Assembly: GCF_029664245.1 (NCBI RefSeq)
Contig: NZ_JANAIE010000009.1
Span: 1-64,000, forward strand
Source of the DNA: Profundicola chukchiensis
GTDB lineage: Bacteria; Bacteroidota; Bacteroidia; Flavobacteriales; Weeksellaceae
Length of the DNA: 64,000 bases
Direction: 5' to 3'
Shown here: positions 1-64,000 of the stretch, one piece after another
Layout of the letters: each line of letters starts with the position of its first letter
Position numbering within the stretch: position 1 is the stretch's first letter
Translations under genes and position numbers: made by a program
Notes under the pieces: generated by a model
Told to the model about the DNA's origin: nothing
The model's database searches: none
The model's input: only the letters and a program-made list of their open reading frames with translations

Positions 1-33
1 CTGCGAAAGCGGGAGAGTAGGTCGTCGCCAGTC
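1..33 (+). rRNA. rrf: 5S ribosomal RNA, 3' end (partial)
   Basis: The first 33 bases look like the 3' end of a bacterial 5S rRNA: a GCGAAAGC-type hairpin side, then GGGAGAGTAGGTCGTCGCC, the usual end of Bacteroidota 5S genes. A strong terminator follows at once. The rest of the gene, and presumably the 16S and 23S genes, lie left of the window. The exact 3' end is uncertain by a few bases. Confidence 0.85.
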
Positions 34-41
34 TTTTATTT

Positions 42-75
42 AAAGCCTCATACAGCAATGTATGAGGCTTTTTTT
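42..75 (+). terminator. Terminator of the rRNA operon
   Basis: A perfect 12-bp stem (42-53 with 60-71) closes a 6-base loop and runs into seven or more T. It lies 8 bases after the 5S end, so it ends rRNA transcription. Confidence 0.9.
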
Positions 76-420
76 ATGACCTTTTCTCAGTTCTGGATTG
101 TTAGTCCTCGGTTCTAAGTTCACAGTTCACCGTTTAGGGTTCGAAGTTCAGGGTTCATGGATCTGAATTACTAGTAAGGCGGTTTATTATTAATTATATC
201 TGATTGTACCATCTTTCGCAATTACTTCCAGTTATTTACTTTAAAACACTACACTCAATACTATATATCAGAAACCAATTAACTCTACACCATAAACTCT
301 CAACTCTAAACTCTTCGCGTGAAGGATGTGGAGGGCTTGGTATTATGCTGATGTGTTTTATTAAAGTTTGTTATGGTTTACAGTGGATATAATGCTTAGC
401 TTTTACGAGAAAGTTGTATT

Positions 421-468
421 GGGCAGCATAATACGGAACCCCGCAGCAGCCTGACCATGTTGCGTCCC
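421..468 (+). other. Possible structured RNA of unknown type
   Basis: This 48-base block is clearly GC-richer than its flanks. Its ends can pair (421-423 with 466-468 and 426-428 with 461-463, around a small internal loop), and it contains CGGAACCCCG and GCAGCAGCC words. A partial inverted copy of CCATGTTGC appears at about 527-536. It lacks the contiguous SRP, tRNA or tmRNA signatures, and a better SRP RNA exists at 26.3 kb. It could be a leader, a small RNA or chance; the strand is uncertain. Confidence 0.3.
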
Positions 469-567
469 TTAATTTTGTAAAATAGTTGCTCTACATTGTA
501 ATCAATGGATTAAATATAATCTGAAAATAGCAACATGGGCACGCCCAAATTATCTTTAGATTCTTAG

Positions 568-575
568 TATCTTTG
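568..575 (+). promoter_or_regulatory. Promoter -7 box for menD
   Basis: TATCTTTG fits the Bacteroidota -7 consensus TAnnTTTG and lies 19 bases before the menD start codon. No good TTTG -33 box is seen at the usual distance. Confidence 0.45.
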
Positions 576-594
576 CCACTTATTTTAATATAAA

Positions 595-2259
595 ATGCAG
601 AAATATTCCTCCAAAATAAACATTCAATTAATTGCTGAAACTTTACTCAAATCGGGTATCTCGAATATCGTAATTTCACCTGGCTCTAGGAATGGTGGGT
701 TGACGATGCAGTTCGTTAATGATGATAGATTTACTTGTTATAGCGTCGTAGACGAAAGAAGTGCAGGTTTTGTGGCCTTGGGTATGGCGCAAAAATTAAA
801 CGAGCCGGTAGTGGTTTGTTGTACGTCAGGTTCAGCAGCAGTTAACTATTATCCTGCGATTACAGAAGCTTTTTATCAGAATGTTCCATTAGTAGTTCTT
901 ACGGCAGATCGTCCAGCTAATTATGTTGATTTATTCGATGGACAAACGATTCGTCAGGAGAATGTGTTTGAAAAGCATGTTTATGCCGGTGTTCAGTTAG
1001 AAGAAGAGGAGGATGATGCTACGATTACAGATAATTTCTTGAAAATTAAGGATTGTATGAAAGCCGTATGGCAAAAGAAAGGGCCAGTTCATATCAACAT
1101 GCCTTTTTCTGAACCTTTGTATGATTCTATCAATGAAAAGTTGATCGATTTTGATAAACTGAGTTTAGGTAAGCCTGAATATCCAGCAGTTGATTGGGAT
1201 TCTTTGTTATCGGAAGCTTCGGATGCAAAGAAAATAATGGTTTTAGTGGGTGGTCAAACTAAGGATGATGATCTTCAACATTATTTAGACAAATTGTCTG
1301 AATATAAAAATGTGATAATACTTACTGAGACAACTTCAAACTTAAACCTACCAAAAGGTATTTCACAAATAGATTCGGTGCTTAAAAATATTTCAATTTC
1401 AAATTATAATGAATTAAAGCCTGACTTGCTGATTACATTAGGCCAAAATGTGATTTCTAAAAAGATAAAGAATTTCTTAAGAGAGAATAAACCTACCTAT
1501 CATTGGCATGTTAATTTGTATTGGCAACCTGATACCTATTTTTCTTTAACACAGAAAGTTTATTTAGAAGCTAAGGATTTTGTAGCTGCATTTTGTAAGA
1601 AATTCGAGCCGAAAAACTCTAATTATAGGGATTTATGGTTATTGACGAATAGAATTAATGCGGATTATCAAAATAGTTTTATGGAGTCGGTGGTTTGGAG
1701 TGACTTATTCGTATTTAAGACTACGATTGAGAATTTTCCAAAAGATGTAAACATTCATTATAGCAATTCGGCGGTGATTAGATATTCTCAGTTATTTAAT
1801 CATGATGCATCGAATTCAGTTTACTGCAATCGTGGGACAAGCGGAATTGATGGATCTACATCTACGGCTGTAGGGCACGCGATAAAAACTGAAGAACAAA
1901 CGATATTAGTTACTGGTGATATTAGCTTCTTTTATGATAGCAACGCCTTGTGGAACAATTATATTCCAGCGAGCTTTAGAATTATTTTAGTGAACAACGG
2001 AGGTGGTAATATCTTTAAGATTATACCTGGACCAAGTTCAACGAATGCTTTAGAGAAATTCTTTGAGACCAAACATAATCTTACGGCAGCTCATTTAGCA
2101 GAGATGTTCAATTTTGAATATAAAAAAGTGGCGAATAAATATGATTTGAAGAATTATTGGAAGGAATTCTATACAGCTTCTGATCGTCCTAAGATTTTAG
2201 AAATAGATACTAAGATGGCGCCCAATGCAGAAACATTAAAAGCATTTATGTCGATGTGA
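595..2259 (+). CDS. menD: MenD, 2-succinyl-5-enolpyruvyl-6-hydroxy-3-cyclohexene-1-carboxylate synthase
   Basis: This is a thiamine-diphosphate enzyme of menaquinone synthesis that joins isochorismate to a succinyl-semialdehyde unit derived from 2-oxoglutarate. The 554 residues match the usual family length. The N-terminal half begins with the MenD signature SPGSRNGGLTMQF and DERSAGFVALGMAQ. The C-terminal half has the ThDP motif, GDISFFYDSNAL followed by VNNGGGNIF. The ATG at 595 is preceded by an A-rich leader and gives the usual family N-terminus. No other men genes are in the window, so the pathway is dispersed. A hairpin terminator follows at 2288. Confidence 0.95.
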   Translation: MQKYSSKINIQLIAETLLKSGISNIVISPGSRNGGLTMQFVNDDRFTCYSVVDERSAGFVALGMAQKLNEPVVVCCTSGSAAVNYYPAITEAFYQNVPLVVLTADRPANYVDLFDGQTIRQENVFEKHVYAGVQLEEEEDDATITDNFLKIKDCMKAVWQKKGPVHINMPFSEPLYDSINEKLIDFDKLSLGKPEYPAVDWDSLLSEASDAKKIMVLVGGQTKDDDLQHYLDKLSEYKNVIILTETTSNLNLPKGISQIDSVLKNISISNYNELKPDLLITLGQNVISKKIKNFLRENKPTYHWHVNLYWQPDTYFSLTQKVYLEAKDFVAAFCKKFEPKNSNYRDLWLLTNRINADYQNSFMESVVWSDLFVFKTTIENFPKDVNIHYSNSAVIRYSQLFNHDASNSVYCNRGTSGIDGSTSTAVGHAIKTEEQTILVTGDISFFYDSNALWNNYIPASFRIILVNNGGGNIFKIIPGPSSTNALEKFFETKHNLTAAHLAEMFNFEYKKVANKYDLKNYWKEFYTASDRPKILEIDTKMAPNAETLKAFMSM

Positions 2260-2287
2260 TATTCATCTAAGATTTAATAAAAAATTA

Positions 2288-2320
2288 AAAAACTCCAAAA
2301 TCAACGATTTTGGAGTTTTT
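2288..2320. terminator. Bidirectional terminator between menD and rny
   Basis: A 15-bp perfect stem (2288-2302 with 2306-2320) with a 3-base loop is flanked by A and T tracts, so it can serve the converging menD and rny transcripts. Confidence 0.9.
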
Positions 2321-2349
2321 GCTTTAAGATATTTATCTAACGTGTATGT

Positions 2350-3957
2350 TTATCGTGCAATATTAATAGCTCGTGTTTCTCTAATAACAGTGACCTTAAC
2401 CTGACCAGGATAAGTCATTTCATTCTGAATCTTATCTGTAATTAAGAAGGATAACTCATTAGCACGTGTATCATCTACTTTTTCGCTTTCTACCATCACA
2501 CGTAATTCTCTACCCGCTTGAATCGCATATGCTTTTTGTACACCATCGAACCCTAAAGCAGTACTCTCAAGATCCTTTAATCTCTGGATATACGATTCAA
2601 TAACTTGACGTCTTGCACCCGGTCTAGCACCACTGATAGCATCCGCTACTTGAATAATAGGAGATAGGAGCGAGGTCATTTCGATTTCATCGTGGTGAGC
2701 ACCAATCGCGTTTACAACTTCTGGATGTTCACCATATCTTTCGGCCCACTGCATACCTAGAATAGCGTGTGGAAGCTCAGACTCTTGCTCTGGTACTTTT
2801 CCTATATCGTGTAATAAACCAGCTCTCTTAGCTAATTTGGCATTTAATCCAAGTTCTGCAGCTAAGGTTCCAGCAATGTGTGCAACTTCTCTAGAGTGCT
2901 GTAAAAGGTTTTGTCCATAGGAAGAACGATACTTCATTCGTCCGATCACTTTTACAAGTTCAGGATTCAATCCATGAATTCCTAAATCTATGATTGTTTT
3001 CTTACCAATCTTGATGATTTCATCGTCGATTTGTTTTGCTGTTTTGGCTACAACTTCTTCAATTCGTCCTGGGTGGATTCTACCATCCGTAACTAATTTA
3101 TGAAGTGAAAGTCTAGCGATTTCACGTCTAACAGGATCAAAACAAGAAAGAACAATAGCTTCTGGCGTATCGTCTACAATCACTTCAACTCCGGTAGCAG
3201 CTTCAATCGCACGAATGTTACGACCTTCGCGACCAATAATTCTACCTTTAACATCGTCATTCTCTAAGTTAAATACAGAAACAGAGTTTTCAACTGCTTG
3301 TTCAGTACCAATGCGTTGAATAGATTGAATAATAATTTTTCTAGCTTCATCTTGGGCATTCATTTGTGCTTCATCCATAATCTCTTGGATGTGACTTTGT
3401 GCCTTAGTTTTAGCTTCGTCAATCAAGGATTCCATAAGTTCCTTTCTTGCTTCTACAGCAGAATAACCAGAGATTTTTTCTAGTAAATCAACTTGTCTTT
3501 TGTGGTTGTTGTTAACCTCTTCAATTTTGCGATCTAAAACTTCGCGTCTTTCCTCAAAGTTTTGGATTTCGATGTCTAAAGCTTTTCTCTTCTTCTTAAG
3601 ATCGCTTAAACCTTCATTTAATTTATGTTCTTTTTCTTTACTGCGTTTGTCTCGCTCTTCTGTTTTTCTTTCTTTTTGTGAGATGCTTTCTTCATGTTGA
3701 GACTTCAGCTCTAAAAACTTTTCTTTGGCTTGTAGAACCTTTTCTTTCTTGATTCTTTCGCCTTCTGATTCTGCGTTTTTCAGCAAGTTTTCAGATTTGA
3801 GCTTATTTTTAATAGCTATTTGCTCTATTTCATCAGCTTTTTTCTTAGCCTCTTCTAATAAGATCTCATTTTGGTTACTAATATTCTTTTTAGTAAAAAT
3901 ATACGCGATCAACGCTCCAACTATTAAGCCCCCAATAAGGGCAAATATCCATTCCAT
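2350..3957 (-). CDS. rny: Ribonuclease Y
   Basis: A membrane-anchored endoribonuclease that starts mRNA decay. From the ATG at 3957 the protein has 535 residues: an N-terminal membrane segment (about 3-25), a long charged coiled coil (about 30-200), a KH RNA-binding domain with [15 protein letters not shown], and an HD phosphohydrolase domain with GLLHDIGK. An upstream in-frame ATG (3987) would add ten residues but lies within the 3' edge of the 6S RNA hairpin, and the shorter start gives the usual RNase Y N-terminus. It probably shares a transcript with the upstream 6S RNA and zapA. Confidence 0.95.
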
Positions 3958-3978
3958 ATATATGTATTTATAATAAAA

Positions 3979-4160
3979 AAATCCCACATCAGTTCATTTG
4001 ATTTGAGTAAACTCCTGGTGACAGGATTTGAGCTAGCTTGACATTCAGAGATCCGTTGCTTTAATACCATAGAGGTGACGGCTTGTCTTCCAATCAATAT
4101 TCACTCGGCATAAATATGCTTGTTGAGTTTACCAAATAGTGTTAGAACCAATGTGGGAAA
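3979..4160 (-). ncRNA. ssrS: 6S RNA candidate
   Basis: The rny-zapA gap folds into one long, interrupted hairpin, the shape of 6S RNA, which mimics an open promoter and binds RNA polymerase. The closing helix pairs 3982-3989 with 4151-4158 and 3992-3995 with 4145-4148. A second helix pairs 4007-4014 with 4125-4132, leaving a long internal part. Read on the minus strand the 3' side ends in a T tract (3980-3971), which suits termination. Location next to zapA is also the classical place for ssrS in other bacteria. No promoter box is obvious directly upstream, so it may be cut from the zapA transcript. Confidence 0.75.
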
Positions 4161-4191
4161 TGTGTTGTTTAATGAACTTCTTTATATAATA

Positions 4192-4479
4192 TTAAAACTG
4201 CTGTTGCAATTCATCGATTATTTTGCGCAATCGCTTTTGTGTTTTTTCTTCTCCATCTACTTCACTTTTCTCTAAACCAATAGTTTTTGAAACATACTGT
4301 AATGAACACATAGCAAGTGCATCTTGCTTATCTCTAATGTCATATTTCTGTTCAAAATCCTTAATCAATTCATTGATTTGCTTGCCAGCTTTTCTGATAA
4401 TCTCTTCCTCTTCCGCCTTAACGGACATGGGGTATTGTCTACCAGCGATTGTGATTTTCAACTTTACTTTATCGGCCAT
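4192..4479 (-). CDS. zapA: Cell division protein ZapA
   Basis: A small FtsZ-ring-associated protein that bundles FtsZ filaments. The 95 residues have the family layout: an N-terminal beta-rich domain starting KLKITIAGRQYPMSV and a C-terminal helix that forms a coiled coil. It begins 6 bases after the coiled-coil gene at 4486-4785, with which it must be co-transcribed, and the 6S RNA candidate lies just downstream. Confidence 0.88.
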   Translation of the reverse strand: MADKVKLKITIAGRQYPMSVKAEEEEIIRKAGKQINELIKDFEQKYDIRDKQDALAMCSLQYVSKTIGLEKSEVDGEEKTQKRLRKIIDELQQQF

Positions 4480-4485
4480 ACAAAT

Positions 4486-4785
4486 CTAAATCGATTTCTT
4501 TTTTACTTCTGCGATGCACAAATCAACTTCTTTTATCAGACTGTTTAATTTGTGTTTCATGAGTCGTCTATGCTCTGAGTTACCAGATAAACCACTCACT
4601 ATTTTCATTTCTTTATTTTTATTTTCTAAAATCTTAATTTCTTTTAATGATTGATCTAATTGCTTTTGCAAGTCATTACGTTCATTTTTCAATTCTTCTA
4701 AACTCGCTTCAGTTTTCTTTTTATCTAAAAGTAACTTGCGAATTACATCTTCTAATTCCGTAATTAAATCATCTGTAGAAATCAT
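4486..4785 (-). CDS. Small coiled-coil protein upstream of zapA
   Basis: A 99-residue protein made almost wholly of charged heptads (about 5-60: ITELEDVIRKLLLDKKK and following) with no signal peptide or cysteine. The position directly before zapA, 6 bases apart, suggests a division-ring partner, comparable in size and shape to ZapB, but I see no sequence proof. Homologues in the same place are usually annotated as hypothetical. Confidence 0.8.
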   Translation of the reverse strand: MISTDDLITELEDVIRKLLLDKKKTEASLEELKNERNDLQKQLDQSLKEIKILENKNKEMKIVSGLSGNSEHRRLMKHKLNSLIKEVDLCIAEVKKKSI

Positions 4786-4810
4786 TTAGTATACTAATTC
4801 TAACTATATA

Positions 4811-4842
4811 CAAATGTACTTCAAAATTTAACAATCAGCAAA
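4811..4842 (-). promoter_or_regulatory. Promoter of the coiled-coil/zapA transcript
   Basis: On the minus strand TTTG (4842-4839) is followed after 20 bases by TACATTTG (4818-4811), close to the Bacteroidota TTTG-N19-TAnnTTTG consensus, 26 bases before the start codon at 4785. Confidence 0.65.
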
Positions 4843-4990
4843 CATATGTTATAGGTATAAATACTTTTATTTAAGAAATGAACACTCTTAAATCTTGAAA
4901 TTCTTAAATTAAATAATTGAATTAAAGAATTGATAATCAGCAAGGAGGTTAAGTTGTTGTAATATTTTTAAATAAATATTGCACAAAGGT

Positions 4991-5021
4991 TTTTTCACTT
5001 AAAAAATACTCCTTATATTTG
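4991..5021 (+). promoter_or_regulatory. Promoter of rpsU
   Basis: TATATTTG (5014-5021) fits the -7 box, 26 bases before the rpsU start. A T-rich stretch (TTTT at 4991-4994) sits at the right distance for a degenerate -33 box. Confidence 0.5.
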
Positions 5022-5047
5022 CCGTCCAATAAAAGAGATGTAAAATT

Positions 5048-5242
5048 ATGTTGATTATTCCAGTAAAAGATGGCGAAGCTATCGATAGAGCGTTAAAAAG
5101 ATACAAGCGTAAATATGACAGAACAAGAGTAGTTCGTCAATTACGTGCAAGACAGCAGTACACTAAGCCGTCTGTTGTTAAGCGTCAGCAATTAGCTAAA
5201 GCTAGATACAAGCAGCAAATGCAAAGTAAGGAAGACGCATAG
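5048..5242 (+). CDS. rpsU: 30S ribosomal protein S21
   Basis: A 64-residue, strongly basic S21, which helps the 30S subunit start translation. MLIIPVKDGEAIDRALKRYK is the family N-terminus, followed by an Arg/Lys-rich helix. It has its own promoter and a strong terminator at 5265-5309 that abuts the next gene, xerC. In many Bacteroidota S21 has been linked to the lack of Shine-Dalgarno use; this protein is full length. Confidence 0.95.
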   Translation: MLIIPVKDGEAIDRALKRYKRKYDRTRVVRQLRARQQYTKPSVVKRQQLAKARYKQQMQSKEDA

Positions 5243-5264
5243 ATATTTATATCTTAATTATTAG

Positions 5265-5309
5265 AAATCGTTTATTAAATTTCACTAAATTTGATAAACG
5301 ATTTTTTTT
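5265..5309 (+). terminator. rpsU terminator touching the xerC start
   Basis: An 18-bp stem (5265-5282 with 5287-5304, one G-T wobble) with a CACT loop is followed by an eight-T run (5302-5309). The xerC ATG begins at the very next base, 5310. Confidence 0.88.
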
Positions 5310-6185
5310 ATGTCTATATCTAAATTTATTGATTATCTAAGTTTAGAATTGCAATATTCGCCACATACGGTTTTAGCTTATCAAAAAGATGTGCAAGATT
5401 TTGGGGCTTTCATTGCTCCAATAGATTTAGTAGATGCGAATAAAAAGGATATAAAAGCTTATTTATCTTATTTAGTAGAGCAGAAGCTTCAAGAGAGAAG
5501 CATTAATAGAAAGCTTAGCTCACTTCGAACTTATTATAAGTTCCTTCTTATAGTAGAGCGGATTTCACATATGCCTACAGAGGGAATAAAATCGCTTAAG
5601 TTTAATAGTAAAGTTCAGATTCCCTATTCCTCTAGTGAAATAGATAATTTGCTAAATGGGGAATTATTTGCTGATGATTTTGAAGGTCAGCGAGATAAAT
5701 TAATATTAGAAATGCTATACCATACCGGAATGAGAAGATCGGAGTTGATTTCTCTACAGGTTTCTAGTATATCTTTTGATAAGAAAGAGATTAAAGTATT
5801 GGGTAAAGGAAATAAGGAAAGGCTAATTCCAGTTAACGATAAATTGCTCTATGAAGTCAAAGTTTATTTGGAAAAAGCTGAGGAAGAGATGGTTGATTTG
5901 AGTGAGAGTCTTTTCGTTACGAATAATGGCAAAAGATTGTATCCTGAACTTGTGTATAGTATTACAAAATCATATCTTAGTCTTGTCACACAGAAAAACA
6001 AAAAGAGTCCACATATGATGCGACATAGTTTTGCGACACAGTTATTGCATAATGGAGCAGAATTAAACGCAGTAAAGGAAATTTTGGGTCATTCTAGTTT
6101 GGCGTCCACGCAAGAGTATACACATAACGATATACAACAATTAAAAAAAGTGTTTAATCAGGCTCATCCACGTGAGTCTAAATAA
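5310..6185 (+). CDS. xerC: Tyrosine recombinase XerC
   Basis: A 291-residue site-specific recombinase that resolves chromosome dimers at dif. The N-terminal SAM-like DNA-binding domain spans about 1-85. The catalytic domain shows Arg142 (HTGMRRSEL), Lys166 (GKGNKER), His236-x-x-Arg239 (HMMRH), His261 (LGHSSL) and nucleophile Tyr270 (EYTH). The ATG at 5310 gives the normal family N-terminus but follows an eight-T terminator tail with no room for a leader or ribosome site beyond the hairpin. Expression probably depends on read-through from rpsU. Confidence 0.93.
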   Translation: MSISKFIDYLSLELQYSPHTVLAYQKDVQDFGAFIAPIDLVDANKKDIKAYLSYLVEQKLQERSINRKLSSLRTYYKFLLIVERISHMPTEGIKSLKFNSKVQIPYSSSEIDNLLNGELFADDFEGQRDKLILEMLYHTGMRRSELISLQVSSISFDKKEIKVLGKGNKERLIPVNDKLLYEVKVYLEKAEEEMVDLSESLFVTNNGKRLYPELVYSITKSYLSLVTQKNKKSPHMMRHSFATQLLHNGAELNAVKEILGHSSLASTQEYTHNDIQQLKKVFNQAHPRESK

Positions 6186-6194
6186 ATTTACAGT

Positions 6195-6494
6195 ATGAAA
6201 ATAAATTTGCAAGCAATTGGCTTTTCAGCCGGAGAGTCTCTAGAGAAGTATTTAACTGAAAAGTTAGAGAAATTAGATAATTTTTACGATCAAATTATCG
6301 CTGCTAATGTATTTCTTAAAGAAGAAAATGCCAGTGAAAAGGATAGTAAGATCATAGAGATTTTATTAGAAGTACCAGGTGATGATATCGTAGTTAGCAA
6401 GAAAGGTGAGTCATATTACGAAGCAACTGACCTTGCAGTCGATACTTTGAAACGATTGATTATCAAGAAGAAAGAAAAAATGTCAAAAAAATAA
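6195..6494 (+). CDS. hpf: Short-form ribosome hibernation-promoting factor (HPF/RaiA family)
   Basis: A 99-residue protein of the family that binds the decoding region of idle 30S subunits. It has the beta-alpha-beta-beta-beta-alpha pattern and ends in a Lys-rich tail; the long-form C-terminal dimer domain is absent. It starts 9 bases after xerC, so the two are co-transcribed, and it directly precedes the tRNA/tuf promoter. Confidence 0.88.
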   Translation: MKINLQAIGFSAGESLEKYLTEKLEKLDNFYDQIIAANVFLKEENASEKDSKIIEILLEVPGDDIVVSKKGESYYEATDLAVDTLKRLIIKKKEKMSKK

Positions 6495-6515
6495 TGCAAA
6501 AAAGTTTAAAAAATA

Positions 6516-6546
6516 TTTGCATTGAATATAAAAGTTATTACATTTG
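6516..6546 (+). promoter_or_regulatory. Promoter of the tRNA-tuf operon
   Basis: TTTG (6516-6519), 19 bases, then TACATTTG (6539-6546): a perfect match to the Bacteroidota housekeeping promoter, 55 bases before the first tRNA. Confidence 0.8.
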
Positions 6547-6600
6547 CAGTCCGTTTAACAAAAAAGCGGACTGTTCTTTAACATAGTCTATGACAAATAA

Positions 6601-6674
6601 GCCTCCATAGCTCAGTTGGCCAGAGCACGTGATTTGTAATCTCGGGGTCGTCGGTTCGAATCCGTCTGGAGGCT
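6601..6674 (+). tRNA. tRNA-Thr (TGT anticodon)
   Basis: A cloverleaf of 74 bases with acceptor GCCTCCA pairing TGGAGGC, the anticodon TGT in the arm near 6636, and a standard GGTTCGAATCC T-arm. The CCA end is not encoded. First gene of a four-tRNA cluster before tuf. Confidence 0.95.
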
Positions 6675-6705
6675 CAATTTTAATAGAAAAAGTACAATTT
6701 AATTT

Positions 6706-6788
<83 letters not shown>

Positions 6789-6842
6789 CAATTACTACTC
6801 AAAAATATTTAGTAAGTTTGCTTGCTGAATTTTTTGAGAGCT

Positions 6843-6915
6843 GCGGGAGTAGCTCAATTGGTAGAGTTTCAGCCTTCCAAGCTGACTGTTGCGGGTTCGA
6901 ATCCCGTCTCCCGCT
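6843..6915 (+). tRNA. tRNA-Gly (TCC anticodon)
   Basis: Acceptor GCGGGAG pairs CTCCCGC; the anticodon loop is CTTCCAA, and the T-arm is GGGTTCGAATCCC. CCA is not encoded. Confidence 0.95.
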
Positions 6916-6924
6916 CAAATTTTG

Positions 6925-6996
6925 GCCGACGTAGCTCAGGGGTAGAGCGTTTCCTTGGTAAGGAAGAGGTCGTGGGTTCAATTCCCATCGTTGGCT
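6925..6996 (+). tRNA. tRNA-Thr (GGT anticodon)
   Basis: Acceptor GCCGACG pairs CGTTGGC with one G-T wobble; the anticodon loop is TTGGTAA, and the T-arm is GGGTTCAATTCCC. It is the last tRNA before tuf, the same Thr-Tyr-Gly-Thr order as in enterobacterial tufB operons. Confidence 0.95.
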
Positions 6997-7007
6997 CAGA
7001 GTGGAAA

Positions 7008-7032
7008 GTGCAGTGTATGTAATACATCGCAC
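7008..7032 (+). other. Hairpin between tRNA-Thr and tuf
   Basis: An 11-position stem (7008-7018 with 7022-7032, with wobbles and one mismatch) sits 12 bases after the tRNA and is followed, after a short GTGGTG, by six T at 7041. It may be a processing element or a weak attenuator separating tRNAs from tuf mRNA. No separate tuf promoter box is seen. Confidence 0.45.
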
Positions 7033-7104
7033 TTGTGGTGTTTTTTAAACATCCATATTGAAACGATTATATTAACACAAATAGAATTTTAATAATTTAC
7101 TAAA

Positions 7105-8292
7105 ATGGCAAAGGAAACTTTCAAAAGAGACAAGCCGCATTTAAATATTGGTACTATCGGTCACGTTGACCACGGTAAGACTACCTTGACTGCGGCCATT
7201 TCAAAAGTATTAGCAGACAAAGGTTATTCAGAAGTAAGAGCTTTTGATCAAATTGATAATGCTCCAGAAGAAAAAGAAAGAGGTATTACAATTAATACTT
7301 CACACATCGAGTATCAAACAGAGAATCGTCACTACGCACACGTTGACTGTCCTGGTCACGCGGATTATGTAAAGAACATGGTTACTGGTGCTGCGCAAAT
7401 GGATGGTGCTATTTTAGTGGTTGCGGCTACTGATGGTCCTATGCCTCAAACTCGTGAGCACATCTTATTATGTCGTCAGGTAAACGTTCCTAGAATCTGT
7501 GTATTCTTGAACAAATGTGACATGGTAGATGATGAAGAGTTATTAGAGCTTGTTGATATGGAAGTTCGTGACTTATTATCTTCTTACGAATATGACGGTG
7601 ACAACACTCCAGTTATTCAAGGTTCTGCATTAGGTGCATTGAACGGAGAAGAGCAGTGGGTTGAGAGCGTTATGAACTTAATGAACGCTGTTGATGAGTG
7701 GATTGAATTACCAGTTCGTGATCAAGAGAAAGATTTCTTAATGCCAGTAGAGGATGTATTCTCAATTACAGGTCGTGGTACAGTAGCAACTGGACGTATC
7801 GAGTCAGGTATTATTAATACTGGAGATCCTGTAGATATCGTAGGTATGGGAGACGAGAAATTAACTTCTACTATTACAGGGGTTGAGATGTTCCGTAAGA
7901 TCTTAGATAGAGGTGAAGCTGGTGATAACGTAGGTTTATTATTAAGAGGTATTGAGAAAGATGATATCCGTAGAGGTATGGTTATCGCTAAGAAAGACTC
8001 TGTTAAGCCACACAGCAAATTCAAAGCAGAGGTGTATATCTTGACAAAAGAAGAAGGTGGACGTCACACTCCATTCAAAAACAACTACCGTCCTCAGTTC
8101 TACGTAAGAACAACTGACGTTACTGGAGAAATCCAATTAGCTGATGGAGTAGAGATGGTAATGCCAGGAGACAACATTTCTATTACAGTTGAGTTAATTC
8201 AACCAATTGCATTGAACGAAGGATTACGTTTCGCTATCCGTGAAGGTGGTCGTACAGTAGGTGCTGGTCAGGTGACTCAAATTATTGAATAA
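7105..8292 (+). CDS. tuf: Elongation factor Tu
   Basis: A 395-residue GTPase that brings aminoacyl-tRNA to the ribosome. G1 is GHVDHGKT (residues 19-26), switch II is DCPGHADY, G4 is NKCD, and the two beta-barrel domains follow with GRHTPF and the usual C-terminus GRTVGAGQV. It follows four tRNA genes and precedes tRNA-Trp, secE and nusG. It is the only tuf copy in the window. Confidence 0.97.
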
Positions 8293-8311
8293 TAATATAA
8301 TATAATAGATG

Positions 8312-8351
8312 CAAGGTGTTTCCATGTTAATGTAATTTTGGGAACACCTTG
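8312..8351 (+). other. Strong hairpin without T tract between tuf and tRNA-Trp
   Basis: A 12-bp stem (8312-8323 with 8340-8351, one wobble) with a 16-base loop ends 7 bases before the tRNA. With no T run it is not an ordinary terminator. It probably protects the tuf 3' end or marks a processing site that frees the tRNA. Confidence 0.6.
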
Positions 8352-8358
8352 TATACTT

Positions 8359-8431
8359 ACGGGCGTAGCTCAGCTGGTAGAGCAGTGGTCTCCAAAACCA
8401 AAGGTCGAGGGTTCGATCCCTTCCGCCCGTG
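8359..8431 (+). tRNA. tRNA-Trp (CCA anticodon)
   Basis: Acceptor ACGGGCG pairs CGCCCGT; the anticodon loop is CTCCAAA, and the T-arm is AGGGTTCGATCCCT. The CCA end is not encoded. It lies 16 bases before secE, so a processed transcript must yield both. Confidence 0.95.
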
Positions 8432-8447
8432 CACAAGTAAGAATACT

Positions 8448-8636
8448 ATGATAGATTTTGTAAAAGGTGCTTATTACGAGTTTACACAAAATGTAACATG
8501 GCCGAAATGGAATGTATTGCAATCTTCTACAGTAGTAGTTGCAGTTGCTACATTGATTTTGGCTTTGTTTCTTTATGGCGTAGACACCTTGTTCAGCGAG
8601 GCGATTAATGGCTTGTATACTTTACTAAAAAATTAA
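8448..8636 (+). CDS. secE: SecE, preprotein translocase subunit
   Basis: The short, single-membrane-span form of SecE (62 residues), which clamps SecY in the translocon. It shows an amphipathic start with the conserved NVTWPKWNVL, then one hydrophobic segment (about 25-50). The ATG at 8448 is chosen because reading further upstream would run into tRNA-Trp. It is followed by nusG 9 bases later, the classic arrangement. Confidence 0.93.
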   Translation: MIDFVKGAYYEFTQNVTWPKWNVLQSSTVVVAVATLILALFLYGVDTLFSEAINGLYTLLKN

Positions 8637-8645
8637 GACCTTAAT

Positions 8646-9191
8646 ATGAGTGATGGAAAGAAATGGTACGTTTTAAAGACCATTAATGGAAAGGAAAATA
8701 AGATTAAGGCTTACATTGAAGATGAAATCAAGTATCAAGGACTTGAAGCTCATCTAGGACAGATTGTTGTCCCAATGGAAAAGGTGATTCAAATCAAGAA
8801 CGGTAAAAAAGTTCAAAGAGAAAGAGTTCACTATCCAGGTTATGTAATGATTGAAGTTGAGTTAGTAGGAGAGGTTCCACATATTATTAAAGGAATCAAT
8901 GGAGTAATTAGCTTCTTAAGTTCTACTAAAGGAGGTGATCCAGTTCCAATGCGTAAGTCAGAAGTGAATCGCATGTTAGGAAGAATGGATGAGTTGTCTG
9001 AAGAAGAGCAATTGGTTAACATTCCTTTTGTTGTTGGTGAAACAGTTAAAGTAATTGACGGTCCTTTCAATGGATTCAATGGAACTATCGAAAAGATTAA
9101 CGAAGAAAAGAGAAAACTAGAAGTAATGGTTTCTATCTTCGGAAGAAAATCACCTTTAGAGTTAAACTATATGCAAGTAGAAAAGATTTAA
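8646..9191 (+). CDS. nusG: Transcription termination/antitermination protein NusG
   Basis: A 181-residue NusG with the NGN domain (WYVLKTINGKENK onwards) that contacts RNA polymerase and a C-terminal KOW domain (GETVKVIDGPFNGFNGTIE) that contacts ribosome or Rho. Length and layout are normal. A terminator follows at 9216, which separates it from rplK, its usual neighbour. Confidence 0.95.
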   Translation: MSDGKKWYVLKTINGKENKIKAYIEDEIKYQGLEAHLGQIVVPMEKVIQIKNGKKVQRERVHYPGYVMIEVELVGEVPHIIKGINGVISFLSSTKGGDPVPMRKSEVNRMLGRMDELSEEEQLVNIPFVVGETVKVIDGPFNGFNGTIEKINEEKRKLEVMVSIFGRKSPLELNYMQVEKI

Positions 9192-9215
9192 ATTTCTATT
9201 GTTATACATAATATT

Positions 9216-9245
9216 AAAAAGAACCAGATTTGGTTCTTTTTTTTT
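9216..9245 (+). terminator. Terminator after nusG
   Basis: Stem GAACCA/TGGTTC (9221-9226 with 9231-9236), extended by flanking A-T pairs, with about nine T after it. Confidence 0.88.
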
Positions 9246-9304
9246 GCGCTATACTTTTTATCCGATATAGCTTTGTTTAAATTCGCTTAAATAATTTTAT
9301 TAAT

Positions 9305-10141
9305 ATGAATAAATTCTATGTTTTAGGACTTGCCAGTATGCTTTTTGGTAGTTCGATGTCTTTTGCTCAAACTGAAACCCTATTTCAACAAGAAATGTTA
9401 CCTAATAGTACAGCAATTGCAGCTTCATCTACAGAAGCTCGAACTGTACATTTGGCAGATGATTTTATGGTGAGTGAATCAGCTCAAGTAACAAGTATTA
9501 CTTTAATTGGTGCGCAGGTTTTTCAAAATCTTCCGTCTATACTTCAATCTGTAGATGTATTCATTCTTCAAACCGATGAGTTAACTATGGCACCATCAGA
9601 GGAGAATGCAGTTTATGCTTCTTTGCAAAACATGGATAATGTTGAATTAGTTTCTAATGGTTTTGATCAAAATTTTATAATCGATCTAACTGAAGCAAAT
9701 TTAGTTTTAGAACCGGGACATAAATATTGGATTGTATTTAGTGCTTATATAGATGCTCCGTATCCATCTAATATTACCGATTGGCATAATTATCCTGGGA
9801 TTAATTTAGAAGGAACTAGTTTGGCGAAAGTTTATACCAATGGTGATTGGATGGAAATGGAAACAGGTATGACTTTCTTGGTAGAAGGTACCACCAGCTT
9901 AGGTACAAATGAAGTCTTCACTCAGAAAAAGAAAGTCTTAGCATCCACTTTGGTTCAGGATCAATTGATTACTAATTTAGATAATTTTGATTCATTACAA
10001 GTTTATGACTTAAGCGGAAAATTAATATTAAGTTCTGACAAAGTTTCAACACCAGTATCATTCTTGGTAGCGGGTACTTATGTAGCTGTATTAAAAGATA
10101 AAGAAGGGAAAAGTTTTAAAGCTAAGTTTATTAAAAAATAA
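9305..10141 (+). CDS. Secreted protein with T9SS type A sorting tail
   Basis: A 278-residue exported protein of unknown function. Residues 1-22 form a signal peptide ending SFAQ. The middle (about 25-195) is beta-rich with no catalytic motif I can name. From about 200 it has a linker and a C-terminal sorting module (LQVYDLSGKLILSS ... AGTYVAVLKDKEGKSFKAKFIKK), which directs secretion across the outer membrane by T9SS. It lies between nusG and rplK with a terminator before it and the rplK promoter after it, so it is an independent unit set into the usual ribosomal gene order. Confidence 0.85.
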   Translation: MNKFYVLGLASMLFGSSMSFAQTETLFQQEMLPNSTAIAASSTEARTVHLADDFMVSESAQVTSITLIGAQVFQNLPSILQSVDVFILQTDELTMAPSEENAVYASLQNMDNVELVSNGFDQNFIIDLTEANLVLEPGHKYWIVFSAYIDAPYPSNITDWHNYPGINLEGTSLAKVYTNGDWMEMETGMTFLVEGTTSLGTNEVFTQKKKVLASTLVQDQLITNLDNFDSLQVYDLSGKLILSSDKVSTPVSFLVAGTYVAVLKDKEGKSFKAKFIKK

Positions 10142-10232
10142 ATTTAGAAAACTATTGGATTTAAATTTTTAGAGATTTCAAGAGGATTAAATTAATTATT
10201 TTATAATCTAAAGATATTTAGTTGGATTAATC

Positions 10233-10263
10233 TTTGCAGAACCAAATAATATTCATAGTTTTG
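10233..10263 (+). promoter_or_regulatory. Promoter of rplKAJL
   Basis: TTTG (10233-10236), 19 bases, then TAGTTTTG (10256-10263), a perfect consensus spacing. It leaves a leader of about 100 bases before rplK. Confidence 0.8.
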
Positions 10264-10271
10264 CAGTCCAA

Positions 10272-10332
10272 AATGTGGAGTTGTGACGTGAGACCACAAT
10301 TTCACATGATTATTTATAAATGCTTCCACATT
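10272..10332 (+). promoter_or_regulatory. Structured leader of rplK, possible L1 autoregulatory site
   Basis: The leader folds with an 8-bp closing stem (10272-10279 with 10325-10332) around an inner TTGTG/CACAA hairpin (10281-10285 with 10295-10299). In E. coli and archaea L1 represses the L11-L1 mRNA by binding such a leader that mimics 23S rRNA. That this one does so is inference from position and folding only. Confidence 0.45.
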
Positions 10333-10367
10333 CGTAAATTTCTTAATTTTATTAGAAACATTGTAAA

Positions 10368-10808
10368 ATGGCAAAAAAAGTACAGAAGATTGTAAAACTG
10401 CAGGTACGTGGTGGCCAGGCAAATCCTTCACCGCCGGTAGGTCCGGCTTTAGGTGCGGCTGGTGTAAACATCATGGAGTTCTGTAAACAATTTAATGGAC
10501 GTACACAAGAGAAACAAGGTAAAGTATTACCTGTTGTAATTACAGTATATGAGGATAAATCCTTTGACTTTGTAATTAAGACTCCTCCTGCGGCGGTTCA
10601 ATTATTAGAGGCGGCTAAGTTAAAGACAGCTTCTGGTGAACCAAACCGTGTTAAGGTAGGATCTGTTTCTTGGGACTTAGTGCGTACAATTGCAGAAGAC
10701 AAAATGCAAGATTTAAATTGTTTCACAGTAGATTCTGCGATGAAAATGGTAGCTGGTACAGCTCGTTCTATGGGTATAACTGTAAAAGGAGGTACTAAAC
10801 CAGAATAA
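10368..10808 (+). CDS. rplK: 50S ribosomal protein L11
   Basis: A 146-residue L11 of the GTPase-associated stalk base. The N-terminal domain carries the conserved [14 protein letters not shown], and the C-terminal rRNA-binding domain ends in a normal way. First gene of rplKAJL; rplA begins 11 bases later. Confidence 0.97.
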
Positions 10809-10819
10809 AAAGATAAATT

Positions 10820-11509
10820 ATGGCAAAATTAACTAAGAAGCAAAAAGAAGTTGCAGCCAAATTTGATAAAACGAAATTATACACTTTAGAGGAAGCATCT
10901 GCTTTAATTAAAGATATCGATACATCAAAGTTTGACGCAACAGTAGATATTGCAGTTCGTTTAGGAGTTGATCCAAAGAAAGCCAATCAAATGGTTCGTG
11001 GTGTAGTTTCACTTCCTCACGGAACAGGTAAAGATATTAAGGTTTTGGCTTTGGTTACTCCAGATAAAGAGCAGGAAGCTAAAGATGCAGGTGCAGACTT
11101 TGTAGGTTTAGATGAGTATTTAGATAAGATCAAAGGTGGTTGGACAGACGTTGACGTTATTGTAACTATGCCTGCGGTTATGGGTAAATTAGGTCCATTG
11201 GGTCGTATTTTAGGTCCAAGAGGTTTAATGCCTAACCCTAAAGCTGGTACGGTAACTATGGAAGTTGGAAAAGCGGTTTCTGATGTAAAAGCTGGTAAAA
11301 TCGACTTTAGAGTAGACAAAACTGGGATTGTACACGCAATCGTAGGAAAGGTTTCTTTTGATGCTGAAAAGATCAAAGATAATGCAAAGGAGTTAATTTC
11401 TACTTTGAATAAAATGAAGCCTACTGCAGCTAAAGGAGTTTATATGAAGAGTATTTACCTTTCAAGCAGCATGAGTCCATCGGTTCAAGTTGATCCAAAA
11501 AGTGTTTAA
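10820..11509 (+). CDS. rplA: 50S ribosomal protein L1
   Basis: A 229-residue L1, which forms the mobile stalk at the ribosomal E site. It contains the signature [14 protein letters not shown] near residue 130. Full length. As the likely autoregulator of this operon, it may bind the leader at 10272-10332. Confidence 0.97.
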
Positions 11510-11526
11510 TCTTAAATAAATCCAGA

Positions 11527-12051
11527 ATGAATAGAGCAGAAAAAGCACAAATGATTGAGGACTTACAAGAAGTCTTAAACAATACAGATACGGTTTATTT
11601 AACAGATATCGCCGGATTAGACGCGACTGAAACTACCAACTTAAGAAAAGCATGCTTTAAGAGTGACGTTCAATTACGTGTTGTTAAAAACACTTTATTG
11701 AAAAAAGCAATGGAGCGTGTAGAAGGGAAGGAGTATGACGAAATGTTCGATAGCTTAAAAGGCAACACAGCTTTAATGATTGCAGACAAAGCAAACGCTC
11801 CTGCAAAAGTTATCGAGAACTTCAGAAAGAAGTCACAAAAGCCAATTTTAAAAGCGGCATGGATCGATACAGCGGTGTACGTAGGAGATGAGAGATTATC
11901 TGAATTAGCTGCCCTTAAATCTAAGGAGGAGTTGGTTGGAGATATCATCGGATTACTACAATCACCTATCAAAACTGTTGTGTCTCAATTACAGACAGGT
12001 GGTCAAACTATCGCAGGATTGGTTAAAACGCTTAGTGAGCGTCCAGAATAA
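11527..12051 (+). CDS. rplJ: 50S ribosomal protein L10
   Basis: A 174-residue L10 that anchors L7/L12 dimers to the ribosome. The N-terminal rRNA-binding domain is followed by a C-terminal helix (about 140-174) that binds L7/L12. The gap to rplA is only 17 bases, so there is no room here for a separate L10 leader. Confidence 0.96.
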   Translation: MNRAEKAQMIEDLQEVLNNTDTVYLTDIAGLDATETTNLRKACFKSDVQLRVVKNTLLKKAMERVEGKEYDEMFDSLKGNTALMIADKANAPAKVIENFRKKSQKPILKAAWIDTAVYVGDERLSELAALKSKEELVGDIIGLLQSPIKTVVSQLQTGGQTIAGLVKTLSERPE

Positions 12052-12096
12052 AACACACTCAAATATTTATAAGTTACAATTTTAAAAAACACAAAA

Positions 12097-12471
12097 ATGG
12101 CAGAATTAAAAGAATTAGCAGAACAATTAGTTAACTTAACAGTAAAAGACGTTAACGAATTAGCAACTATCCTTAAAGAGGAGTACGGAATCGAACCAGC
12201 AGCAGCAGCAGTTGCAGTAGCAGGACCAGCAGCAGGTGGTGATGCAGCAGCAGAAGAGCAGTCTGAGTTTGACGTAATCTTGAAAGCAGCAGGTGCATCT
12301 AAGTTAGCAGTTGTTAAATTAGTTAAAGAATTAACTGGTAAAGGATTAAAAGAAGCTAAAGAATTAGTAGATAGCGCTCCAGCTCCAATCAAGGAAGGAA
12401 TCGCAAAAGACGAAGCGGAAGCTTTAGTTAAGCAGCTAGAAGAAGCTGGTGCAGAAGTAGAGCTTAAGTAA
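12097..12471 (+). CDS. rplL: 50S ribosomal protein L7/L12
   Basis: A 124-residue stalk protein that recruits translation GTPases. The N-terminal dimer domain leads to an alanine-rich hinge (about 34-50, almost all GCA codons) and the conserved C-terminal domain with [15 protein letters not shown]. The frequent GCA codons reflect strong codon bias in a highly expressed gene. Confidence 0.97.
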
Positions 12472-12491
12472 TTTAGCTTTATAAAAACTTA

Positions 12492-12530
12492 AGGTTTAGA
12501 CCTTCACATACGTGTGATAGGTCTAAGCCT
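12492..12530 (+). promoter_or_regulatory. Attenuator-like hairpin between rplL and rpoB
   Basis: A 12-bp stem (12492-12503 with 12519-12530, one wobble), topped by a further CACA/TGTG helix, lies 20 bases after rplL. There is no clean T run, so partial termination or RNase III-type processing, as at the E. coli rplL-rpoB junction, is more likely than full termination. Two smaller hairpins follow (12552-12568 and 12585-12599). Confidence 0.6.
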
Positions 12531-12628
12531 ATTTTAGGTTTTAGACACTTACCGATTTAAAACATCGGATATTATAACAATACATCGACATTTAGTCGAC
12601 GAATTCATTTAACTCCATTCTAACCAAT

Positions 12629-15600
12629 ATGCAAAAGAAATTGGCTACAAATAATTCACAAAGAGTAAACTTTTCCACGGCGAAAGACGTGGCTGGATTT
12701 CCAGATTTCTTGGATATTCAATTGAAATCATTCGAAGATTTTTTCCAATTAGAAACTAGACCAGATCAACGTAAAAATGAAGGTCTATATAGAACATTTG
12801 CAGAGAACTTTCCTATCACCGATACACGAAATCAATTCGTATTAGAGTTTTTAGATTACTTTGTGGATTCTCCACGATATTCAATCGAAGAATGTATAGA
12901 GAGAGGTTTAACTTATAGTGTTCCTTTAAAAGCAAGACTTAAACTTTATTGTACCGATCCAGAACACGAAGACTTCGAAACAGTTGTTCAGGATGTTTAT
13001 TTAGGTACAATCCCTTATATGACTCCTAGTGGATCTTTCGTGATTAACGGTGCAGAACGTGTTATTGTATCACAGCTACACAGATCGCCAGGTGTTTTCT
13101 TCGCTCAATCATACCATGCTAATGGAACCAAATTATATTCTTCTAGAATTATTCCTTTTAAAGGATCTTGGATAGAATTTGCTACCGATATCAATAGCGT
13201 AATGTATGCTTATATCGATAGAAAGAAAAAGTTACCTTTAACTACACTTCTACGTGCCATCGGATACGAAAGAGATAAAGATATTCTTGAAATCTTCGAC
13301 CTTGCAGAGGAAGTTAAAACAACTAAAGCTAATCTTAAAAAAGCTTTAGGTAGAACTCTAGCAGCACGTGTATTAAATACATGGCATGAGGATTTCGTTG
13401 ATGAAGATACAGGTGAAGTTGTTTCGATCGAAAGAAACGAAATCGTATTAGATCGTGAAACTATCTTAGAAAAAGAACATATCGAAGAGATTGTTGATTC
13501 TGGAGTTAAAACGATTTTATTACATAAAGAAGATGGACAATCTCAGGATTATGCTATCATCTTAAACACATTACAAAAAGACCCAACCAATACCGAGAAA
13601 GAAGCGGTAGAATATATCTATAGACAATTACGTAACGCTGAGCCGCCAGATGAGGAGACAGCACGAGGTATTATCGATAAGTTATTCTTCTCAGACACGC
13701 GTTATAGTCTAGGTGAAGTTGGTCGTTATAGATTAAATAAAAAATTAGGCTTAGATATTTCTGATGCAATTCAAGTATTAACTAAAGATGATATCATCTC
13801 TATTGTTAAGTACTTAATTGAATTAGTGAATTCAAAAGCAGAGGTGGATGATATCGATCACTTATCTAACCGTCGTGTTAGAACAGTAGGTGAGCAGATG
13901 TCTAACCAGTTTGGTGTTGGACTAAACAGAATGGCTAGAACCATTCGTGAGAGAATGAACGTAAGAGACAACGAGGTGTTTACACCTATTGACTTGATTA
14001 ATGCTAAGACATTGTCTTCAGTTATTAATTCATTCTTTGGTACCAACCAATTATCTCAATTTATGGATCAAACCAATCCATTATCTGAGGTAACACACAA
14101 AAGAAGATTATCAGCTTTAGGGCCAGGTGGTTTATCTAGAGAGCGTGCCGGATTCGAGGTTCGTGACGTTCACTATACTCACTATGGTCGTCTTTGTCCG
14201 ATTGAAACTCCAGAGGGACCAAACATTGGTTTGATTTCCTCACTTTGTGTTTACTCAAAAGTAAACCCAATGGGATTCTTGACTACTCCTTATCGTAAAG
14301 TAGTAGATGGTCAAGTTCAATTTGGACAAGAGCCAATTCACTTAACAGCTGAAGAAGAAGAGGAAAGAGTAATCGCTCAGGCGAATGCGAAATTAGAAGA
14401 TGATGGTAAATTCTCTAACGATAGGGTAACAGCAAGAGAGGATGGTGACTTCCCAGTTGTTGAACCTCATGAAGTAGATTTAATGGACGTTGCTCCTAAC
14501 CAGATTGCATCTATTTCGGCTTCTTTAATTCCTTTCTTAGAGCATGATGATGCGAACCGTGCATTGATGGGATCAAACATGATGCGTCAGGCGGTACCAT
14601 TATTAAAACCTGAATCTCCAATTGTTGGAACTGGACTAGAAGGTGCAGTTGCTAGAGATTCTAGAATTTTAATTAATGCTGAAGGAGAAGGAACGGTTAA
14701 GTATGTTGATGCTGAGAAAATCATTATAGATTATAAGAGATCAGAAGAAGAAGCTATCGTTTCATTCGAGAGCTCTGAGAAAACATATGACCTTATTAAG
14801 TTTAGAAAAACTAACCAAGGAACTTGTATTAACTTAAGACCGATTGTTAGAGTTGGTGATAAAGTAGAAAAAGGACAAGTACTTTGTGATGGTTACGCAA
14901 CTGAAGATGGTGAATTAGCTTTAGGTAGAAACTTATTAGTTTCATTCATGCCTTGGAAAGGATTCAACTTCGAGGATGCGATTGTACTTTCAGAAAAAGT
15001 AGTTAGAGAAGATTGGTTTACTTCTATCCACATTGACGAGTATTCTATGGATGTTCGTGATACTAAGTTGGGTATGGAGGAATTAACTAATGATATTCCT
15101 AACGTTTCTGAGGAGGCAACTAAAGACTTAGATGAGCACGGTATGATTCGTATTGGTGCGGACATTAATCCTGGTGATATCTTAATTGGTAAGATTACAC
15201 CAAAAGGAGAATCTGATCCTACACCAGAAGAAAAATTATTACGTGCGATCTTTGGAGACAAAGCTGGTGATGTGAAAGATGCATCATTAAAAGCAAATCC
15301 TTCATTACACGGAGTGGTTATCGATAAGAAATTATTTGCTAGAAGCATTAAAGATAAAACCAAACGTGCTAAGGATAAAGCGACCATCGAAAAATTAGAG
15401 AAAGAATTCCAAAAGAATTTCGATGATCACAGAAATGTTTTATTAGATAAGTTATATCAATTACTTAATGGTAAAACAGCACAAGGAGTTTACAATGATT
15501 TACAAGAAGAAGTAATTCCGAAAGGAGCGAAATATACGCAGAGATTACTTAATTCAGTAGATGATTACTTAAACCTTACAGGTGGAGCTTGGACAGTAGA

Positions 15601-16462
15601 TGAAGACTTGAACGAATTAGTGAAAGAATTACTTCACAACTACAAAATCAAGCACAACGATTTACAAGGTGTATTAAATCGTGAGCGTTATACTATTTCA
15701 GTAGGTGATGAGTTACCTGCAGGAATCGTTAAGCTTGCTAAGATTTATGTTGCTAAGAAACGTAAGTTGAAAGTTGGTGATAAGATGGCGGGTCGTCACG
15801 GTAACAAAGGTATTGTTGCTAGAATCGTAAGAGACGAGGATATGCCATTCTTAGAAGACGGAACTCCAGTTGATATTGTATTGAATCCACTAGGGGTACC
15901 TTCGCGAATGAACATTGGACAGATTTACGAAACCGTATTAGGTTGGGTAGGTCGCAAGAAAGGTGTTAAATATGCAACACCTGTATTCGATGGTGCAGAA
16001 GCAGAAGATATCAATAGACTAACAGAAGAAGCAGGTGTGCCAATGTTCGGTACTACTTACTTATACGATGGAGGAACTGGTGAAAGATTTGACCAGAAAG
16101 CAACCGTTGGAGTTATCTATATGTTGAAACTAGGACACATGGTAGATGACAAGATGCACGCTCGTTCTATTGGACCATACTCATTGATTACACAGCAACC
16201 ATTAGGTGGTAAAGCACAGTTTGGTGGTCAGCGTTTTGGTGAGATGGAGGTTTGGGCATTAGAGGCTTATGGAGCGTCTAATATCTTGAGAGAGATTCTA
16301 ACAGTTAAGTCAGATGACGTAATTGGTAGAGCAAAAACTTACGAAGCGATTGTAAAAGGAGAATCAATGCCAGAACCAGGTATTCCTGAATCATTCAATG
16401 TATTATTACATGAGTTACAAGGTTTAGGATTGGATATCGACTTATTAGATGGAGAAGATTAA
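12629..16462 (+). CDS. rpoB: DNA-directed RNA polymerase subunit beta
   Basis: The 1277-residue beta subunit. The rifampicin-pocket region is intact and wild-type in look ([17 protein letters not shown], then [14 protein letters not shown]). Later conserved blocks include the [12 protein letters not shown] motif near the active centre and the C-terminal clamp contact ending in QGLGLDIDL. It probably draws its transcripts from rplK, tempered by the hairpins in the 157-base gap. rpoC follows after 40 bases. Confidence 0.97.
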
Positions 16463-16502
16463 TTGGTCTCCGATAATTATTAATTAAATATTTGATTAGA
16501 CT

Positions 16503-19500
16503 ATGTCTATAAGCAAAAATACAAGTAGTAAATTCAGCAAAATCAGAATTGGTTTAGCTTCTCCAGAGTCTATTTTACAGGCTTCTCATGGTGAAGTTTT
16601 AAAACCAGAAACCATTAACTATCGTACGCATAAGCCCGAGAGAGATGGTCTATTCTGTGAGCGTATTTTTGGTCCTGTAAAGGATTACGAATGTGCCTGT
16701 GGAAAATATAAAAGAATCCGATATAAAGGAATCGTTTGTGACCGTTGTGGTGTTGAAGTTACAGAGAAGAAAGTAAGAAGAGATAGAATTGGACATATCC
16801 ATTTAGTCGTTCCAGTAGCGCATATTTGGTATTTCCGTTCATTACCTAACAAGTTAGGTTATATCCTTGGTATTCCATCTAAGAAATTAGACATGATTGT
16901 TTACTACGAGAGATACGTAGTTATTCAGCCAGGTATTGCCAAAGGACCAGAAGGAGAAGAGTTGAATAAACTTGACTTCTTAACAGAAGAGGAGTATTTG
17001 GACATTTTGGAATCTATTCCAATCGAGAACCAATACTTAGATGATTCTGATCCAAACAAATTCATCGCCAAAATGGGTGCTGAGTGTTTAGAGGAATTAT
17101 TAAAGAGAATTGATTTAGATGAGTTGTCTTATGAATTAAGACACAAAGCAAACCACGAAACGTCTAAGCAAAGAAGAACAGAGGCTCTTAAGCGTCTTTC
17201 TGTTGTAGAAGCTTTACGTGATGCTAATGCTGATGGAAAAGTTAACCGTCCAGAGTGGATGATTATGAAAGTAGTTCCGGTTATTCCACCAGAATTACGT
17301 CCATTAGTTCCATTAGATGGTGGTAGATTTGCTACTTCGGATTTAAATGATTTATACCGTCGTGTAATTATCCGTAACAATCGTTTGAAAAGATTGATGG
17401 AGATTAAAGCTCCAGAAGTAATCTTACGTAACGAAAAACGTATGTTACAAGAAGCGGTTGATTCATTACTAGATAATACAAGAAAATCTTCAGCTGTTAA
17501 GGCTGATGGTAATCGTCCATTGAAATCGCTTTCAGATTCATTGAAAGGTAAGCAAGGTCGTTTCCGTCAGAACTTATTAGGTAAACGTGTGGATTATTCT
17601 GCTCGTTCGGTAATTGTTGTAGGACCAGACCTTAAATTACACGAATGTGGTTTACCAAAAGATATGGCTGCCGAAATCTACAAGCCTTTTATTATTAGAA
17701 AATTAATAGAAAGAGGTATTGTTAAGACAGTTAAGTCAGCTAAGAAGATTATAGATAGAAGAGAGCCAGTTGTTTGGGATATCTTAGAAAATGTATTAAA
17801 AGGACACCCAGTTTTATTAAACCGTGCCCCAACGCTACACAGACTAGGTATTCAAGCATTCCAACCTAAATTAATTGAGGGTAAAGCGATTCAGTTACAC
17901 CCATTAGCATGTACGGCATTCAACGCCGACTTCGATGGTGACCAGATGGCGGTTCACTTACCTTTAGGGCCAGAAGCAATTCTAGAGGCTCAATTATTAA
18001 TGCTAGGTTCTCAAAACATTTTAAACCCAGCTAACGGATCTCCAATTGCAGTACCTTCTCAGGATATGGTATTGGGTCTATATTATATGACCAAAGAGAG
18101 ACGTTCAAGCGAGGGTAAAAAAGTTAAAGGAGAAGGCTTAACATTCTACGATGCAGAAGAAGTAAAAATTGCTTACAACGAAAAAGTAGTTGATTTAAAC
18201 GCTGCTATCCGAGTTAAAGCTAATGTTCGTGAGGGTGAAAACTTAGTTTTCAAATTAATCGAAACTACTGTAGGTAGAGTATTGTTTAACGATATTGTAC
18301 CAGAGCAAGTTGGATTTATTAACCAAGTTCTTACTAAGAAGTCATTACGTAATGTAATTGGTAAAATCTTAAAGATTACCGATTTCCCTACTACAGCAGA
18401 TTTCCTTGATAAGATGAAAGACATGGGATACTCCAATGCATTCCGTGGTGGTTTATCATTCAGTTTAGGTGATATTTTAATTCCAGATGTTAAATCTGAA
18501 ATGATTCAAAATGCAATTGAGCAGGTTGATACCATTAAGGGTAACTATAACATGGGATTAATTACCAACAACGAGCGTTATAACCAAGTAATTGATGTTT
18601 GGACGAACACCAACGCTAATCTTACAGATGTTGTAATGAAGCGTATGATTGAGGATCAAGATGGATTTAACTCTGTTTATATGATGCTTGATTCAGGTGC
18701 AAGGGGTTCTAAAGAGCAGATTCGTCAGTTGAGTGGTATGCGTGGATTGATGGCAAAACCTCAAAAAGCAGGATCATCAGGAGGAGAGATTATTGAAAAC
18801 CCAATTATTGCAAACTTCCGTGAGGGACTTTCAATTTTGGAGTACTTTATATCTACTCACGGTGCTCGAAAAGGATTAGCGGATACGGCCTTGAAAACGG
18901 CGGATGCTGGTTACTTAACAAGACGTTTGGTTGATGTTTCACAAGATGTGATCATTAACGAAGAAGATTGTGGTACTTTAAGAGGTGTTGAAGCAGTTGC
19001 ATTAAAGAAAAACGAGGAAATCGTTGAACCTTTAAAAGAGAGAATCCTTGGTCGTATGTCATTACATGATGTATATAATGACGAAACGGATGAGCTAATT
19101 GTTTCTGCAGACGAAATGATTGATGAGGATATTGCAGATGCAATTGAAGCAGCTGGAATCGATATGGTTGAAGTTCGTTCACCATTGACTTGTGAATCTA
19201 AATCTGGTATTTGTGCTAAATGTTATGGTAGAAACCTAGCATCGAGCAAAATGGTACAGATGGGAGAAACAGTTGGTGTTGTAGCAGCTCAATCAATTGG
19301 AGAGCCTGGTACTCAGTTAACATTGAGAACGTTCCACGTGGGTGGTACGGCAGGTAACGTATCAGAGATTTCATCGATTAAAGCTAAACAATCAGGTACA
19401 GTTGAATTCGAAGAATTGAAAACTGTAAAAGGTGAAAACGATGCAGGTGAGAAAGTTGATATCGTTGTATCTCGTACAGCTGAACTTCGTTTAACGAACA

Positions 19501-20786
19501 AAGAAGGAGCTATGGTAATGACGAACAATATTCCATATGGTTCGGTATTACATACAAAACAAGGAGCAAGCATCACAAAAGGTGATATGATTGCAAGCTG
19601 GGATCCATATAACGCTGTAATTATTGCTGAGCAAACAGGTACAGTTGAGTATGTAAACCTTAAACAAGGTGAAACATTCCAGTTAGAGATTGATGAGCAA
19701 ACAGGATTTACTGAGAAAGTAATTTCTGACTCAAGAAATAAAAAGCAGATTCCAGAATTGAGAATTTTGGATAAAGACGGTGAATTATTGGTAACTTATA
19801 ACTTACCAGTAGGAGCTCACTTAATGGTAGATGACAAGGAGAAAATTAAGGCCGGTAAGATTATGGTTAAGATTCCTAGAAAATCTGCTAAGTCTGGGGA
19901 TATTACGGGTGGTTTACCACGTGTAACTGAGTTATTCGAGGCACGTAACCCATCTAACCCTGCGGTAGTTTCTGAAATCGACGGTGTTGTATCTTTCGGT
20001 AAGATTAAGAGAGGTAACAGAGAGATTATTGTTGAGTCTAGAACAGGAGAAATCACTAAATACTTAGTGAAACTTTCTAACCAGATTCTAGTTCAAGAAA
20101 ATGACTTTGTTAGAGCAGGTATGCCATTATCAGACGGTGCAATTACACCAGAAGATATCTTAAGAATTAAAGGGCCTACTGCTGTACAAGAATACTTAGT
20201 AAATGAAATCCAAGAGGTATATCGTTTACAAGGTGTGAAGATTGATGACAAGCACTTCGAAATCATTGTAAGACAAATGATGCAGAAAGTAAGAATCATC
20301 GACGGTGGAGATACAAGATTCTTAGAATCAAGTTTAGAGCATAGAGTTGACTTTATTGAAGAAAATGACAGAATTTTCGGAATGAAAGTCGTTGAAGATG
20401 CTGGAGACAGTGATAAATTCAAACCAGGTCAAATTATTTCTGGTCGTGAGTTGAGAGACGAAAACTCTAGATTGAAACGTGAAGATCAAAATCTTGTAGT
20501 TGCAAGAGAAGCTATGTCGGCAACGGCTGAGCCAGTATTGCAAGGTATTACAAGAGCCGCTCTACAAACTAAATCATTCATCTCGGCAGCATCCTTCCAG
20601 GAAACTACCAAAGTATTGAATGAGGCAGCTGTAGCTGGTAAGATCGATGACTTGAATGGTCTTAAAGAAAACGTTATTGTAGGACACTTAATTCCTGCAG
20701 GAACCGGACTGAAAGAGTATCAAAACATCATCGTTGGTTCTAAGCACGAATACGAAGAATTAGTTGATCAAAAAACTGAAGCATAA
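16503..20786 (+). CDS. rpoC: DNA-directed RNA polymerase subunit beta'
   Basis: The 1427-residue beta' subunit. The N-terminal zinc site reads CACGKYKR ... CDRCG, the catalytic magnesium loop is [12 protein letters not shown], and the second zinc site is C ... [13 protein letters not shown]. The rudder, bridge helix and trigger loop regions are all present in order. Its stop codon overlaps the start of the DUF3467 gene by one base (TAATG). Confidence 0.97.
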
Positions 20787-21094
20787 TGAGTGAAGAAAAT
20801 AAAAAAGGTCTTAATATAGAGATCAATAACGATGTTGCAAGTGGAACTTATTCCAACTTAGCTATGATCAATCACTCTAATTCAGAGTTTGTGGTAGACT
20901 TTATTCAGATGATGCCTGGAATGCCAAAAGCACAGGTTAAATCTAGAATAATCTTAACCCCACAGCATGCGAAAAGGTTTATGAATGCACTCCAAGATAA
21001 TATCAATAAGTTCGAAAGACAGTTTGGTGATATCAAGGATCAGGAGCCACCTCATAACATGCCAACCAATTTTGGACCCATAGGTGAAGCCTAG
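20786..21094 (+). CDS. DUF3467 family protein coupled to rpoC
   Basis: A 102-residue cytosolic protein of the DUF3467 family, whose function is unknown. It is mostly beta-strand (EFVVDFIQMMPGMPKAQVKSRIILTPQHAKRF) with a C-terminal helix and a Pro-rich tail. The ATG overlaps the rpoC stop by one base, so translation is probably coupled and levels tied to RNA polymerase. A terminator follows. Confidence 0.88.
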   Translation: MSEENKKGLNIEINNDVASGTYSNLAMINHSNSEFVVDFIQMMPGMPKAQVKSRIILTPQHAKRFMNALQDNINKFERQFGDIKDQEPPHNMPTNFGPIGEA

Positions 21095-21111
21095 GAGTTA
21101 ATATGAATACG

Positions 21112-21142
21112 AAAGCCGCTATAGAAATATAGCGGTTTTTTT
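21112..21142 (+). terminator. Terminator of the rpoBC transcript
   Basis: Perfect stem CCGCTATA/TATAGCGG (21116-21123 with 21128-21135), GAAA loop, then seven T. Confidence 0.92.
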
Positions 21143-21204
21143 ATGCTTGAAATTCAGGAAACTTATATGATGTCCTATTTTCTGTTAATTTTTAAAATTA
21201 TCCG

Positions 21205-21212
21205 TAATTTTG
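21205..21212 (+). promoter_or_regulatory. Promoter -7 box for nadA
   Basis: TAATTTTG lies 58 bases before the nadA start. No clear -33 box is seen. Confidence 0.4.
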
Positions 21213-21270
21213 AATCGCCGAATTAATCGGTATATGATTTGCAAATAGCAACTTAACCAAAAACTACAAA

Positions 21271-22272
21271 ATGACTTTCGAACAAGCAGAAAAAGCTTTA
21301 CCTATTAAAGGATATTTAGATTTACCTATTCCAGAAGGAATTGATCTAGTTGCAGAAATAAAAAGACTTAAAGAAGAGAAAAACGCTATCATCTTAGCGC
21401 ATTATTATCAAACAGGAGATATTCAAGATATCGCAGATTTCTTAGGAGATAGTTTGCAATTGGCGCGTGAAGCTCAAAACACAGATGCAGATATGATTTT
21501 ATTCTGTGGAGTTCACTTTATGGCTGAAGCAGCTAAAATATTAAACCCAACTAAAAAAGTTCTTTTACCAGATTTATTAGCCGGATGCTCGTTGGCAGAT
21601 GCATGTTCAGGTGAAGGACTTAGAGAACTAAGGGCAAAACATCCAGGATCTGTGGTGGTGACTTATATTAATTGTGATGCAGGAACAAAAGCTGAAAGTG
21701 ACTATATCGTTACTTCTTCTAATGCAGAGCATATCATCAACCAAATTCCAGAAGACAAAACTATTATTTTTGCTCCAGATAAGAACTTAGGTGCTTATTT
21801 AATGAAGCAAACAGGTCGTGATATGATTTTATGGGATGGTGTATGTATTGTTCACGAGGCCTTTTCTTTTGAGCGCATTGCACAACAATTAATGGAGAAT
21901 CCAGATGCCAAATTAATTGCTCACCCAGAAAGTGATGCTACGATTTTAGAAATGGCAGAATTTGTTGGTTCTACTTCTAGATTATTAGATTATGTAGAGC
22001 ATGATGAAGCTCAAAAATTCATTGTTGCTACTGAGGAAGGAATTATTCATGAGATGGAGAAGAGAGCACCTCATAAGACATTAATTCCTGCTTTTCCAGA
22101 GGATGAAACATGTTCTTGTAGTGAATGCTTCTTTATGAAGAGAAACACCATGGTAAAGCTTTATATAGCGCTTAAATATGAACATCCAGAAATTGAAATG
22201 GATGAAGAATTAAGACAACAAGCTTTAATTCCAATTCAGCGAATGCTAGACATGAGTAAAAAAATTAAATAA
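21271..22272 (+). CDS. nadA: Quinolinate synthase A
   Basis: A 333-residue 4Fe-4S enzyme that condenses iminoaspartate with dihydroxyacetone phosphate to quinolinate, a step of NAD synthesis. Family motifs include AHYYQTGDIQDIADFLGDS and LLAGCSLADAC. Likely cluster ligands are one cysteine at 106 or 112, Cys192, and one of Cys281/283/286 in the TCSCSEC segment. nadB and nadC are not adjacent. The gene has its own promoter and terminator. Confidence 0.95.
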   Translation: MTFEQAEKALPIKGYLDLPIPEGIDLVAEIKRLKEEKNAIILAHYYQTGDIQDIADFLGDSLQLAREAQNTDADMILFCGVHFMAEAAKILNPTKKVLLPDLLAGCSLADACSGEGLRELRAKHPGSVVVTYINCDAGTKAESDYIVTSSNAEHIINQIPEDKTIIFAPDKNLGAYLMKQTGRDMILWDGVCIVHEAFSFERIAQQLMENPDAKLIAHPESDATILEMAEFVGSTSRLLDYVEHDEAQKFIVATEEGIIHEMEKRAPHKTLIPAFPEDETCSCSECFFMKRNTMVKLYIALKYEHPEIEMDEELRQQALIPIQRMLDMSKKIK

Positions 22273-22330
22273 GATAAATCATAAGAGGGTTTTATCTCAT
22301 TAAGATTTAATTCTCAAATTTTAAAAATAG

Positions 22331-22367
22331 AAAAAGGCTTAAAAGATCAATTCTTTTAAGCCTTTTT
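22331..22367. terminator. Bidirectional terminator between nadA and hisE-like gene
   Basis: A 16-bp perfect stem (22331-22346 with 22352-22367) with A and T tracts on either side serves both converging transcripts. Confidence 0.92.
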
Positions 22368-22385
22368 AATGTTAAACCTTGAAGT

Positions 22386-22700
22386 TTATTTTCTACCTCT
22401 TTCCTTAAGGATTAGCAGTACATCACGCAATTCAAATCCACGATCGTGTAAAGCTAAAAGGTAATAGTATAAAACATCGGCAGATTCCTCTAAGAACTCT
22501 TTGTCGCTATCTTTTCCACTTGCAATTACCATTTCAACAGCTTCTTCGCCCATTTTCTTTGCAATTTGGGAAGTTCCAGCGTTGTATTTCTTGCTCATAT
22601 GCGACTTCTTAGGAGGTCTGTTTTTAGCTTCCTCCATCGTACGCTCAAGCTTCTTTAAATAAGGATAGAGCTTCTTTAGTTTTTTGTCATCATCTGCCAT
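22386..22700 (-). CDS. HisE-like phosphoribosyl-ATP pyrophosphohydrolase family protein
   Basis: A 104-residue all-alpha NTP pyrophosphohydrolase related to HisE/MazG. The core is KKMGEEAVEMVIAS ... LEESADVLYYYLLAL, with the acidic residues that hold Mg. It is a stand-alone HisE-type domain with no HisI and no his genes nearby. It is the last gene of pyrG-yidC-hisE-like, beginning 4 bases after yidC. It may be the cell's histidine enzyme moved out of the his operon, or a nucleotide house-cleaning enzyme. The N-terminal 35 residues, very Lys-rich, are unusual for HisE. Confidence 0.8.
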   Translation of the reverse strand: MADDDKKLKKLYPYLKKLERTMEEAKNRPPKKSHMSKKYNAGTSQIAKKMGEEAVEMVIASGKDSDKEFLEESADVLYYYLLALHDRGFELRDVLLILKERGRK

Positions 22701-22704
22701 AAAC

Positions 22705-24543
22705 TTATTTTTTCTTAGCCTTTTTAGCAGCTTCTTGTTGTTCTTGCGCTTGTCTCATAGCTTCATCTAATCTAGCTGCCCATTTACTTTTCTTTTTCTT
22801 CTTTTTAGGCTTAGCTTTATTAGCTTCAATTTTTTGATGGATTTTCTTATCGTCGATCATCCAATTCTTAATCACGAAGACTAATCCAATATTCAGAGCA
22901 TTCGAAACAAAGTAGTACCAAGATAAACCAGATGCATAGCTATTTAAGAAGAAGATAAACATGATTGGCATTAAATACATAATGAATCTCATGTCAGGCA
23001 TACCTTCTTGCGTTGGCGTATTCATCATATTACCAGAAGTTCTAAAGTAGATAACCATGGTAATTACATACAATAAGGCAAATAAGGAAATATGTGCTCC
23101 ATAGAAAGGAATGTTAAATCCTAATTCCAAAATTGAATCATATGCTGTTAAATCATCTGCCCATAAGAAACTTTCACCTCTAAGATCAATGATATTAGGG
23201 AAGAAGTTAAATAAAGCATAGAAGATTGGAATCTGTAACAAAGCTGGTAAACATCCTGCTAGTGGATTTACGCCTGCAGATCGATATAACGCCATTACTT
23301 CTTGTTGTTTCTTCATAGCGTCATCCTTATCTGGATACTTCTTGCTCAACTCATCCATATCTGGTTTTAGAACACGCATCATAGCACTTTGCTTATACTG
23401 CTTGTACATAATAGGAGAGGTGATAAGCTTAATGAAAATCGTTAATAAGGCAATTACCCAACCATATTGTAATCCCCATCCGGCCATGAATCTAAACGTA
23501 GGAAGAATAATCCATTCGTTGATCCAACCAAAGATTCCCCAACCAAATGGAATGATTTCTTCGTATTCCTTGTCATATGCCTTTAGCGTATTAAACTCCA
23601 AAGGAAGGAAACGCCAAGTATAATTCTCGTTTAACTCTCCTTTGTTTGCCAAAGGTGCACTAAATTCAAAATACTTAGAGTGAATTGTATCGGTTTCTTC
23701 TGGGGTAATTACATTTAAACGAACATTCTTTAAACCTTCTTCTTTCTCGAAAATAGTGGTAAAGAACTGTTGTTTAAATCCAACCCAATCGATTTTGTCG
23801 TCTGAATCAGAAGTGTATTCCTTTGTAGTATAATCATCTTTGCTAAAATCATTTAAGCTAAAGTGAATATCTGTAGTTCGCTGTTCCCAAGCTTTTCCTT
23901 TTTCTTGTGAAAGTGCTTGTAGGTTGAAATAAAGCTGCGCATCTTGATCCGCAGAGATTTTATTAAAACCTTGAGATTTAATATTGAAATCTAAATCATG
24001 GTCACCGCTCAAGGTATAAGTATATTGAATTACTCCACCATTCTCACGAGTTGTGAAAATAATAGAATTTCCTTCTTCTCTAACCTCAAAGTTTCTTTTA
24101 GATAAATCAATTTGGCGACCTTGGTTATCGTTTAACTTAAGTCCAAATTGTGCATTATCACCATCGATGATATACAAAGGCTTTTCATGATCCTCTGAAA
24201 CATCATCATAAGCATTATATTCTTTTAATTGAACTTTGCTAAGTTGTGCTCCACGATTAGTGAATTCCAATAATAACTTATCATTCTCCAGCGTATAAGT
24301 TTGTAAAGAAACTTTCTCCGATAGTGAATCTTGGGCTAAAGCGATTTCTGTATCGTCTACTATTGCAGTAGAACTAGACCCTTCTTCAGCTTTAGCTTGT
24401 TGCTTCGCAGCAAGTTCTTGTTTTGCTTTTTGAGCTTGAATTTCTTCCTCAGTTGGCTTGGTTAACATGTAATAACCAAAAAATAAAACCAACATAAGTC
24501 CAAAACCTATGAGTTGATTTTTATCAAATTTACGTTCTTGCAT
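22705..24543 (-). CDS. yidC: Membrane protein insertase YidC
   Basis: A 612-residue inner-membrane insertase that works alone or with SecYEG. One N-terminal membrane segment (about 9-26) leads to the large periplasmic P1 domain (about 50-330). The conserved five-helix insertase core follows (GWGLQYGWVIALLTIFIK ... SGLSWYYFVSNALNIG). The tail is strongly Lys-rich (KPKKKKKKSKWAARL), which in other species helps bind ribosomes. It sits 3 bases after pyrG. Confidence 0.95.
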   Translation of the reverse strand: MQERKFDKNQLIGFGLMLVLFFGYYMLTKPTEEEIQAQKAKQELAAKQQAKAEEGSSSTAIVDDTEIALAQDSLSEKVSLQTYTLENDKLLLEFTNRGAQLSKVQLKEYNAYDDVSEDHEKPLYIIDGDNAQFGLKLNDNQGRQIDLSKRNFEVREEGNSIIFTTRENGGVIQYTYTLSGDHDLDFNIKSQGFNKISADQDAQLYFNLQALSQEKGKAWEQRTTDIHFSLNDFSKDDYTTKEYTSDSDDKIDWVGFKQQFFTTIFEKEEGLKNVRLNVITPEETDTIHSKYFEFSAPLANKGELNENYTWRFLPLEFNTLKAYDKEYEEIIPFGWGIFGWINEWIILPTFRFMAGWGLQYGWVIALLTIFIKLITSPIMYKQYKQSAMMRVLKPDMDELSKKYPDKDDAMKKQQEVMALYRSAGVNPLAGCLPALLQIPIFYALFNFFPNIIDLRGESFLWADDLTAYDSILELGFNIPFYGAHISLFALLYVITMVIYFRTSGNMMNTPTQEGMPDMRFIMYLMPIMFIFFLNSYASGLSWYYFVSNALNIGLVFVIKNWMIDDKKIHQKIEANKAKPKKKKKKSKWAARLDEAMRQAQEQQEAAKKAKKK

Positions 24544-24546
24544 AGA

Positions 24547-26343
<1,797 letters not shown>

Positions 26344-26347
26344 GCGA

Positions 26348-26355
26348 CAAATATA
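26348..26355 (-). promoter_or_regulatory. Promoter -7 box for SRP RNA
   Basis: TATATTTG on the minus strand, directly before the 5' end predicted from the hairpin. No clear -33 box. Confidence 0.55.
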
Positions 26356-26429
26356 CACAAAGTTTTATAATTGCTAAAAATTTTTTCAACTAAAAGTTTC
26401 TGAATGAGGGTTAATTGTTGAATGTCAAT

Positions 26430-26437
26430 TATATTTG
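26430..26437 (+). promoter_or_regulatory. Promoter -7 box for the sugar transferase gene
   Basis: TATATTTG lies 14 bases before the first of two TTG codons at 26451/26454. It decides against the more upstream TTG at 26415, which would lie before the transcript start. Confidence 0.5.
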
Positions 26438-26450
26438 CTTCAAAATATTT

Positions 26451-27029
26451 TTGTTGAAAGTCATAAAATTCATCTTCGATAATCTTTTAGCCTTGGTTTT
26501 GCTGATTATTTTCGCCATTCCAATGCTTATCATTTGGGTGATTACAACTTTAGACACGGGACAAAATGGTTTATTTCTTCATGAAAGAATAGGAAAAGGA
26601 GGCAAGCCTTTTAAAATGTATAAGTTTAGAACCTTAAAAGGAACATACGATAATCCTATTACTACCGAACAAACTCATCAATTCTCTAAATCTGGTAAAT
26701 TTTTGATGAAATATAAATTAGATGAGTTACCTCAACTTTTCAATATTTTGAACGGAACTATGAGTTTTGTAGGTCCAAGACCCGATGTTGCGGGTTACGC
26801 CGATCAATTAGAAGGGGATGATAGAGTGATTTTATCTGTAAAACCAGGAATTACAGGACCTGCACAAATCAAATACCGAGATGAAGCGAGTTTGTTAGCA
26901 AGGGCAGAAAACCCGATTGAGTTCAATGACCAAGTGCTGTGGCCAGATAAGGTAGAAATTAATAAGGATTATATAAAAAATTGGTCTTTGAAAAAGGACT
27001 TTCAAATTTTGTGGAAAACGCTTTTTTGA
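26451..27029 (+). CDS. Sugar transferase (undecaprenyl-phosphate phosphosugar transferase, WcaJ/PglC type)
   Basis: A monotopic membrane enzyme that moves a phosphosugar onto a lipid carrier, the first step of a surface glycan. About 192 residues: one hydrophobic reentrant segment (about 7-28), then ERIGKGGKPFKMYKFRTL, the core SFVGPRPDVAGY and KPGITGPAQIKYR. There is no ATG or GTG at the proper place; the family N-terminus (KVIKFIFDNLLALV) points to a TTG start at 26451 or 26454. No other glycan genes are near, so it is an orphan here. Confidence 0.88.
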   Translation: MLKVIKFIFDNLLALVLLIIFAIPMLIIWVITTLDTGQNGLFLHERIGKGGKPFKMYKFRTLKGTYDNPITTEQTHQFSKSGKFLMKYKLDELPQLFNILNGTMSFVGPRPDVAGYADQLEGDDRVILSVKPGITGPAQIKYRDEASLLARAENPIEFNDQVLWPDKVEINKDYIKNWSLKKDFQILWKTLF

Positions 27030-27172
27030 AACTAAAGACTTAGATTCAAGTTTGTAGTTCTTTAATAAGTGTTTTAATCCAAGCTTAAAAATTTTGAAAG
27101 AAAATTGAAGTTTATTTATATTTAATTAAGTTTAAAATCATTTCTTTAAATTTACCCACAAAATAACAGTAT

Positions 27173-28057
27173 ATGGCTTCAGGGATTTTTGCAGTATTAG
27201 ACGATATAGCGGCTTTAATGGATGATGTAGCCATCACCAGTAAGATTGCAGGAAGAAAAACAGCAGCTATATTAGGCGATGATCTAGCTGTTAATGCCGA
27301 AAAAGCCACCGGATTTGTTTCTTCAAGAGAACTTCCTGTGTTGTGGGCTATTACCAAAGGTTCATTTGTTAATAAGTTAATCATTGTTCCCATTGCCCTG
27401 TTATTGAATGCATATTATCCAGTAACGATTAAATATATTCTCATCTTGGGTGGAGTTTATTTAGCCTACGAAGGAGCCGAGAAAATCATTGAATATCTAT
27501 TTCATAGAAATAAAGCTGAAGCTGTTGAAGCTCCTGAACATTTGTCCGAGATGGTAGAAGACCCTGAGGCAGAGAAAAAGAAAATTAAATCTGCAGTAAT
27601 TACTGACTTTATTCTATCGATTGAGATCATTATTATCGCTTTAAGTTCGGTTACAGACAGTGAGTTATTAATTCAAATCATAACTGTTTCGGTGATTGCG
27701 CTAGTGGCTACTGTCGGGGTTTATGGCTTGGTTGCCCTAATTGTGCGCATGGATGATGCGGGATATGCTCTAATTCGTATGTCGAAAGGTGAAGGCTTCT
27801 TGACCACTCTTGGAAAGCTTTTGGTAAAAGCACTACCATGGATTATTAAATCACTCTCTGTGATTGGTACTATTGCTTTAATCTTAGTTGCCGGTGGGAT
27901 TTTCGCTCACAATATAGATTTCTTTCATGACTTTCTAACAAACTTACCATCAATTGTAAAAGAAGCATTGATAGGTTTGGTAATAGGACTAGCTTCAGTT
28001 CCAGTAATTAATTTGGTGATGAAGTTATTTAAAAAGAAGGAGGTTCAAACTTCTTAA
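27173..28057 (+). CDS. DUF808 family membrane protein
   Basis: A 294-residue inner-membrane protein of the DUF808 (YedI-like) family, function unknown. The conserved start SGIFAVLDDIAALMDDVA and GRKTAAILGDDLAVNAEK is present, followed by six or so membrane helices. Single gene with clear gaps on both sides. Confidence 0.88.
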   Translation: MASGIFAVLDDIAALMDDVAITSKIAGRKTAAILGDDLAVNAEKATGFVSSRELPVLWAITKGSFVNKLIIVPIALLLNAYYPVTIKYILILGGVYLAYEGAEKIIEYLFHRNKAEAVEAPEHLSEMVEDPEAEKKKIKSAVITDFILSIEIIIIALSSVTDSELLIQIITVSVIALVATVGVYGLVALIVRMDDAGYALIRMSKGEGFLTTLGKLLVKALPWIIKSLSVIGTIALILVAGGIFAHNIDFFHDFLTNLPSIVKEALIGLVIGLASVPVINLVMKLFKKKEVQTS

Positions 28058-28213
28058 TCTTGTTGATTTTTATTGTATAAATTCAGTATTTTAAAAACAA
28101 ATTCTATTTAAGGGCTTATTCCTATTAATCATTCAAGCTGGTATTAAGTGATTGAAAAGTACTATGATTTTATATATTGTATATTTATTATTTCAATATT
28201 AAAAATTATAAAA

Positions 28214-29245
28214 ATGAGTAAATTTTACAGATTCCTTTCTGCATTTTTGGTGTTAGGTTGTGTTGTCAATGCGCAGTACACTTTAACAGTTGAGGATACA
28301 CCTTATGAGGAAATCACAAATGGAACATCCATTACCAATGGAATTATTTGGCAAGAAATACAAGGAGAATTGCCTTTAGGATTTGATTTTACCTTAGAAG
28401 ACATAACTTTTAATACTTTGTATGTAACAACTAGTACAACTGAGGGATTGTTATTGCCTACTTTAGATTTTTCTCAAAATATGCCCGTTATATGCGCTGT
28501 TGTAGCTGAGTTTGCAGATAGAAACGCAATTGACTTTGATTCGTTAGGAGAGGAAGGTGGATTGTCTGATGTTTCTTATACCACGATTGGAGAGCCAGGC
28601 GAGAGAATCTTTATTCTTCAGTATAAAAACGTTGGATTTGAAGATGAAATTTGGGATAATGATAGCTCTAACGACTTTATGAATTTTCAAATATGGTTGT
28701 ATGAGGGTTCTAATAAAATAGCTTATCACTTTGGTTCTTCTGAAATAAATTATCCAGACTCAAGTTTTTGGGGAGTTCCGGGACCTTCAATTGGCTTGTT
28801 TTCTGAACTACAATTCGAATTGGAAAACAATTATGTGGTAGACTTTTATCCAATGGATAATGGTTACTTTATTTTAGGTGATTCTGATAATCCAATTCTT
28901 TCAGTGCAAACAGACGAAGAAATAATGGGAGTAGGTGATATCTTTTTTACTGGAGTTCCAGCAGAACATAAAAAGTTGATTCTAGAACCATCTAATTTAG
29001 GAGTAAATGATTTAATTATTTCTCAGTCATATAAATTAAAGAATAACCCAGTTCATAATTCCTTACAGTTAAACTCTATTGAAAGAATTGAAAAAATTGA
29101 AATTTATGATTTAAATGGAAGAAGATTAAAATCAGTAATGCCGTCAAATAATATTATACCTGTCGAGTTTCTGCAAAAAGGAATGTATGTTTTGAAACTG
29201 TATTCAGATAATAAAGAGTTCAACATTAAATTCATTAAAAAATAA
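28214..29245 (+). CDS. Secreted protein with T9SS type A sorting tail
   Basis: A 343-residue exported protein of unknown role. I start at the ATG at 28214, which gives a clean signal peptide (MSKFYRFLSAFLVLGCVVNAQ) after an AAAA leader; the frame stays open 22 codons upstream without a good start. A beta-rich middle (about 25-255) is followed by the sorting module (IEKIEIYDLNGRRLKS ... KGMYVLKLYSDNKEFNIKFIKK). No enzyme motif is seen. Confidence 0.83.
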   Translation: MSKFYRFLSAFLVLGCVVNAQYTLTVEDTPYEEITNGTSITNGIIWQEIQGELPLGFDFTLEDITFNTLYVTTSTTEGLLLPTLDFSQNMPVICAVVAEFADRNAIDFDSLGEEGGLSDVSYTTIGEPGERIFILQYKNVGFEDEIWDNDSSNDFMNFQIWLYEGSNKIAYHFGSSEINYPDSSFWGVPGPSIGLFSELQFELENNYVVDFYPMDNGYFILGDSDNPILSVQTDEEIMGVGDIFFTGVPAEHKKLILEPSNLGVNDLIISQSYKLKNNPVHNSLQLNSIERIEKIEIYDLNGRRLKSVMPSNNIIPVEFLQKGMYVLKLYSDNKEFNIKFIKK

Positions 29246-29350
29246 AACATCAAAAGATGTGTTTTTAATTAAGTCGAGTAAGATTAATAAAGAACATTTG
29301 ATATTTTTAATATGTAAAACCTCTTGCTTTTTAATGTTTAATCATAAAAA

Positions 29351-29380
29351 AAAATAGACATCCGGTTGGATGTCTATTTT
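29351..29380. terminator. Bidirectional terminator
   Basis: A 13-bp perfect stem (29351-29363 with 29368-29380), GGTT-type loop, with A tract before and T tract after, between two converging genes. Confidence 0.9.
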
Positions 29381-29405
29381 TATTTTATCTAATTGCTATT
29401 GAGAA

Positions 29406-31808
29406 TTAGTCTTTCAAACATTTTTCTAAGAATTGATCTTGCTCCCATAATAAGTGCAAAATGTTTTCTTTGGCTGCATAACCATGACTTTCTTTAGGTA
29501 AAATCACCATTCTAACCGGTGCTCCTAAGTTTTTCAAAGCTTGGAAATAACGCTCAGTTTGTAGTGTAAACGTTCCTGGGTTGTTATCTGCCTCACCGTG
29601 TACCAATAACATTGGCTTTTTCATTTTGTCAGCATTCATAAAGGGCGACATGGTGTTGTAGATTTTTGGATCATCCCAATAGTTTCTTTGCTCAGATTGG
29701 AATCCAAACGGTGTAAGTGTTCTATTATAAGCTCCACTTCTCGCAATTCCACATTTAAAGTCGTCACCATGCGTCAATAAGTTAGCTGTCATAAACGCAC
29801 CATAAGAATGTCCACCAACGGCAACTCTGTTTTTATCGATAATTCCTCTGTCATCTAAAGCTTTAATAGCTGCTTTACCATTGGCTAATAATTGCTCAAT
29901 AAAGGTATCATTCGGCTCAGTTTCTCCCTCTCCTACAATCGGGAAAGAAGCGTCGTCTAATACGGCATAACCTTTAGTCACCCAATAAACAAAACTTCCA
30001 TAATATGGATAGGTAAACGCATTTGGGTTGTTAGTGTTTTGTCCTGCCGTGCTTTTATCCTTGTATTCTGTTGGATAAGCCCATACCAATAAAGGTAATT
30101 TCTCGCCAGATTTTTCATCATAATTAGCCGGTAAATATAAAACTCCACTTAAATCAACCCCATCAGCTCTCTTGTAGTGAATTACTTCTTTTTTCACATT
30201 TTCAATAGATTTGAAAGGATTTTCGAAGTTGGTAATTGGCTTAGATTTTTTGTTTTTTAAATTTAAGCTAAAGTAATTCGGGTATTGACTTGGCGTTTCT
30301 ACCTGAGTTAAAACTTGTTTTTTATCTACATCAATAAAGGTAAACAAGCTTTCTATTTGGTTCTTTTTGTTAGATGTGTAAATACGTTTTGGTTTAAAAG
30401 TTTTAAAATCAAACTCATCTATAAAAGGAAACTGACCATCCTTTGTAAATCCATCACCAAATAAATATCCTTTGTTATTTTTAATATACATTACAGACTT
30501 TCCAAACTCATTTTTGGTTGTGTAGTAGTTACCTGGATCAGCATATTTATCTTGATAATTACGCTCAGAAATTAATTTAATCTCCTTACCAGTTTGTGGA
30601 TTAAAGGCAGTAGTTCTTAAGGTTCTAGTGTCATACCAATGGTCATAAATCATAGCGACATCCTTATTTCCCCACTCAATTCCACCATATCTTAATTTAG
30701 TTTTAATGAATGGCTTCGCAGCTTGGTTAAATGGAGCTGTCCAAACATAAACTTGGTCTCTATACTCAACTTCCTTGCTTGCATCACCCTCATCCAAAGC
30801 TTCTACATAATATAATTCTGCAGCTTTATCGCTTCTCCAACGGATTCCTCTTTTTCCTTTTTTAGTAGAAGAGAAGCCTTTAGGTCTAATTTCATCTAGA
30901 GGAGCCTCGTCGATAACCTTAACTAATTTCCCATTCATGTCATACACACTCGTTGTACTAGCAAATCGTGAATAAGGAACTAAGTAAGAGAAAGGCTCTT
31001 TTAAAACATCAATTAAAACATAATTCCCGTCAGGCGAAATAGAATTTGAAGTATATAAATCAGCTTTTAAGAAATTTCTTTTCTGACCATTTAATGCAAC
31101 AATATCTAAACTTGAACGAATCGCATTTTTGAAGTTCTCTTCGTCCTGTGCATCCGTCAATAAATCTTGATAAGTTCTCGTCTGTGAAACACTTCCGTCT
31201 CCTGTAGAAACAGTAGGTCCAGTTGGCATTTGTGTAGATTTATCAATAAACGCTGGAACATTAGCTGGTAAAAAAGAAACCAATAATTCCTGACTGTTAG
31301 GTAACCATTCATACGGTCTACCGCCTACAGCGTTTAATCCCGTAGCAACTTTTTGCGCTTTAGCCGTGCTTAAGTCGACATACCATAACTCTAAATCATT
31401 AGTAGTTGTATGCGTAAAAGCTAAAGTTTTTTCGTCTGGAGAGAAGCCTAAATACCCAATTTGAGGGTTTTGTGGTAAACCACTTACTTCAGTAATTTTA
31501 TTTGTTCCAAATTTTTGAACCTTTAAATTGTTGATGTAGGTAATTGTACTGCTAATATGCGTGTTTGGATTAAATCTTAATCCACCTAACTTCATTTCAT
31601 CTTGACTTAAATCTTGCAGCGTTTTATACGTATTTCTATAAGTATAAACTACCCACTCCTTGTCTTGTGTCATGTAAACTGAAGGAGCGCGTTCAAAATC
31701 AGCTAGTTCTAGGATTTCTTGCGAAGGTTTTTGAAACTCAATTTTTTCTTGCGCCGAGGCCAAGTTGAATCCCAGGAACATAGCCGTGAGAAAAATAAAT
31801 TTATTCAT
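29406..31808 (-). CDS. S9 family serine peptidase, glutamyl-endopeptidase-like
   Basis: An 800-residue exported peptidase. Residues 1-19 form a signal peptide ending ASAQ. Residues about 60-520 look like a beta-propeller that filters substrates. The alpha/beta-hydrolase domain (about 560-800) has nucleophile Ser in GGHSYGAFMTANLL, Asp in LVHGEADNNPG and His in PKESHGYAAKE. The GHSYGAFMTANLL block resembles the glutamyl endopeptidase (S9D) branch. It probably degrades peptides in the periplasm. A terminator follows at 29351. Confidence 0.88.
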   Translation of the reverse strand: MNKFIFLTAMFLGFNLASAQEKIEFQKPSQEILELADFERAPSVYMTQDKEWVVYTYRNTYKTLQDLSQDEMKLGGLRFNPNTHISSTITYINNLKVQKFGTNKITEVSGLPQNPQIGYLGFSPDEKTLAFTHTTTNDLELWYVDLSTAKAQKVATGLNAVGGRPYEWLPNSQELLVSFLPANVPAFIDKSTQMPTGPTVSTGDGSVSQTRTYQDLLTDAQDEENFKNAIRSSLDIVALNGQKRNFLKADLYTSNSISPDGNYVLIDVLKEPFSYLVPYSRFASTTSVYDMNGKLVKVIDEAPLDEIRPKGFSSTKKGKRGIRWRSDKAAELYYVEALDEGDASKEVEYRDQVYVWTAPFNQAAKPFIKTKLRYGGIEWGNKDVAMIYDHWYDTRTLRTTAFNPQTGKEIKLISERNYQDKYADPGNYYTTKNEFGKSVMYIKNNKGYLFGDGFTKDGQFPFIDEFDFKTFKPKRIYTSNKKNQIESLFTFIDVDKKQVLTQVETPSQYPNYFSLNLKNKKSKPITNFENPFKSIENVKKEVIHYKRADGVDLSGVLYLPANYDEKSGEKLPLLVWAYPTEYKDKSTAGQNTNNPNAFTYPYYGSFVYWVTKGYAVLDDASFPIVGEGETEPNDTFIEQLLANGKAAIKALDDRGIIDKNRVAVGGHSYGAFMTANLLTHGDDFKCGIARSGAYNRTLTPFGFQSEQRNYWDDPKIYNTMSPFMNADKMKKPMLLVHGEADNNPGTFTLQTERYFQALKNLGAPVRMVILPKESHGYAAKENILHLLWEQDQFLEKCLKD

Positions 31809-31908
31809 TAATATTAATTTTAAAATTGCTTAAAAATAGGTAATTTATTTCTAACTGAATTAGAGCTGAGGTTTATTTAAATTTAATATCAGAAGTCGTT
31901 TAAATAAA

Positions 31909-31945
31909 AAAACACAGCTTAATTTTTATAAATAAGCTGTGTTTT
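31909..31945. terminator. Terminator-like hairpin upstream of the S9 peptidase gene
   Basis: A 13-bp stem (31909-31921 with 31933-31945) flanked by A and T tracts. On the minus strand it lies downstream of the carboxylase gene, which it probably ends. Confidence 0.85.
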
Positions 31946-32072
31946 GATAAGATTATTGGATGTAATATCTTTACTTTAACCTGAGTTTAATTCAGTATGT
32001 ATGATTTTCTTCATCCAAACCTCCATAGATGTTTATATTCATGATATTCCGAAAAACATTTAATACGCTTTT

Positions 32073-33692
32073 TTAAACCTGTAAAACGCCCATATTAAAA
32101 TCTTTTTCAATAGGAGCGTGGTTTGCAGCTTCAATTCCCATAGAAATCCATTTTCTAGTTTCGATAGGATCTATGATTTCATCTACCCATAGTCTGGCAG
32201 CTGCATATTCTGGCGTGGTTTGTTTGTTGTATCTGTCCGTGATTTTATCTAATAAAGCTTGTTTATCTTCTGCCGAAAGTTCTTCTCTTGCTGATGCTTC
32301 TTCAATAGATAATAAAACTTTAGCGGCTTGTTCACCGCCCATCACAGCAATTTTAGCTGAAGGCCAAGCAAAGATTAATCTTGGGTCATAAGCTTTTCCA
32401 CACATGGCATAATTTCCTGCTCCGTATGAATTTCCTACAATCACAGAGAATTTTGGAACCACAGAGTTAGAAACAGCGTTCACCATTTTCGCACCATCTT
32501 TAATGATTCCTCCGTGCTCTGATTTAGATCCCACCATAAATCCAGTAACATCGGTTAAGAAAACTAAAGGAATTTTTTTCTGATTACAATTCGCAATAAA
32601 ACGAGTCGCTTTATCAGCTGAGTCAGAGTAAATAACTCCACCAAACTGCATTTCACCCTGTTTAGATTTAACTACCTTTCTTTGGTTAGCCACAATTCCT
32701 ACAGCCCAACCTTCTACACGCGCATAACCACAAATGATAGTTTGACCGTAATCTGCTTTATACTCATCAAAAGAATTAGCATCAATCAAAGCATCAATCA
32801 TGTCATGCATGTCATATTGATCGGTTCTACTTTCTGGTAAGATGCCATAAATGTCAGATAATTTACGCTTAGGTTTTTGAACCTCAGCTCTGTTAAATCC
32901 GGCTTTATCGAAATCCCCGATTTTACCAACGATTGATTTAATTTTATCTAAAGCATCTTTGTCATTTTCTGCTTTATAATCGGTTACACCAGAAATGTCA
33001 CTTTGAGATTCTGCACCTCCCAAGGTTTGAGCGTCTACATTTTCACCGATAGCAGCTTTTACTAAATATGGACCTGCCAAGAAAATCGTTCCTGTTTCTT
33101 TTACGATTAAAGCCTCGTCGCTCATGATTGGTAAATAAGCACCACCAGCTACGCAACTTCCCATAATTGCAGCAATTTGCGTGATTCCTTTAGAACTCAT
33201 AATAGCATTATTTCTAAAGATTCTTCCGAAGTGCTCTTTGTCTGGAAAAATTTCATCTTGCATAGGAAGGTAAACACCTGCACTATCTACTAAGTAAATA
33301 ATCGGTAAATTATTTTCCATGGCTATTTCTTGGGCACGTAAGTTCTTTTTACCTGTAATAGGGAACCATGCACCAGCTTTTACGGTAGCATCGTTGGCAA
33401 CTACAATACATTGCTTTCCAGAAATGTATCCGATTTTAACGATCACGCCACCTGCTGGGCAACCACCATGTTCTTCGTACATGTCATATCCTGCAAAAGA
33501 CCCGATTTCAATGGAGCGAGATTTTTCATCAAAAAGATAATCAACACGCTCGCGAGCCGTCATTTTACCTTTTGCTTTATGTTTTTCGATGCGCTTTTCG
33601 CCACCACCTAATTTTATTTTTCTTAACTTTTTATTTAAGGCGCTAACAGACAATTTGTTATAGTCTTCTCTTTGATTGAATTTAATGTCCAT
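32073..33692 (-). CDS. Acyl-CoA carboxylase, carboxyltransferase (beta) subunit
   Basis: A 539-residue biotin-dependent carboxyltransferase that moves CO2 from carboxybiotin to an acyl-CoA. Both crotonase-fold halves are present (KIEIGSFAGYDMYEEHGGCP early; PLVFLTDVTGFMVGSKSEHGG and GNSYGAGNYAMCGKAYDPR late). The family covers methylcrotonyl-, propionyl- and geranyl-CoA carboxylases; the sequence resembles the methylcrotonyl type (leucine breakdown), but this is not proven. No alpha subunit with biotin carboxylase lies beside it. Confidence 0.9.
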   Translation of the reverse strand: MDIKFNQREDYNKLSVSALNKKLRKIKLGGGEKRIEKHKAKGKMTARERVDYLFDEKSRSIEIGSFAGYDMYEEHGGCPAGGVIVKIGYISGKQCIVVANDATVKAGAWFPITGKKNLRAQEIAMENNLPIIYLVDSAGVYLPMQDEIFPDKEHFGRIFRNNAIMSSKGITQIAAIMGSCVAGGAYLPIMSDEALIVKETGTIFLAGPYLVKAAIGENVDAQTLGGAESQSDISGVTDYKAENDKDALDKIKSIVGKIGDFDKAGFNRAEVQKPKRKLSDIYGILPESRTDQYDMHDMIDALIDANSFDEYKADYGQTIICGYARVEGWAVGIVANQRKVVKSKQGEMQFGGVIYSDSADKATRFIANCNQKKIPLVFLTDVTGFMVGSKSEHGGIIKDGAKMVNAVSNSVVPKFSVIVGNSYGAGNYAMCGKAYDPRLIFAWPSAKIAVMGGEQAAKVLLSIEEASAREELSAEDKQALLDKITDRYNKQTTPEYAAARLWVDEIIDPIETRKWISMGIEAANHAPIEKDFNMGVLQV

Positions 33693-33888
33693 GGTTTAAT
33701 TTAAAGTTTTAAAATTATCGAAATTTGCTGAACTGACAAAGGATAGTCTGAGTTCACTTTATTAAATTTTAGAACTCAAGATTATTTTAGAATTAATATG
33801 AATTAAATCTTAATCTTCAAGTTCAAACGATCTTGATGAAATCATGACGAATAAGCTCAATCTCTAAACTCTCAATCCTACGTAAAAA

Positions 33889-34899
33889 TTAATAGTATTC
33901 TTCTTTGTAAATCTTAATTAATAAAAGAAATAAACTTACCATCAATGGCCCGAAGATTAATCCTAAAAAACCAAATAATGGAATTCCAATTACAACACCA
34001 AATAAGGTGATAAGTGGATGGATTTCTGCCAATCTCTGCTGTACTACAATTCTAAATAAGTTGTCTGTCAGTCCTACGACTACTACACCATAAACACCTA
34101 ATCCAATAGCTTCAAAAGTTTGACCTTGTGCATAAAGGATAATTACCAAAGGGACCATACCAATAGCCGTCCCCACAAAAGGAATCATAGAGCCTAAAGT
34201 AGTTACCGCAAACCAAAACCACGGATTAGGAGCTCCAAATATATAAAAGCCAATAAGCGCCACAGCACCTTGTAATAAAGCTACCAAAGGAATAGCTATG
34301 GCATTTGATTTTATCATTTCCTTGGAATCAATACTTACGCGCTCGAAGTTTTTATCACTTAAAGGAATATATTTTCGCATGCTGTCTTTTAGATTATCAT
34401 AATTAATCAACATATAATACAGACAGAAATACATAAGACCGATTATAATCGTAATATCCAATGTGCTTCCTGCAGCGCCTTCTACAAATTTTGTAATTAA
34501 ATCCTCTAAATTCTCGCCTTGAAAACTTCCAGTAATATTATAGCCAACATAATTTTCCACTCTGGCTATCGTAGATCTCAACATATAAGAATACTTCTCT
34601 GAGTTTTCCATGACATCTTGAACACGGTTGGTCAAGAGAAATAGGATTAAACCAATAGGAATAAGAACCGTGAAAATCGTAAGGACGATGAGTAAACTAG
34701 CAGATAAGGATCTTTTCCAACCTCTTTCGGTAAGTTTCTTCATCCAACCTACCGTTAAGACATACATAATGATAGCTCCAAAAATCCCAGAAATATAGGG
34801 TGTAAGTGGAGTGAATATTAAAACGCCTAAAAGTATAATACTGGCAAGCGTAAATATTTGACGTGTTAAAAGTGGTTTTATAACTTGTTTATCTGGCAT
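33889..34899 (-). CDS. AI-2E family transporter
   Basis: A 336-residue inner-membrane permease of the AI-2E (PerM/TqsA) family, with about eight membrane helices and the conserved C-terminal segment (LAEIHPLITLFGVVIGIPLFG). Substrates are known only for a few members (autoinducer-2, Na/H exchange), so none is claimed. I start at ATG 34899; a TTG three codons upstream is less likely. Single gene. Confidence 0.88.
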   Translation of the reverse strand: MPDKQVIKPLLTRQIFTLASIILLGVLIFTPLTPYISGIFGAIIMYVLTVGWMKKLTERGWKRSLSASLLIVLTIFTVLIPIGLILFLLTNRVQDVMENSEKYSYMLRSTIARVENYVGYNITGSFQGENLEDLITKFVEGAAGSTLDITIIIGLMYFCLYYMLINYDNLKDSMRKYIPLSDKNFERVSIDSKEMIKSNAIAIPLVALLQGAVALIGFYIFGAPNPWFWFAVTTLGSMIPFVGTAIGMVPLVIILYAQGQTFEAIGLGVYGVVVVGLTDNLFRIVVQQRLAEIHPLITLFGVVIGIPLFGFLGLIFGPLMVSLFLLLIKIYKEEYY

Positions 34900-35230
34900 G
34901 GATATCAATTTAATGTAAATGTAATAGATTTTGTTCTAAAATATGAATTCGAAAGATGGTTCGCGATTAGCTTTGAGTTTTTAAAATCTACAACCTAAAA
35001 AAATGTCATTTAAAAGGCGCTCACTATAGATTCATTAAAATTATGACAGATTGTTGAGTAACATACCTGACTTGTAATCGTCTAAAATACAGTTGTTTTT
35101 AAAATTAAAACAAAGAATTTGCGACAATATGACAGAATTTACTGCCAAAAGGCAGAAAAATGCGATTGGTATATCTTTTGTCTTTTAAGAGGAAAATTAA
35201 CTTAAAAATAGAAAATAAAAATATTAAGAT
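34900..35230 (+). promoter_or_regulatory. dnaK upstream region
   Basis: A 330-base gap between divergent genes. It holds a CTGCC/GGCAG hairpin (35142-35146 with 35151-35155) preceded by GACAGAATTT, and then TTGGTATATCTTTTGTC (35166-35182). The latter contains GG-N10-GT (35168-35181), one base from the sigma-54 -24/-12 pattern, and also a stretched TATCTTTTG similar to the -7 box. Which factor is used cannot be decided by eye. The left 200 bases show nothing clear. Confidence 0.45.
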
Positions 35231-37135
35231 ATGAGTAAGATTATAGGTATTGACTTAGGAACTACTAACTCGTGTGTTGCAGTAATGGAGGGTAACGACC
35301 CTACCGTAATCCCTAATGCTGAAGGGAAAAGAACAACACCATCAGTTGTAGCCTTTGTTGAAAACGGTGAAAGAAAAGTAGGTGATCCTGCAAAAAGACA
35401 AGCGGTAACTAACCCAGAAAAAACGATTTATTCAATTAAGCGTTTTATCGGTGAAAACTTCGCACAAAACGAAGACGATATTAGTTCAGTAGCTTATAAG
35501 GTTATTAAAGGTGCAGGTGGAACTACAAAAGTAAAAATTGACGATAGAGAGTATACGCCTCAAGAAATCTCTGCTATGATTCTTCAGAAAATGAAGAAAA
35601 CTGCTGAAGATTATTTAGGTACTACAGTAAGTAGAGCGGTAATTACAGTTCCTGCTTATTTTGATGATGCTCAGCGTCAAGCTACTAAAGAAGCAGGTGA
35701 AATTGCTGGTCTTAAAGTAGAAAGAATTATTAATGAGCCTACAGCTGCTGCTTTGGCTTATGGATTAGATAAACAAGCTGAAGATAAAAAAGTTGCTGTA
35801 TATGACTTAGGTGGAGGTACATTCGATATTTCTATCTTAGAATTAGGTGACGGTGTGTTCGAAGTATTATCAACACATGGTGATACACACTTAGGTGGTG
35901 ATGACTTTGATAACCAAATTATCGATTGGTTGGCAGATGAGTTCCAAAAAGAAGAGGACTTTGATTTAAGAAAAGACTCAATTGCATTACAGCGTCTAAA
36001 AGAAGCTGCTGAGAAAGCTAAGATTGAATTGTCATCTTCTCAATCAACTGAAATTAACTTACCTTATATTACAGCTACGGCTACAGGACCTAAGCACTTG
36101 GTACAAACATTAACGAGAGCTAAATTCGATCAAATGACCGAAGATTTAGTTAAGCGCTCAATGCAACCATGTCAGAAAGCTTTAGATGATGCAAAATTAA
36201 AAGCATCAGATATTGATGAGGTAATCTTGGTAGGTGGATCTACACGTATCCCTAAAATCCAAGAGGAAGTAGAGAAGTTCTTTGGTCAAAAACCTTCTAA
36301 AGGAGTTAACCCAGATGAGGTTGTAGCAGTAGGAGCAGCAATTCAAGGTGGTGTATTAACTGGTGAGGTAAAAGACGTATTGTTATTAGATGTAACTCCA
36401 CTTTCATTAGGTATTGAAACAATGGGAGGTGTGTTTACAAAATTAATCGAGTCTAACACTACGATTCCAACTAAGAAGTCTGAGACTTTCTCTACGGCAG
36501 CTGACAATCAGCCTGCGGTAACGATTAGAGTTGGTCAAGGTGAGCGTCCAATGTTTGCTCAAAACAAAGAAATCGGTCGTTTTGACTTAGTTGACATTCC
36601 ACCAGCGCCAAGAGGAGTTCCTCAGATTGAAGTAACTTTCGATATCGACGCGAACGGTATTATGCATGTTTCGGCTAAAGATAAAGGAACAGGAAAAGAG
36701 CAGTCTATTAAGATTGAAGCTTCTTCTGGATTATCTGAAGAGGAAATCGAAAGAATGAAGAAAGAAGCTGAAGAAAATGCAGCTCAGGATGCTAAGGCAA
36801 AAGAGAAAATTGAAAAATTGAACGCTGCTGATAGCATGATCTTCCAGACAGAGAAGCAATTAAAAGAATATGGTGATAAGATCAGTGATGATAAGAAAAA
36901 ACCAATCGAAGATGCTTTAGCAGAATTAAAAACTGCTCACGAAGGTCAAGAAGTAGATGCAATTGATGCAGCTATGGAGAAAATCAACAATGCATGGAAT
37001 GCAGCTTCAGAAGAAATGTATGCTGCTATGAACGATGGTGGAGCAGCAGGAGCACAAGGAGCGCCTAATGCAGATCAATCATCTGACAGCGGAGCTAGCG
37101 ATGTAGAAGATGTAGATTTCGAAGAAGTTAAATAA
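35231..37135 (+). CDS. dnaK: Molecular chaperone DnaK (Hsp70)
   Basis: A 634-residue Hsp70. The ATPase domain begins [18 protein letters not shown] and holds [12 protein letters not shown] and [13 protein letters not shown]; the substrate domain starts after [14 protein letters not shown]; the C-terminal lid ends in the acidic EDVDFEEVK, which binds cochaperones. dnaJ and grpE are not adjacent. Its upstream region may be heat-responsive. A terminator follows. Confidence 0.97.
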
Positions 37136-37175
37136 TAGTTCCTATCGTAGTCAAATACGTATAGATTTTATAAAG

Positions 37176-37206
37176 AAACCGTCTCAATTTTGAGGCGGTT
37201 TTTTCT
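37176..37206 (+). terminator. Terminator after dnaK
   Basis: Stem AACCGTCTCA/TGAGGCGGTT with one wobble (about 37177-37186 with 37191-37200), then six T. Confidence 0.9.
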
Positions 37207-37385
37207 TTTTGGTTTTAAGTTAAGTTTTGAAAACAACTTTATAAAAGGTGAGTTTTAGGAAGATTTGTTTAAAAATGGTTTTAAATCATGGATATTTTTT
37301 ATAAAAAGTTAAAAGCTTGGCAAATGATTTGCCTATTGTTTCCATACTAATGCGATAATAATTAAATTGCACAAAATTATTTTTG

Positions 37386-38456
37386 ATGAATAGAATATTT
37401 ATAATGTTATCACTAGTTGTAGTGGTTGCATCATGTAAAAAACAAGAAAAGCCAACCGTTGTAGGAACCAATGAAAAAGGTGAGGAGTTAGTTGTAAATG
37501 AAACCGGTGATACGGTAGTTTATGTTGCACCTGTCGCTGATAATTCTGAAGTAGAAGAGCAGGAAAGTGAAGAGGTAGCTGCAATTAAACCAGAAAAAGA
37601 CGGTACTTATAAATTTGAATTAAACCTTAAGAAAGGTCAAGAATATCCATTTAAAATTAAGACAAAAGCTACCAACTCACAATCAGATGGTAAGCAAAGT
37701 CAAACGATTACTCAAGAATCTTCTACAGCAGTAGCTTATGAGGTGAAAGAAATCAAAGACAGTGTTTTTATTTTGGATGTGACATATAAGCAGTTTGCTG
37801 AAAGTATGACAGATGGTAAGGAGAAATTGGGATTCGATACGAATGCAGCTGAACCAACCAATGAAGAAGCAAAGCAAAGATGGAAATTTAATAAAGCTGT
37901 TGTAGGGAATACTTTCCAAATGGAAGTTAGCAAAAGCGGAAAAGTTCAGAATATTACTAACCTATATAAGGTAAGACAGAATGTGAAAAATGCTATGAAA
38001 GCAGGTTTGAGCGAAGATGAGTTAAAAGGACTTGATTCATTCTTAGCTGCAGCATTAAGCGACGAAGCTATGCAGCAGCAGTTTGAAGAGTCTATGGCAT
38101 ATTACCCAAAGAAAAAAGTAAAACCAGGTGATACTTGGTCAAGAAATGAGTCTGAAGGTAATGCTAGCTCAAATGTGAACTATACTTTCGAAGGAATTAA
38201 GGACGGTGTTGCAACCATCAAAATCAGCGGAACTAGTAGCGGAAGTGATTCTAAAACCGACCCAAATGGAAGCGGAATGAAACTTTTCCAAAGTTTAGAG
38301 GGTAAAGTTAACGGTGACGTTAAGATTGATGTTAAAAGTGGATGGGTTAAAAATGCAGAAATGAAAAAGAATGAAACCATCAGAATGACGCAAGAATTCC
38401 AAGGACAGAAAATGAATTTTTCTTCTGAAACTAAATCTACAACCACTATTAACTAA
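37386..38456 (+). CDS. DUF6263 family lipoprotein
   Basis: A 356-residue predicted lipoprotein: membrane-targeting start (MNRIFIMLSLVVVVASC) with the lipid-attachment Cys at 17 or so, an acidic linker to about 70, then a beta-rich domain (about 75-350) like those grouped as DUF6263. Function unknown. I start at ATG 37386, one codon after a TTG. Together with the DUF4834 gene 5 bases downstream and YfhO, it forms a common Flavobacteriia gene string. Confidence 0.82.
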   Translation: MNRIFIMLSLVVVVASCKKQEKPTVVGTNEKGEELVVNETGDTVVYVAPVADNSEVEEQESEEVAAIKPEKDGTYKFELNLKKGQEYPFKIKTKATNSQSDGKQSQTITQESSTAVAYEVKEIKDSVFILDVTYKQFAESMTDGKEKLGFDTNAAEPTNEEAKQRWKFNKAVVGNTFQMEVSKSGKVQNITNLYKVRQNVKNAMKAGLSEDELKGLDSFLAAALSDEAMQQQFEESMAYYPKKKVKPGDTWSRNESEGNASSNVNYTFEGIKDGVATIKISGTSSGSDSKTDPNGSGMKLFQSLEGKVNGDVKIDVKSGWVKNAEMKKNETIRMTQEFQGQKMNFSSETKSTTTIN

Positions 38457-38461
38457 TAAGA

Positions 38462-38683
38462 ATGGGTGCGGTTTTTAAATTTTTACTATTCTTTTTTCTT
38501 GCCTACTTTATTTTTAGTTGGGTGCGCAGTTTAATCATGCCATCTCAACAGAAAAGGCAAAATGAAAAGGAGGTAAGGATTTTTAAGAGTAAAGACGTCG
38601 AAAAACCTAAGGTGGACGTGCAAGATGCCGAAACCATCGACTTCGAGGAAATTAAAGATCCACGTAATTCGGATGTAAATTAA
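38462..38683 (+). CDS. DUF4834 family small membrane protein
   Basis: A 73-residue protein with one membrane segment (about 3-25, FKFLLFFFLAYFIFSWV) and a charged cytosolic tail ending in AETIDFEEIKD. It matches the DUF4834 pattern, function unknown. It begins 5 bases after the lipoprotein gene and precedes YfhO by 84 bases. Confidence 0.83.
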   Translation: MGAVFKFLLFFFLAYFIFSWVRSLIMPSQQKRQNEKEVRIFKSKDVEKPKVDVQDAETIDFEEIKDPRNSDVN

Positions 38684-38714
38684 GTTTACATCTATATAGA
38701 ACGATTTAAACCAT

Positions 38715-38722
38715 TAACTTTG
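38715..38722 (+). promoter_or_regulatory. Promoter -7 box for the YfhO gene
   Basis: TAACTTTG, 45 bases before the YfhO start; no clear -33 box. Confidence 0.4.
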
Positions 38723-38767
38723 GCAGAGTTTTATTAATTTAGAACTTTGTCAAAGTTATTTTTTTAT

Positions 38768-41305
38768 ATGAAAAACTTCAATCAAAACTTAATATTCTCG
38801 GGGCTGGCTTTGCTGGTTTTCGTTGTAATATCATTGGTTTATAACTCGCCTGTAATAAGCGGAAATAAATCTATCTCTCAGCCAGATATCATCAACTACA
38901 AAGGAAGTGCGCAAGAAATGGTAGAGCACAAGCAAGCTACTGGTGAACAAACTTATTGGTCTGATGCTATGTTTGGAGGAATGCCAACCTATCAAACAGG
39001 TGCGCAGTATCCGAATCATTGGATTAAAAAGTTAGATGAAACGATTCGCTTTTTACCACGTCCTGCGGATTACATGTTTATCATGTTTGTAGGCTTTTTT
39101 ATTCTTGGAATGGTCTTATTTCGTAATTGGAAATACGCTTTTTTAGGTGCTTGTCTCTTTGCGATGGGAACTTATTTCTTCCAACTCTACGAAGCTGGAC
39201 ATAACTCCAAGGTTCATGCAATAGCTTATTTTGCGCCACTTACAGCAGGTGTGTTACTTTTATATAGAAAGAGATATATTTTAGGTTTCTTAATGACAGC
39301 CTTTTTTATGGCGCTTGAGTTGGTGGCAAACCACCCGCAAATGACATATTATCTAGGTTTAGGCTTATTGGTTTATGTGATTATTGAGGGAGTTGAGAGC
39401 TTTAAAACGGGTGAAATTAAATCATTCGTAATATCTAGCGCATTGGCTTTATTTGCTGTAATCCTAGGGCTAGGAATGAATGCTACAGGAGCGATTACAT
39501 CTTATGAGTATGGTGAAGCTTCTACGCGTGGTAAAAATGATATTTCTTTGATTGAAGGTAAAAACCCAAATGGTTTAGACAAAGATTATATCACGCATTG
39601 GAGCTATGGTAAATTAGAGACTTTAAACCTTTTTATTCCCAACTTTATGGGTGGAGGAAGTGCCGAACCAGATGTTTATAAAGAAAACTTAAAAGCCTCA
39701 TTAAATAAAGCGCCAAGTCAAGAAGAGTATCAATATTTCTCTCAAGCGATAAATTATATTTCAACTTATTGGGGTGATCAGCCGTTTACAAGTGGACCAG
39801 CTTACCAAGGGGCCGTTGTGATTTTATTGTTTTTCTTGGGGATGTTTTTCGTTAAGGGTAAATATAAATGGTGGTTAGTTTCAGCAACCATTATGAGTAT
39901 TCTCTTAGCTTGGGGTAAAAATATGATGTGGTTAACTGATCTTTTCATTGATTACTTTCCAATGTATAGCAAATTTAGAGCGGTGTCTTCTATCTTAGTT
40001 ATTGCTGAATTCACTATGCCTTTATTGGCGGTATGGGGAGTTTACAAATTCTTTAATGACGAAGAATTAACCCAAGAATATAAAAAGAAGATTTTGCTTT
40101 ATGTAGGAGGAGGCATAGTTGCTTTTATAGTTTTATTAACTGTTGCTGGCGGAGGGTTATTTGATTTCTCAACCGATTTCGAAAAGCAATTTCCAGCTTA
40201 TATTCAAGAGGGAATTCGAGCAGATAGGATTTCCATGTTTAGAAGTGATGCCATTAGAACTTTAATTTTCGTAATGCTGTCCTTAGCTCTATTAGCAGGC
40301 TATGTCTATGAAAAGATTAAAATGAAAGAAATCGTTATTCTAGGCTTGGCATTATTAACTTTAGTTGACCTTTGGGGCGTAGATAGACGTTATCTAAACG
40401 ATGATAATTACATTCCAAAGCAGTATGTAGATTATCCATTCCCGACTGAAATGACGCAACGTTTGTATAACGAGGCGCAAGCGAACCCATCTTTGATGCA
40501 AGTGGCGTATCGCGTAGATAAGAATAGAGTTTTAGCTGATTTAAAGAAACAAGATACTTCGAGATTTAGATTGTTTGATGCTGAAGGCAATACTTTCAAT
40601 GATGCTTCAACTTCTTATTTTGTAAACTCTATTGGTGGTTATCACGGGGCCAAAATGCAAAATTTCCAAAATATTATAGATATATACTTATCAAGAGATT
40701 CAATTATTGAAAAGCGTCTTGGTGTTGAGCAAAAAGGCCAAAATATATTGGATATGTTGAATACCAAATACTTTTTGGTACCAGGTCAAAATGGTTCTGA
40801 AATTATTCAAAACCCAGGAGCTTTAGGAAATGCATGGTTTGTAGAAGAGGTAAAGGCAGTAGAGGATCCAAATCAAGCGATATTAGACATTGCTAAGATA
40901 GATTTGTCGAAACAAGCTGTCGCGGATTGGGCACAAGATAAAACCTATCAAGTAGATTCTACGAGTCAAATTCAATTAATAGATCATGCTCCAAATCGTT
41001 TGGTATATAAATCCAATAATAAGAATGATGGATTTGCTGTGTTTTCAGAAATCTACTACGACAAAGGTTGGCAAGCAAGTATAGATGGTAAGGAAGTTGA
41101 TATTGTAAAGACGAATTACTTTGTTCGTGGTTTAGAAATTCCAAAAGGTCAACACGAAATTGAATTGAAATTTGATCCGCAATCTGTTAAAACAGGAAGT
41201 TTAATTACTTTATCTTCTCATATTATATTCATTTTATTACTAATAGGAGGAGTGTATTGGATGTGGAAGAATAAGGATGAAAACCAGTTCGGAGAAGAAA
41301 AATAA
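38768..41305 (+). CDS. YfhO family multipass membrane protein
   Basis: An 845-residue inner-membrane protein with about a dozen membrane helices in the first 530 residues and one near the C-terminus, and a large extracytoplasmic domain (about 560-800). YfhO proteins resemble GT-C glycosyltransferases and are linked to lipoteichoic-acid glycosylation in Firmicutes; in Bacteroidota the substrate is unknown. The ATG at 38768 follows a T-rich then short A leader; a TTG seven codons upstream is rejected. The gene ends 4 bases before the next. Confidence 0.88.
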   Translation: MKNFNQNLIFSGLALLVFVVISLVYNSPVISGNKSISQPDIINYKGSAQEMVEHKQATGEQTYWSDAMFGGMPTYQTGAQYPNHWIKKLDETIRFLPRPADYMFIMFVGFFILGMVLFRNWKYAFLGACLFAMGTYFFQLYEAGHNSKVHAIAYFAPLTAGVLLLYRKRYILGFLMTAFFMALELVANHPQMTYYLGLGLLVYVIIEGVESFKTGEIKSFVISSALALFAVILGLGMNATGAITSYEYGEASTRGKNDISLIEGKNPNGLDKDYITHWSYGKLETLNLFIPNFMGGGSAEPDVYKENLKASLNKAPSQEEYQYFSQAINYISTYWGDQPFTSGPAYQGAVVILLFFLGMFFVKGKYKWWLVSATIMSILLAWGKNMMWLTDLFIDYFPMYSKFRAVSSILVIAEFTMPLLAVWGVYKFFNDEELTQEYKKKILLYVGGGIVAFIVLLTVAGGGLFDFSTDFEKQFPAYIQEGIRADRISMFRSDAIRTLIFVMLSLALLAGYVYEKIKMKEIVILGLALLTLVDLWGVDRRYLNDDNYIPKQYVDYPFPTEMTQRLYNEAQANPSLMQVAYRVDKNRVLADLKKQDTSRFRLFDAEGNTFNDASTSYFVNSIGGYHGAKMQNFQNIIDIYLSRDSIIEKRLGVEQKGQNILDMLNTKYFLVPGQNGSEIIQNPGALGNAWFVEEVKAVEDPNQAILDIAKIDLSKQAVADWAQDKTYQVDSTSQIQLIDHAPNRLVYKSNNKNDGFAVFSEIYYDKGWQASIDGKEVDIVKTNYFVRGLEIPKGQHEIELKFDPQSVKTGSLITLSSHIIFILLLIGGVYWMWKNKDENQFGEEK

Positions 41306-41309
41306 TATC

Positions 41310-41876
41310 ATGAAAAATTTAAGTTTATTAATCATTGGTCTTTTATTGATAACTGCTATTACCTCTTGTAATAATAGTGGAGAAATTACATCTACCCACG
41401 CAGAAGGCTTAGTAGAAGAGTATTTGGTTTTAAATCCACATTATGAAACGGCTTATTTTGAAACTAACAAAATAAGGCTAACATCTAAAAGAGATGCAGA
41501 TTTAATTGAAACCATTCGCGATTTAGAAGATCAAGGTTTAATAGAAATTGTTGATGAGAATTCACGTAAGAAATGGTTTTCTAAGGACAGTGTATTTGTG
41601 ATTACACCAAGTTTAACTAAAGAGGCGTTGCCTTATGTTGTTAAACAAGCTAAGAATAGAACCGAAGTTAAAACCGTCGAATATGAACTTGATGATTCAA
41701 GAGAAATACTATTCACAAGAAAAACAGATAAATCTGTAAGTTTCAATGCGATTTTATTGAAGAAGAAAACGCCATTTTATTCTTTTGGAAAAGATAAAAA
41801 CCCAAATTCAGAATTTATTACTAAAGAATTTAAAGCGAAATATGTAGAGGATAAAGGTTGGGTACTGGTTCGATAA
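41310..41876 (+). CDS. Putative lipoprotein of unknown function
   Basis: A 188-residue protein with a lipoprotein signal (MKNLSLLIIGLLLITAITSC, Cys at 20). The rest is hydrophilic, with charged repeats around RTEVKTVEYELDDSREILFTRK, and I recognise no domain. It starts 4 bases after YfhO, so the two are co-translated; an ATG inside the YfhO end (41277) would remove the signal and is rejected. The C-terminal part (KAKYVEDKGWVLV) may be a beta sheet. Confidence 0.75.
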   Translation: MKNLSLLIIGLLLITAITSCNNSGEITSTHAEGLVEEYLVLNPHYETAYFETNKIRLTSKRDADLIETIRDLEDQGLIEIVDENSRKKWFSKDSVFVITPSLTKEALPYVVKQAKNRTEVKTVEYELDDSREILFTRKTDKSVSFNAILLKKKTPFYSFGKDKNPNSEFITKEFKAKYVEDKGWVLVR

Positions 41877-41925
41877 ACCAACTTGATAATCTATAAACAA
41901 TCCTAAAGGATTTAATCCTATTATA

Positions 41926-41976
41926 AAATCATTCAATTAAGCTTTTAAAGTAAAGCTATTGAATGATTTTTTTTAC
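41926..41976 (+). terminator. Terminator after the YfhO operon
   Basis: A 12-bp stem (41926-41937 with 41958-41969) with an inner AGCTTT/AAAGCT helix, followed by eight or more T. Confidence 0.9.
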
Positions 41977-42094
41977 TTCAACCTTAAATATAAGTTTCTT
42001 TAAACTTAATAAAATCAATGTTTTAATTTGATTAATACCCTGCGCGGCACGAATTTCGAGGCATACACCTTGATAATCAAAAAAAAACTTTCAA

Positions 42095-42418
42095 ATGATG
42101 ACTAACAAAAATTTAATTGAAGCATTAAATAATTGCATCGCATATTGTAATTACTGTGCGGGAGCTTGTTTAAAAGAGGATAACGTGAAAATGATGGCCG
42201 ATTGTATTCATTCGGATATAGTTTGTGCCGAGATCTGTACTACCACTGCAAAGCTGCTGGCTATGGATTCTGATATGGCTCGAAAGATGGTGGAAATATG
42301 TAAAGAGGCTTGCGAGAAATGTGCGCAAGAATGTGAGCAACACGATCATCAACATTGTAAGGATTGTGCAGAAGCTTGTAGAAAATGTGCAGATGCCTGT
42401 GCGGCGTATTTATCTTAA
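42095..42418 (+). CDS. Four-helix-bundle copper-binding protein (Csp-like)
   Basis: A 107-residue helical protein with 16 cysteines (14, 18, 21, 25, 37, 44, 48, 69, 73, 76, 80, 88, 91, 95, 98, 102), arranged mostly as CxxxC and CxxC on one face of helices, plus His-rich EQHDHQHC near 81. This is the layout of copper storage proteins (Csp; DUF326), which pack many Cu(I) ions inside a four-helix bundle. No signal peptide, so a cytosolic Csp3-type store is likely. A second ATG directly follows the first. No other copper genes are adjacent. Confidence 0.88.
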   Translation: MMTNKNLIEALNNCIAYCNYCAGACLKEDNVKMMADCIHSDIVCAEICTTTAKLLAMDSDMARKMVEICKEACEKCAQECEQHDHQHCKDCAEACRKCADACAAYLS

Positions 42419-42432
42419 AACTATTAAAAACA

Positions 42433-42466
42433 AAAAGGCTGCTTAAAGTTAAATAAGCAGCCTTTT
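42433..42466. terminator. Bidirectional terminator between the Csp-like gene and glyS
   Basis: A 13-bp perfect stem (42433-42445 with 42454-42466) with A and T flanks, between converging genes. Confidence 0.9.
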
Positions 42467-42488
42467 AATTTTGTATGATTTCTAGAAA

Positions 42489-44027
42489 TTAGATTAATTT
42501 CTTAAGCAAAGCATTCATGCTTACTTCATTTTTCATAATATCATTTAACTCAGAAATCTTCACACGACGTTGTTCCATGCTATCTCTTTCGCGAATGGTT
42601 ACAGTATCGTCTTTTAAAGTGTCATGATCAATTGTAATACAGAAAGGCGTACCAATAGCATCATGACGACGATAACGTTTTCCTATAGAATCCTTATCGT
42701 CATACTCCACGTTGTAATCCAATTTTAATTCATTAACAATTCTCTCCCCAACTTCTGGCATTCCATCTTTTTTCATTAATGGTAAAATAGCCGCTTTAAC
42801 AGGAGCTAGAGCAGGAGGTAACTTCATTACTATTCTCTCGCTACCATCTTCTAATTTCTCTTCTTTTAACGAGTTTGAAACAATTGCTAAGAACAATCTA
42901 TCCAATCCAATTGAAGTTTCAACTACATAAGGAACATAGCTTTCTTTTAATTCTGGATCGAAATATTGTAACTTCTTATTAGAAAACTCTTGGTGCTGTT
43001 TTAAATCAAAATCTGTTCTAGAGTGAATTCCTTCTAATTCTTTAAAACCAAACGGGAAATTAAATTCAATATCTGTTGCAGCGTTAGCATAGTGAGCTAG
43101 ATTTTCATGGTCATGGAAACGATAGTTCTCTTCACCCAAACCAAGACTCAAGTGCCATTTCATGCGCATTTGTTTCCATTTTTCATAAGCCTCCATTTCT
43201 GTATTAGGCGCTACGAAAAATTGCATTTCCATTTGTTCGAATTCACGCATTCTAAAGATGAATTGTCTTGCGATAATCTCATTTCTAAATGCCTTACCAA
43301 TTTGAGCAATCCCAAAAGGAATTTTCATCCTTCCACTTCTTTGAACATTAAGGAAGTTTACAAAAATACCCTGAGCTGTTTCTGGTCTTAAGTATAAATC
43401 TGTAGCACTGTCAGCAGAAGCTCCCAACTTGGTACCGAACATTAGGTTAAATTGTCTAACTTCTGTCCAGTTTCTTGAACCTGAAACAGGATCGGCGATC
43501 TCTAATTCTTCGATTAAAGCTTTTACGTCAGCTAAATCTCCTTTGGTTAGAGATTCTCCTAAACGCGTAAGAGCGGTATCAATTTCTTCTTGATATCTAA
43601 CAACACGAGGATTTGTTTTCAAGTACATTGCTTCATCGAAATCATCTCCAAAACGCTTCTTAGCTTTCGTAACTTCCTTTTCAATCTTAGCTTCAATTTT
43701 AGCACAATAATCTTCTACTAAAACATCGGCTCTATAACGTTTCTTGCTGTCCTTGTTGTCAATTAAAGGATCATTGAAGGCATCAACGTGTCCAGAAGCT
43801 TTCCATGTAGTTGGATGCATAAAGATAGCTGCATCTACGCCGACGATGTTGTCGTGTAATTGCACCATGGATTTCCACCAATATTGTTTGATGTTATTTT
43901 TTAACTCAACCCCATTTTGACCGTAATCATAAGTTGCAGACAAACCATCATATATTTCACTTGATTGGAAAACAAAGCCATACTCCTTGGCGTGTGAAAT
44001 CACTTTCTTTAATACATCTTCTGACAT
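42489..44027 (-). CDS. glyS: Glycine--tRNA ligase (dimeric type)
   Basis: A 512-residue class II synthetase that charges tRNA-Gly. It belongs to the alpha2 type, not the tetrameric bacterial form. The catalytic domain carries FIFRMREFEQMEMQFF (motif 2 area) and ETSIGLDRLFLAIV (motif 3); the anticodon-binding domain spans about 400-512. A consensus promoter lies upstream. Confidence 0.95.
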   Translation of the reverse strand: MSEDVLKKVISHAKEYGFVFQSSEIYDGLSATYDYGQNGVELKNNIKQYWWKSMVQLHDNIVGVDAAIFMHPTTWKASGHVDAFNDPLIDNKDSKKRYRADVLVEDYCAKIEAKIEKEVTKAKKRFGDDFDEAMYLKTNPRVVRYQEEIDTALTRLGESLTKGDLADVKALIEELEIADPVSGSRNWTEVRQFNLMFGTKLGASADSATDLYLRPETAQGIFVNFLNVQRSGRMKIPFGIAQIGKAFRNEIIARQFIFRMREFEQMEMQFFVAPNTEMEAYEKWKQMRMKWHLSLGLGEENYRFHDHENLAHYANAATDIEFNFPFGFKELEGIHSRTDFDLKQHQEFSNKKLQYFDPELKESYVPYVVETSIGLDRLFLAIVSNSLKEEKLEDGSERIVMKLPPALAPVKAAILPLMKKDGMPEVGERIVNELKLDYNVEYDDKDSIGKRYRRHDAIGTPFCITIDHDTLKDDTVTIRERDSMEQRRVKISELNDIMKNEVSMNALLKKLI

Positions 44028-44053
44028 AATATTTTTCTTGTAATTTAAGGGCG

Positions 44054-44084
44054 CAAAGTTAACGAAAATCGAGGTGGATTCAAA
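44054..44084 (-). promoter_or_regulatory. Promoter of glyS
   Basis: On the minus strand TTTG (44084-44081), 19 bases, then TAACTTTG (44061-44054): a perfect consensus, 27 bases before the start. Confidence 0.75.
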
Positions 44085-44238
44085 TTATTATATTAGCAAG
44101 CTTAAAAACTAAAAACTAAAAAACTTTTCTAATTTTAACGAGAATTGTTTTACCTTGTATGCGGTTAAGTTCTTATGAATCATTAGCATACTGCTAAAGG
44201 TGCTAATTATAAAGAATATAGCCTAAGAATTAAGCAAA

Positions 44239-44886
44239 ATGGATAAGTCAGAAGAACTAATTAAACGGATCACTCCATTATTTCTAGAAGTAGGTTACTG
44301 GAACCTTAGGGTAGATGATATAGCAGCGAGATTAAATATTTCTAAAAAAACGCTTTATATCTATTTCGATAATAAAAAAGATATTATTTGGAGGGTTTTA
44401 CAACACAATCTTAGTAATGTAGAGGAACTAGCTCAGACTGCTGAGGAAAATAGTCCTAATGCCATAGAATCAGTCATAAGCTTTATGAACGGTTTCTATG
44501 GATATATAGGAACCGAGCAGGATAAACAAAATCTAGAGGAACTAGAGAAATACTATCCTGAAATTCTTGTACGCTACAAAGGGGCCTTGTTAGAGTTGAT
44601 TCAACGCCTTCTACAGAAAAATTATGAGCGTGGAGTTCAAGAAGGTTATTACAAACTTGAGCATGACCCGGAATATGTTGGCCGATTTTTTAGTATGGTA
44701 TACAACGGCAACAGAACCATGGACATGCCCAAGGAAAATGTCTATAGCTTTGAGAAGCTAAGAATAATGTCTGCTAAAATTATAATGTATGGATTGGTTT
44801 CTCCAAAAGGTGCAGTGGTTTTAGATGAGCTTTATGCTTCTTATAAGCATCTTAACCCATATAGTCCTCCGGATCCTTATGTTTAA
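44239..44886 (+). CDS. TetR family transcriptional regulator
   Basis: A 215-residue repressor-type regulator. Residues about 10-55 are the DNA-binding domain with the helix-turn-helix VDDIAARLNISKKTLYIYFDNK; the rest is an alpha-helical ligand domain. Its 3' end overlaps the desaturase gene on the other strand by 35 bases, so the two transcripts are antisense at their ends. Lipid-responsive TetR proteins often control desaturases; that link here is inference from position. Confidence 0.9.
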   Translation: MDKSEELIKRITPLFLEVGYWNLRVDDIAARLNISKKTLYIYFDNKKDIIWRVLQHNLSNVEELAQTAEENSPNAIESVISFMNGFYGYIGTEQDKQNLEELEKYYPEILVRYKGALLELIQRLLQKNYERGVQEGYYKLEHDPEYVGRFFSMVYNGNRTMDMPKENVYSFEKLRIMSAKIIMYGLVSPKGAVVLDELYASYKHLNPYSPPDPYV

Positions 44887-45604
44887 GTTGAATAATGTTC
44901 AACTTATCAAATAACCAGATAAATGGATAAACTGGATCAAACTCCCACCATTTATTTCCAAAGTTAGGTCTACCACCATACTTATGGTGATTGTTATGGA
45001 AACCTTCTCCAAGCATAAATATGTCTACTGGCATTAGGTTCATAGAAGTATCTTTAACATCAAAGTTTCTATAACCATATTTGTGTGCAAACCAGTTAAT
45101 GATAACTCCGTGGAATGGTCCCATTACCGCATGAATAGGGATTAATAAGTATAACCACCAACGATCTGCAAAGTAGTAGTAAAGAACTACATAGAATACA
45201 ACCCAAAGGAATCTCACTAAGTTGTGCTCTGCAAACCTGTCGAATTCTCTCCAAGCAGGAACATTTCTAGTAAATTTCTCTTCGATTTTAGCCTGACCTG
45301 TGTCAATAGCTTTATAAATACCTCTTGTTCTCCACATCATGGTAAACAAGTTCTTATCGTATTTTGGAGAGTGTGGATCTTTTTCTGTATCGGCATAAGC
45401 GTGATGCAATCTATGCATTACTCCATACGCGTATGGGCTCAGATAACTAGAGCCTTGTGCGAAAAATGAGAAAACATGAAAGAATTTTTCCCAGAATCGA
45501 GACATGGTAAACATTCCGTGTGCAGCATATCTGTGGTGGAAAAAGGTTTGCGTAAACAAAGACAAATACCAATGTGCCGCAAAAAAGATTAAAATATAAA
45601 TCAT
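44852..45604 (-). CDS. Acyl-CoA/fatty-acid desaturase
   Basis: A 250-residue membrane di-iron desaturase. All three histidine boxes are present: HRYAAH (24-29), HRLHH (64-68) and HNNHH (about 208-212). Hydrophobic pairs flank them. Such enzymes (stearoyl-CoA desaturase type, probably delta-9) insert a double bond into a fatty acyl chain and adjust membrane fluidity. It is shorter than eukaryotic forms, as usual in bacteria. It converges on, and overlaps, the TetR gene. Confidence 0.9.
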   Translation of the reverse strand: MIYILIFFAAHWYLSLFTQTFFHHRYAAHGMFTMSRFWEKFFHVFSFFAQGSSYLSPYAYGVMHRLHHAYADTEKDPHSPKYDKNLFTMMWRTRGIYKAIDTGQAKIEEKFTRNVPAWREFDRFAEHNLVRFLWVVFYVVLYYYFADRWWLYLLIPIHAVMGPFHGVIINWFAHKYGYRNFDVKDTSMNLMPVDIFMLGEGFHNNHHKYGGRPNFGNKWWEFDPVYPFIWLFDKLNIIQLKHKDPEDYMG

Positions 45605-45627
45605 TCGACTAAACTAATTTTGATATG

Positions 45628-45635
45628 CAAATATA
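45628..45635 (-). promoter_or_regulatory. Promoter -7 box for the desaturase gene
   Basis: TATATTTG on the minus strand, 24 bases before the start codon; no clear -33 box. Confidence 0.4.
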
Positions 45636-45678
45636 ATAATAAGCTTTCGTTATATGAGATTTAAACTATGATTTAAGT

Positions 45679-45686
45679 TATATTTG
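45679..45686 (+). promoter_or_regulatory. Promoter -7 box for the DUF4442 gene
   Basis: TATATTTG, only 14 bases before the ATG at 45700; no clear -33 box. Confidence 0.4.
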
Positions 45687-45699
45687 GGAAAAATTTACT

Positions 45700-46155
45700 A
45701 TGAATGCACAGCAGTTTAGGAAAATACTTTTTTTTAAAATCCCAATCGCTTGGATTGCAGGCTTAAGATTAAAATCATTTTCAAATCAAAAATGTGAGAT
45801 TAAAGTCAAATTATCTAAATTTTCTCAAAATCCGTTCAGAAGTATGTTTTGGGCAGTTCAGGGAATGGCCGCCGAGTTCACCACAGGATTTATGTGCATG
45901 GACCAAGTTCAAAAATCTGGGGAAAAGATTTCTATGCTTGTTCTAGAACAAAACGGAAAGTTTACCAAGAAAGCAGTCGGTCGAATCACTTTTGTGTGCG
46001 ATGAGGGTGATAAAATTAAAGATGTAATTCAAAAAGCCATAGATACCAAGGAAGGTCAAACCCTAAAATTAACTTCTAGAGGATATGACGAAGCCGGAGA
46101 TATGGTTTCTGAATTTTGGTTTTTATGGACTTTTAAGGTGAAAAGTAAGTCCTAA
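45700..46155 (+). CDS. DUF4442 family hotdog-fold protein
   Basis: A 151-residue protein of the DUF4442 family, thought to have the hotdog fold of acyl-CoA thioesterases. FRSMFWAVQGMAAEFTTGFMCM is where the helix with active-site residues usually lies in hotdog enzymes. It stands beside a desaturase, so a role in acyl chains is plausible but unproven. Single gene. Confidence 0.8.
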   Translation: MNAQQFRKILFFKIPIAWIAGLRLKSFSNQKCEIKVKLSKFSQNPFRSMFWAVQGMAAEFTTGFMCMDQVQKSGEKISMLVLEQNGKFTKKAVGRITFVCDEGDKIKDVIQKAIDTKEGQTLKLTSRGYDEAGDMVSEFWFLWTFKVKSKS

Positions 46156-46166
46156 TTTTATTTCTT

Positions 46167-46580
46167 TTAAAGACTAATTTTAACTTTTTTAGTTTCGTTA
46201 GCGTTTAACTTAAAAGCAGCATCCTTAAATTTAGGTGGAGCAAATACACCCTTGGCATTATTAGAAAAACCATAATCTTCTTTGGGAATGCCTAGCATAT
46301 TAAAATCCATTTTTTCATTACTATTTTCGTCATGTAAAATGGCAATAGCGTAATTTCCTTCTGGTAAATTATCAAAGGTTACAACGACTTTACCTTTTTT
46401 AGCTCTTACTTTAGTTGCTTTTACTTCCTTTTTAGTGAAATTTTTTGCACTGTCATAAAGCGCCAAGGCGATATCACCTTTAGAATTTTTAATATTATTT
46501 ACCTCAACATTTATGCTTGAGTTCTGTGCAGATAATATGCCTGTAGTTAGGATAGAAAGGCTTAGGATTAATTTCTTCAT
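46167..46580 (-). CDS. DUF2141 family exported protein
   Basis: A 137-residue exported protein. Residues 1-18 form a signal peptide ending LSAQ; the mature part is a beta-sandwich with the DUF2141 pattern (GDIALALYDSAKNF, FDNLPEGNYAIAILHDENSNEKMDFNMLG). Function unknown. It lies 40 bases downstream of the cation transporter gene on the same strand and may share its transcript. Confidence 0.87.
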   Translation of the reverse strand: MKKLILSLSILTTGILSAQNSSINVEVNNIKNSKGDIALALYDSAKNFTKKEVKATKVRAKKGKVVVTFDNLPEGNYAIAILHDENSNEKMDFNMLGIPKEDYGFSNNAKGVFAPPKFKDAAFKLNANETKKVKISL

Positions 46581-46620
46581 GTCTAGACTTATTCTACTTT
46601 CGTGCCAAAGAATGGATTAA

Positions 46621-47508
46621 TTAAAAATCAATCTCACAGATATCTGGCTCTACATGAATTAAAACATCTAGAATCTCAGGGAATTTTTCTACCAAAGCAT
46701 TTTTGGTCATATGCGCAATTTTATGTCCTTCCTGCACAGAAATTTTACCCGAAACTATTAAATGTAAATCAATATTGTATTGCATTCCGTGTTTACGAAC
46801 GTAGCATTTCTCGGTGGAGATAACACCTTCAACTTCTTCTGCAGTTGCTTTAATAACTTCAATAAAGTCATCGTAAATATGTTCGTCCATAATTTCTCCC
46901 AAGGCTGGACGAAAGATTAAATAAGCATTAAAAACAATAATTCCACTGGCGAATAATGCAGCCCAATCATCTGCAGATTCCCAACCTTCACCCATAATTA
47001 AAGCAATCGAAACGCCTAAAAACGCCATCAATGAAGTTATTGCGTCTGATCTGTGGTGCCACGCATCCGCAGAAATAGCGGTACTTCTAGTTTCTTTTCC
47101 AGTTTTTGAAACTATGCGATACATAATTTCTTTGGCGATAATGATACCAGCTAAAATCCAAAGAGTAAATGCTTCTGGAGCTGTTCTCGGTGACTGAATA
47201 TTCACAATAGCTTGATATGCAATTCCAATGGCAGCCAGAACTAAAAATAAAACTACCACAAAAGTGATTAATGGCTCAGCTTTTCCATGTCCATAAGGAT
47301 GATCTTCATCTGCCGGACGATTGGCGTATCTGATGCCAATCCAAACTAGAAAAGATGATAGTACATCGGTTAAGGACTCAATACCATCGGCGATTAGAGC
47401 AAAAGAATTTCCCAAGACTCCTCCCGTAATCTTCAATCCAGCCATAAGGATATTCCCCAAAACACTTTGGATAATGGTTTTTTCGGCCTTTTGGAAAGCT
47501 TTTGACAT
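46621..47508 (-). CDS. Cation diffusion facilitator (CDF) transporter
   Basis: A 295-residue divalent-metal exporter of the CDF (FieF/YiiP) family. Six membrane helices (about 10-205) carry the transport-site ligands ALIADGIESLTD and SADAWHHRSDAI; the cytosolic C-terminal domain (about 210-295) contains HGMQYNIDLHLIV. Zn, Fe or Mn cannot be told from sequence by eye. Confidence 0.92.
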   Translation of the reverse strand: MSKAFQKAEKTIIQSVLGNILMAGLKITGGVLGNSFALIADGIESLTDVLSSFLVWIGIRYANRPADEDHPYGHGKAEPLITFVVVLFLVLAAIGIAYQAIVNIQSPRTAPEAFTLWILAGIIIAKEIMYRIVSKTGKETRSTAISADAWHHRSDAITSLMAFLGVSIALIMGEGWESADDWAALFASGIIVFNAYLIFRPALGEIMDEHIYDDFIEVIKATAEEVEGVISTEKCYVRKHGMQYNIDLHLIVSGKISVQEGHKIAHMTKNALVEKFPEILDVLIHVEPDICEIDF

Positions 47509-47513
47509 AGCTA

Positions 47514-47521
47514 CAAAATTA
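47514..47521 (-). promoter_or_regulatory. Promoter -7 box for the CDF gene
   Basis: TAATTTTG on the minus strand, 6 bases before the start codon, implying a very short leader; no -33 box. Confidence 0.3.
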
Positions 47522-47650
47522 GTGAATTAATAAGTAGAATCTTGTTAACTCTAGCTTACTAAATGCTTAATGGAAATTATCCATAATTTATGATTTTAAA
47601 TTTGGTAATTTTCCAAGTTGTAATGATATTTGTTCCCTAATGCTTTGAAT

Positions 47651-48907
47651 ATGAATTGGGAGAGATTGCAAGAAAAATTGGGGATTTTAGCGGATGCTGC
47701 GAAGTATGATGTTTCTTGTTCCTCTAGCGGAAGTAATCGTGAAAACACTAACAAAGGTTTGGGTGATAGTAGTGGCATGGGTATTTGTCACACCTATACA
47801 GAAGATGGTCGCTGTGTTTCTTTGTTGAAAATTTTATTGACTAATCATTGTATTTATGATTGTTTGTATTGCGTTTCAAGGAAGAGTAACGACATTAAAC
47901 GTGCGGCGTTTACGGTAGATGAGGTGGTTGAATTAACTATTAATTTTTATCGAAGAAATTATATCGAAGGCCTCTTTCTCTCTTCTGGGATTTTTAAAAA
48001 TTCTGACTTCACCATGGAAAGATTGGTGAGAGTTGCTAAAAAGTTAAGAACGGAGCATAAATTCAATGGTTATATTCACTTGAAAACTATTCCAGGAGCA
48101 AGTGATGAATTAATGCAAGAGGCTGGACTTTGGGCGGATAGATTAAGTGTAAATATTGAACTTCCAACCAAAAGTGGTTTAGCTTTGTTGGCACCCGACA
48201 AAAAACATGAGGATTTCATTAAGCCGATGAAAACCATTAGCAACGCAATTATAGAAAATAAGTCTGAGAAGAAAATCATTAAGTCTACTCCACAATTTAC
48301 GCCAGCTGGGCAGAGTAGTCAAATGATTATTGGAGCTACCAATGAAACCGATTTAGATATCGTGAAAACTTCAACTTTTTTATATAAAAATTTCAATCTC
48401 AAGAGAGTTTATTATTCTGGTTATGTACCGGTTTTAAAGGATAATAAATTGCCAGATTTGGGTACGCCGGTGCCTATGGTTAGGGAGAATCGATTGTATC
48501 AAACCGATTGGCTTTTTAGATTTTATCAGTTTGATCCTTCAGAGATCGTAAATGAAACCTATCCTCATTTAGATTTAGAAATCGACCCAAAATTGTCTTG
48601 GGCTTTACGCAATCGTCATCTTTTTCCAATAGATGTCAACACCGCGGATTATCATATGATTCTAAGAATTCCTGGAATAGGTGTTAAGTCAGCTAAGAAA
48701 ATTGTTTCAGCGCGAAGATTTGGAAAACTAGGGCAAGAGCAATTAAAGAAATTAGGAATTGCCATGAATCGTGCGCAGTATTTTATTACATCTAAAAATT
48801 ATTTCAATGCTAATGACTGGGATAGCCTAACGCTCAGGAATCTCATCATTCAATCAGGGAAAAGTAAATATTCTAATAAGTTTAGCACGCAACTTTCATT
48901 GTTTTAA
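47651..48907 (+). CDS. Putative DNA modification/repair radical SAM protein
   Basis: A 418-residue radical SAM enzyme. The 4Fe-4S motif is CIYDCLYC (CxxxCxxC). The SAM barrel spans about 55-300, and a C-terminal helix-hairpin-helix (RIPGIGVKSAKKIVSARRFG) suggests DNA binding. It fits the TIGR03916-type family known to occur beside uracil-DNA glycosylase-like proteins. The ATG at 47651 is preferred over a TTG seven codons upstream. The partner gene follows 12 bases later. Substrate unknown. Confidence 0.9.
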   Translation: MNWERLQEKLGILADAAKYDVSCSSSGSNRENTNKGLGDSSGMGICHTYTEDGRCVSLLKILLTNHCIYDCLYCVSRKSNDIKRAAFTVDEVVELTINFYRRNYIEGLFLSSGIFKNSDFTMERLVRVAKKLRTEHKFNGYIHLKTIPGASDELMQEAGLWADRLSVNIELPTKSGLALLAPDKKHEDFIKPMKTISNAIIENKSEKKIIKSTPQFTPAGQSSQMIIGATNETDLDIVKTSTFLYKNFNLKRVYYSGYVPVLKDNKLPDLGTPVPMVRENRLYQTDWLFRFYQFDPSEIVNETYPHLDLEIDPKLSWALRNRHLFPIDVNTADYHMILRIPGIGVKSAKKIVSARRFGKLGQEQLKKLGIAMNRAQYFITSKNYFNANDWDSLTLRNLIIQSGKSKYSNKFSTQLSLF

Positions 48908-48919
48908 GAAGGGAAACAG

Positions 48920-49678
48920 ATGGTTTATTTGATTTATGATGGAAGCTTTGAGGGATTAATTTCTGCAGTTTTTGATGTATATGATCAAAAGCTTTCGCAG
49001 GTTAAATTATGTAAGAAAAATCAAGAAATCCCAGATTTATTTGCTCGTAGTGTTGAAGTAGATTTTTCCGATCAGAAGTTTAAAAGGGTAGGTGAAAAGT
49101 TGAAAGAATATCTTGGTAAGTCGGGATTTAATTCTTTCTGGAAAGCCACTTTAAGTGAATTGCCAAATGTTGACGATTTGATTTTAAGTTTGATTAAATA
49201 TACTTTTCAAGAGAAAAAGAATGTTTTGAAAAACTATGGTCATCCAGATGTTTTAAAGTTGCAACAAATTCTTAAAAGTTTAAACCGAGAAAGGCATCGT
49301 ATGAATGCATTTGTGCGGTTTGAGCTGGGGAAGGATCAAGTTTTTTATGCGACCATAGAACCCGATTTTGATGTTCTTCCGCTCATAAGTAATCATTTTA
49401 AAAATCGCTATGCCGATCAGAAATGGCTCATTTTTGACTTAAAACGCAACTACGGAATTTATTATGATTTAAATACGGTTTCAACTTTGGAAATTGCAAA
49501 AGATAATGCTCATAATCAACCGGCGGTGTTAGAGGTGGAGTGGGATTCAGCAGAAATGGAATATCAAAAATTGTGGAAAAACTATTTTAAATCCACAAAT
49601 TTTAATTCACGAAAAAACACCAAACTACATCTGCAGCATGTTCCAAAACGCTATTGGCGCTATCTCACAGAGAAGTGA
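48920..49678 (+). CDS. DUF4130 (TIGR03915-type) putative DNA metabolism protein
   Basis: A 252-residue partner of the radical SAM gene. It opens MVYLIYDGSFEGLISAVFD and closes KRYWRYLTE, both typical of the family, which in some bacteria is fused to a uracil-DNA glycosylase domain; here there is no such fusion. A shared transcript is certain from the 12-base gap. Function is unknown; work in the same DNA repair or modification step as its neighbour is inferred from constant pairing. Confidence 0.88.
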   Translation: MVYLIYDGSFEGLISAVFDVYDQKLSQVKLCKKNQEIPDLFARSVEVDFSDQKFKRVGEKLKEYLGKSGFNSFWKATLSELPNVDDLILSLIKYTFQEKKNVLKNYGHPDVLKLQQILKSLNRERHRMNAFVRFELGKDQVFYATIEPDFDVLPLISNHFKNRYADQKWLIFDLKRNYGIYYDLNTVSTLEIAKDNAHNQPAVLEVEWDSAEMEYQKLWKNYFKSTNFNSRKNTKLHLQHVPKRYWRYLTEK

Positions 49679-49687
49679 TTTTAATAA

Positions 49688-50251
49688 TTATAAAACTGAT
49701 TTAGTCATATCTAACCCCAAGCTGATATAGTGATTATTGTTAAACTCAAATTCGTCAATGATTTCCCACCCAAGTTTTCTAGTGTGTGCCTCTTTAGAAA
49801 TCACATTTACTTTATTGATGAAAGTAACTGAAATCGGATACTTCTTCACTAATTCCAACCTCATCTCTTCAAATATTTGATTGATAACACCTCGACCACG
49901 GTATTTTTCGTCAATGCAAATCGGGCCATATTGAAAACTGTTTTCTGTGGTAATTTCTTGGCCTCTAAAATTGATTAGTGGAAATCTTGAAACCATGTAA
50001 TTAAAGATTTCCCATTGTTCGAAATACTTCCAGCTCCCAGCAAAAGCATAGGCAATAATTTTATTATCTTTATTTTTAGCAACAAAAACGCCGTTCAAAT
50101 CAATTAATTCTTGTAGTTGTTCAACGGTGAAAGGAGTTGTAACAAACCCTTTCTTTAGTTCTTCTTCGCTGAGGTTTCTGAATAAATTCTTTTCCTGAAG
50201 AGCTAAAATTCCAGGGATATCAGCCTGTGTGCCTTTGCTAGTTTTAATCAT
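49688..50251 (-). CDS. GNAT family N-acetyltransferase
   Basis: A 187-residue acetyltransferase. The acetyl-CoA loop is CIDEKYRGRGVINQIFEEM (pattern R/QxxGxG), followed by the usual helix. The acceptor is unknown. It lies 11 bases after the CIA30 gene, so the pair forms a small operon, and it converges with the DUF4130 gene 9 bases away. Confidence 0.88.
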   Translation of the reverse strand: MIKTSKGTQADIPGILALQEKNLFRNLSEEELKKGFVTTPFTVEQLQELIDLNGVFVAKNKDNKIIAYAFAGSWKYFEQWEIFNYMVSRFPLINFRGQEITTENSFQYGPICIDEKYRGRGVINQIFEEMRLELVKKYPISVTFINKVNVISKEAHTRKLGWEIIDEFEFNNNHYISLGLDMTKSVL

Positions 50252-50262
50252 AGAATTTAATT

Positions 50263-50754
50263 TTAAATTAAATAAATACTGTCGATTTCGAGTCGAAACT
50301 CTTCATTCTTATTATTCCCAATTAGAAACCCAATTTCCTCGATATAATTTCCTTTAAAATTAGGTTTATCAAGTTTATTTCCGCGATAAGTTGGATATAA
50401 ATTATTTAACTCAATTTCAATTTCTTGCCACTCTCCATTAGTTTCAAAATATTGAATATAGGAATGATCATCTGTTTGCTTTTCTTTTAATCGAAATTGA
50501 AACCTTTGATTATCTCCTTTTACTTTGAGTTTAACTTTTAATAAACCTTCAACTCTAATCGGATTAAAACGATAACGAACTGAAGAAAATCCACCATTAT
50601 TCTCCGTTGAAACTTTACCTTGGAAAATACCTTTACGCTCTGAATTGATGCTAAAATGACTATTGGATTTTCCGCCCATTACTACATCATCTGTGACTTC
50701 CCAAGAATCTAGTTCTTTGGTCTTCCTGAAATTGAATATTTCTAATGGACTCAT
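50263..50754 (-). CDS. CIA30 family protein (NDUFAF1-like)
   Basis: A 163-residue beta-sandwich protein of the CIA30 family, which in mitochondria helps assemble complex I; bacterial members are poorly known. SWEVTDDVVMGGKSNSHFSI and GFSSVRYRF are the family signatures. No signal peptide. It follows the synthetase-fusion terminator and leads the GNAT gene. Confidence 0.87.
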   Translation of the reverse strand: MSPLEIFNFRKTKELDSWEVTDDVVMGGKSNSHFSINSERKGIFQGKVSTENNGGFSSVRYRFNPIRVEGLLKVKLKVKGDNQRFQFRLKEKQTDDHSYIQYFETNGEWQEIEIELNNLYPTYRGNKLDKPNFKGNYIEEIGFLIGNNKNEEFRLEIDSIYLI

Positions 50755-50774
50755 GCTTTTAATTTGTTTAAAGT

Positions 50775-50807
50775 TAATAAAAAATGGCGTCCAAAATAGA
50801 CGCCATT
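50775..50807 (-). terminator. Terminator of the acyl-CoA synthetase fusion gene
   Basis: On the minus strand AATGGCGTC (50807-50799) pairs GACGCCATT (50791-50783) and continues into six T, 27 bases after the stop codon at 50834. Confidence 0.88.
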
Positions 50808-50833
50808 ACAAATAGTAATTATGAGCAAACTAT

Positions 50834-53800
50834 TTATAAAACATTTTTGTTGATTTCCTCTACCACATCTGGGTTTAATAAAGTAGAAGTATCACCCATA
50901 TTCTCGGTATCTCGACTCGCGATTTTACGAAGAATTCTACGCATGATTTTTCCACTTCTAGTTTTTGGCAAACTATTCACAAACTGAATCTTGTCTAATT
51001 TCGCGATAGGACCAATTTTAGCTGTAATCAACTGATTGATCTCTTTGCGTAAATTATCTTGGTCACGTTTGCTTCCTTCATCTTTTAAAGTCACATAACC
51101 ATACAATGCACTTCCTTTAATCTCATGTGGGAAGCTAACAATCGCCGATTCAGCAATGGCTTGATGTTCGTTGATCGCATCTTCAATAGGAGCGGTTCCG
51201 AGGTTATGCCCAGAAACAATTACTACATCATCTACACGTCCTGTGATTCGATAATAACCAACTTCATCTCTCAATGCACCATCACCCGTAAAATACAAGC
51301 CTGGGAAAGTAGAGAAATAGGTCTCTTTATAACGTTCATGATTGTTATATACAGTTCTTGCCATTCCTGGCCATGGATATGCGATACAAAGTTTTCCGTC
51401 TACTTGATTTCCTTTAATCTCAACACCATTGGCTTCCATTAAAACCGGTTGAATTCCCGGTATTGGTAAAGTAGCATAAGTTGGTTTGGTTGGCGTTACA
51501 TATGGAATAGGGGAAATCATGATTCCACCTGTTTCTGTCTGCCACCAAGTATCCACAATTGGGCATTTTTTCTTCCCAATATGGTCATTATACCAGTGCC
51601 AAGCTTCCTCGTTAATAGGTTCCCCCACAGATCCAAGGATTTTTAAACTTGATAAGTCATGCTCATCTACAAAACTTAAATCTTGTTTTGCTAATGCACG
51701 AATAGCGGTTGGTGCTGTGTAAAATTGATTCACTTTATGCTTGTCTATAACATCCCAAAATCTTCCATAATCAGGATAAGAAGGAACTCCTTCAAACATA
51801 ACTGTGGTCGCTCCATTGGCAAGTGGACCGTAAACGATATAGCTATGTCCTGTAATCCAGCCAATATCGGCGGTACACCAATAGACATCATCGTTTTTAT
51901 ATTGGAATACATTTTTAAAGGTAAATGCCGTAAATACCATGTATCCAGCCGTGGTGTGAACCATTCCTTTCGGTGTTCCAGTGGAGCCAGAAGTGTATAG
52001 AATAAATAAAGGATCCTCTGCATCCATTTCTTCAGCCTCGCATTCAGAAGAAGCATTCATTAATTCTTCGTGAAGCCATTTGTCGCGGCCTTCTACCCAT
52101 TCTACTTTGTCGTGAATTCGCTTGGCTACCAGACAAGTTTCTAAATTAGGCGTATCTAATAAAGCTTCATCAACGATTTTCTTTAAATCTATCGTTTTAG
52201 ACCCACGATAAGAACCATCCGCTGTCACGATTAATTTACAATCTGCATCGTTGATTCTAGATGAAAGCGCTTTTGAAGAAAATCCTGCAAAAACCACAGA
52301 ATGAATAGCACCAATTCTTGCGCAAGCCAACATTGTATAGGTTAAAGCTGGAATCATAGGTAAATAAATACAAACTTTATCACCCTTTTTGATGCCATTA
52401 TTTTTAAGCACATTTGCCATGCGATTCACATGCTGCGCTAATTCATTATAGGAAATATGTTGAGCTTTTTCCTTTGGATCATTAGGTTCAAAAATAATAG
52501 CAGTTTTCTCTCCTCGTGTTCTAAGGTGTCGGTCGATACAGTTTTCGGTAATGTTTAGTTTAGCATTTTTAAACCACTCAACTTTACTCTCTTTTTTATC
52601 CCATTCTAAAACCTTGTCCCAAGTTTTTCTCCAATGAAAATTATTGGTGGCAATGGTGCTCCAAAAGTCTTCTGGATCTTGTTTAGAAATTCTATAAACA
52701 TCAATATATTTCTCTAAGGAATCAATGTTGTAATAGCTATCAGCTAAGACTTTTAATGAACTAGTAATATCTTTTTCTGTCTTTGAAAAAGCTCCAATTT
52801 TCTCGCTCCTGAACTGCTCAATCAATTCGTCTAAAACAAAAGGATCTTCTATCGTTGATGGAACCGTGTAATCTTTCCCATCGATCATAGCGCGCATGGT
52901 CTTGCGTAGAATCTTGCCTGATCTAGTTTTTGGTAAGCGCTTTACCACCGAAATGGTTTTCAAAACTGCAACAGGTCCAACTTGCTGACGAACCATTTGC
53001 ACAAGTTCAGTTTGTAATTTAAAATGTTCGTAGTCTTCTTGTCCGATTTTAAGAACAATTAAAGCATGCGGAACTTGTCCCCTTAAATTATCTTCAACAC
53101 CAATCACAGCGCATTCAGCAACTGCAGGGTGATTCGCCACAACTTCTTCCATGGTTGAGGTGGAAAGTCGATGTCCTGCCACGTTGATGACATCATCCAC
53201 ACGCCCTGTAATAAATACATAACCATCTTCGTCTATGTATCCGCCATCGCCAGAGAAGTAATATCCAGGGAAGCGTTGTAAATATCCAGCTTTGTATCTT
53301 TCGTTATTGCGCCAAAGCGTCGGCATAAATCCTGGTGGCATCGGAAGTTTGATAGCAACATAGCCTTCTTCATTGGTTTCGGCAGCATAACCTTCTTCAG
53401 TTAAAATTTGAATTTGATAACCTGGGACAGGTTTTCCAGAGGAGCCAATTTTAATTTCAAATGGATCAACTCCCATTAAATTGGCTACCATCGGCCAACC
53501 GGATTCTGTTTGCCACCAATGGTCGATTACAGGAATTTGTAATTTTTCTTTTGTCCAAGTCAGTGTGGCTTCGTCGCATCGCTCACCTGCAAGGAATAAG
53601 TATTTTAATGATGAAATGTCATGATTTTTAATTAAATCTCCATTCGCATCTTCTCTTTTAATTGCACGAATCGCTGTAGGCGCAGTAAACATTCCGTTGA
53701 CTTTGTGTTCCTCAATCACGCGCCAGAATGCAGAAGCATCTGGAGTTTTAACTGGTTTTCCTTCGAATAGAATAGTAGTACAACGATTAATCATGGGACC

Positions 53801-54679
53801 ATAACAAATGAAGGAGTGTCCAACTACCCAGCCCACATCAGATGCGGCCCAGAATGTATCGCCTTCGTTCATTCCATAAATGTATTTCATCGAAAACTTA
53901 AGCGCTGTGGCATATCCACCTGTATCACGTAAAACTCCTTTTGGTTTTCCTGTAGTTCCAGAGGTGTATAAAAAATAAGAAGGATGATAAGATGGAACCG
54001 GAACGCAATCAGCGGGTGTAACATCTTTAATTAATTCTTCATAATCGATATCGTAATCTTTTTCAGGTTTATCTGCTCCAAGTTCACGATTATACACAAT
54101 TACTTTTTCAGGCTTATGAGCAGATTGTTCAATCGCCTCATCCACCATAGGTTTGTATGGAATAATTCTGTCGACTTCAATTCCAGAAGTAGCTGTGATT
54201 AAAACTTTAGGTTCTGCATCTTCAATTCTAACTGCTAATTCATGGGGCGCAAACCCACCAAATACAACCGAGTGAATTGCGCCAATTCTTGTACATGCCA
54301 ACATGCTAAAAACGGCATGAGGAATCATAGGCATATAAATCACAACGGTATCTCCTTTCTCAACACCGAGTTTCTTAAGTCCACCTGCAATTTTCTCCAC
54401 ATTTTCCTTCATTTCGTTGTAGGTGTATGGAATATTGTGATGGCGAACGGCAGAATCATAAATCATAGCAACCTCATCACCATGACCATCTTCTATGTGG
54501 CGATCTATAGCTAAATAACAAAGGTTGGTCTCACCATCCGGAAACCAATGGTAAATACCTTCTTCGTCTTGTTCAACTGCGGTTTTAGGTTCTTTAAACC
54601 ATTTTAATTCACTGGCTTTGTCTAACCAGAATTCTTCAGGGTTTTCAATGCTGTCGTTGTAAAAGTCTTGATATTTCAT
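50834..54679 (-). CDS. Fused short-chain acyl-CoA synthetase (PrpE/ACSS3-like + Acs-like)
   Basis: One open frame of 1281 residues holding two complete AMP-forming synthetases. The first (about 1-620) has YTSGTTGKPKG (238-248), HWWQTESGW and catalytic Lys589 in PKTRSGK; it resembles PrpE/ACSS3 propionyl-CoA synthetases. A linker (about 620-650) leads to the second (about 650-1281), which has LNITENCIDRHL, YTSGSTGTPKG (895-905), DTWWQTETGG and Lys1244 in PKTRSGK, as in acetyl-CoA synthetase. The second half has no methionine at its natural start, so a single polypeptide is expected. The two halves are alike but far from identical. Confidence 0.92.
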   Translation of the reverse strand: MKYQDFYNDSIENPEEFWLDKASELKWFKEPKTAVEQDEEGIYHWFPDGETNLCYLAIDRHIEDGHGDEVAMIYDSAVRHHNIPYTYNEMKENVEKIAGGLKKLGVEKGDTVVIYMPMIPHAVFSMLACTRIGAIHSVVFGGFAPHELAVRIEDAEPKVLITATSGIEVDRIIPYKPMVDEAIEQSAHKPEKVIVYNRELGADKPEKDYDIDYEELIKDVTPADCVPVPSYHPSYFLYTSGTTGKPKGVLRDTGGYATALKFSMKYIYGMNEGDTFWAASDVGWVVGHSFICYGPMINRCTTILFEGKPVKTPDASAFWRVIEEHKVNGMFTAPTAIRAIKREDANGDLIKNHDISSLKYLFLAGERCDEATLTWTKEKLQIPVIDHWWQTESGWPMVANLMGVDPFEIKIGSSGKPVPGYQIQILTEEGYAAETNEEGYVAIKLPMPPGFMPTLWRNNERYKAGYLQRFPGYYFSGDGGYIDEDGYVFITGRVDDVINVAGHRLSTSTMEEVVANHPAVAECAVIGVEDNLRGQVPHALIVLKIGQEDYEHFKLQTELVQMVRQQVGPVAVLKTISVVKRLPKTRSGKILRKTMRAMIDGKDYTVPSTIEDPFVLDELIEQFRSEKIGAFSKTEKDITSSLKVLADSYYNIDSLEKYIDVYRISKQDPEDFWSTIATNNFHWRKTWDKVLEWDKKESKVEWFKNAKLNITENCIDRHLRTRGEKTAIIFEPNDPKEKAQHISYNELAQHVNRMANVLKNNGIKKGDKVCIYLPMIPALTYTMLACARIGAIHSVVFAGFSSKALSSRINDADCKLIVTADGSYRGSKTIDLKKIVDEALLDTPNLETCLVAKRIHDKVEWVEGRDKWLHEELMNASSECEAEEMDAEDPLFILYTSGSTGTPKGMVHTTAGYMVFTAFTFKNVFQYKNDDVYWCTADIGWITGHSYIVYGPLANGATTVMFEGVPSYPDYGRFWDVIDKHKVNQFYTAPTAIRALAKQDLSFVDEHDLSSLKILGSVGEPINEEAWHWYNDHIGKKKCPIVDTWWQTETGGIMISPIPYVTPTKPTYATLPIPGIQPVLMEANGVEIKGNQVDGKLCIAYPWPGMARTVYNNHERYKETYFSTFPGLYFTGDGALRDEVGYYRITGRVDDVVIVSGHNLGTAPIEDAINEHQAIAESAIVSFPHEIKGSALYGYVTLKDEGSKRDQDNLRKEINQLITAKIGPIAKLDKIQFVNSLPKTRSGKIMRRILRKIASRDTENMGDTSTLLNPDVVEEINKNVL

Positions 54680-54870
54680 AAAGTACGTCTATTAAATTAT
54701 TCAATTTAGAAACATATTTTACGCACCAAGTACCTCGAGGTAGGTCAAATGTGATAATCGCAAAATTCCCGCATTAAATTTTTGTAATGCTAATTTAGTT
54801 AGCTTTAAAATTAGAACTGTTTAATGTGGGTTTGTTTCTAATATAAATATAGCACTTTGTGTAAAAAGAG

Positions 54871-54968
54871 CCAACGGAATGCTTATTAAAAATCTATAAA
54901 TCATCATTTTTAATACGACAGAATCTAGACAAAATAAAAATCGCTTGCCTAATAAAAGACAAGCGATT
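54871..54968. repeat. Direct repeat copy A
   Basis: About 98 bases that match 56070-56168 with roughly four in five positions identical; the first 40 and the last 40 bases are nearly the same. It contains the AATCGCTTG/CAAGCGATT terminator hairpin. The two copies flank the T9SS gene at 55081-55902. Confidence 0.8.
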
Positions 54969-54970
54969 TT
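54940..54970 (-). terminator. Terminator of the T9SS gene (in repeat A)
   Basis: AAATCGCTTG and CAAGCGATTT pair across the loop; on the minus strand the stem is followed by TTTATTTT. Confidence 0.85.
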
Positions 54971-55080
54971 ATGTTGGATTAATCTTTTAATTCTCAAGGA
55001 TTAATTGAGTTTAAACTTAAAGTATTTTTGAATTTTGATTACTTTCAAGTTTAAAACAAAATCAGTTTGAGTGACTGAAT

Positions 55081-55902
55081 TTATTTTTTAATAAACTGCT
55101 CTGTTACAGTCTTAAAATCCATATGAACTTTAGCAAAATAAGCTCCAGCAGGTAATTGCGAGACCTTAATTTGAGTTGAATTTGAAGTTAAAAGTAGTTT
55201 ACCCGCAGTATTATAAATTTCAACTTTATTTACGCTATCATTACTTTTAATGTTCAAAATATCTTTAACTGGATTAGGGTAAATTTTAACTGATAATGGC
55301 GCATTAATATCTTTAACCCCCAAGTTAGAATTATGAGAAATATTAAAATCATCTAATAATAACACAAATTGTTCATCTGAGTTGTAGTGTCTCATAGCAA
55401 TTTTAATAGTGCTTCCTTGAAAGCTTGATAAATCTAAATCAATTTCCTGAGCAGTTGAAATGCCTTCAAAATTCATTTCAAAAAATGGAAGCATATCTAC
55501 ATTAAAGCTCTCTGAACTTTCAAAAACATAAAGTGCGAAATTATGATTGTTCATAAAATCAACATTGGTACCTAGTAAGAAATTTAAAGAAATATTACCT
55601 GAATCTGGTAAATCAATTTCGGGAGTTATAATAACATTATCAGGATATAAAGGCTGTTCATTTCCTGGTTCTAAACTATAGCCAAAAGATCCTAGCATTA
55701 GAGACATATCAGGGCCCCAACCTTGTTCTTCAGCTTGATCACTACTGAAAACTAACTCCCAATTGAATCCGTCTCCATCTAAATCACCTACGGTCCATCC
55801 TGGTAAGGCATCTCCTTCAAAGTCTTCGCTAAATATAATTTCTTCTTGGGCTAAGGCATAGAGTGAAACTAAAGCAAATAAAACTGTAAAAATATTCTTC
55901 AT
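55081..55902 (-). CDS. Choice-of-anchor J-like secreted protein with T9SS type A sorting tail
   Basis: A 273-residue exported protein. Signal peptide 1-18 (ends ALAQ). Residues about 22-190 look like a choice-of-anchor J/cleaved-adhesin jelly roll: FSEDFEG, GWTVGDLDGDGFNWE with a calcium-type DLDGDG loop, ITPEIDLPDSGNISLNF. The sorting module follows (LSVKIYPNPVKDILNI ... GAYFAKVHMDFKTVTEQFIKK). It probably sits on the cell surface. It lies between two copies of a ~98-bp repeat. Confidence 0.87.
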   Translation of the reverse strand: MKNIFTVLFALVSLYALAQEEIIFSEDFEGDALPGWTVGDLDGDGFNWELVFSSDQAEEQGWGPDMSLMLGSFGYSLEPGNEQPLYPDNVIITPEIDLPDSGNISLNFLLGTNVDFMNNHNFALYVFESSESFNVDMLPFFEMNFEGISTAQEIDLDLSSFQGSTIKIAMRHYNSDEQFVLLLDDFNISHNSNLGVKDINAPLSVKIYPNPVKDILNIKSNDSVNKVEIYNTAGKLLLTSNSTQIKVSQLPAGAYFAKVHMDFKTVTEQFIKK

Positions 55903-56069
55903 AATTTAAATATTATATGTTTAAAATTTTTCGAAATATATGATTTTTGAATCACTCAGAAATGTTAAATGTGAAAAATACTATCACCTTTCAGGCTAAG
56001 GAATTTTAAAACAGAAACATACAACGTAAAATGATTTCTTTTATCAAGTAATCAGTTTGTATCATAAGA

Positions 56070-56168
56070 CCAACGGACTGCTTATTAAAAATCTATAAAT
56101 AATCATTTTTGAAGAGATAGAACTCGGAGAAAATAAAAATCGCTTGCCTTAAAAAAAGACAAGCGATT
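56070..56168. repeat. Direct repeat copy B
   Basis: The second copy of the ~98-bp repeat (first at 54871-54968), same orientation. It too ends in a terminator hairpin, here serving the SoxB-like gene. The spacing between copies is about 1.2 kb and holds exactly one gene. Confidence 0.8.
56138..56168 (-). terminator. Terminator of the SoxB-like operon (in repeat B)
   Basis: AATCGCTTG pairs CAAGCGATT; on the minus strand the stem runs into TTTATTTTC, 30 bases after the stop codon. Confidence 0.83.
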
Positions 56169-56197
56169 AGGTGATAAATTAATTTATTAAAATTTAA

Positions 56198-57820
56198 TTA
56201 TCTAAACTCATAATCAGTTCCTGGAACTTGGGAATATGCATTTGGTCCTAGGTCTACAGCTTGAGCGCGACCATCTAAAACAGGGCTAACTTCACCTTTT
56301 TCTGCTAGATATTGCTCTACTGCATCATGTAAGGTGTAGTCCATAATTTCTACATTCTTTGCATCTTTCATGCGACAAAGTGTTGAAATAGGTTCGCCCG
56401 TACGATTACAAGAAGCCATTCTATAAGTCTTATTTAAATCTAAAGGTTCACCTTGAATTTTAATTTCAATGACACGATCACCATAATCTTTAGAGCTGTC
56501 AAATTTTAAGGTTAAACCAGAAAAACGAACCAACCAGCCACCAAAACGATCTGCTGGGTTTTTGGCGAATACATTATTGATTTCTTTCTCCAACCAATCT
56601 TTGACTTGCTGACCAGTTACTTCACCAATTTTCATGTGTTCGTCTACGGGTAGCATTCTCCACAAATCTTCTTTGGTAATTTCTTTTCTACCTGTGTTAG
56701 GATCTGGAACAATAGGAACTCCAAAACGGAATCCATTAGAGGTCGCGAAATCTGCTCCTGACTTCCATAATAAAGCATCGGTAATCATATTATCCATTGG
56801 ATTTTCAACCACTAAATATCTATGGATAGGGTTGGTAGTATAGCCTAAAACTCTTTGTAGTTCTTTAGAATAAGGCGCTTTTGCTTCATCTACTAATTGC
56901 TGAACCTCAGGATGTGCTGGAAACTTCTTAGGATTTACTTCGATTAATTCATAATCATACCCCGTCATTTTTCCGTTTTTAACTTTCAAATCTAGTCTTC
57001 CTACAAAAGAACCGAACGCTCCTGGTTCTACTACTTTGGCGTATTTACCTTGTATAGGTTTTCTGATTCTTTCGTGCGTATCATTTCCTAAAATGAAATC
57101 TACTCCTTCAATCGCTGGATTATCAGCTAAAAGTAATTGCTTGGAGATTCCAATATGGGAAACCAAAAATAAAACTTCAACTTCTTGTTCCTCTTTTAAT
57201 TCCTTGATTAAATCCTTTAAATTACTCTCAATTTTAGAGAATTTTAAGCCTTCGCTAAATCCAGGATTTTGACGAACCGGAACTTCAGGGTCATTGTAAG
57301 AAATAAAGCCCATTTTTAATCCCTTTTTCTCGGTTATCCAATAAGGAGGGAAAATTCTCTCATCATTTTCTTCGTGGAACATGTTAGCTACGATTACATT
57401 GGTATTATAACCTTCCATTACGTCCATCATATGTTTTTTACCATAGATTACTTCCCAGTTTCCAGGGATTAATAAATCATAATTCATGGCACGAATCAAT
57501 GAAGGAAATATTTGTCCTTGAGACAACATGCTTTCGCCGCTTCCTTGAATTAAATCACCACCATCTAAGAAAATGGTTCCATCTGGATTATTTTCTCTAA
57601 CTTTTTCTACCAAAGTTTTGATGTGCGCCAATCCACCAGCTTCGCGGTACTCAATCTCTCCATTCTTAAGGAAAAGCTCTGTATGAGGATTGAGATAAGC
57701 GTGAATATCCGCGGTCTGTAGAATACTTACAATTTCTTCTTTTTGATTCATTTTGGGGTCATTTTTCTTAAAAGCAGTCAAGGTGATTATGCTTAAAAGT
57801 ACTAAGAATATTTTGTTCAT
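56198..57820 (-). CDS. SoxB-like metallophosphoesterase/5'-nucleotidase family protein
   Basis: A 540-residue exported enzyme of the 5'-nucleotidase superfamily. Metal-site motifs: Asp38-x-His40 (ADIHAYL), Asp89 (LDGGDLIQGSG), Asn121-Trp-Glu (PGNWEVIYGK), SHIGIS and GNDTHERI. The Trp in GNWE, in place of the His of classical nucleotidases (GNHE), and the whole central part resemble SoxB, the thiosulfohydrolase of the Sox pathway. The C-terminal nucleotidase domain (about 340-540) is complete. It is last in a four-gene operon with DoxX and DsrE-like genes. No soxXA or soxYZ is in the window, so a true Sox role is unproven. Confidence 0.85.
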   Translation of the reverse strand: MNKIFLVLLSIITLTAFKKNDPKMNQKEEIVSILQTADIHAYLNPHTELFLKNGEIEYREAGGLAHIKTLVEKVRENNPDGTIFLDGGDLIQGSGESMLSQGQIFPSLIRAMNYDLLIPGNWEVIYGKKHMMDVMEGYNTNVIVANMFHEENDERIFPPYWITEKKGLKMGFISYNDPEVPVRQNPGFSEGLKFSKIESNLKDLIKELKEEQEVEVLFLVSHIGISKQLLLADNPAIEGVDFILGNDTHERIRKPIQGKYAKVVEPGAFGSFVGRLDLKVKNGKMTGYDYELIEVNPKKFPAHPEVQQLVDEAKAPYSKELQRVLGYTTNPIHRYLVVENPMDNMITDALLWKSGADFATSNGFRFGVPIVPDPNTGRKEITKEDLWRMLPVDEHMKIGEVTGQQVKDWLEKEINNVFAKNPADRFGGWLVRFSGLTLKFDSSKDYGDRVIEIKIQGEPLDLNKTYRMASCNRTGEPISTLCRMKDAKNVEIMDYTLHDAVEQYLAEKGEVSPVLDGRAQAVDLGPNAYSQVPGTDYEFR

Positions 57821-57830
57821 TTAGATTTAT

Positions 57831-58274
57831 TTAAAGAGTGATAGTTTTATAACCATTTTCTTGAAGACCAAAGATATAAGTGAAGCCGTTTGGAGTTGTG
57901 TTTATGTAAGGGTGATATTGCGACTTTTTGACACCTAAATGGTTCATTGCAAATTCACAAACTACGATGCGTATATCAAGTTTTTGGCTTTTAAGAATGC
58001 TAGGTTCTAAAGATTTATCTTCAGCCAAATCTTTTACGACAGGTCCTATTAAAATTATTTGAAAATCTAAATTGGGATGTTGAGATTTTAACTCTTCTCC
58101 TGTCATAACAGCCGCTTGTAGATGTCTTGCATTGCTGACTAGTAAGGCATATTTGCCATCGGCTTTAATAGAGTTTTCTACTTCGTTTAAACTTAAGTTT
58201 TGTGCTGAAAGATTCGTTGTGTTTAAAAATGATCCTATCATTAAAAATAGGATGACTAAAATGTGATTTTTCAT
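57831..58274 (-). CDS. Exported DsrE-like protein
   Basis: A 147-residue protein with a signal peptide (1-24, ends LSAQ) and a DsrE/DsrF-like domain: KYALLVSNARHLQAAVMTGEELKS, LDFQIILIGPVVKDLAED and, near the usual sulfur-carrying cysteine, DIRIVVCEFAMNHLG. DsrE relatives handle persulfides in sulfur metabolism; this one is outside the cytoplasm. It begins 3 bases after DoxX and ends 10 bases before the SoxB-like gene. Confidence 0.83.
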   Translation of the reverse strand: MKNHILVILFLMIGSFLNTTNLSAQNLSLNEVENSIKADGKYALLVSNARHLQAAVMTGEELKSQHPNLDFQIILIGPVVKDLAEDKSLEPSILKSQKLDIRIVVCEFAMNHLGVKKSQYHPYINTTPNGFTYIFGLQENGYKTITL

Positions 58275-58277
58275 TAT

Positions 58278-58697
58278 TTAAAATTTTATTGTTTTGTTAT
58301 AAAGATTATATGCCTTTGGATTGTTAAGAATAAAAAACAATAAGCCTCCAAAGAGAGCTATGTTTTTCCAAAACGGGCCATGAATTAGACCATTTCCCAT
58401 TTGAATTGTAATGCTGATTGGAATGAGAACTATAAATAAAATTAGCGCAGACCAACGCGTTAAAATGCCTAATAAGAACATAATTCCAGCTATGAGTAAA
58501 ACATAACCTGTTAGAATTCCAAGTATGAAAGGGTCGCCAAAAAAGTAGGCAAACTCACTATAAGCTGCATTATCTATGCGTCCTGCAATTTTGTCTGGAT
58601 GTGTAAGATGTGTGATTCCCGCAGAGATGAAAATTCCGCTTAGGGCAATTCGGAGTAAAAGAACAGAAAGTCCTGATACTTTGATGTCATTATTCAT
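58278..58697 (-). CDS. DoxX family membrane protein
   Basis: A 139-residue protein with four membrane helices of the DoxX family. RIALSGIFISAGITHLTHPDKIAG is the family start. Related DoxD/DoxA proteins form an archaeal thiosulfate:quinone oxidoreductase, and other DoxX proteins act in redox membrane complexes, so with the sulfur-type neighbours a quinone-linked step is possible. Confidence 0.88.
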   Translation of the reverse strand: MNNDIKVSGLSVLLLRIALSGIFISAGITHLTHPDKIAGRIDNAAYSEFAYFFGDPFILGILTGYVLLIAGIMFLLGILTRWSALILFIVLIPISITIQMGNGLIHGPFWKNIALFGGLLFFILNNPKAYNLYNKTIKF

Positions 58698-58767
58698 TGA
58701 ATGTTTTATTTAATTTTGATTATTAACCAGGCTAAACGTCGAGTTGACAGAATAGAGTGTTTTTAAA

Positions 58768-59124
58768 TCAAATTAAATAAAGCTGGAGTCGAATATATGT
58801 GGGGATTTTCTCCTTATGCTGTGTGAATTCATCCCCATGAGCTTTGTCTAAAGATAGAGGAGTCTCAGGAATGAAAGCTGTTTTGTCTTCAGTAAAGGCT
58901 GGAATGAACTTTTGAATTTCAACCTGCTTCTGAAGCTCTATGGAAGTTAAGTTGGCCGTGCAATTTGTGCTACTAATTGTTTTAGCATTGGTCTGCTGGC
59001 TATTCTGAAAAATTTCTTGCGCAAATTGATGTTTTAAATCACGCTTTAGGGTACATGGAACAAAGAAAAGTATCGTTAATACAACGATAAAGTAATTTCT
59101 ATATGTAGACCTAAATTGAAACAT
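58768..59124 (-). CDS. Small membrane protein of unknown function, first in the DoxX operon
   Basis: A 118-residue protein with one N-terminal membrane segment (about 12-24, FIVVLTILFFVPC) and a polar remainder with a second cysteine. No domain is recognised. The start is ATG 59124, since the TAnnTTTG box at 59150-59143 rules out the TTG at 59145. It lies 70 bases before doxX and probably leads its transcript. Confidence 0.65.
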   Translation of the reverse strand: MFQFRSTYRNYFIVVLTILFFVPCTLKRDLKHQFAQEIFQNSQQTNAKTISSTNCTANLTSIELQKQVEIQKFIPAFTEDKTAFIPETPLSLDKAHGDEFTQHKEKIPTYIRLQLYLI

Positions 59125-59142
59125 TTTTAAATTCAGAAAAGT

Positions 59143-59150
59143 CAAACATA
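59143..59150 (-). promoter_or_regulatory. Promoter -7 box of the DoxX/DsrE/SoxB-like operon
   Basis: TATGTTTG on the minus strand, 18 bases before the ATG at 59124. No clear -33 box. Confidence 0.4.
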
Positions 59151-59385
59151 TTAGTTTCTTAAATGATAATTAGTAACATGAGTTACATTGTTGCTAATGA
59201 TAGAATATAAAATATAAATTGTTCTATTCATGATGTTCTCTCCAAGATTGGTTGTTTGTGTATGCGTTTAGATTAGGGTTAAATGTGGATGCATTTAAAC
59301 TTTAATCGTTTTAAGCCAGGATTGAAATGCCTAAAAATAAGTTTAATTTAAAATTGAAATTTTGGAGAAAGAATTGAGATTAAGA

Positions 59386-60837
59386 TTATTTATTTAAAAT
59401 ATTGGCTTTTTCAATAAAGGCTTTAGCTTTTTCTGTGTCGTTTTTGGTGAACAAACTGACCGTCACAAAAAGAATAAGTGAGACAGAAATCCCAATTAAG
59501 GCTTGTGTTACAGAAGCTATCTCCCAAGCGACAGGTAAGTCAACACCTAGAGCAACCATTAAATTATAGCTAGAGAAAATTAAACCGAAAAGCATAGAAA
59601 TAAAAGCAGCTTTTGATGTTCCACGAAGCCATAGAAATCCAAATACCAAAGGAATAAATGCACCGCTGGTTAAAAAGTCTGCACCAATCCATGAAATAGT
59701 TAAGACAGATTGAATTTTTAACGCTATTAACAAAGCCAACCCACACATTAATAAAGTTGCGAATCTACCCACTAAAACAGAATGTAGAGAACTTAAATTT
59801 GGGTTGATATATTTTTGATAAACATCTACAGTTAATGATAGTGCTCCGGTATTTACCAAAGAATCCATCGTTGACATAATAGCTGCACAAAGGCCCACAA
59901 AGAGAATCGAGCTCAAGATGGGGTTAGGAATGTTGCTAATTAAATCTGGGATAATTCCTGCTTTTGGAACGCTTTCGTATAGCAAGGTTGAAAACATTCC
60001 GGTGTAGGTAACCATTAAATAAAGTGGAATAAATGCTAAAAAGCTAAGTGCCATCATTTTTCTAGCATCCGAAGATTTCTTAGCTGCAGAAATACGTTGC
60101 CAAATATTGGCTTGAATCATCCATGAGGTTCCAAAGGTGATGACATATGCTAAATTATCTCCAACATTATTAAAAAATGAAGTGTAGCCAGGTTTATTGT
60201 TTAAGACTGCGGTTTCTTTCACCATTTCTAAACCTCCTGATTGATTATAGGTTAAAAAGAATAAGAAAATGGCTGTAAATAAGAAAAATAAAAATTGAAG
60301 AAAATCCGTAAGTACGACACCTCTAAATCCACCAAAAAGAGAGTAGGTTAGGACGATTAAGGTTCCAGTGATAGCGCCCATTTCATAAGAAATATCAAAA
60401 AAAGCGTGGAAAAATCTTCCTATCACTATGACCTGCACCGCAGCGGCGATTACCATAAATATGATAATAAAAATTGTAAGTAGTAATGCCACTTTGCTAT
60501 TGTAGCGCTCCGCCATCAGTTGAGGTTGAGAAATCGTTCCTATATTTCTAATACCTCTCGCAAAAATAAACATCAGTGCGGTAGCAATTAAAACCGGTAC
60601 ACCATAAATCCAAAAAGAACTTAACCCATTTCTATGCGCATGATCTACTAAGTCTATTGCAGATCCGCCGCCCCACCACGAAGCCACAAATGTGATTGCT
60701 AATAACCACGCAGGTAAATTGCGGGATGCCAAGAAATAATCTTCACTATCAGAACTTTTACGATTCCAAATTCCTACCCCAATTATCCCGAGGATATAAA
60801 TTGCAAGAAAAATTATGATGATGGTAGTTTTAGGCAT
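59386..60837 (-). CDS. Sodium:solute symporter (SSS/SLC5 family)
   Basis: A 483-residue permease with about 13 membrane helices. ASRNLPAWLLAITFVASWWGGGSAIDLVD is the family start, with the sodium-site region near FVGLCAAIMSTMDSLVNTGALSLTVD. The substrate is unknown. A single gene; a promoter-like TATTTTTG lies at 60859-60852, 15 bases upstream. Confidence 0.93.
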   Translation of the reverse strand: MPKTTIIIIFLAIYILGIIGVGIWNRKSSDSEDYFLASRNLPAWLLAITFVASWWGGGSAIDLVDHAHRNGLSSFWIYGVPVLIATALMFIFARGIRNIGTISQPQLMAERYNSKVALLLTIFIIIFMVIAAAVQVIVIGRFFHAFFDISYEMGAITGTLIVLTYSLFGGFRGVVLTDFLQFLFFLFTAIFLFFLTYNQSGGLEMVKETAVLNNKPGYTSFFNNVGDNLAYVITFGTSWMIQANIWQRISAAKKSSDARKMMALSFLAFIPLYLMVTYTGMFSTLLYESVPKAGIIPDLISNIPNPILSSILFVGLCAAIMSTMDSLVNTGALSLTVDVYQKYINPNLSSLHSVLVGRFATLLMCGLALLIALKIQSVLTISWIGADFLTSGAFIPLVFGFLWLRGTSKAAFISMLFGLIFSSYNLMVALGVDLPVAWEIASVTQALIGISVSLILFVTVSLFTKNDTEKAKAFIEKANILNK

Positions 60838-60851
60838 AAATATCTAAAAGA

Positions 60852-60859
60852 CAAAAATA
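60852..60859 (-). promoter_or_regulatory. Promoter -7 box for the symporter gene
   Basis: TATTTTTG on the minus strand, 15 bases before the start codon; -33 box not at the usual distance. Confidence 0.4.
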
Positions 60860-61082
60860 GAAAACTTTAAGACAAACTTGAATTTACACTCATTGCTGAA
60901 TTCACAAATCGACAAATTATGCAACAAAATTTGAATAATATTTATATAAAATCATTTGTGTGTAAAGAAACCCAATGGTAATAAGTAACTTGTATAATGT
61001 ACACTAACTAAAAGTGCTCGTTAAAAACTAACCTATAAGTACTTGAAAAAAGTTAAACACTGACAAGATTAAGTATTTTGTT

Positions 61083-61090
61083 TACTTTTG
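61083..61090 (+). promoter_or_regulatory. Promoter -7 box for topA
   Basis: TACTTTTG, 21 bases before the ATG at 61111; no clear -33 box. It favours the ATG over the in-frame TTG at 61078. Confidence 0.45.
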
Positions 61091-61110
61091 CACCAAATTT
61101 CAAGAATTTT

Positions 61111-63666
61111 ATGCCAAAAAATCTCGTTATTGTTGAGTCACCAGCAAAAGCAAAAACCATACAGAAATACTTAGGAGATGATTTTCAAGTTGAGTCTAGT
61201 TTTGGACACATCGCGGATCTTCCTAAGAAGAATATGGGTATCGATTTAGATAATAACTTTGAACCACAATATGTTATTTCTCCTGATAAAAAAGAAGTCG
61301 TTAAAAAACTAAAAAATATTTCCTCTAAAGTAGATATGGTTTGGTTGGCTTCGGATGAGGACCGGGAAGGGGAAGCTATTGCATGGCATTTATATCATGA
61401 ATTAGGACTTACCAAAGATAAAACGCGTAGAATTGTATTTAATGAAATTACCAAAAAGGCAATTCAAAATGCAATTAAAAATCCCCGCGAAATCGATCAG
61501 GATTTGGTGAATGCACAACAAGCTCGTCGAATTCTAGACCGTTTGGTTGGGTTTGAAATGTCGCCAGTTCTTTGGAAAAAAGTAAGGCCAGGCTTATCCG
61601 CAGGTCGTGTGCAATCTGTTGCAGTAAGACTTATCGTTGAGCGTGAAATGGAAATCATGGGCTTTGAGCCGCAAAACAGTTTCAAGTTTGTTGCTATATT
61701 TAGTACAACAGACGGAAAAACTTTCCAAGCAACGCTAGATCATGAGTTTGAAACTTATGAAGAAGCAAAAGCGCATATAGAAAAATGTAATGGAGCTAAC
61801 TTTAAAGTATCGAATGTAGATACACGCCCAGGAAAGAGAAATCCTGCTGCTCCTTTCACAACATCAACATTACAACAGGAAGCTTCTCGTAAATTAGGAT
61901 ATCCTGTGGCGCGTACCATGCGTGTAGCGCAACAATTATATGAGCAAGGTTTAATTACTTATATGAGAACGGATAGTGTAAACTTATCCGATGATGCTTT
62001 GGCGGCCTCACACCAAATGATTCTTAAAGAATATGGTAAGGAGTATGCTCAAACCAGAAAATATAAAAGCAAAGCAAAAGGAGCTCAAGAAGCTCACGAG
62101 GCGATTCGACCTACCAATTTTGAATTATCTAAATTCAATGGTGATCCGTCTATGTCGCGCTTATATGACTTGATTTGGAAACGTACGGTAGCTAGTCAAA
62201 TGGCAGAAGCTAAACTAGAGAGAACTACGATTTCGGTTGAAAATGATAAGGAAACAGAACATATATATAAAGGAAACGGAGAGGTAATTCTTTTCGATGG
62301 TTTCCTAAAAGTTTATCAAGAAGGAAGTGATGATGACGAGCCAGCAGAAACTGGTTTATCTATTTTACCTAAAGTAAAAGAAGGAGAGAAATTAGATGCA
62401 GCTTCTATTAAAGGAACTGAGAAGTTTACTCGTCACGCACCAAGATACACGGAGGCATCTTTAGTTAGAAAATTAGAAGACCTTGGTATTGGACGACCTT
62501 CTACTTATGCGCCAACGATTTCAACGATTCAAAGAAGAGAGTATGTAGAGATTGTTAACCTAGATGGGGAACAAAGAGATATTCGCGTATTGGAATTAGC
62601 GCAAGGCAAGATTGAGGAGAAGAAAGAAACTGAAACTTTTGGTGCTGATAAGAAAAAATTAAAGCCAACAGATGTTGGAATTGTTGTAAACGATTTCTTA
62701 GTGGATTATTTCAAAACCATTATGGATTATCAGTTTACAGCTAAGGTAGAGGAGGATTTTGACCAAATTGCTGAAGGAAAGGAAAGCTGGACAAAAGTTC
62801 TTAAAGACTTTTATAAACCATTCCATGAAACAGTAGAGGATGTTCAAGAAAATGCAGATCGTGCTACGGGTGAAAGATTGTTAGGTGTTGACCCAGAATC
62901 TGGTAAAAACATGTATGCTAGAATTGGTCGCTATGGTCCGATGATTCAAATTGGTGAAGTAGAAGACGAGGAAAAGCCAAAGTTTGCGAGCTTAAATCCA
63001 GATCAAAATATCATGACAATTACCTTTGAGGAGGCTATTAAGCTTTTCGATCTACCTAAAGATTTAGGAAAATACGAAGGTGAAGAGGTTTCTGTAAATG
63101 TGGGTAGATATGGTCCATATGTAAGATTTGGTAAAACATTTATTTCTTTAGACAAAGGAGAAGATCCACACGATGTAACAAAGGATAGAGCTATTGAGTT
63201 GATTAAATTAAAACAAAAAGCTGATGCTCCGATTGCACAATATGATGGCCTAGATGTAACCAAAGGGAAAGGTAGATTTGGTCCTTTTATCAAGTGGAAT
63301 GATTTGTTCATCAATGTGAATAAAAAATATGACTTCGATAATTTATCTTCTGCAGATATTAAGGAATTGATTGAAGCTAAGAAGAAAAAAGAGAAGGAAA
63401 AGGTAATTCAAGTTTTTGAGGAAGAAGGAATTCGAATCGAAAAAGCTAGATGGGGTAGGTTTAATATTATTAAAGGTAAAACCAAAGTTGAGGTGCCTAA
63501 AGAAACTGAAGTCGAAAAGATGACAGCAGAAGAGGCGGCTAAGATAATTGAAGGAGCTACCAAGAAGAAAAAGCCTGCTACGAAGAAAAAAACAGCCACC
63601 AAGAAAAAGACAACAACCAAAAAATCTACCGCAACGAAAAAAGCGGCGCCTAAAAAGAAGAAATAA
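61111..63666 (+). CDS. topA: DNA topoisomerase I
   Basis: An 851-residue type IA topoisomerase that relaxes negative supercoils. TOPRIM begins NLVIVESPAKAKTIQKYL and holds ASDEDREGEAIAWHL; the active Tyr is in GLITYMRTDSVNLS. The C-terminal third has three repeats of the RFGPFIKW / RYGPYVRFG type in place of the zinc fingers of E. coli TopA, then a lysine tail of KKKTATKKKT-like repeats (about 820-851). The next gene begins 4 bases after the stop. Confidence 0.95.
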   Translation: MPKNLVIVESPAKAKTIQKYLGDDFQVESSFGHIADLPKKNMGIDLDNNFEPQYVISPDKKEVVKKLKNISSKVDMVWLASDEDREGEAIAWHLYHELGLTKDKTRRIVFNEITKKAIQNAIKNPREIDQDLVNAQQARRILDRLVGFEMSPVLWKKVRPGLSAGRVQSVAVRLIVEREMEIMGFEPQNSFKFVAIFSTTDGKTFQATLDHEFETYEEAKAHIEKCNGANFKVSNVDTRPGKRNPAAPFTTSTLQQEASRKLGYPVARTMRVAQQLYEQGLITYMRTDSVNLSDDALAASHQMILKEYGKEYAQTRKYKSKAKGAQEAHEAIRPTNFELSKFNGDPSMSRLYDLIWKRTVASQMAEAKLERTTISVENDKETEHIYKGNGEVILFDGFLKVYQEGSDDDEPAETGLSILPKVKEGEKLDAASIKGTEKFTRHAPRYTEASLVRKLEDLGIGRPSTYAPTISTIQRREYVEIVNLDGEQRDIRVLELAQGKIEEKKETETFGADKKKLKPTDVGIVVNDFLVDYFKTIMDYQFTAKVEEDFDQIAEGKESWTKVLKDFYKPFHETVEDVQENADRATGERLLGVDPESGKNMYARIGRYGPMIQIGEVEDEEKPKFASLNPDQNIMTITFEEAIKLFDLPKDLGKYEGEEVSVNVGRYGPYVRFGKTFISLDKGEDPHDVTKDRAIELIKLKQKADAPIAQYDGLDVTKGKGRFGPFIKWNDLFINVNKKYDFDNLSSADIKELIEAKKKKEKEKVIQVFEEEGIRIEKARWGRFNIIKGKTKVEVPKETEVEKMTAEEAAKIIEGATKKKKPATKKKTATKKKTTTKKSTATKKAAPKKKK

Positions 63667-63669
63667 TAC

Positions 63670-64000
63670 ATGATGGATTTTTCTGAATTTTTAATGCCAG
63701 TTCCTTACGAACTGAGATATAAGGAATACTCAGCCTTTTCGGTTTATCAACGTGTGAGGTTTGAGTTGGATGAGGAGTTAGATGCTAATGCTATCGTTTT
63801 GCTTGGTATCGACGACAATGAAGTTAATTTGGATGGCGATGAAAATGGATTTTCTCAACTGAGAGATCATTTTTATAGTCTTTCGGTGAGTAATTGGAAG
63901 CGCCCGATCTATGATATAGGAACTTTACCCAAAGGAGCCACTTTTGAAGATACTTGTTTTGCTTTGCACCAAGTGGTTAGTCAAATAAACGAAACGGGAG
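63670..64000 (+). CDS. Arginase/formimidoylglutamase family protein (N-terminal part)
   Basis: An open frame of 110 codons cut by the window end. It reads MMDFSEFLMPVPYELRYKEY, then VRFELDEELDANAIVLLGIDDNEVNLDGDENG, like the start of the ureohydrolase-fold proteins annotated as formimidoylglutamase that follow topA in Flavobacteriia. The metal-site motifs lie beyond the window, so activity cannot be judged. It begins 4 bases after topA and is co-transcribed with it. Confidence 0.8.
   Translation, partial: MMDFSEFLMPVPYELRYKEYSAFSVYQRVRFELDEELDANAIVLLGIDDNEVNLDGDENGFSQLRDHFYSLSVSNWKRPIYDIGTLPKGATFEDTCFALHQVVSQINETG

Follow-up and report, generated by a model that had tools for sequence, protein, structure and literature searches.

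SoxB is a sulfate-releasing enzyme whose usual carrier protein is SoxYZ, and the carrier Cys of SoxY is located on a flexible arm. Erythrobacter flavus 21-3 is reported to lack the Sox complex and to need its SoxB, annotated as a metallophosphatase/5'-nucleotidase, after TsdA in the conversion of tetrathionate to zero-valent sulfur and sulfate; sulfur formation was unchanged when two more SoxB-like genes were deleted, and Bacteroidetes are listed as having tsdA and soxB homologs (PMC7608252). In Metallosphaera cuprina, a DsrE-family thiosulfate carrier with a reactive Cys has TusA and an Hdr-like complex as partners, and Metallosphaera DsrE3A is reported to form a Cys-S-thiosulfonate from tetrathionate and not to react with thiosulfate itself (PMC4175335).

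The window (the whole 64-kb stretch of Profundicola chukchiensis DNA analysed here) contains a minus-strand operon of four genes (59124-56198) encoding a small protein, a DoxX-family protein, a DsrE-fold protein, and a SoxB-like protein of a large Bacteroidota clade, group A (Table 1). We conclude that this operon most likely specifies a small envelope sulfur-oxidation unit, found in many Bacteroidota, that contains a SoxB relative and lacks SoxYZ. It resembles the TsdA-SoxB-Sdo pathway of E. flavus 21-3 in having a SoxB-type enzyme without a Sox complex and in clustering with an MBL-rhodanese (sulfur dioxygenase) gene. By contrast, DoxX stands in the place of TsdA and DsrE is a steady member of the unit. 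Matches to the model for TsdA-type cytochromes (PF21342) occur in 19 of the 42 group A genomes and number 0 in the window genome. Judged by domains, the window genome encodes a putative sulfur dioxygenase/rhodanese enzyme. The DsrE protein shares family and a probably reactive Cys with the M. cuprina carriers, but has a signal-peptide-like start (by eye) and is paired with the SoxB-like enzyme. As in the DoxDA thiosulfate:quinone oxidoreductase, a small DoxX/DoxD-type membrane protein lies beside a thiosulfate-type enzyme, although this DoxX protein scores only 15 bits against the DoxD model (PF04173; cut-off 22.7). The general kind of system is already known from the TsdA-SoxB pathway of Erythrobacter, and the DoxX/DsrE arrangement is new. 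In the partial texts available from the literature, we saw no treatment of group A as an enzyme of sulfur metabolism accompanied by DsrE and DoxX, nor any mention of the operator described below.

Table 1. Features of the operon and its flanks in the window
Feature	Position	Strand	Basis
Small protein, 118 aa	58768..59124	-	ORF and profile searches
DoxX-family membrane protein, 139 aa	58278..58697	-	PF07681, 46.9 bits
DsrE-fold protein, 147 aa	57831..58274	-	PF02635, 21.3 bits, and predicted fold
SoxB-like metallohydrolase, 540 aa, group A	56198..57820	-	Profiles, alignment, tree, fold
Operator dyad GTAAC-N4-GTTAC	59173..59186	.	48 nt upstream of operon ATG
Candidate Bacteroidota -7 promoter element TAnnTTTG	59143..59150	-	Read from sequence
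Terminator-like hairpin, 13 pairs, T tail	56138..56168	-	29 nt past SoxB-like stop codon

Recomputed open reading frames and gaps (70, 3, and 10 bases) reproduced the layout given in the initial annotation, with the operon starting at an ATG at 59124. The candidate -7 element follows what we take to be the Bacteroidota consensus and is weak alone, because TAnnTTTG occurs 42 times on the same strand of the window. Likewise, the hairpin is a consensus match only, because the window holds 3 such sites compared to 1.9 ± 1.3 in shuffles. The first protein, earlier called a small membrane protein, is better described as small, with one N-terminal hydrophobic stretch (by eye). It has a conserved Cys in a PC motif, reached the cut-off of no Pfam or NCBIfam family, and is a member of a 24-locus cluster; at other loci, proteins from three further clusters, also small and Cys-bearing, occupy the first position of the unit or one close to it.

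The top NCBIfam model for the 540-residue protein, which has a signal-peptide-like start (by eye), is SoxB (TIGR04486), at 280 bits and above every nucleotidase model. Five other group A proteins scored 242-295 bits, compared to 847.5 for a Chlorobiaceae-type control. The group A scores lie under the curated cut-off of 550 bits, and the window protein is accordingly SoxB-like and not SoxB. The top PDB sequence match was Thermus SoxB (2wdc; E 1.4e-28), and fold comparison was unable to separate SoxB from nucleotidases, because the Z-scores were 39.8 and 39.5, respectively. The substitution of GNWE for the nucleotidase motif GNHE, claimed earlier, is exact in this protein, and N-W-E is invariant in 101/101 group A rows, with Trp in place of the catalytic His of nucleotidases. 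The SoxB motif [GS]HWE is not matched either: its Trp is kept and its His is replaced by Asn. Residues W122, D86, R334, and R365 are common to 46/46 group A, 8/8 group B, and 4/4 SoxB rows, and are shared by 0/3 nucleotidase rows. Alignment points to D38, H40, D89, N121, H222, D247, and H249 as likely metal ligands, roles that we presume here; W122 and R334, R365, and R432 were also marked. Compared to SoxB (TIGR04486; Thermus 2wdc and 4uwq), group A shares the fold, part of the metal site, the Trp, Arg334 and Arg365, and a neighbouring clade, but has Asn121, as in nucleotidases, and Asp247 where SoxB has His, and has two extra, family-specific Cys (C471 and C482; 101/101 rows). The GGDG loop was rejected as a nucleotidase marker: it is absent from 101/101 group A rows and all X, B, and SoxB rows, and its loss is not diagnostic, because 3/6 nucleotidase rows also lack it.

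In a careful tree, groups A and B clustered with true SoxB in a single clade (98/96) that contained neither nucleotidases nor UshA-like proteins. Within it, group A is sister to group B (99/97) and forms its own clade (100/100) outside the SoxB clade. Group A also lies outside the 3 nucleotidase and 5 UshA-like rows of this tree, in which nucleotidase branches are few and long. In a quick tree with 6 nucleotidase rows, one archaeal nucleotidase-annotated protein (Natrinema) fell on the side of groups A and B. The group A set was thinned from 100 loci to 55 (<82% identity), then to 41 plus the window for the quick tree and 16 plus the window for the careful tree. The quick tree left out L056 and L059 together with six rows that were duplicates or truncated; the careful tree left out eight more rows, including Natrinema, two other long nucleotidase rows, and SoxB row L186. 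Locus L062, whose contig is as long as that of L096, was omitted from the thinning, neighbour, pair, alignment, alternation, operator, and spacing counts. Neither nucleotidase placement nor an unconserved gene order, which together would have spoken against the initial annotation, was found in the tree and neighbourhood data.

Genome-wide searches found SoxY in 0/42 and SoxZ in 0/42 group A genomes, and neither in the P. chukchiensis genome, where the initial annotation had proposed to look for soxYZ; 3/3 Chlorobiaceae-type controls were positive. These 42 genomes, also used for genome-wide cytochrome counts, comprise 22 G genomes, every one of the G set that carries a group A gene, and 20 named genomes, hand-picked for spread from 80 after locus gene content was known and before the cytochrome search; 20/42 have no completeness figure.

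The genes of the unit stay together across Bacteroidota. By HMM count in the 85 loci with full flanks, DsrE is near the group A gene in 69, and is the commonest of the neighbours counted, followed by DoxX (54/85) and a SoxA/TsdA-type cytochrome (23/85); 16 loci lack DsrE and 6 lack all three. The gene order is identical at L003-L005 and L061, a recurrence that, with the frequency of DsrE, goes beyond chance. Two neighbour cytochromes searched against Pfam both matched SoxA-TsdA_cyt-c. An earlier count by clusters placed DoxX at 48 and the cytochrome at 21 of 102 loci, with both at 1. The HMM count, whose models were built from those clusters, supersedes it and found more DoxX, more cytochrome, and both at 4 loci. 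A cytochrome occurred anywhere in the genome in 3/25 genomes with DoxX at the locus compared to 16/17 without (Fisher 9e-8, raw counts); three genomes have both and one (L076) has neither. At L076, a partial cytochrome match missed by the Pfam model lies beside the SoxB-like gene (E 4e-14). Kinship-aware tests were not significant for genomes (4 independent pairs; mean 2.7 opposite, 0 same) or loci (9 pairs; 2.4 opposite, 0.1 same). We therefore do not take exclusion as statistically proven and keep it as a pattern: DoxX and the SoxA/TsdA-type cytochrome largely replace each other, with too few independent swaps for a tree-based test. The DoxX protein clears the PF07681 cut-off (23.6 bits), and a 48-member alignment shows conserved R16, H30, R40, Q99, K111, N112, and N125 and no conserved Cys. 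DoxX is a widespread family to which, to our knowledge, no settled function is assigned; by analogy with DoxD, which it matches weakly, it may carry out quinone chemistry.

The operon is further tied to sulfur genes by a shared operator, which is new here. GTAAC-N4-GTTAC occurs as a single exact copy in the window, before the operon (expected 0.05 in shuffles). There are 101 copies across the 101 group A loci, whereas none of 59 other arms exceeds 8; 97/101 copies lie outside open reading frames, and the 4-base spacing is strict. The nearest genes include those for the small protein of the unit (38), TauE (17), MBL-rhodanese (14), and YeeE (11), and at 24/101 copies they include one outside the named classes. 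The window genome has 6 sites, a count not above the control (5); 4 of these precede this operon, a TauE sulfite exporter gene, an MBL-rhodanese gene, and two paired YeeE transporter genes. Such pairs are annotated publicly as thiosulfate transporters. In the same genome, MBL-rhodanese genes lie at C43:32568 (83% to L061) and C11:15610, and their domains suggest sulfur dioxygenases. Together, the tree, gene conservation, the lack of SoxY and SoxZ matches, and the shared operator support the earlier proposal of a sulfur-handling unit in the envelope that differs from the Sox system.

The reading that we favour, at a probability of roughly 60%, is a SoxYZ-free envelope unit that oxidises thiosulfate or polythionates, for which we infer the following reactions, sites, and order. 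DoxX in the inner membrane would oxidise thiosulfate, with a quinone as acceptor, to tetrathionate or a protein-bound thiosulfonate, a task that the SoxA/TsdA-type cytochrome would perform in sister lineages. The exported SoxB-like enzyme would then hydrolyse the S-SO3 end to release sulfate, and Cys106 of the exported DsrE protein would take the remaining sulfane sulfur. Thioredoxin-type proteins and YeeE transporters would move this sulfur inward, where MBL-rhodanese (of the persulfide-dioxygenase type) would make sulfite for export by TauE.

The part played by DsrE bears on a protein-bound variant, in which DoxX or the cytochrome loads thiosulfate on Cys106, the SoxB-like enzyme cuts DsrE-Cys-S-S-SO3, and the persulfide is passed on. 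The DsrE protein falls just below the PF02635 cut-off (22.7 bits), but its predicted structure (mean pLDDT 92.5) supports a DsrE fold: its three top PDB matches reach TM 0.87-0.88 across the target and named DsrE/F-family chains rank next, so that fold and conserved Cys together place it in DsrE/F. Cys106 (codon 57959-57957) is the sole invariant column among 46 DsrE-like proteins, which, like the frequency of DsrE near group A genes, favours this variant; C471 and C482 could aid docking or sulfur takeover, and Metallosphaera DsrE3A offers a precedent with tetrathionate, though not with thiosulfate (PMC4175335). Set against this, Cys106 is predicted with high confidence at the end of a strand and not on a swinging arm of the SoxY type, implying that DsrE may only take up leftover sulfane sulfur, and there are the loci without DsrE. 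The variant, and with it the suggestion in the initial annotation that DsrE perhaps takes the carrier part of SoxYZ, is thus possible but rather doubtful. We would offer only tentatively the wider idea of a second protein-bound thiosulfate route, a Bacteroidota regulon under GTAAC-N4-GTTAC in which exported DsrE Cys106 would replace SoxYZ, DoxX would load it via quinone instead of cytochrome c, and the SoxB-like enzyme with C471/C482 would release sulfate.

Alternatively, the unit might clear sulfide-derived persulfides, polysulfides, or thiosulfonates and not serve energy metabolism, with DsrE and DoxX tending envelope thiols and the SoxB-like enzyme trimming sulfonate ends. MBL-rhodanese, rhodanese, and TauE genes fit sulfide detoxification and share the operator, but YeeE pairs, annotated as thiosulfate transporters, and the SoxA/TsdA-type cytochrome that sister loci encode point to thiosulfate itself, and we regard detoxification as unlikely. 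That the SoxB-like protein acts outside the cytoplasm as a 5'-nucleotidase or some different phosphohydrolase, with incidental sulfur neighbours, is highly improbable, given W122, the tree, and a sulfur-related neighbourhood and operator in many lineages, even though the 5_nucleotid_C domain matches, fold scores tie, Asn121 is nucleotidase-like, and the public records examined label group A 'bifunctional metallophosphatase/5'-nucleotidase'. We know of no enzyme activity recorded for any group A member.

The family is common: at least 549 stretches from named genomes encode a relative (E up to 1e-3), of which the best 80 were viewed. Should group A oxidise thiosulfate, a common sulfur oxidiser escapes surveys based on counts of sox genes or of canonical SoxB. 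The alternation of DoxX and cytochrome offers a testable role for DoxX, and the operator provides a direct means to list the sulfur regulon of each genome.

The initial annotation of a compact minus-strand operon, with gaps of 70, 3, and 10 bases between its four genes and a GNWE motif in place of the nucleotidase GNHE, was confirmed in both its coordinates and its motif. The gene downstream (window 55081-55902) codes for a cleaved-adhesin-domain protein with type IX sorting, instead of which relatives (L003-L005) carry a TlpA-type gene after the unit. Translation of window 50834-54679, judged by eye, gives a 1281-aa ORF of apparently two tandem acyl-CoA-synthetase-like (AMP-forming) halves.

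Features of the sulfur operon and its flanking signals
Feature	Position	Strand
Small protein, 118 aa	59124-58768	minus
DoxX, 139 aa	58697-58278	minus
DsrE-like protein, 147 aa	58274-57831	minus
SoxB-like protein, 540 aa	57820-56198	minus
Dyad GTAACTCATGTTAC	48 nt upstream of the operon's first ATG	
Terminator-like hairpin	29 nt past the operon's last stop	

The sole Pfam domain above cut-off in the 540-aa protein is the 5'-nucleotidase C-terminal domain (80.9 bits). Its confidently predicted structure (pLDDT 92.9) is equally close to SoxB 2wdc (Z 39.8) and nucleotidase 3ive (Z 39.5), so that fold alone cannot decide between them. The top NCBIfam model is SoxB TIGR04486 (280 bits, short of the 550-bit cut-off), and all nucleotidase models score lower; five further proteins of group A, the large Bacteroidota clade that includes the window protein, score 242-295 bits, and a Chlorobiaceae-type control SoxB scores 847.5. 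The careful tree has 49 rows: 7 SoxB, 17 group A with the window protein, 17 of the neighbouring group B (13 B plus 4 X), 3 nucleotidases, and 5 UshA-like proteins. SoxB and groups A and B form one clade (support 98/96) that leaves the nucleotidases and UshA-like proteins outside, on the caveat, here and in a quicker tree, of long nucleotidase branches. Group A is monophyletic (100/100) and sister to B (99/97), and the quicker 82-row tree mostly agrees. Because the trees put the 540-aa protein with SoxB and B, apart from the nucleotidases, the SoxB-like assignment of the initial annotation stands. On the A+B side of the quick tree, with unsure placement on a long branch, lies a Natrinema haloarchaeal plasmid protein (L187:717-2510) that is annotated as a nucleotidase and adjoins a rhodanese gene. 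A second SoxB-like group (L083-L091; plasmid loci L179-L182), of about 475 aa and with no signal peptide at its start by eye, adjoins DsrE, TlpA, MBL-rhodanese, or c-type cytochrome genes at several loci. It is present on plasmids of Bacillota and Alphaproteobacteria, and occurs together with a true soxB on a conjugative plasmid of Bradyrhizobium SK17.

W122, D86, R334, and R365 occur in every group A (46), group B (8), and SoxB (4) row compared and are absent from all 3 nucleotidases. Position 121 is Asn in group A, the 3 nucleotidases, and 1/8 B, and His in 7/8 B and 4/4 SoxB; position 247 is Asp in group A and His in every other row. Over 101 group A loci, there is no variation at N121, W122, E123, H222, H249, R334, or R365; D247 is conserved in 100, and residue 432 is Arg (92) or Lys (9). 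C471 and C482 occur in all 101, spaced CX10CR (97) or CX12CR (4), and no B, SoxB, or nucleotidase row has Cys in these columns.

Counting its own genome, the protein has a close relative in 4/197 same-family genomes (the other three at 73-75% identity), which do not include G018 and G042, the same-genus genomes giving any match, and a relative of at least 42% identity in 19/395 genomes across the phylum. At least 549 stretches encoded relatives in a named-genome scan; among the best 80 retained, 79 are Bacteroidota by title, and the exception (L109, a MAG called Algicola) is Pseudomonadota by name yet placed among Muricauda in the tree.

The proposal of a unit distinct from the full Sox system was supported by model searches: neither SoxY nor SoxZ gave a match in the 2.62-Mb window genome, which is 99.96% complete, or in any of 42 group A genomes, and 3/3 Chlorobiaceae-type controls were positive. 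A DsrE-like gene lies within 6 kb of the SoxB-like gene in 69 of the 85 loci that extend 4 kb or more to either side of it; in 62 of the 69, the two genes share a strand and are no more than 1.5 kb apart. The gene set is constant and its order varies by lineage, from small protein-DoxX-DsrE-SoxB-like to SoxB-like-DoxX-DsrE (Muricauda, Brumimicrobium). The DsrE-like protein has a DsrE fold by predicted model and PDB fold matches, and Cys106 is the one invariant column across 46 sequences with identity down to 15%. Small Cys-bearing proteins of four clusters (27, 24, 11, and 6 of 112 loci), predicted by eye to be exported, are encoded first or close to first in the unit. An alignment of 48 DoxX sequences contains no conserved Cys, and DoxX is therefore unlikely to carry sulfur itself.

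DoxX is within 6 kb of the SoxB-like gene in 54/85 loci and a SoxA/TsdA-type cytochrome in 23, with both in 4 and neither in 12; the 2/2 locus cytochromes scanned match Pfam SoxA-TsdA_cyt-c. Genome-wide, such a cytochrome is absent from the window genome and occurs in 3/25 genomes with DoxX at the locus compared with 16/17 without. G271, G388, and G305 have it elsewhere though not near the SoxB-like gene, as does Robertkochia (L132) elsewhere in its genome. Fisher's test for this alternation gives 9e-8 over mutually related genomes, and kinship-aware pairing yields only 4 independent pairs (on average 2.7 opposite, 0 same), a number too small for significance. It is likely, but unproven, that DoxX and the cytochrome are thiosulfate-oxidising partners that replace each other.

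The window contains a single exact copy of the dyad GTAAC-N4-GTTAC, compared with 0.05 expected. Group A loci (101) hold 101 copies, compared with at most 8 for each of the 59 other arrangements of its five letters (median over all 60 arms, 1). Spacing is strictly 4 bases (at most 1 copy at any other from 0 to 8), and 97/101 copies lie outside picked ORFs in sequence that is 85% coding. The nearest genes include the unit's small-protein gene (26 and 12, two clusters), TauE (17), MBL-rhodanese (14), YeeE (11), porin (5), DsrE, rhodanese, and peroxiredoxin genes, and for 24 copies a gene of no named class. It is mainly DoxX-type lineages that carry the operator: a copy is present somewhere in 41/60 DoxX loci compared with 3/23 cytochrome loci (one locus in both counts), and in none of 16 loci of group B, SoxB, or plasmids. 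In the window genome its 6 copies about equal the 5 of a control pattern, and 4 of them precede TauE, an MBL-rhodanese gene, a YeeE pair, and the operon itself. The other two are upstream of an outer-membrane barrel gene and of the cbb3 oxidase accessory gene ccoG (L204:2788-2801, G000:C43:217787); the latter copy might connect sulfur oxidation with respiration, unless it is there by chance. A Crp/Fnr-type regulator gene (L206:1905-2537, G000:C11), directly upstream of a second MBL-rhodanese gene of the window genome and a rhodanese gene, has relatives in 11 group A loci (34-54% identity); its product is, by inference, the obvious candidate for binding the dyad.

The operator-linked MBL-rhodanese is 83% identical to that of a sulfur island in genome G461 (L061:5461-12926), comprising the unit, TlpA, thioredoxin, rhodaneses, and MBL-rhodanese. 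This island shares 91% DNA identity over 7.5 kb with L080 of G038, a genome of the same class and a different order, and this identity between orders is a sign of probable recent transfer between the two lineages.

SoxB without SoxYZ has been published for Erythrobacter (PMC7608252) and sediment MAGs (PMC12345210), and tsdA and soxB homologs in Bacteroidetes are mentioned (PMC7608252). As far as the literature searched extends, a Bacteroidota clade of its own, marked by a Cys pair and by changed residues at the metal site, DsrE and DoxX as partners of a SoxB-like enzyme, and the operator are new. Thiosulfate is converted to tetrathionate by TsdA and DoxD, and tetrathionate conversion is ascribed to SoxB (PMC12345210), which hydrolyses the small analogue trithionate (PMC5336275). 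E. flavus, without a Sox complex, requires a soxB whose annotation reads bifunctional metallophosphatase/5'-nucleotidase; this gene shares a cluster induced by thiosulfate with TsdA and an MBL-rhodanese, and deleting two further SoxB-like genes had no effect (PMC7608252). The Cys of Metallosphaera DsrE3A takes up thiosulfate from tetrathionate and does not react with thiosulfate itself (PMC4175335). Taken together, these papers suggest as the simplest reading that DoxX would oxidise thiosulfate with quinone as acceptor, the SoxB-like enzyme, whose substrate may be free tetrathionate or DsrE-bound thiosulfonate, would release sulfate, DsrE would take up the sulfane sulfur, MBL-rhodanese would yield sulfite, and TauE would export it.
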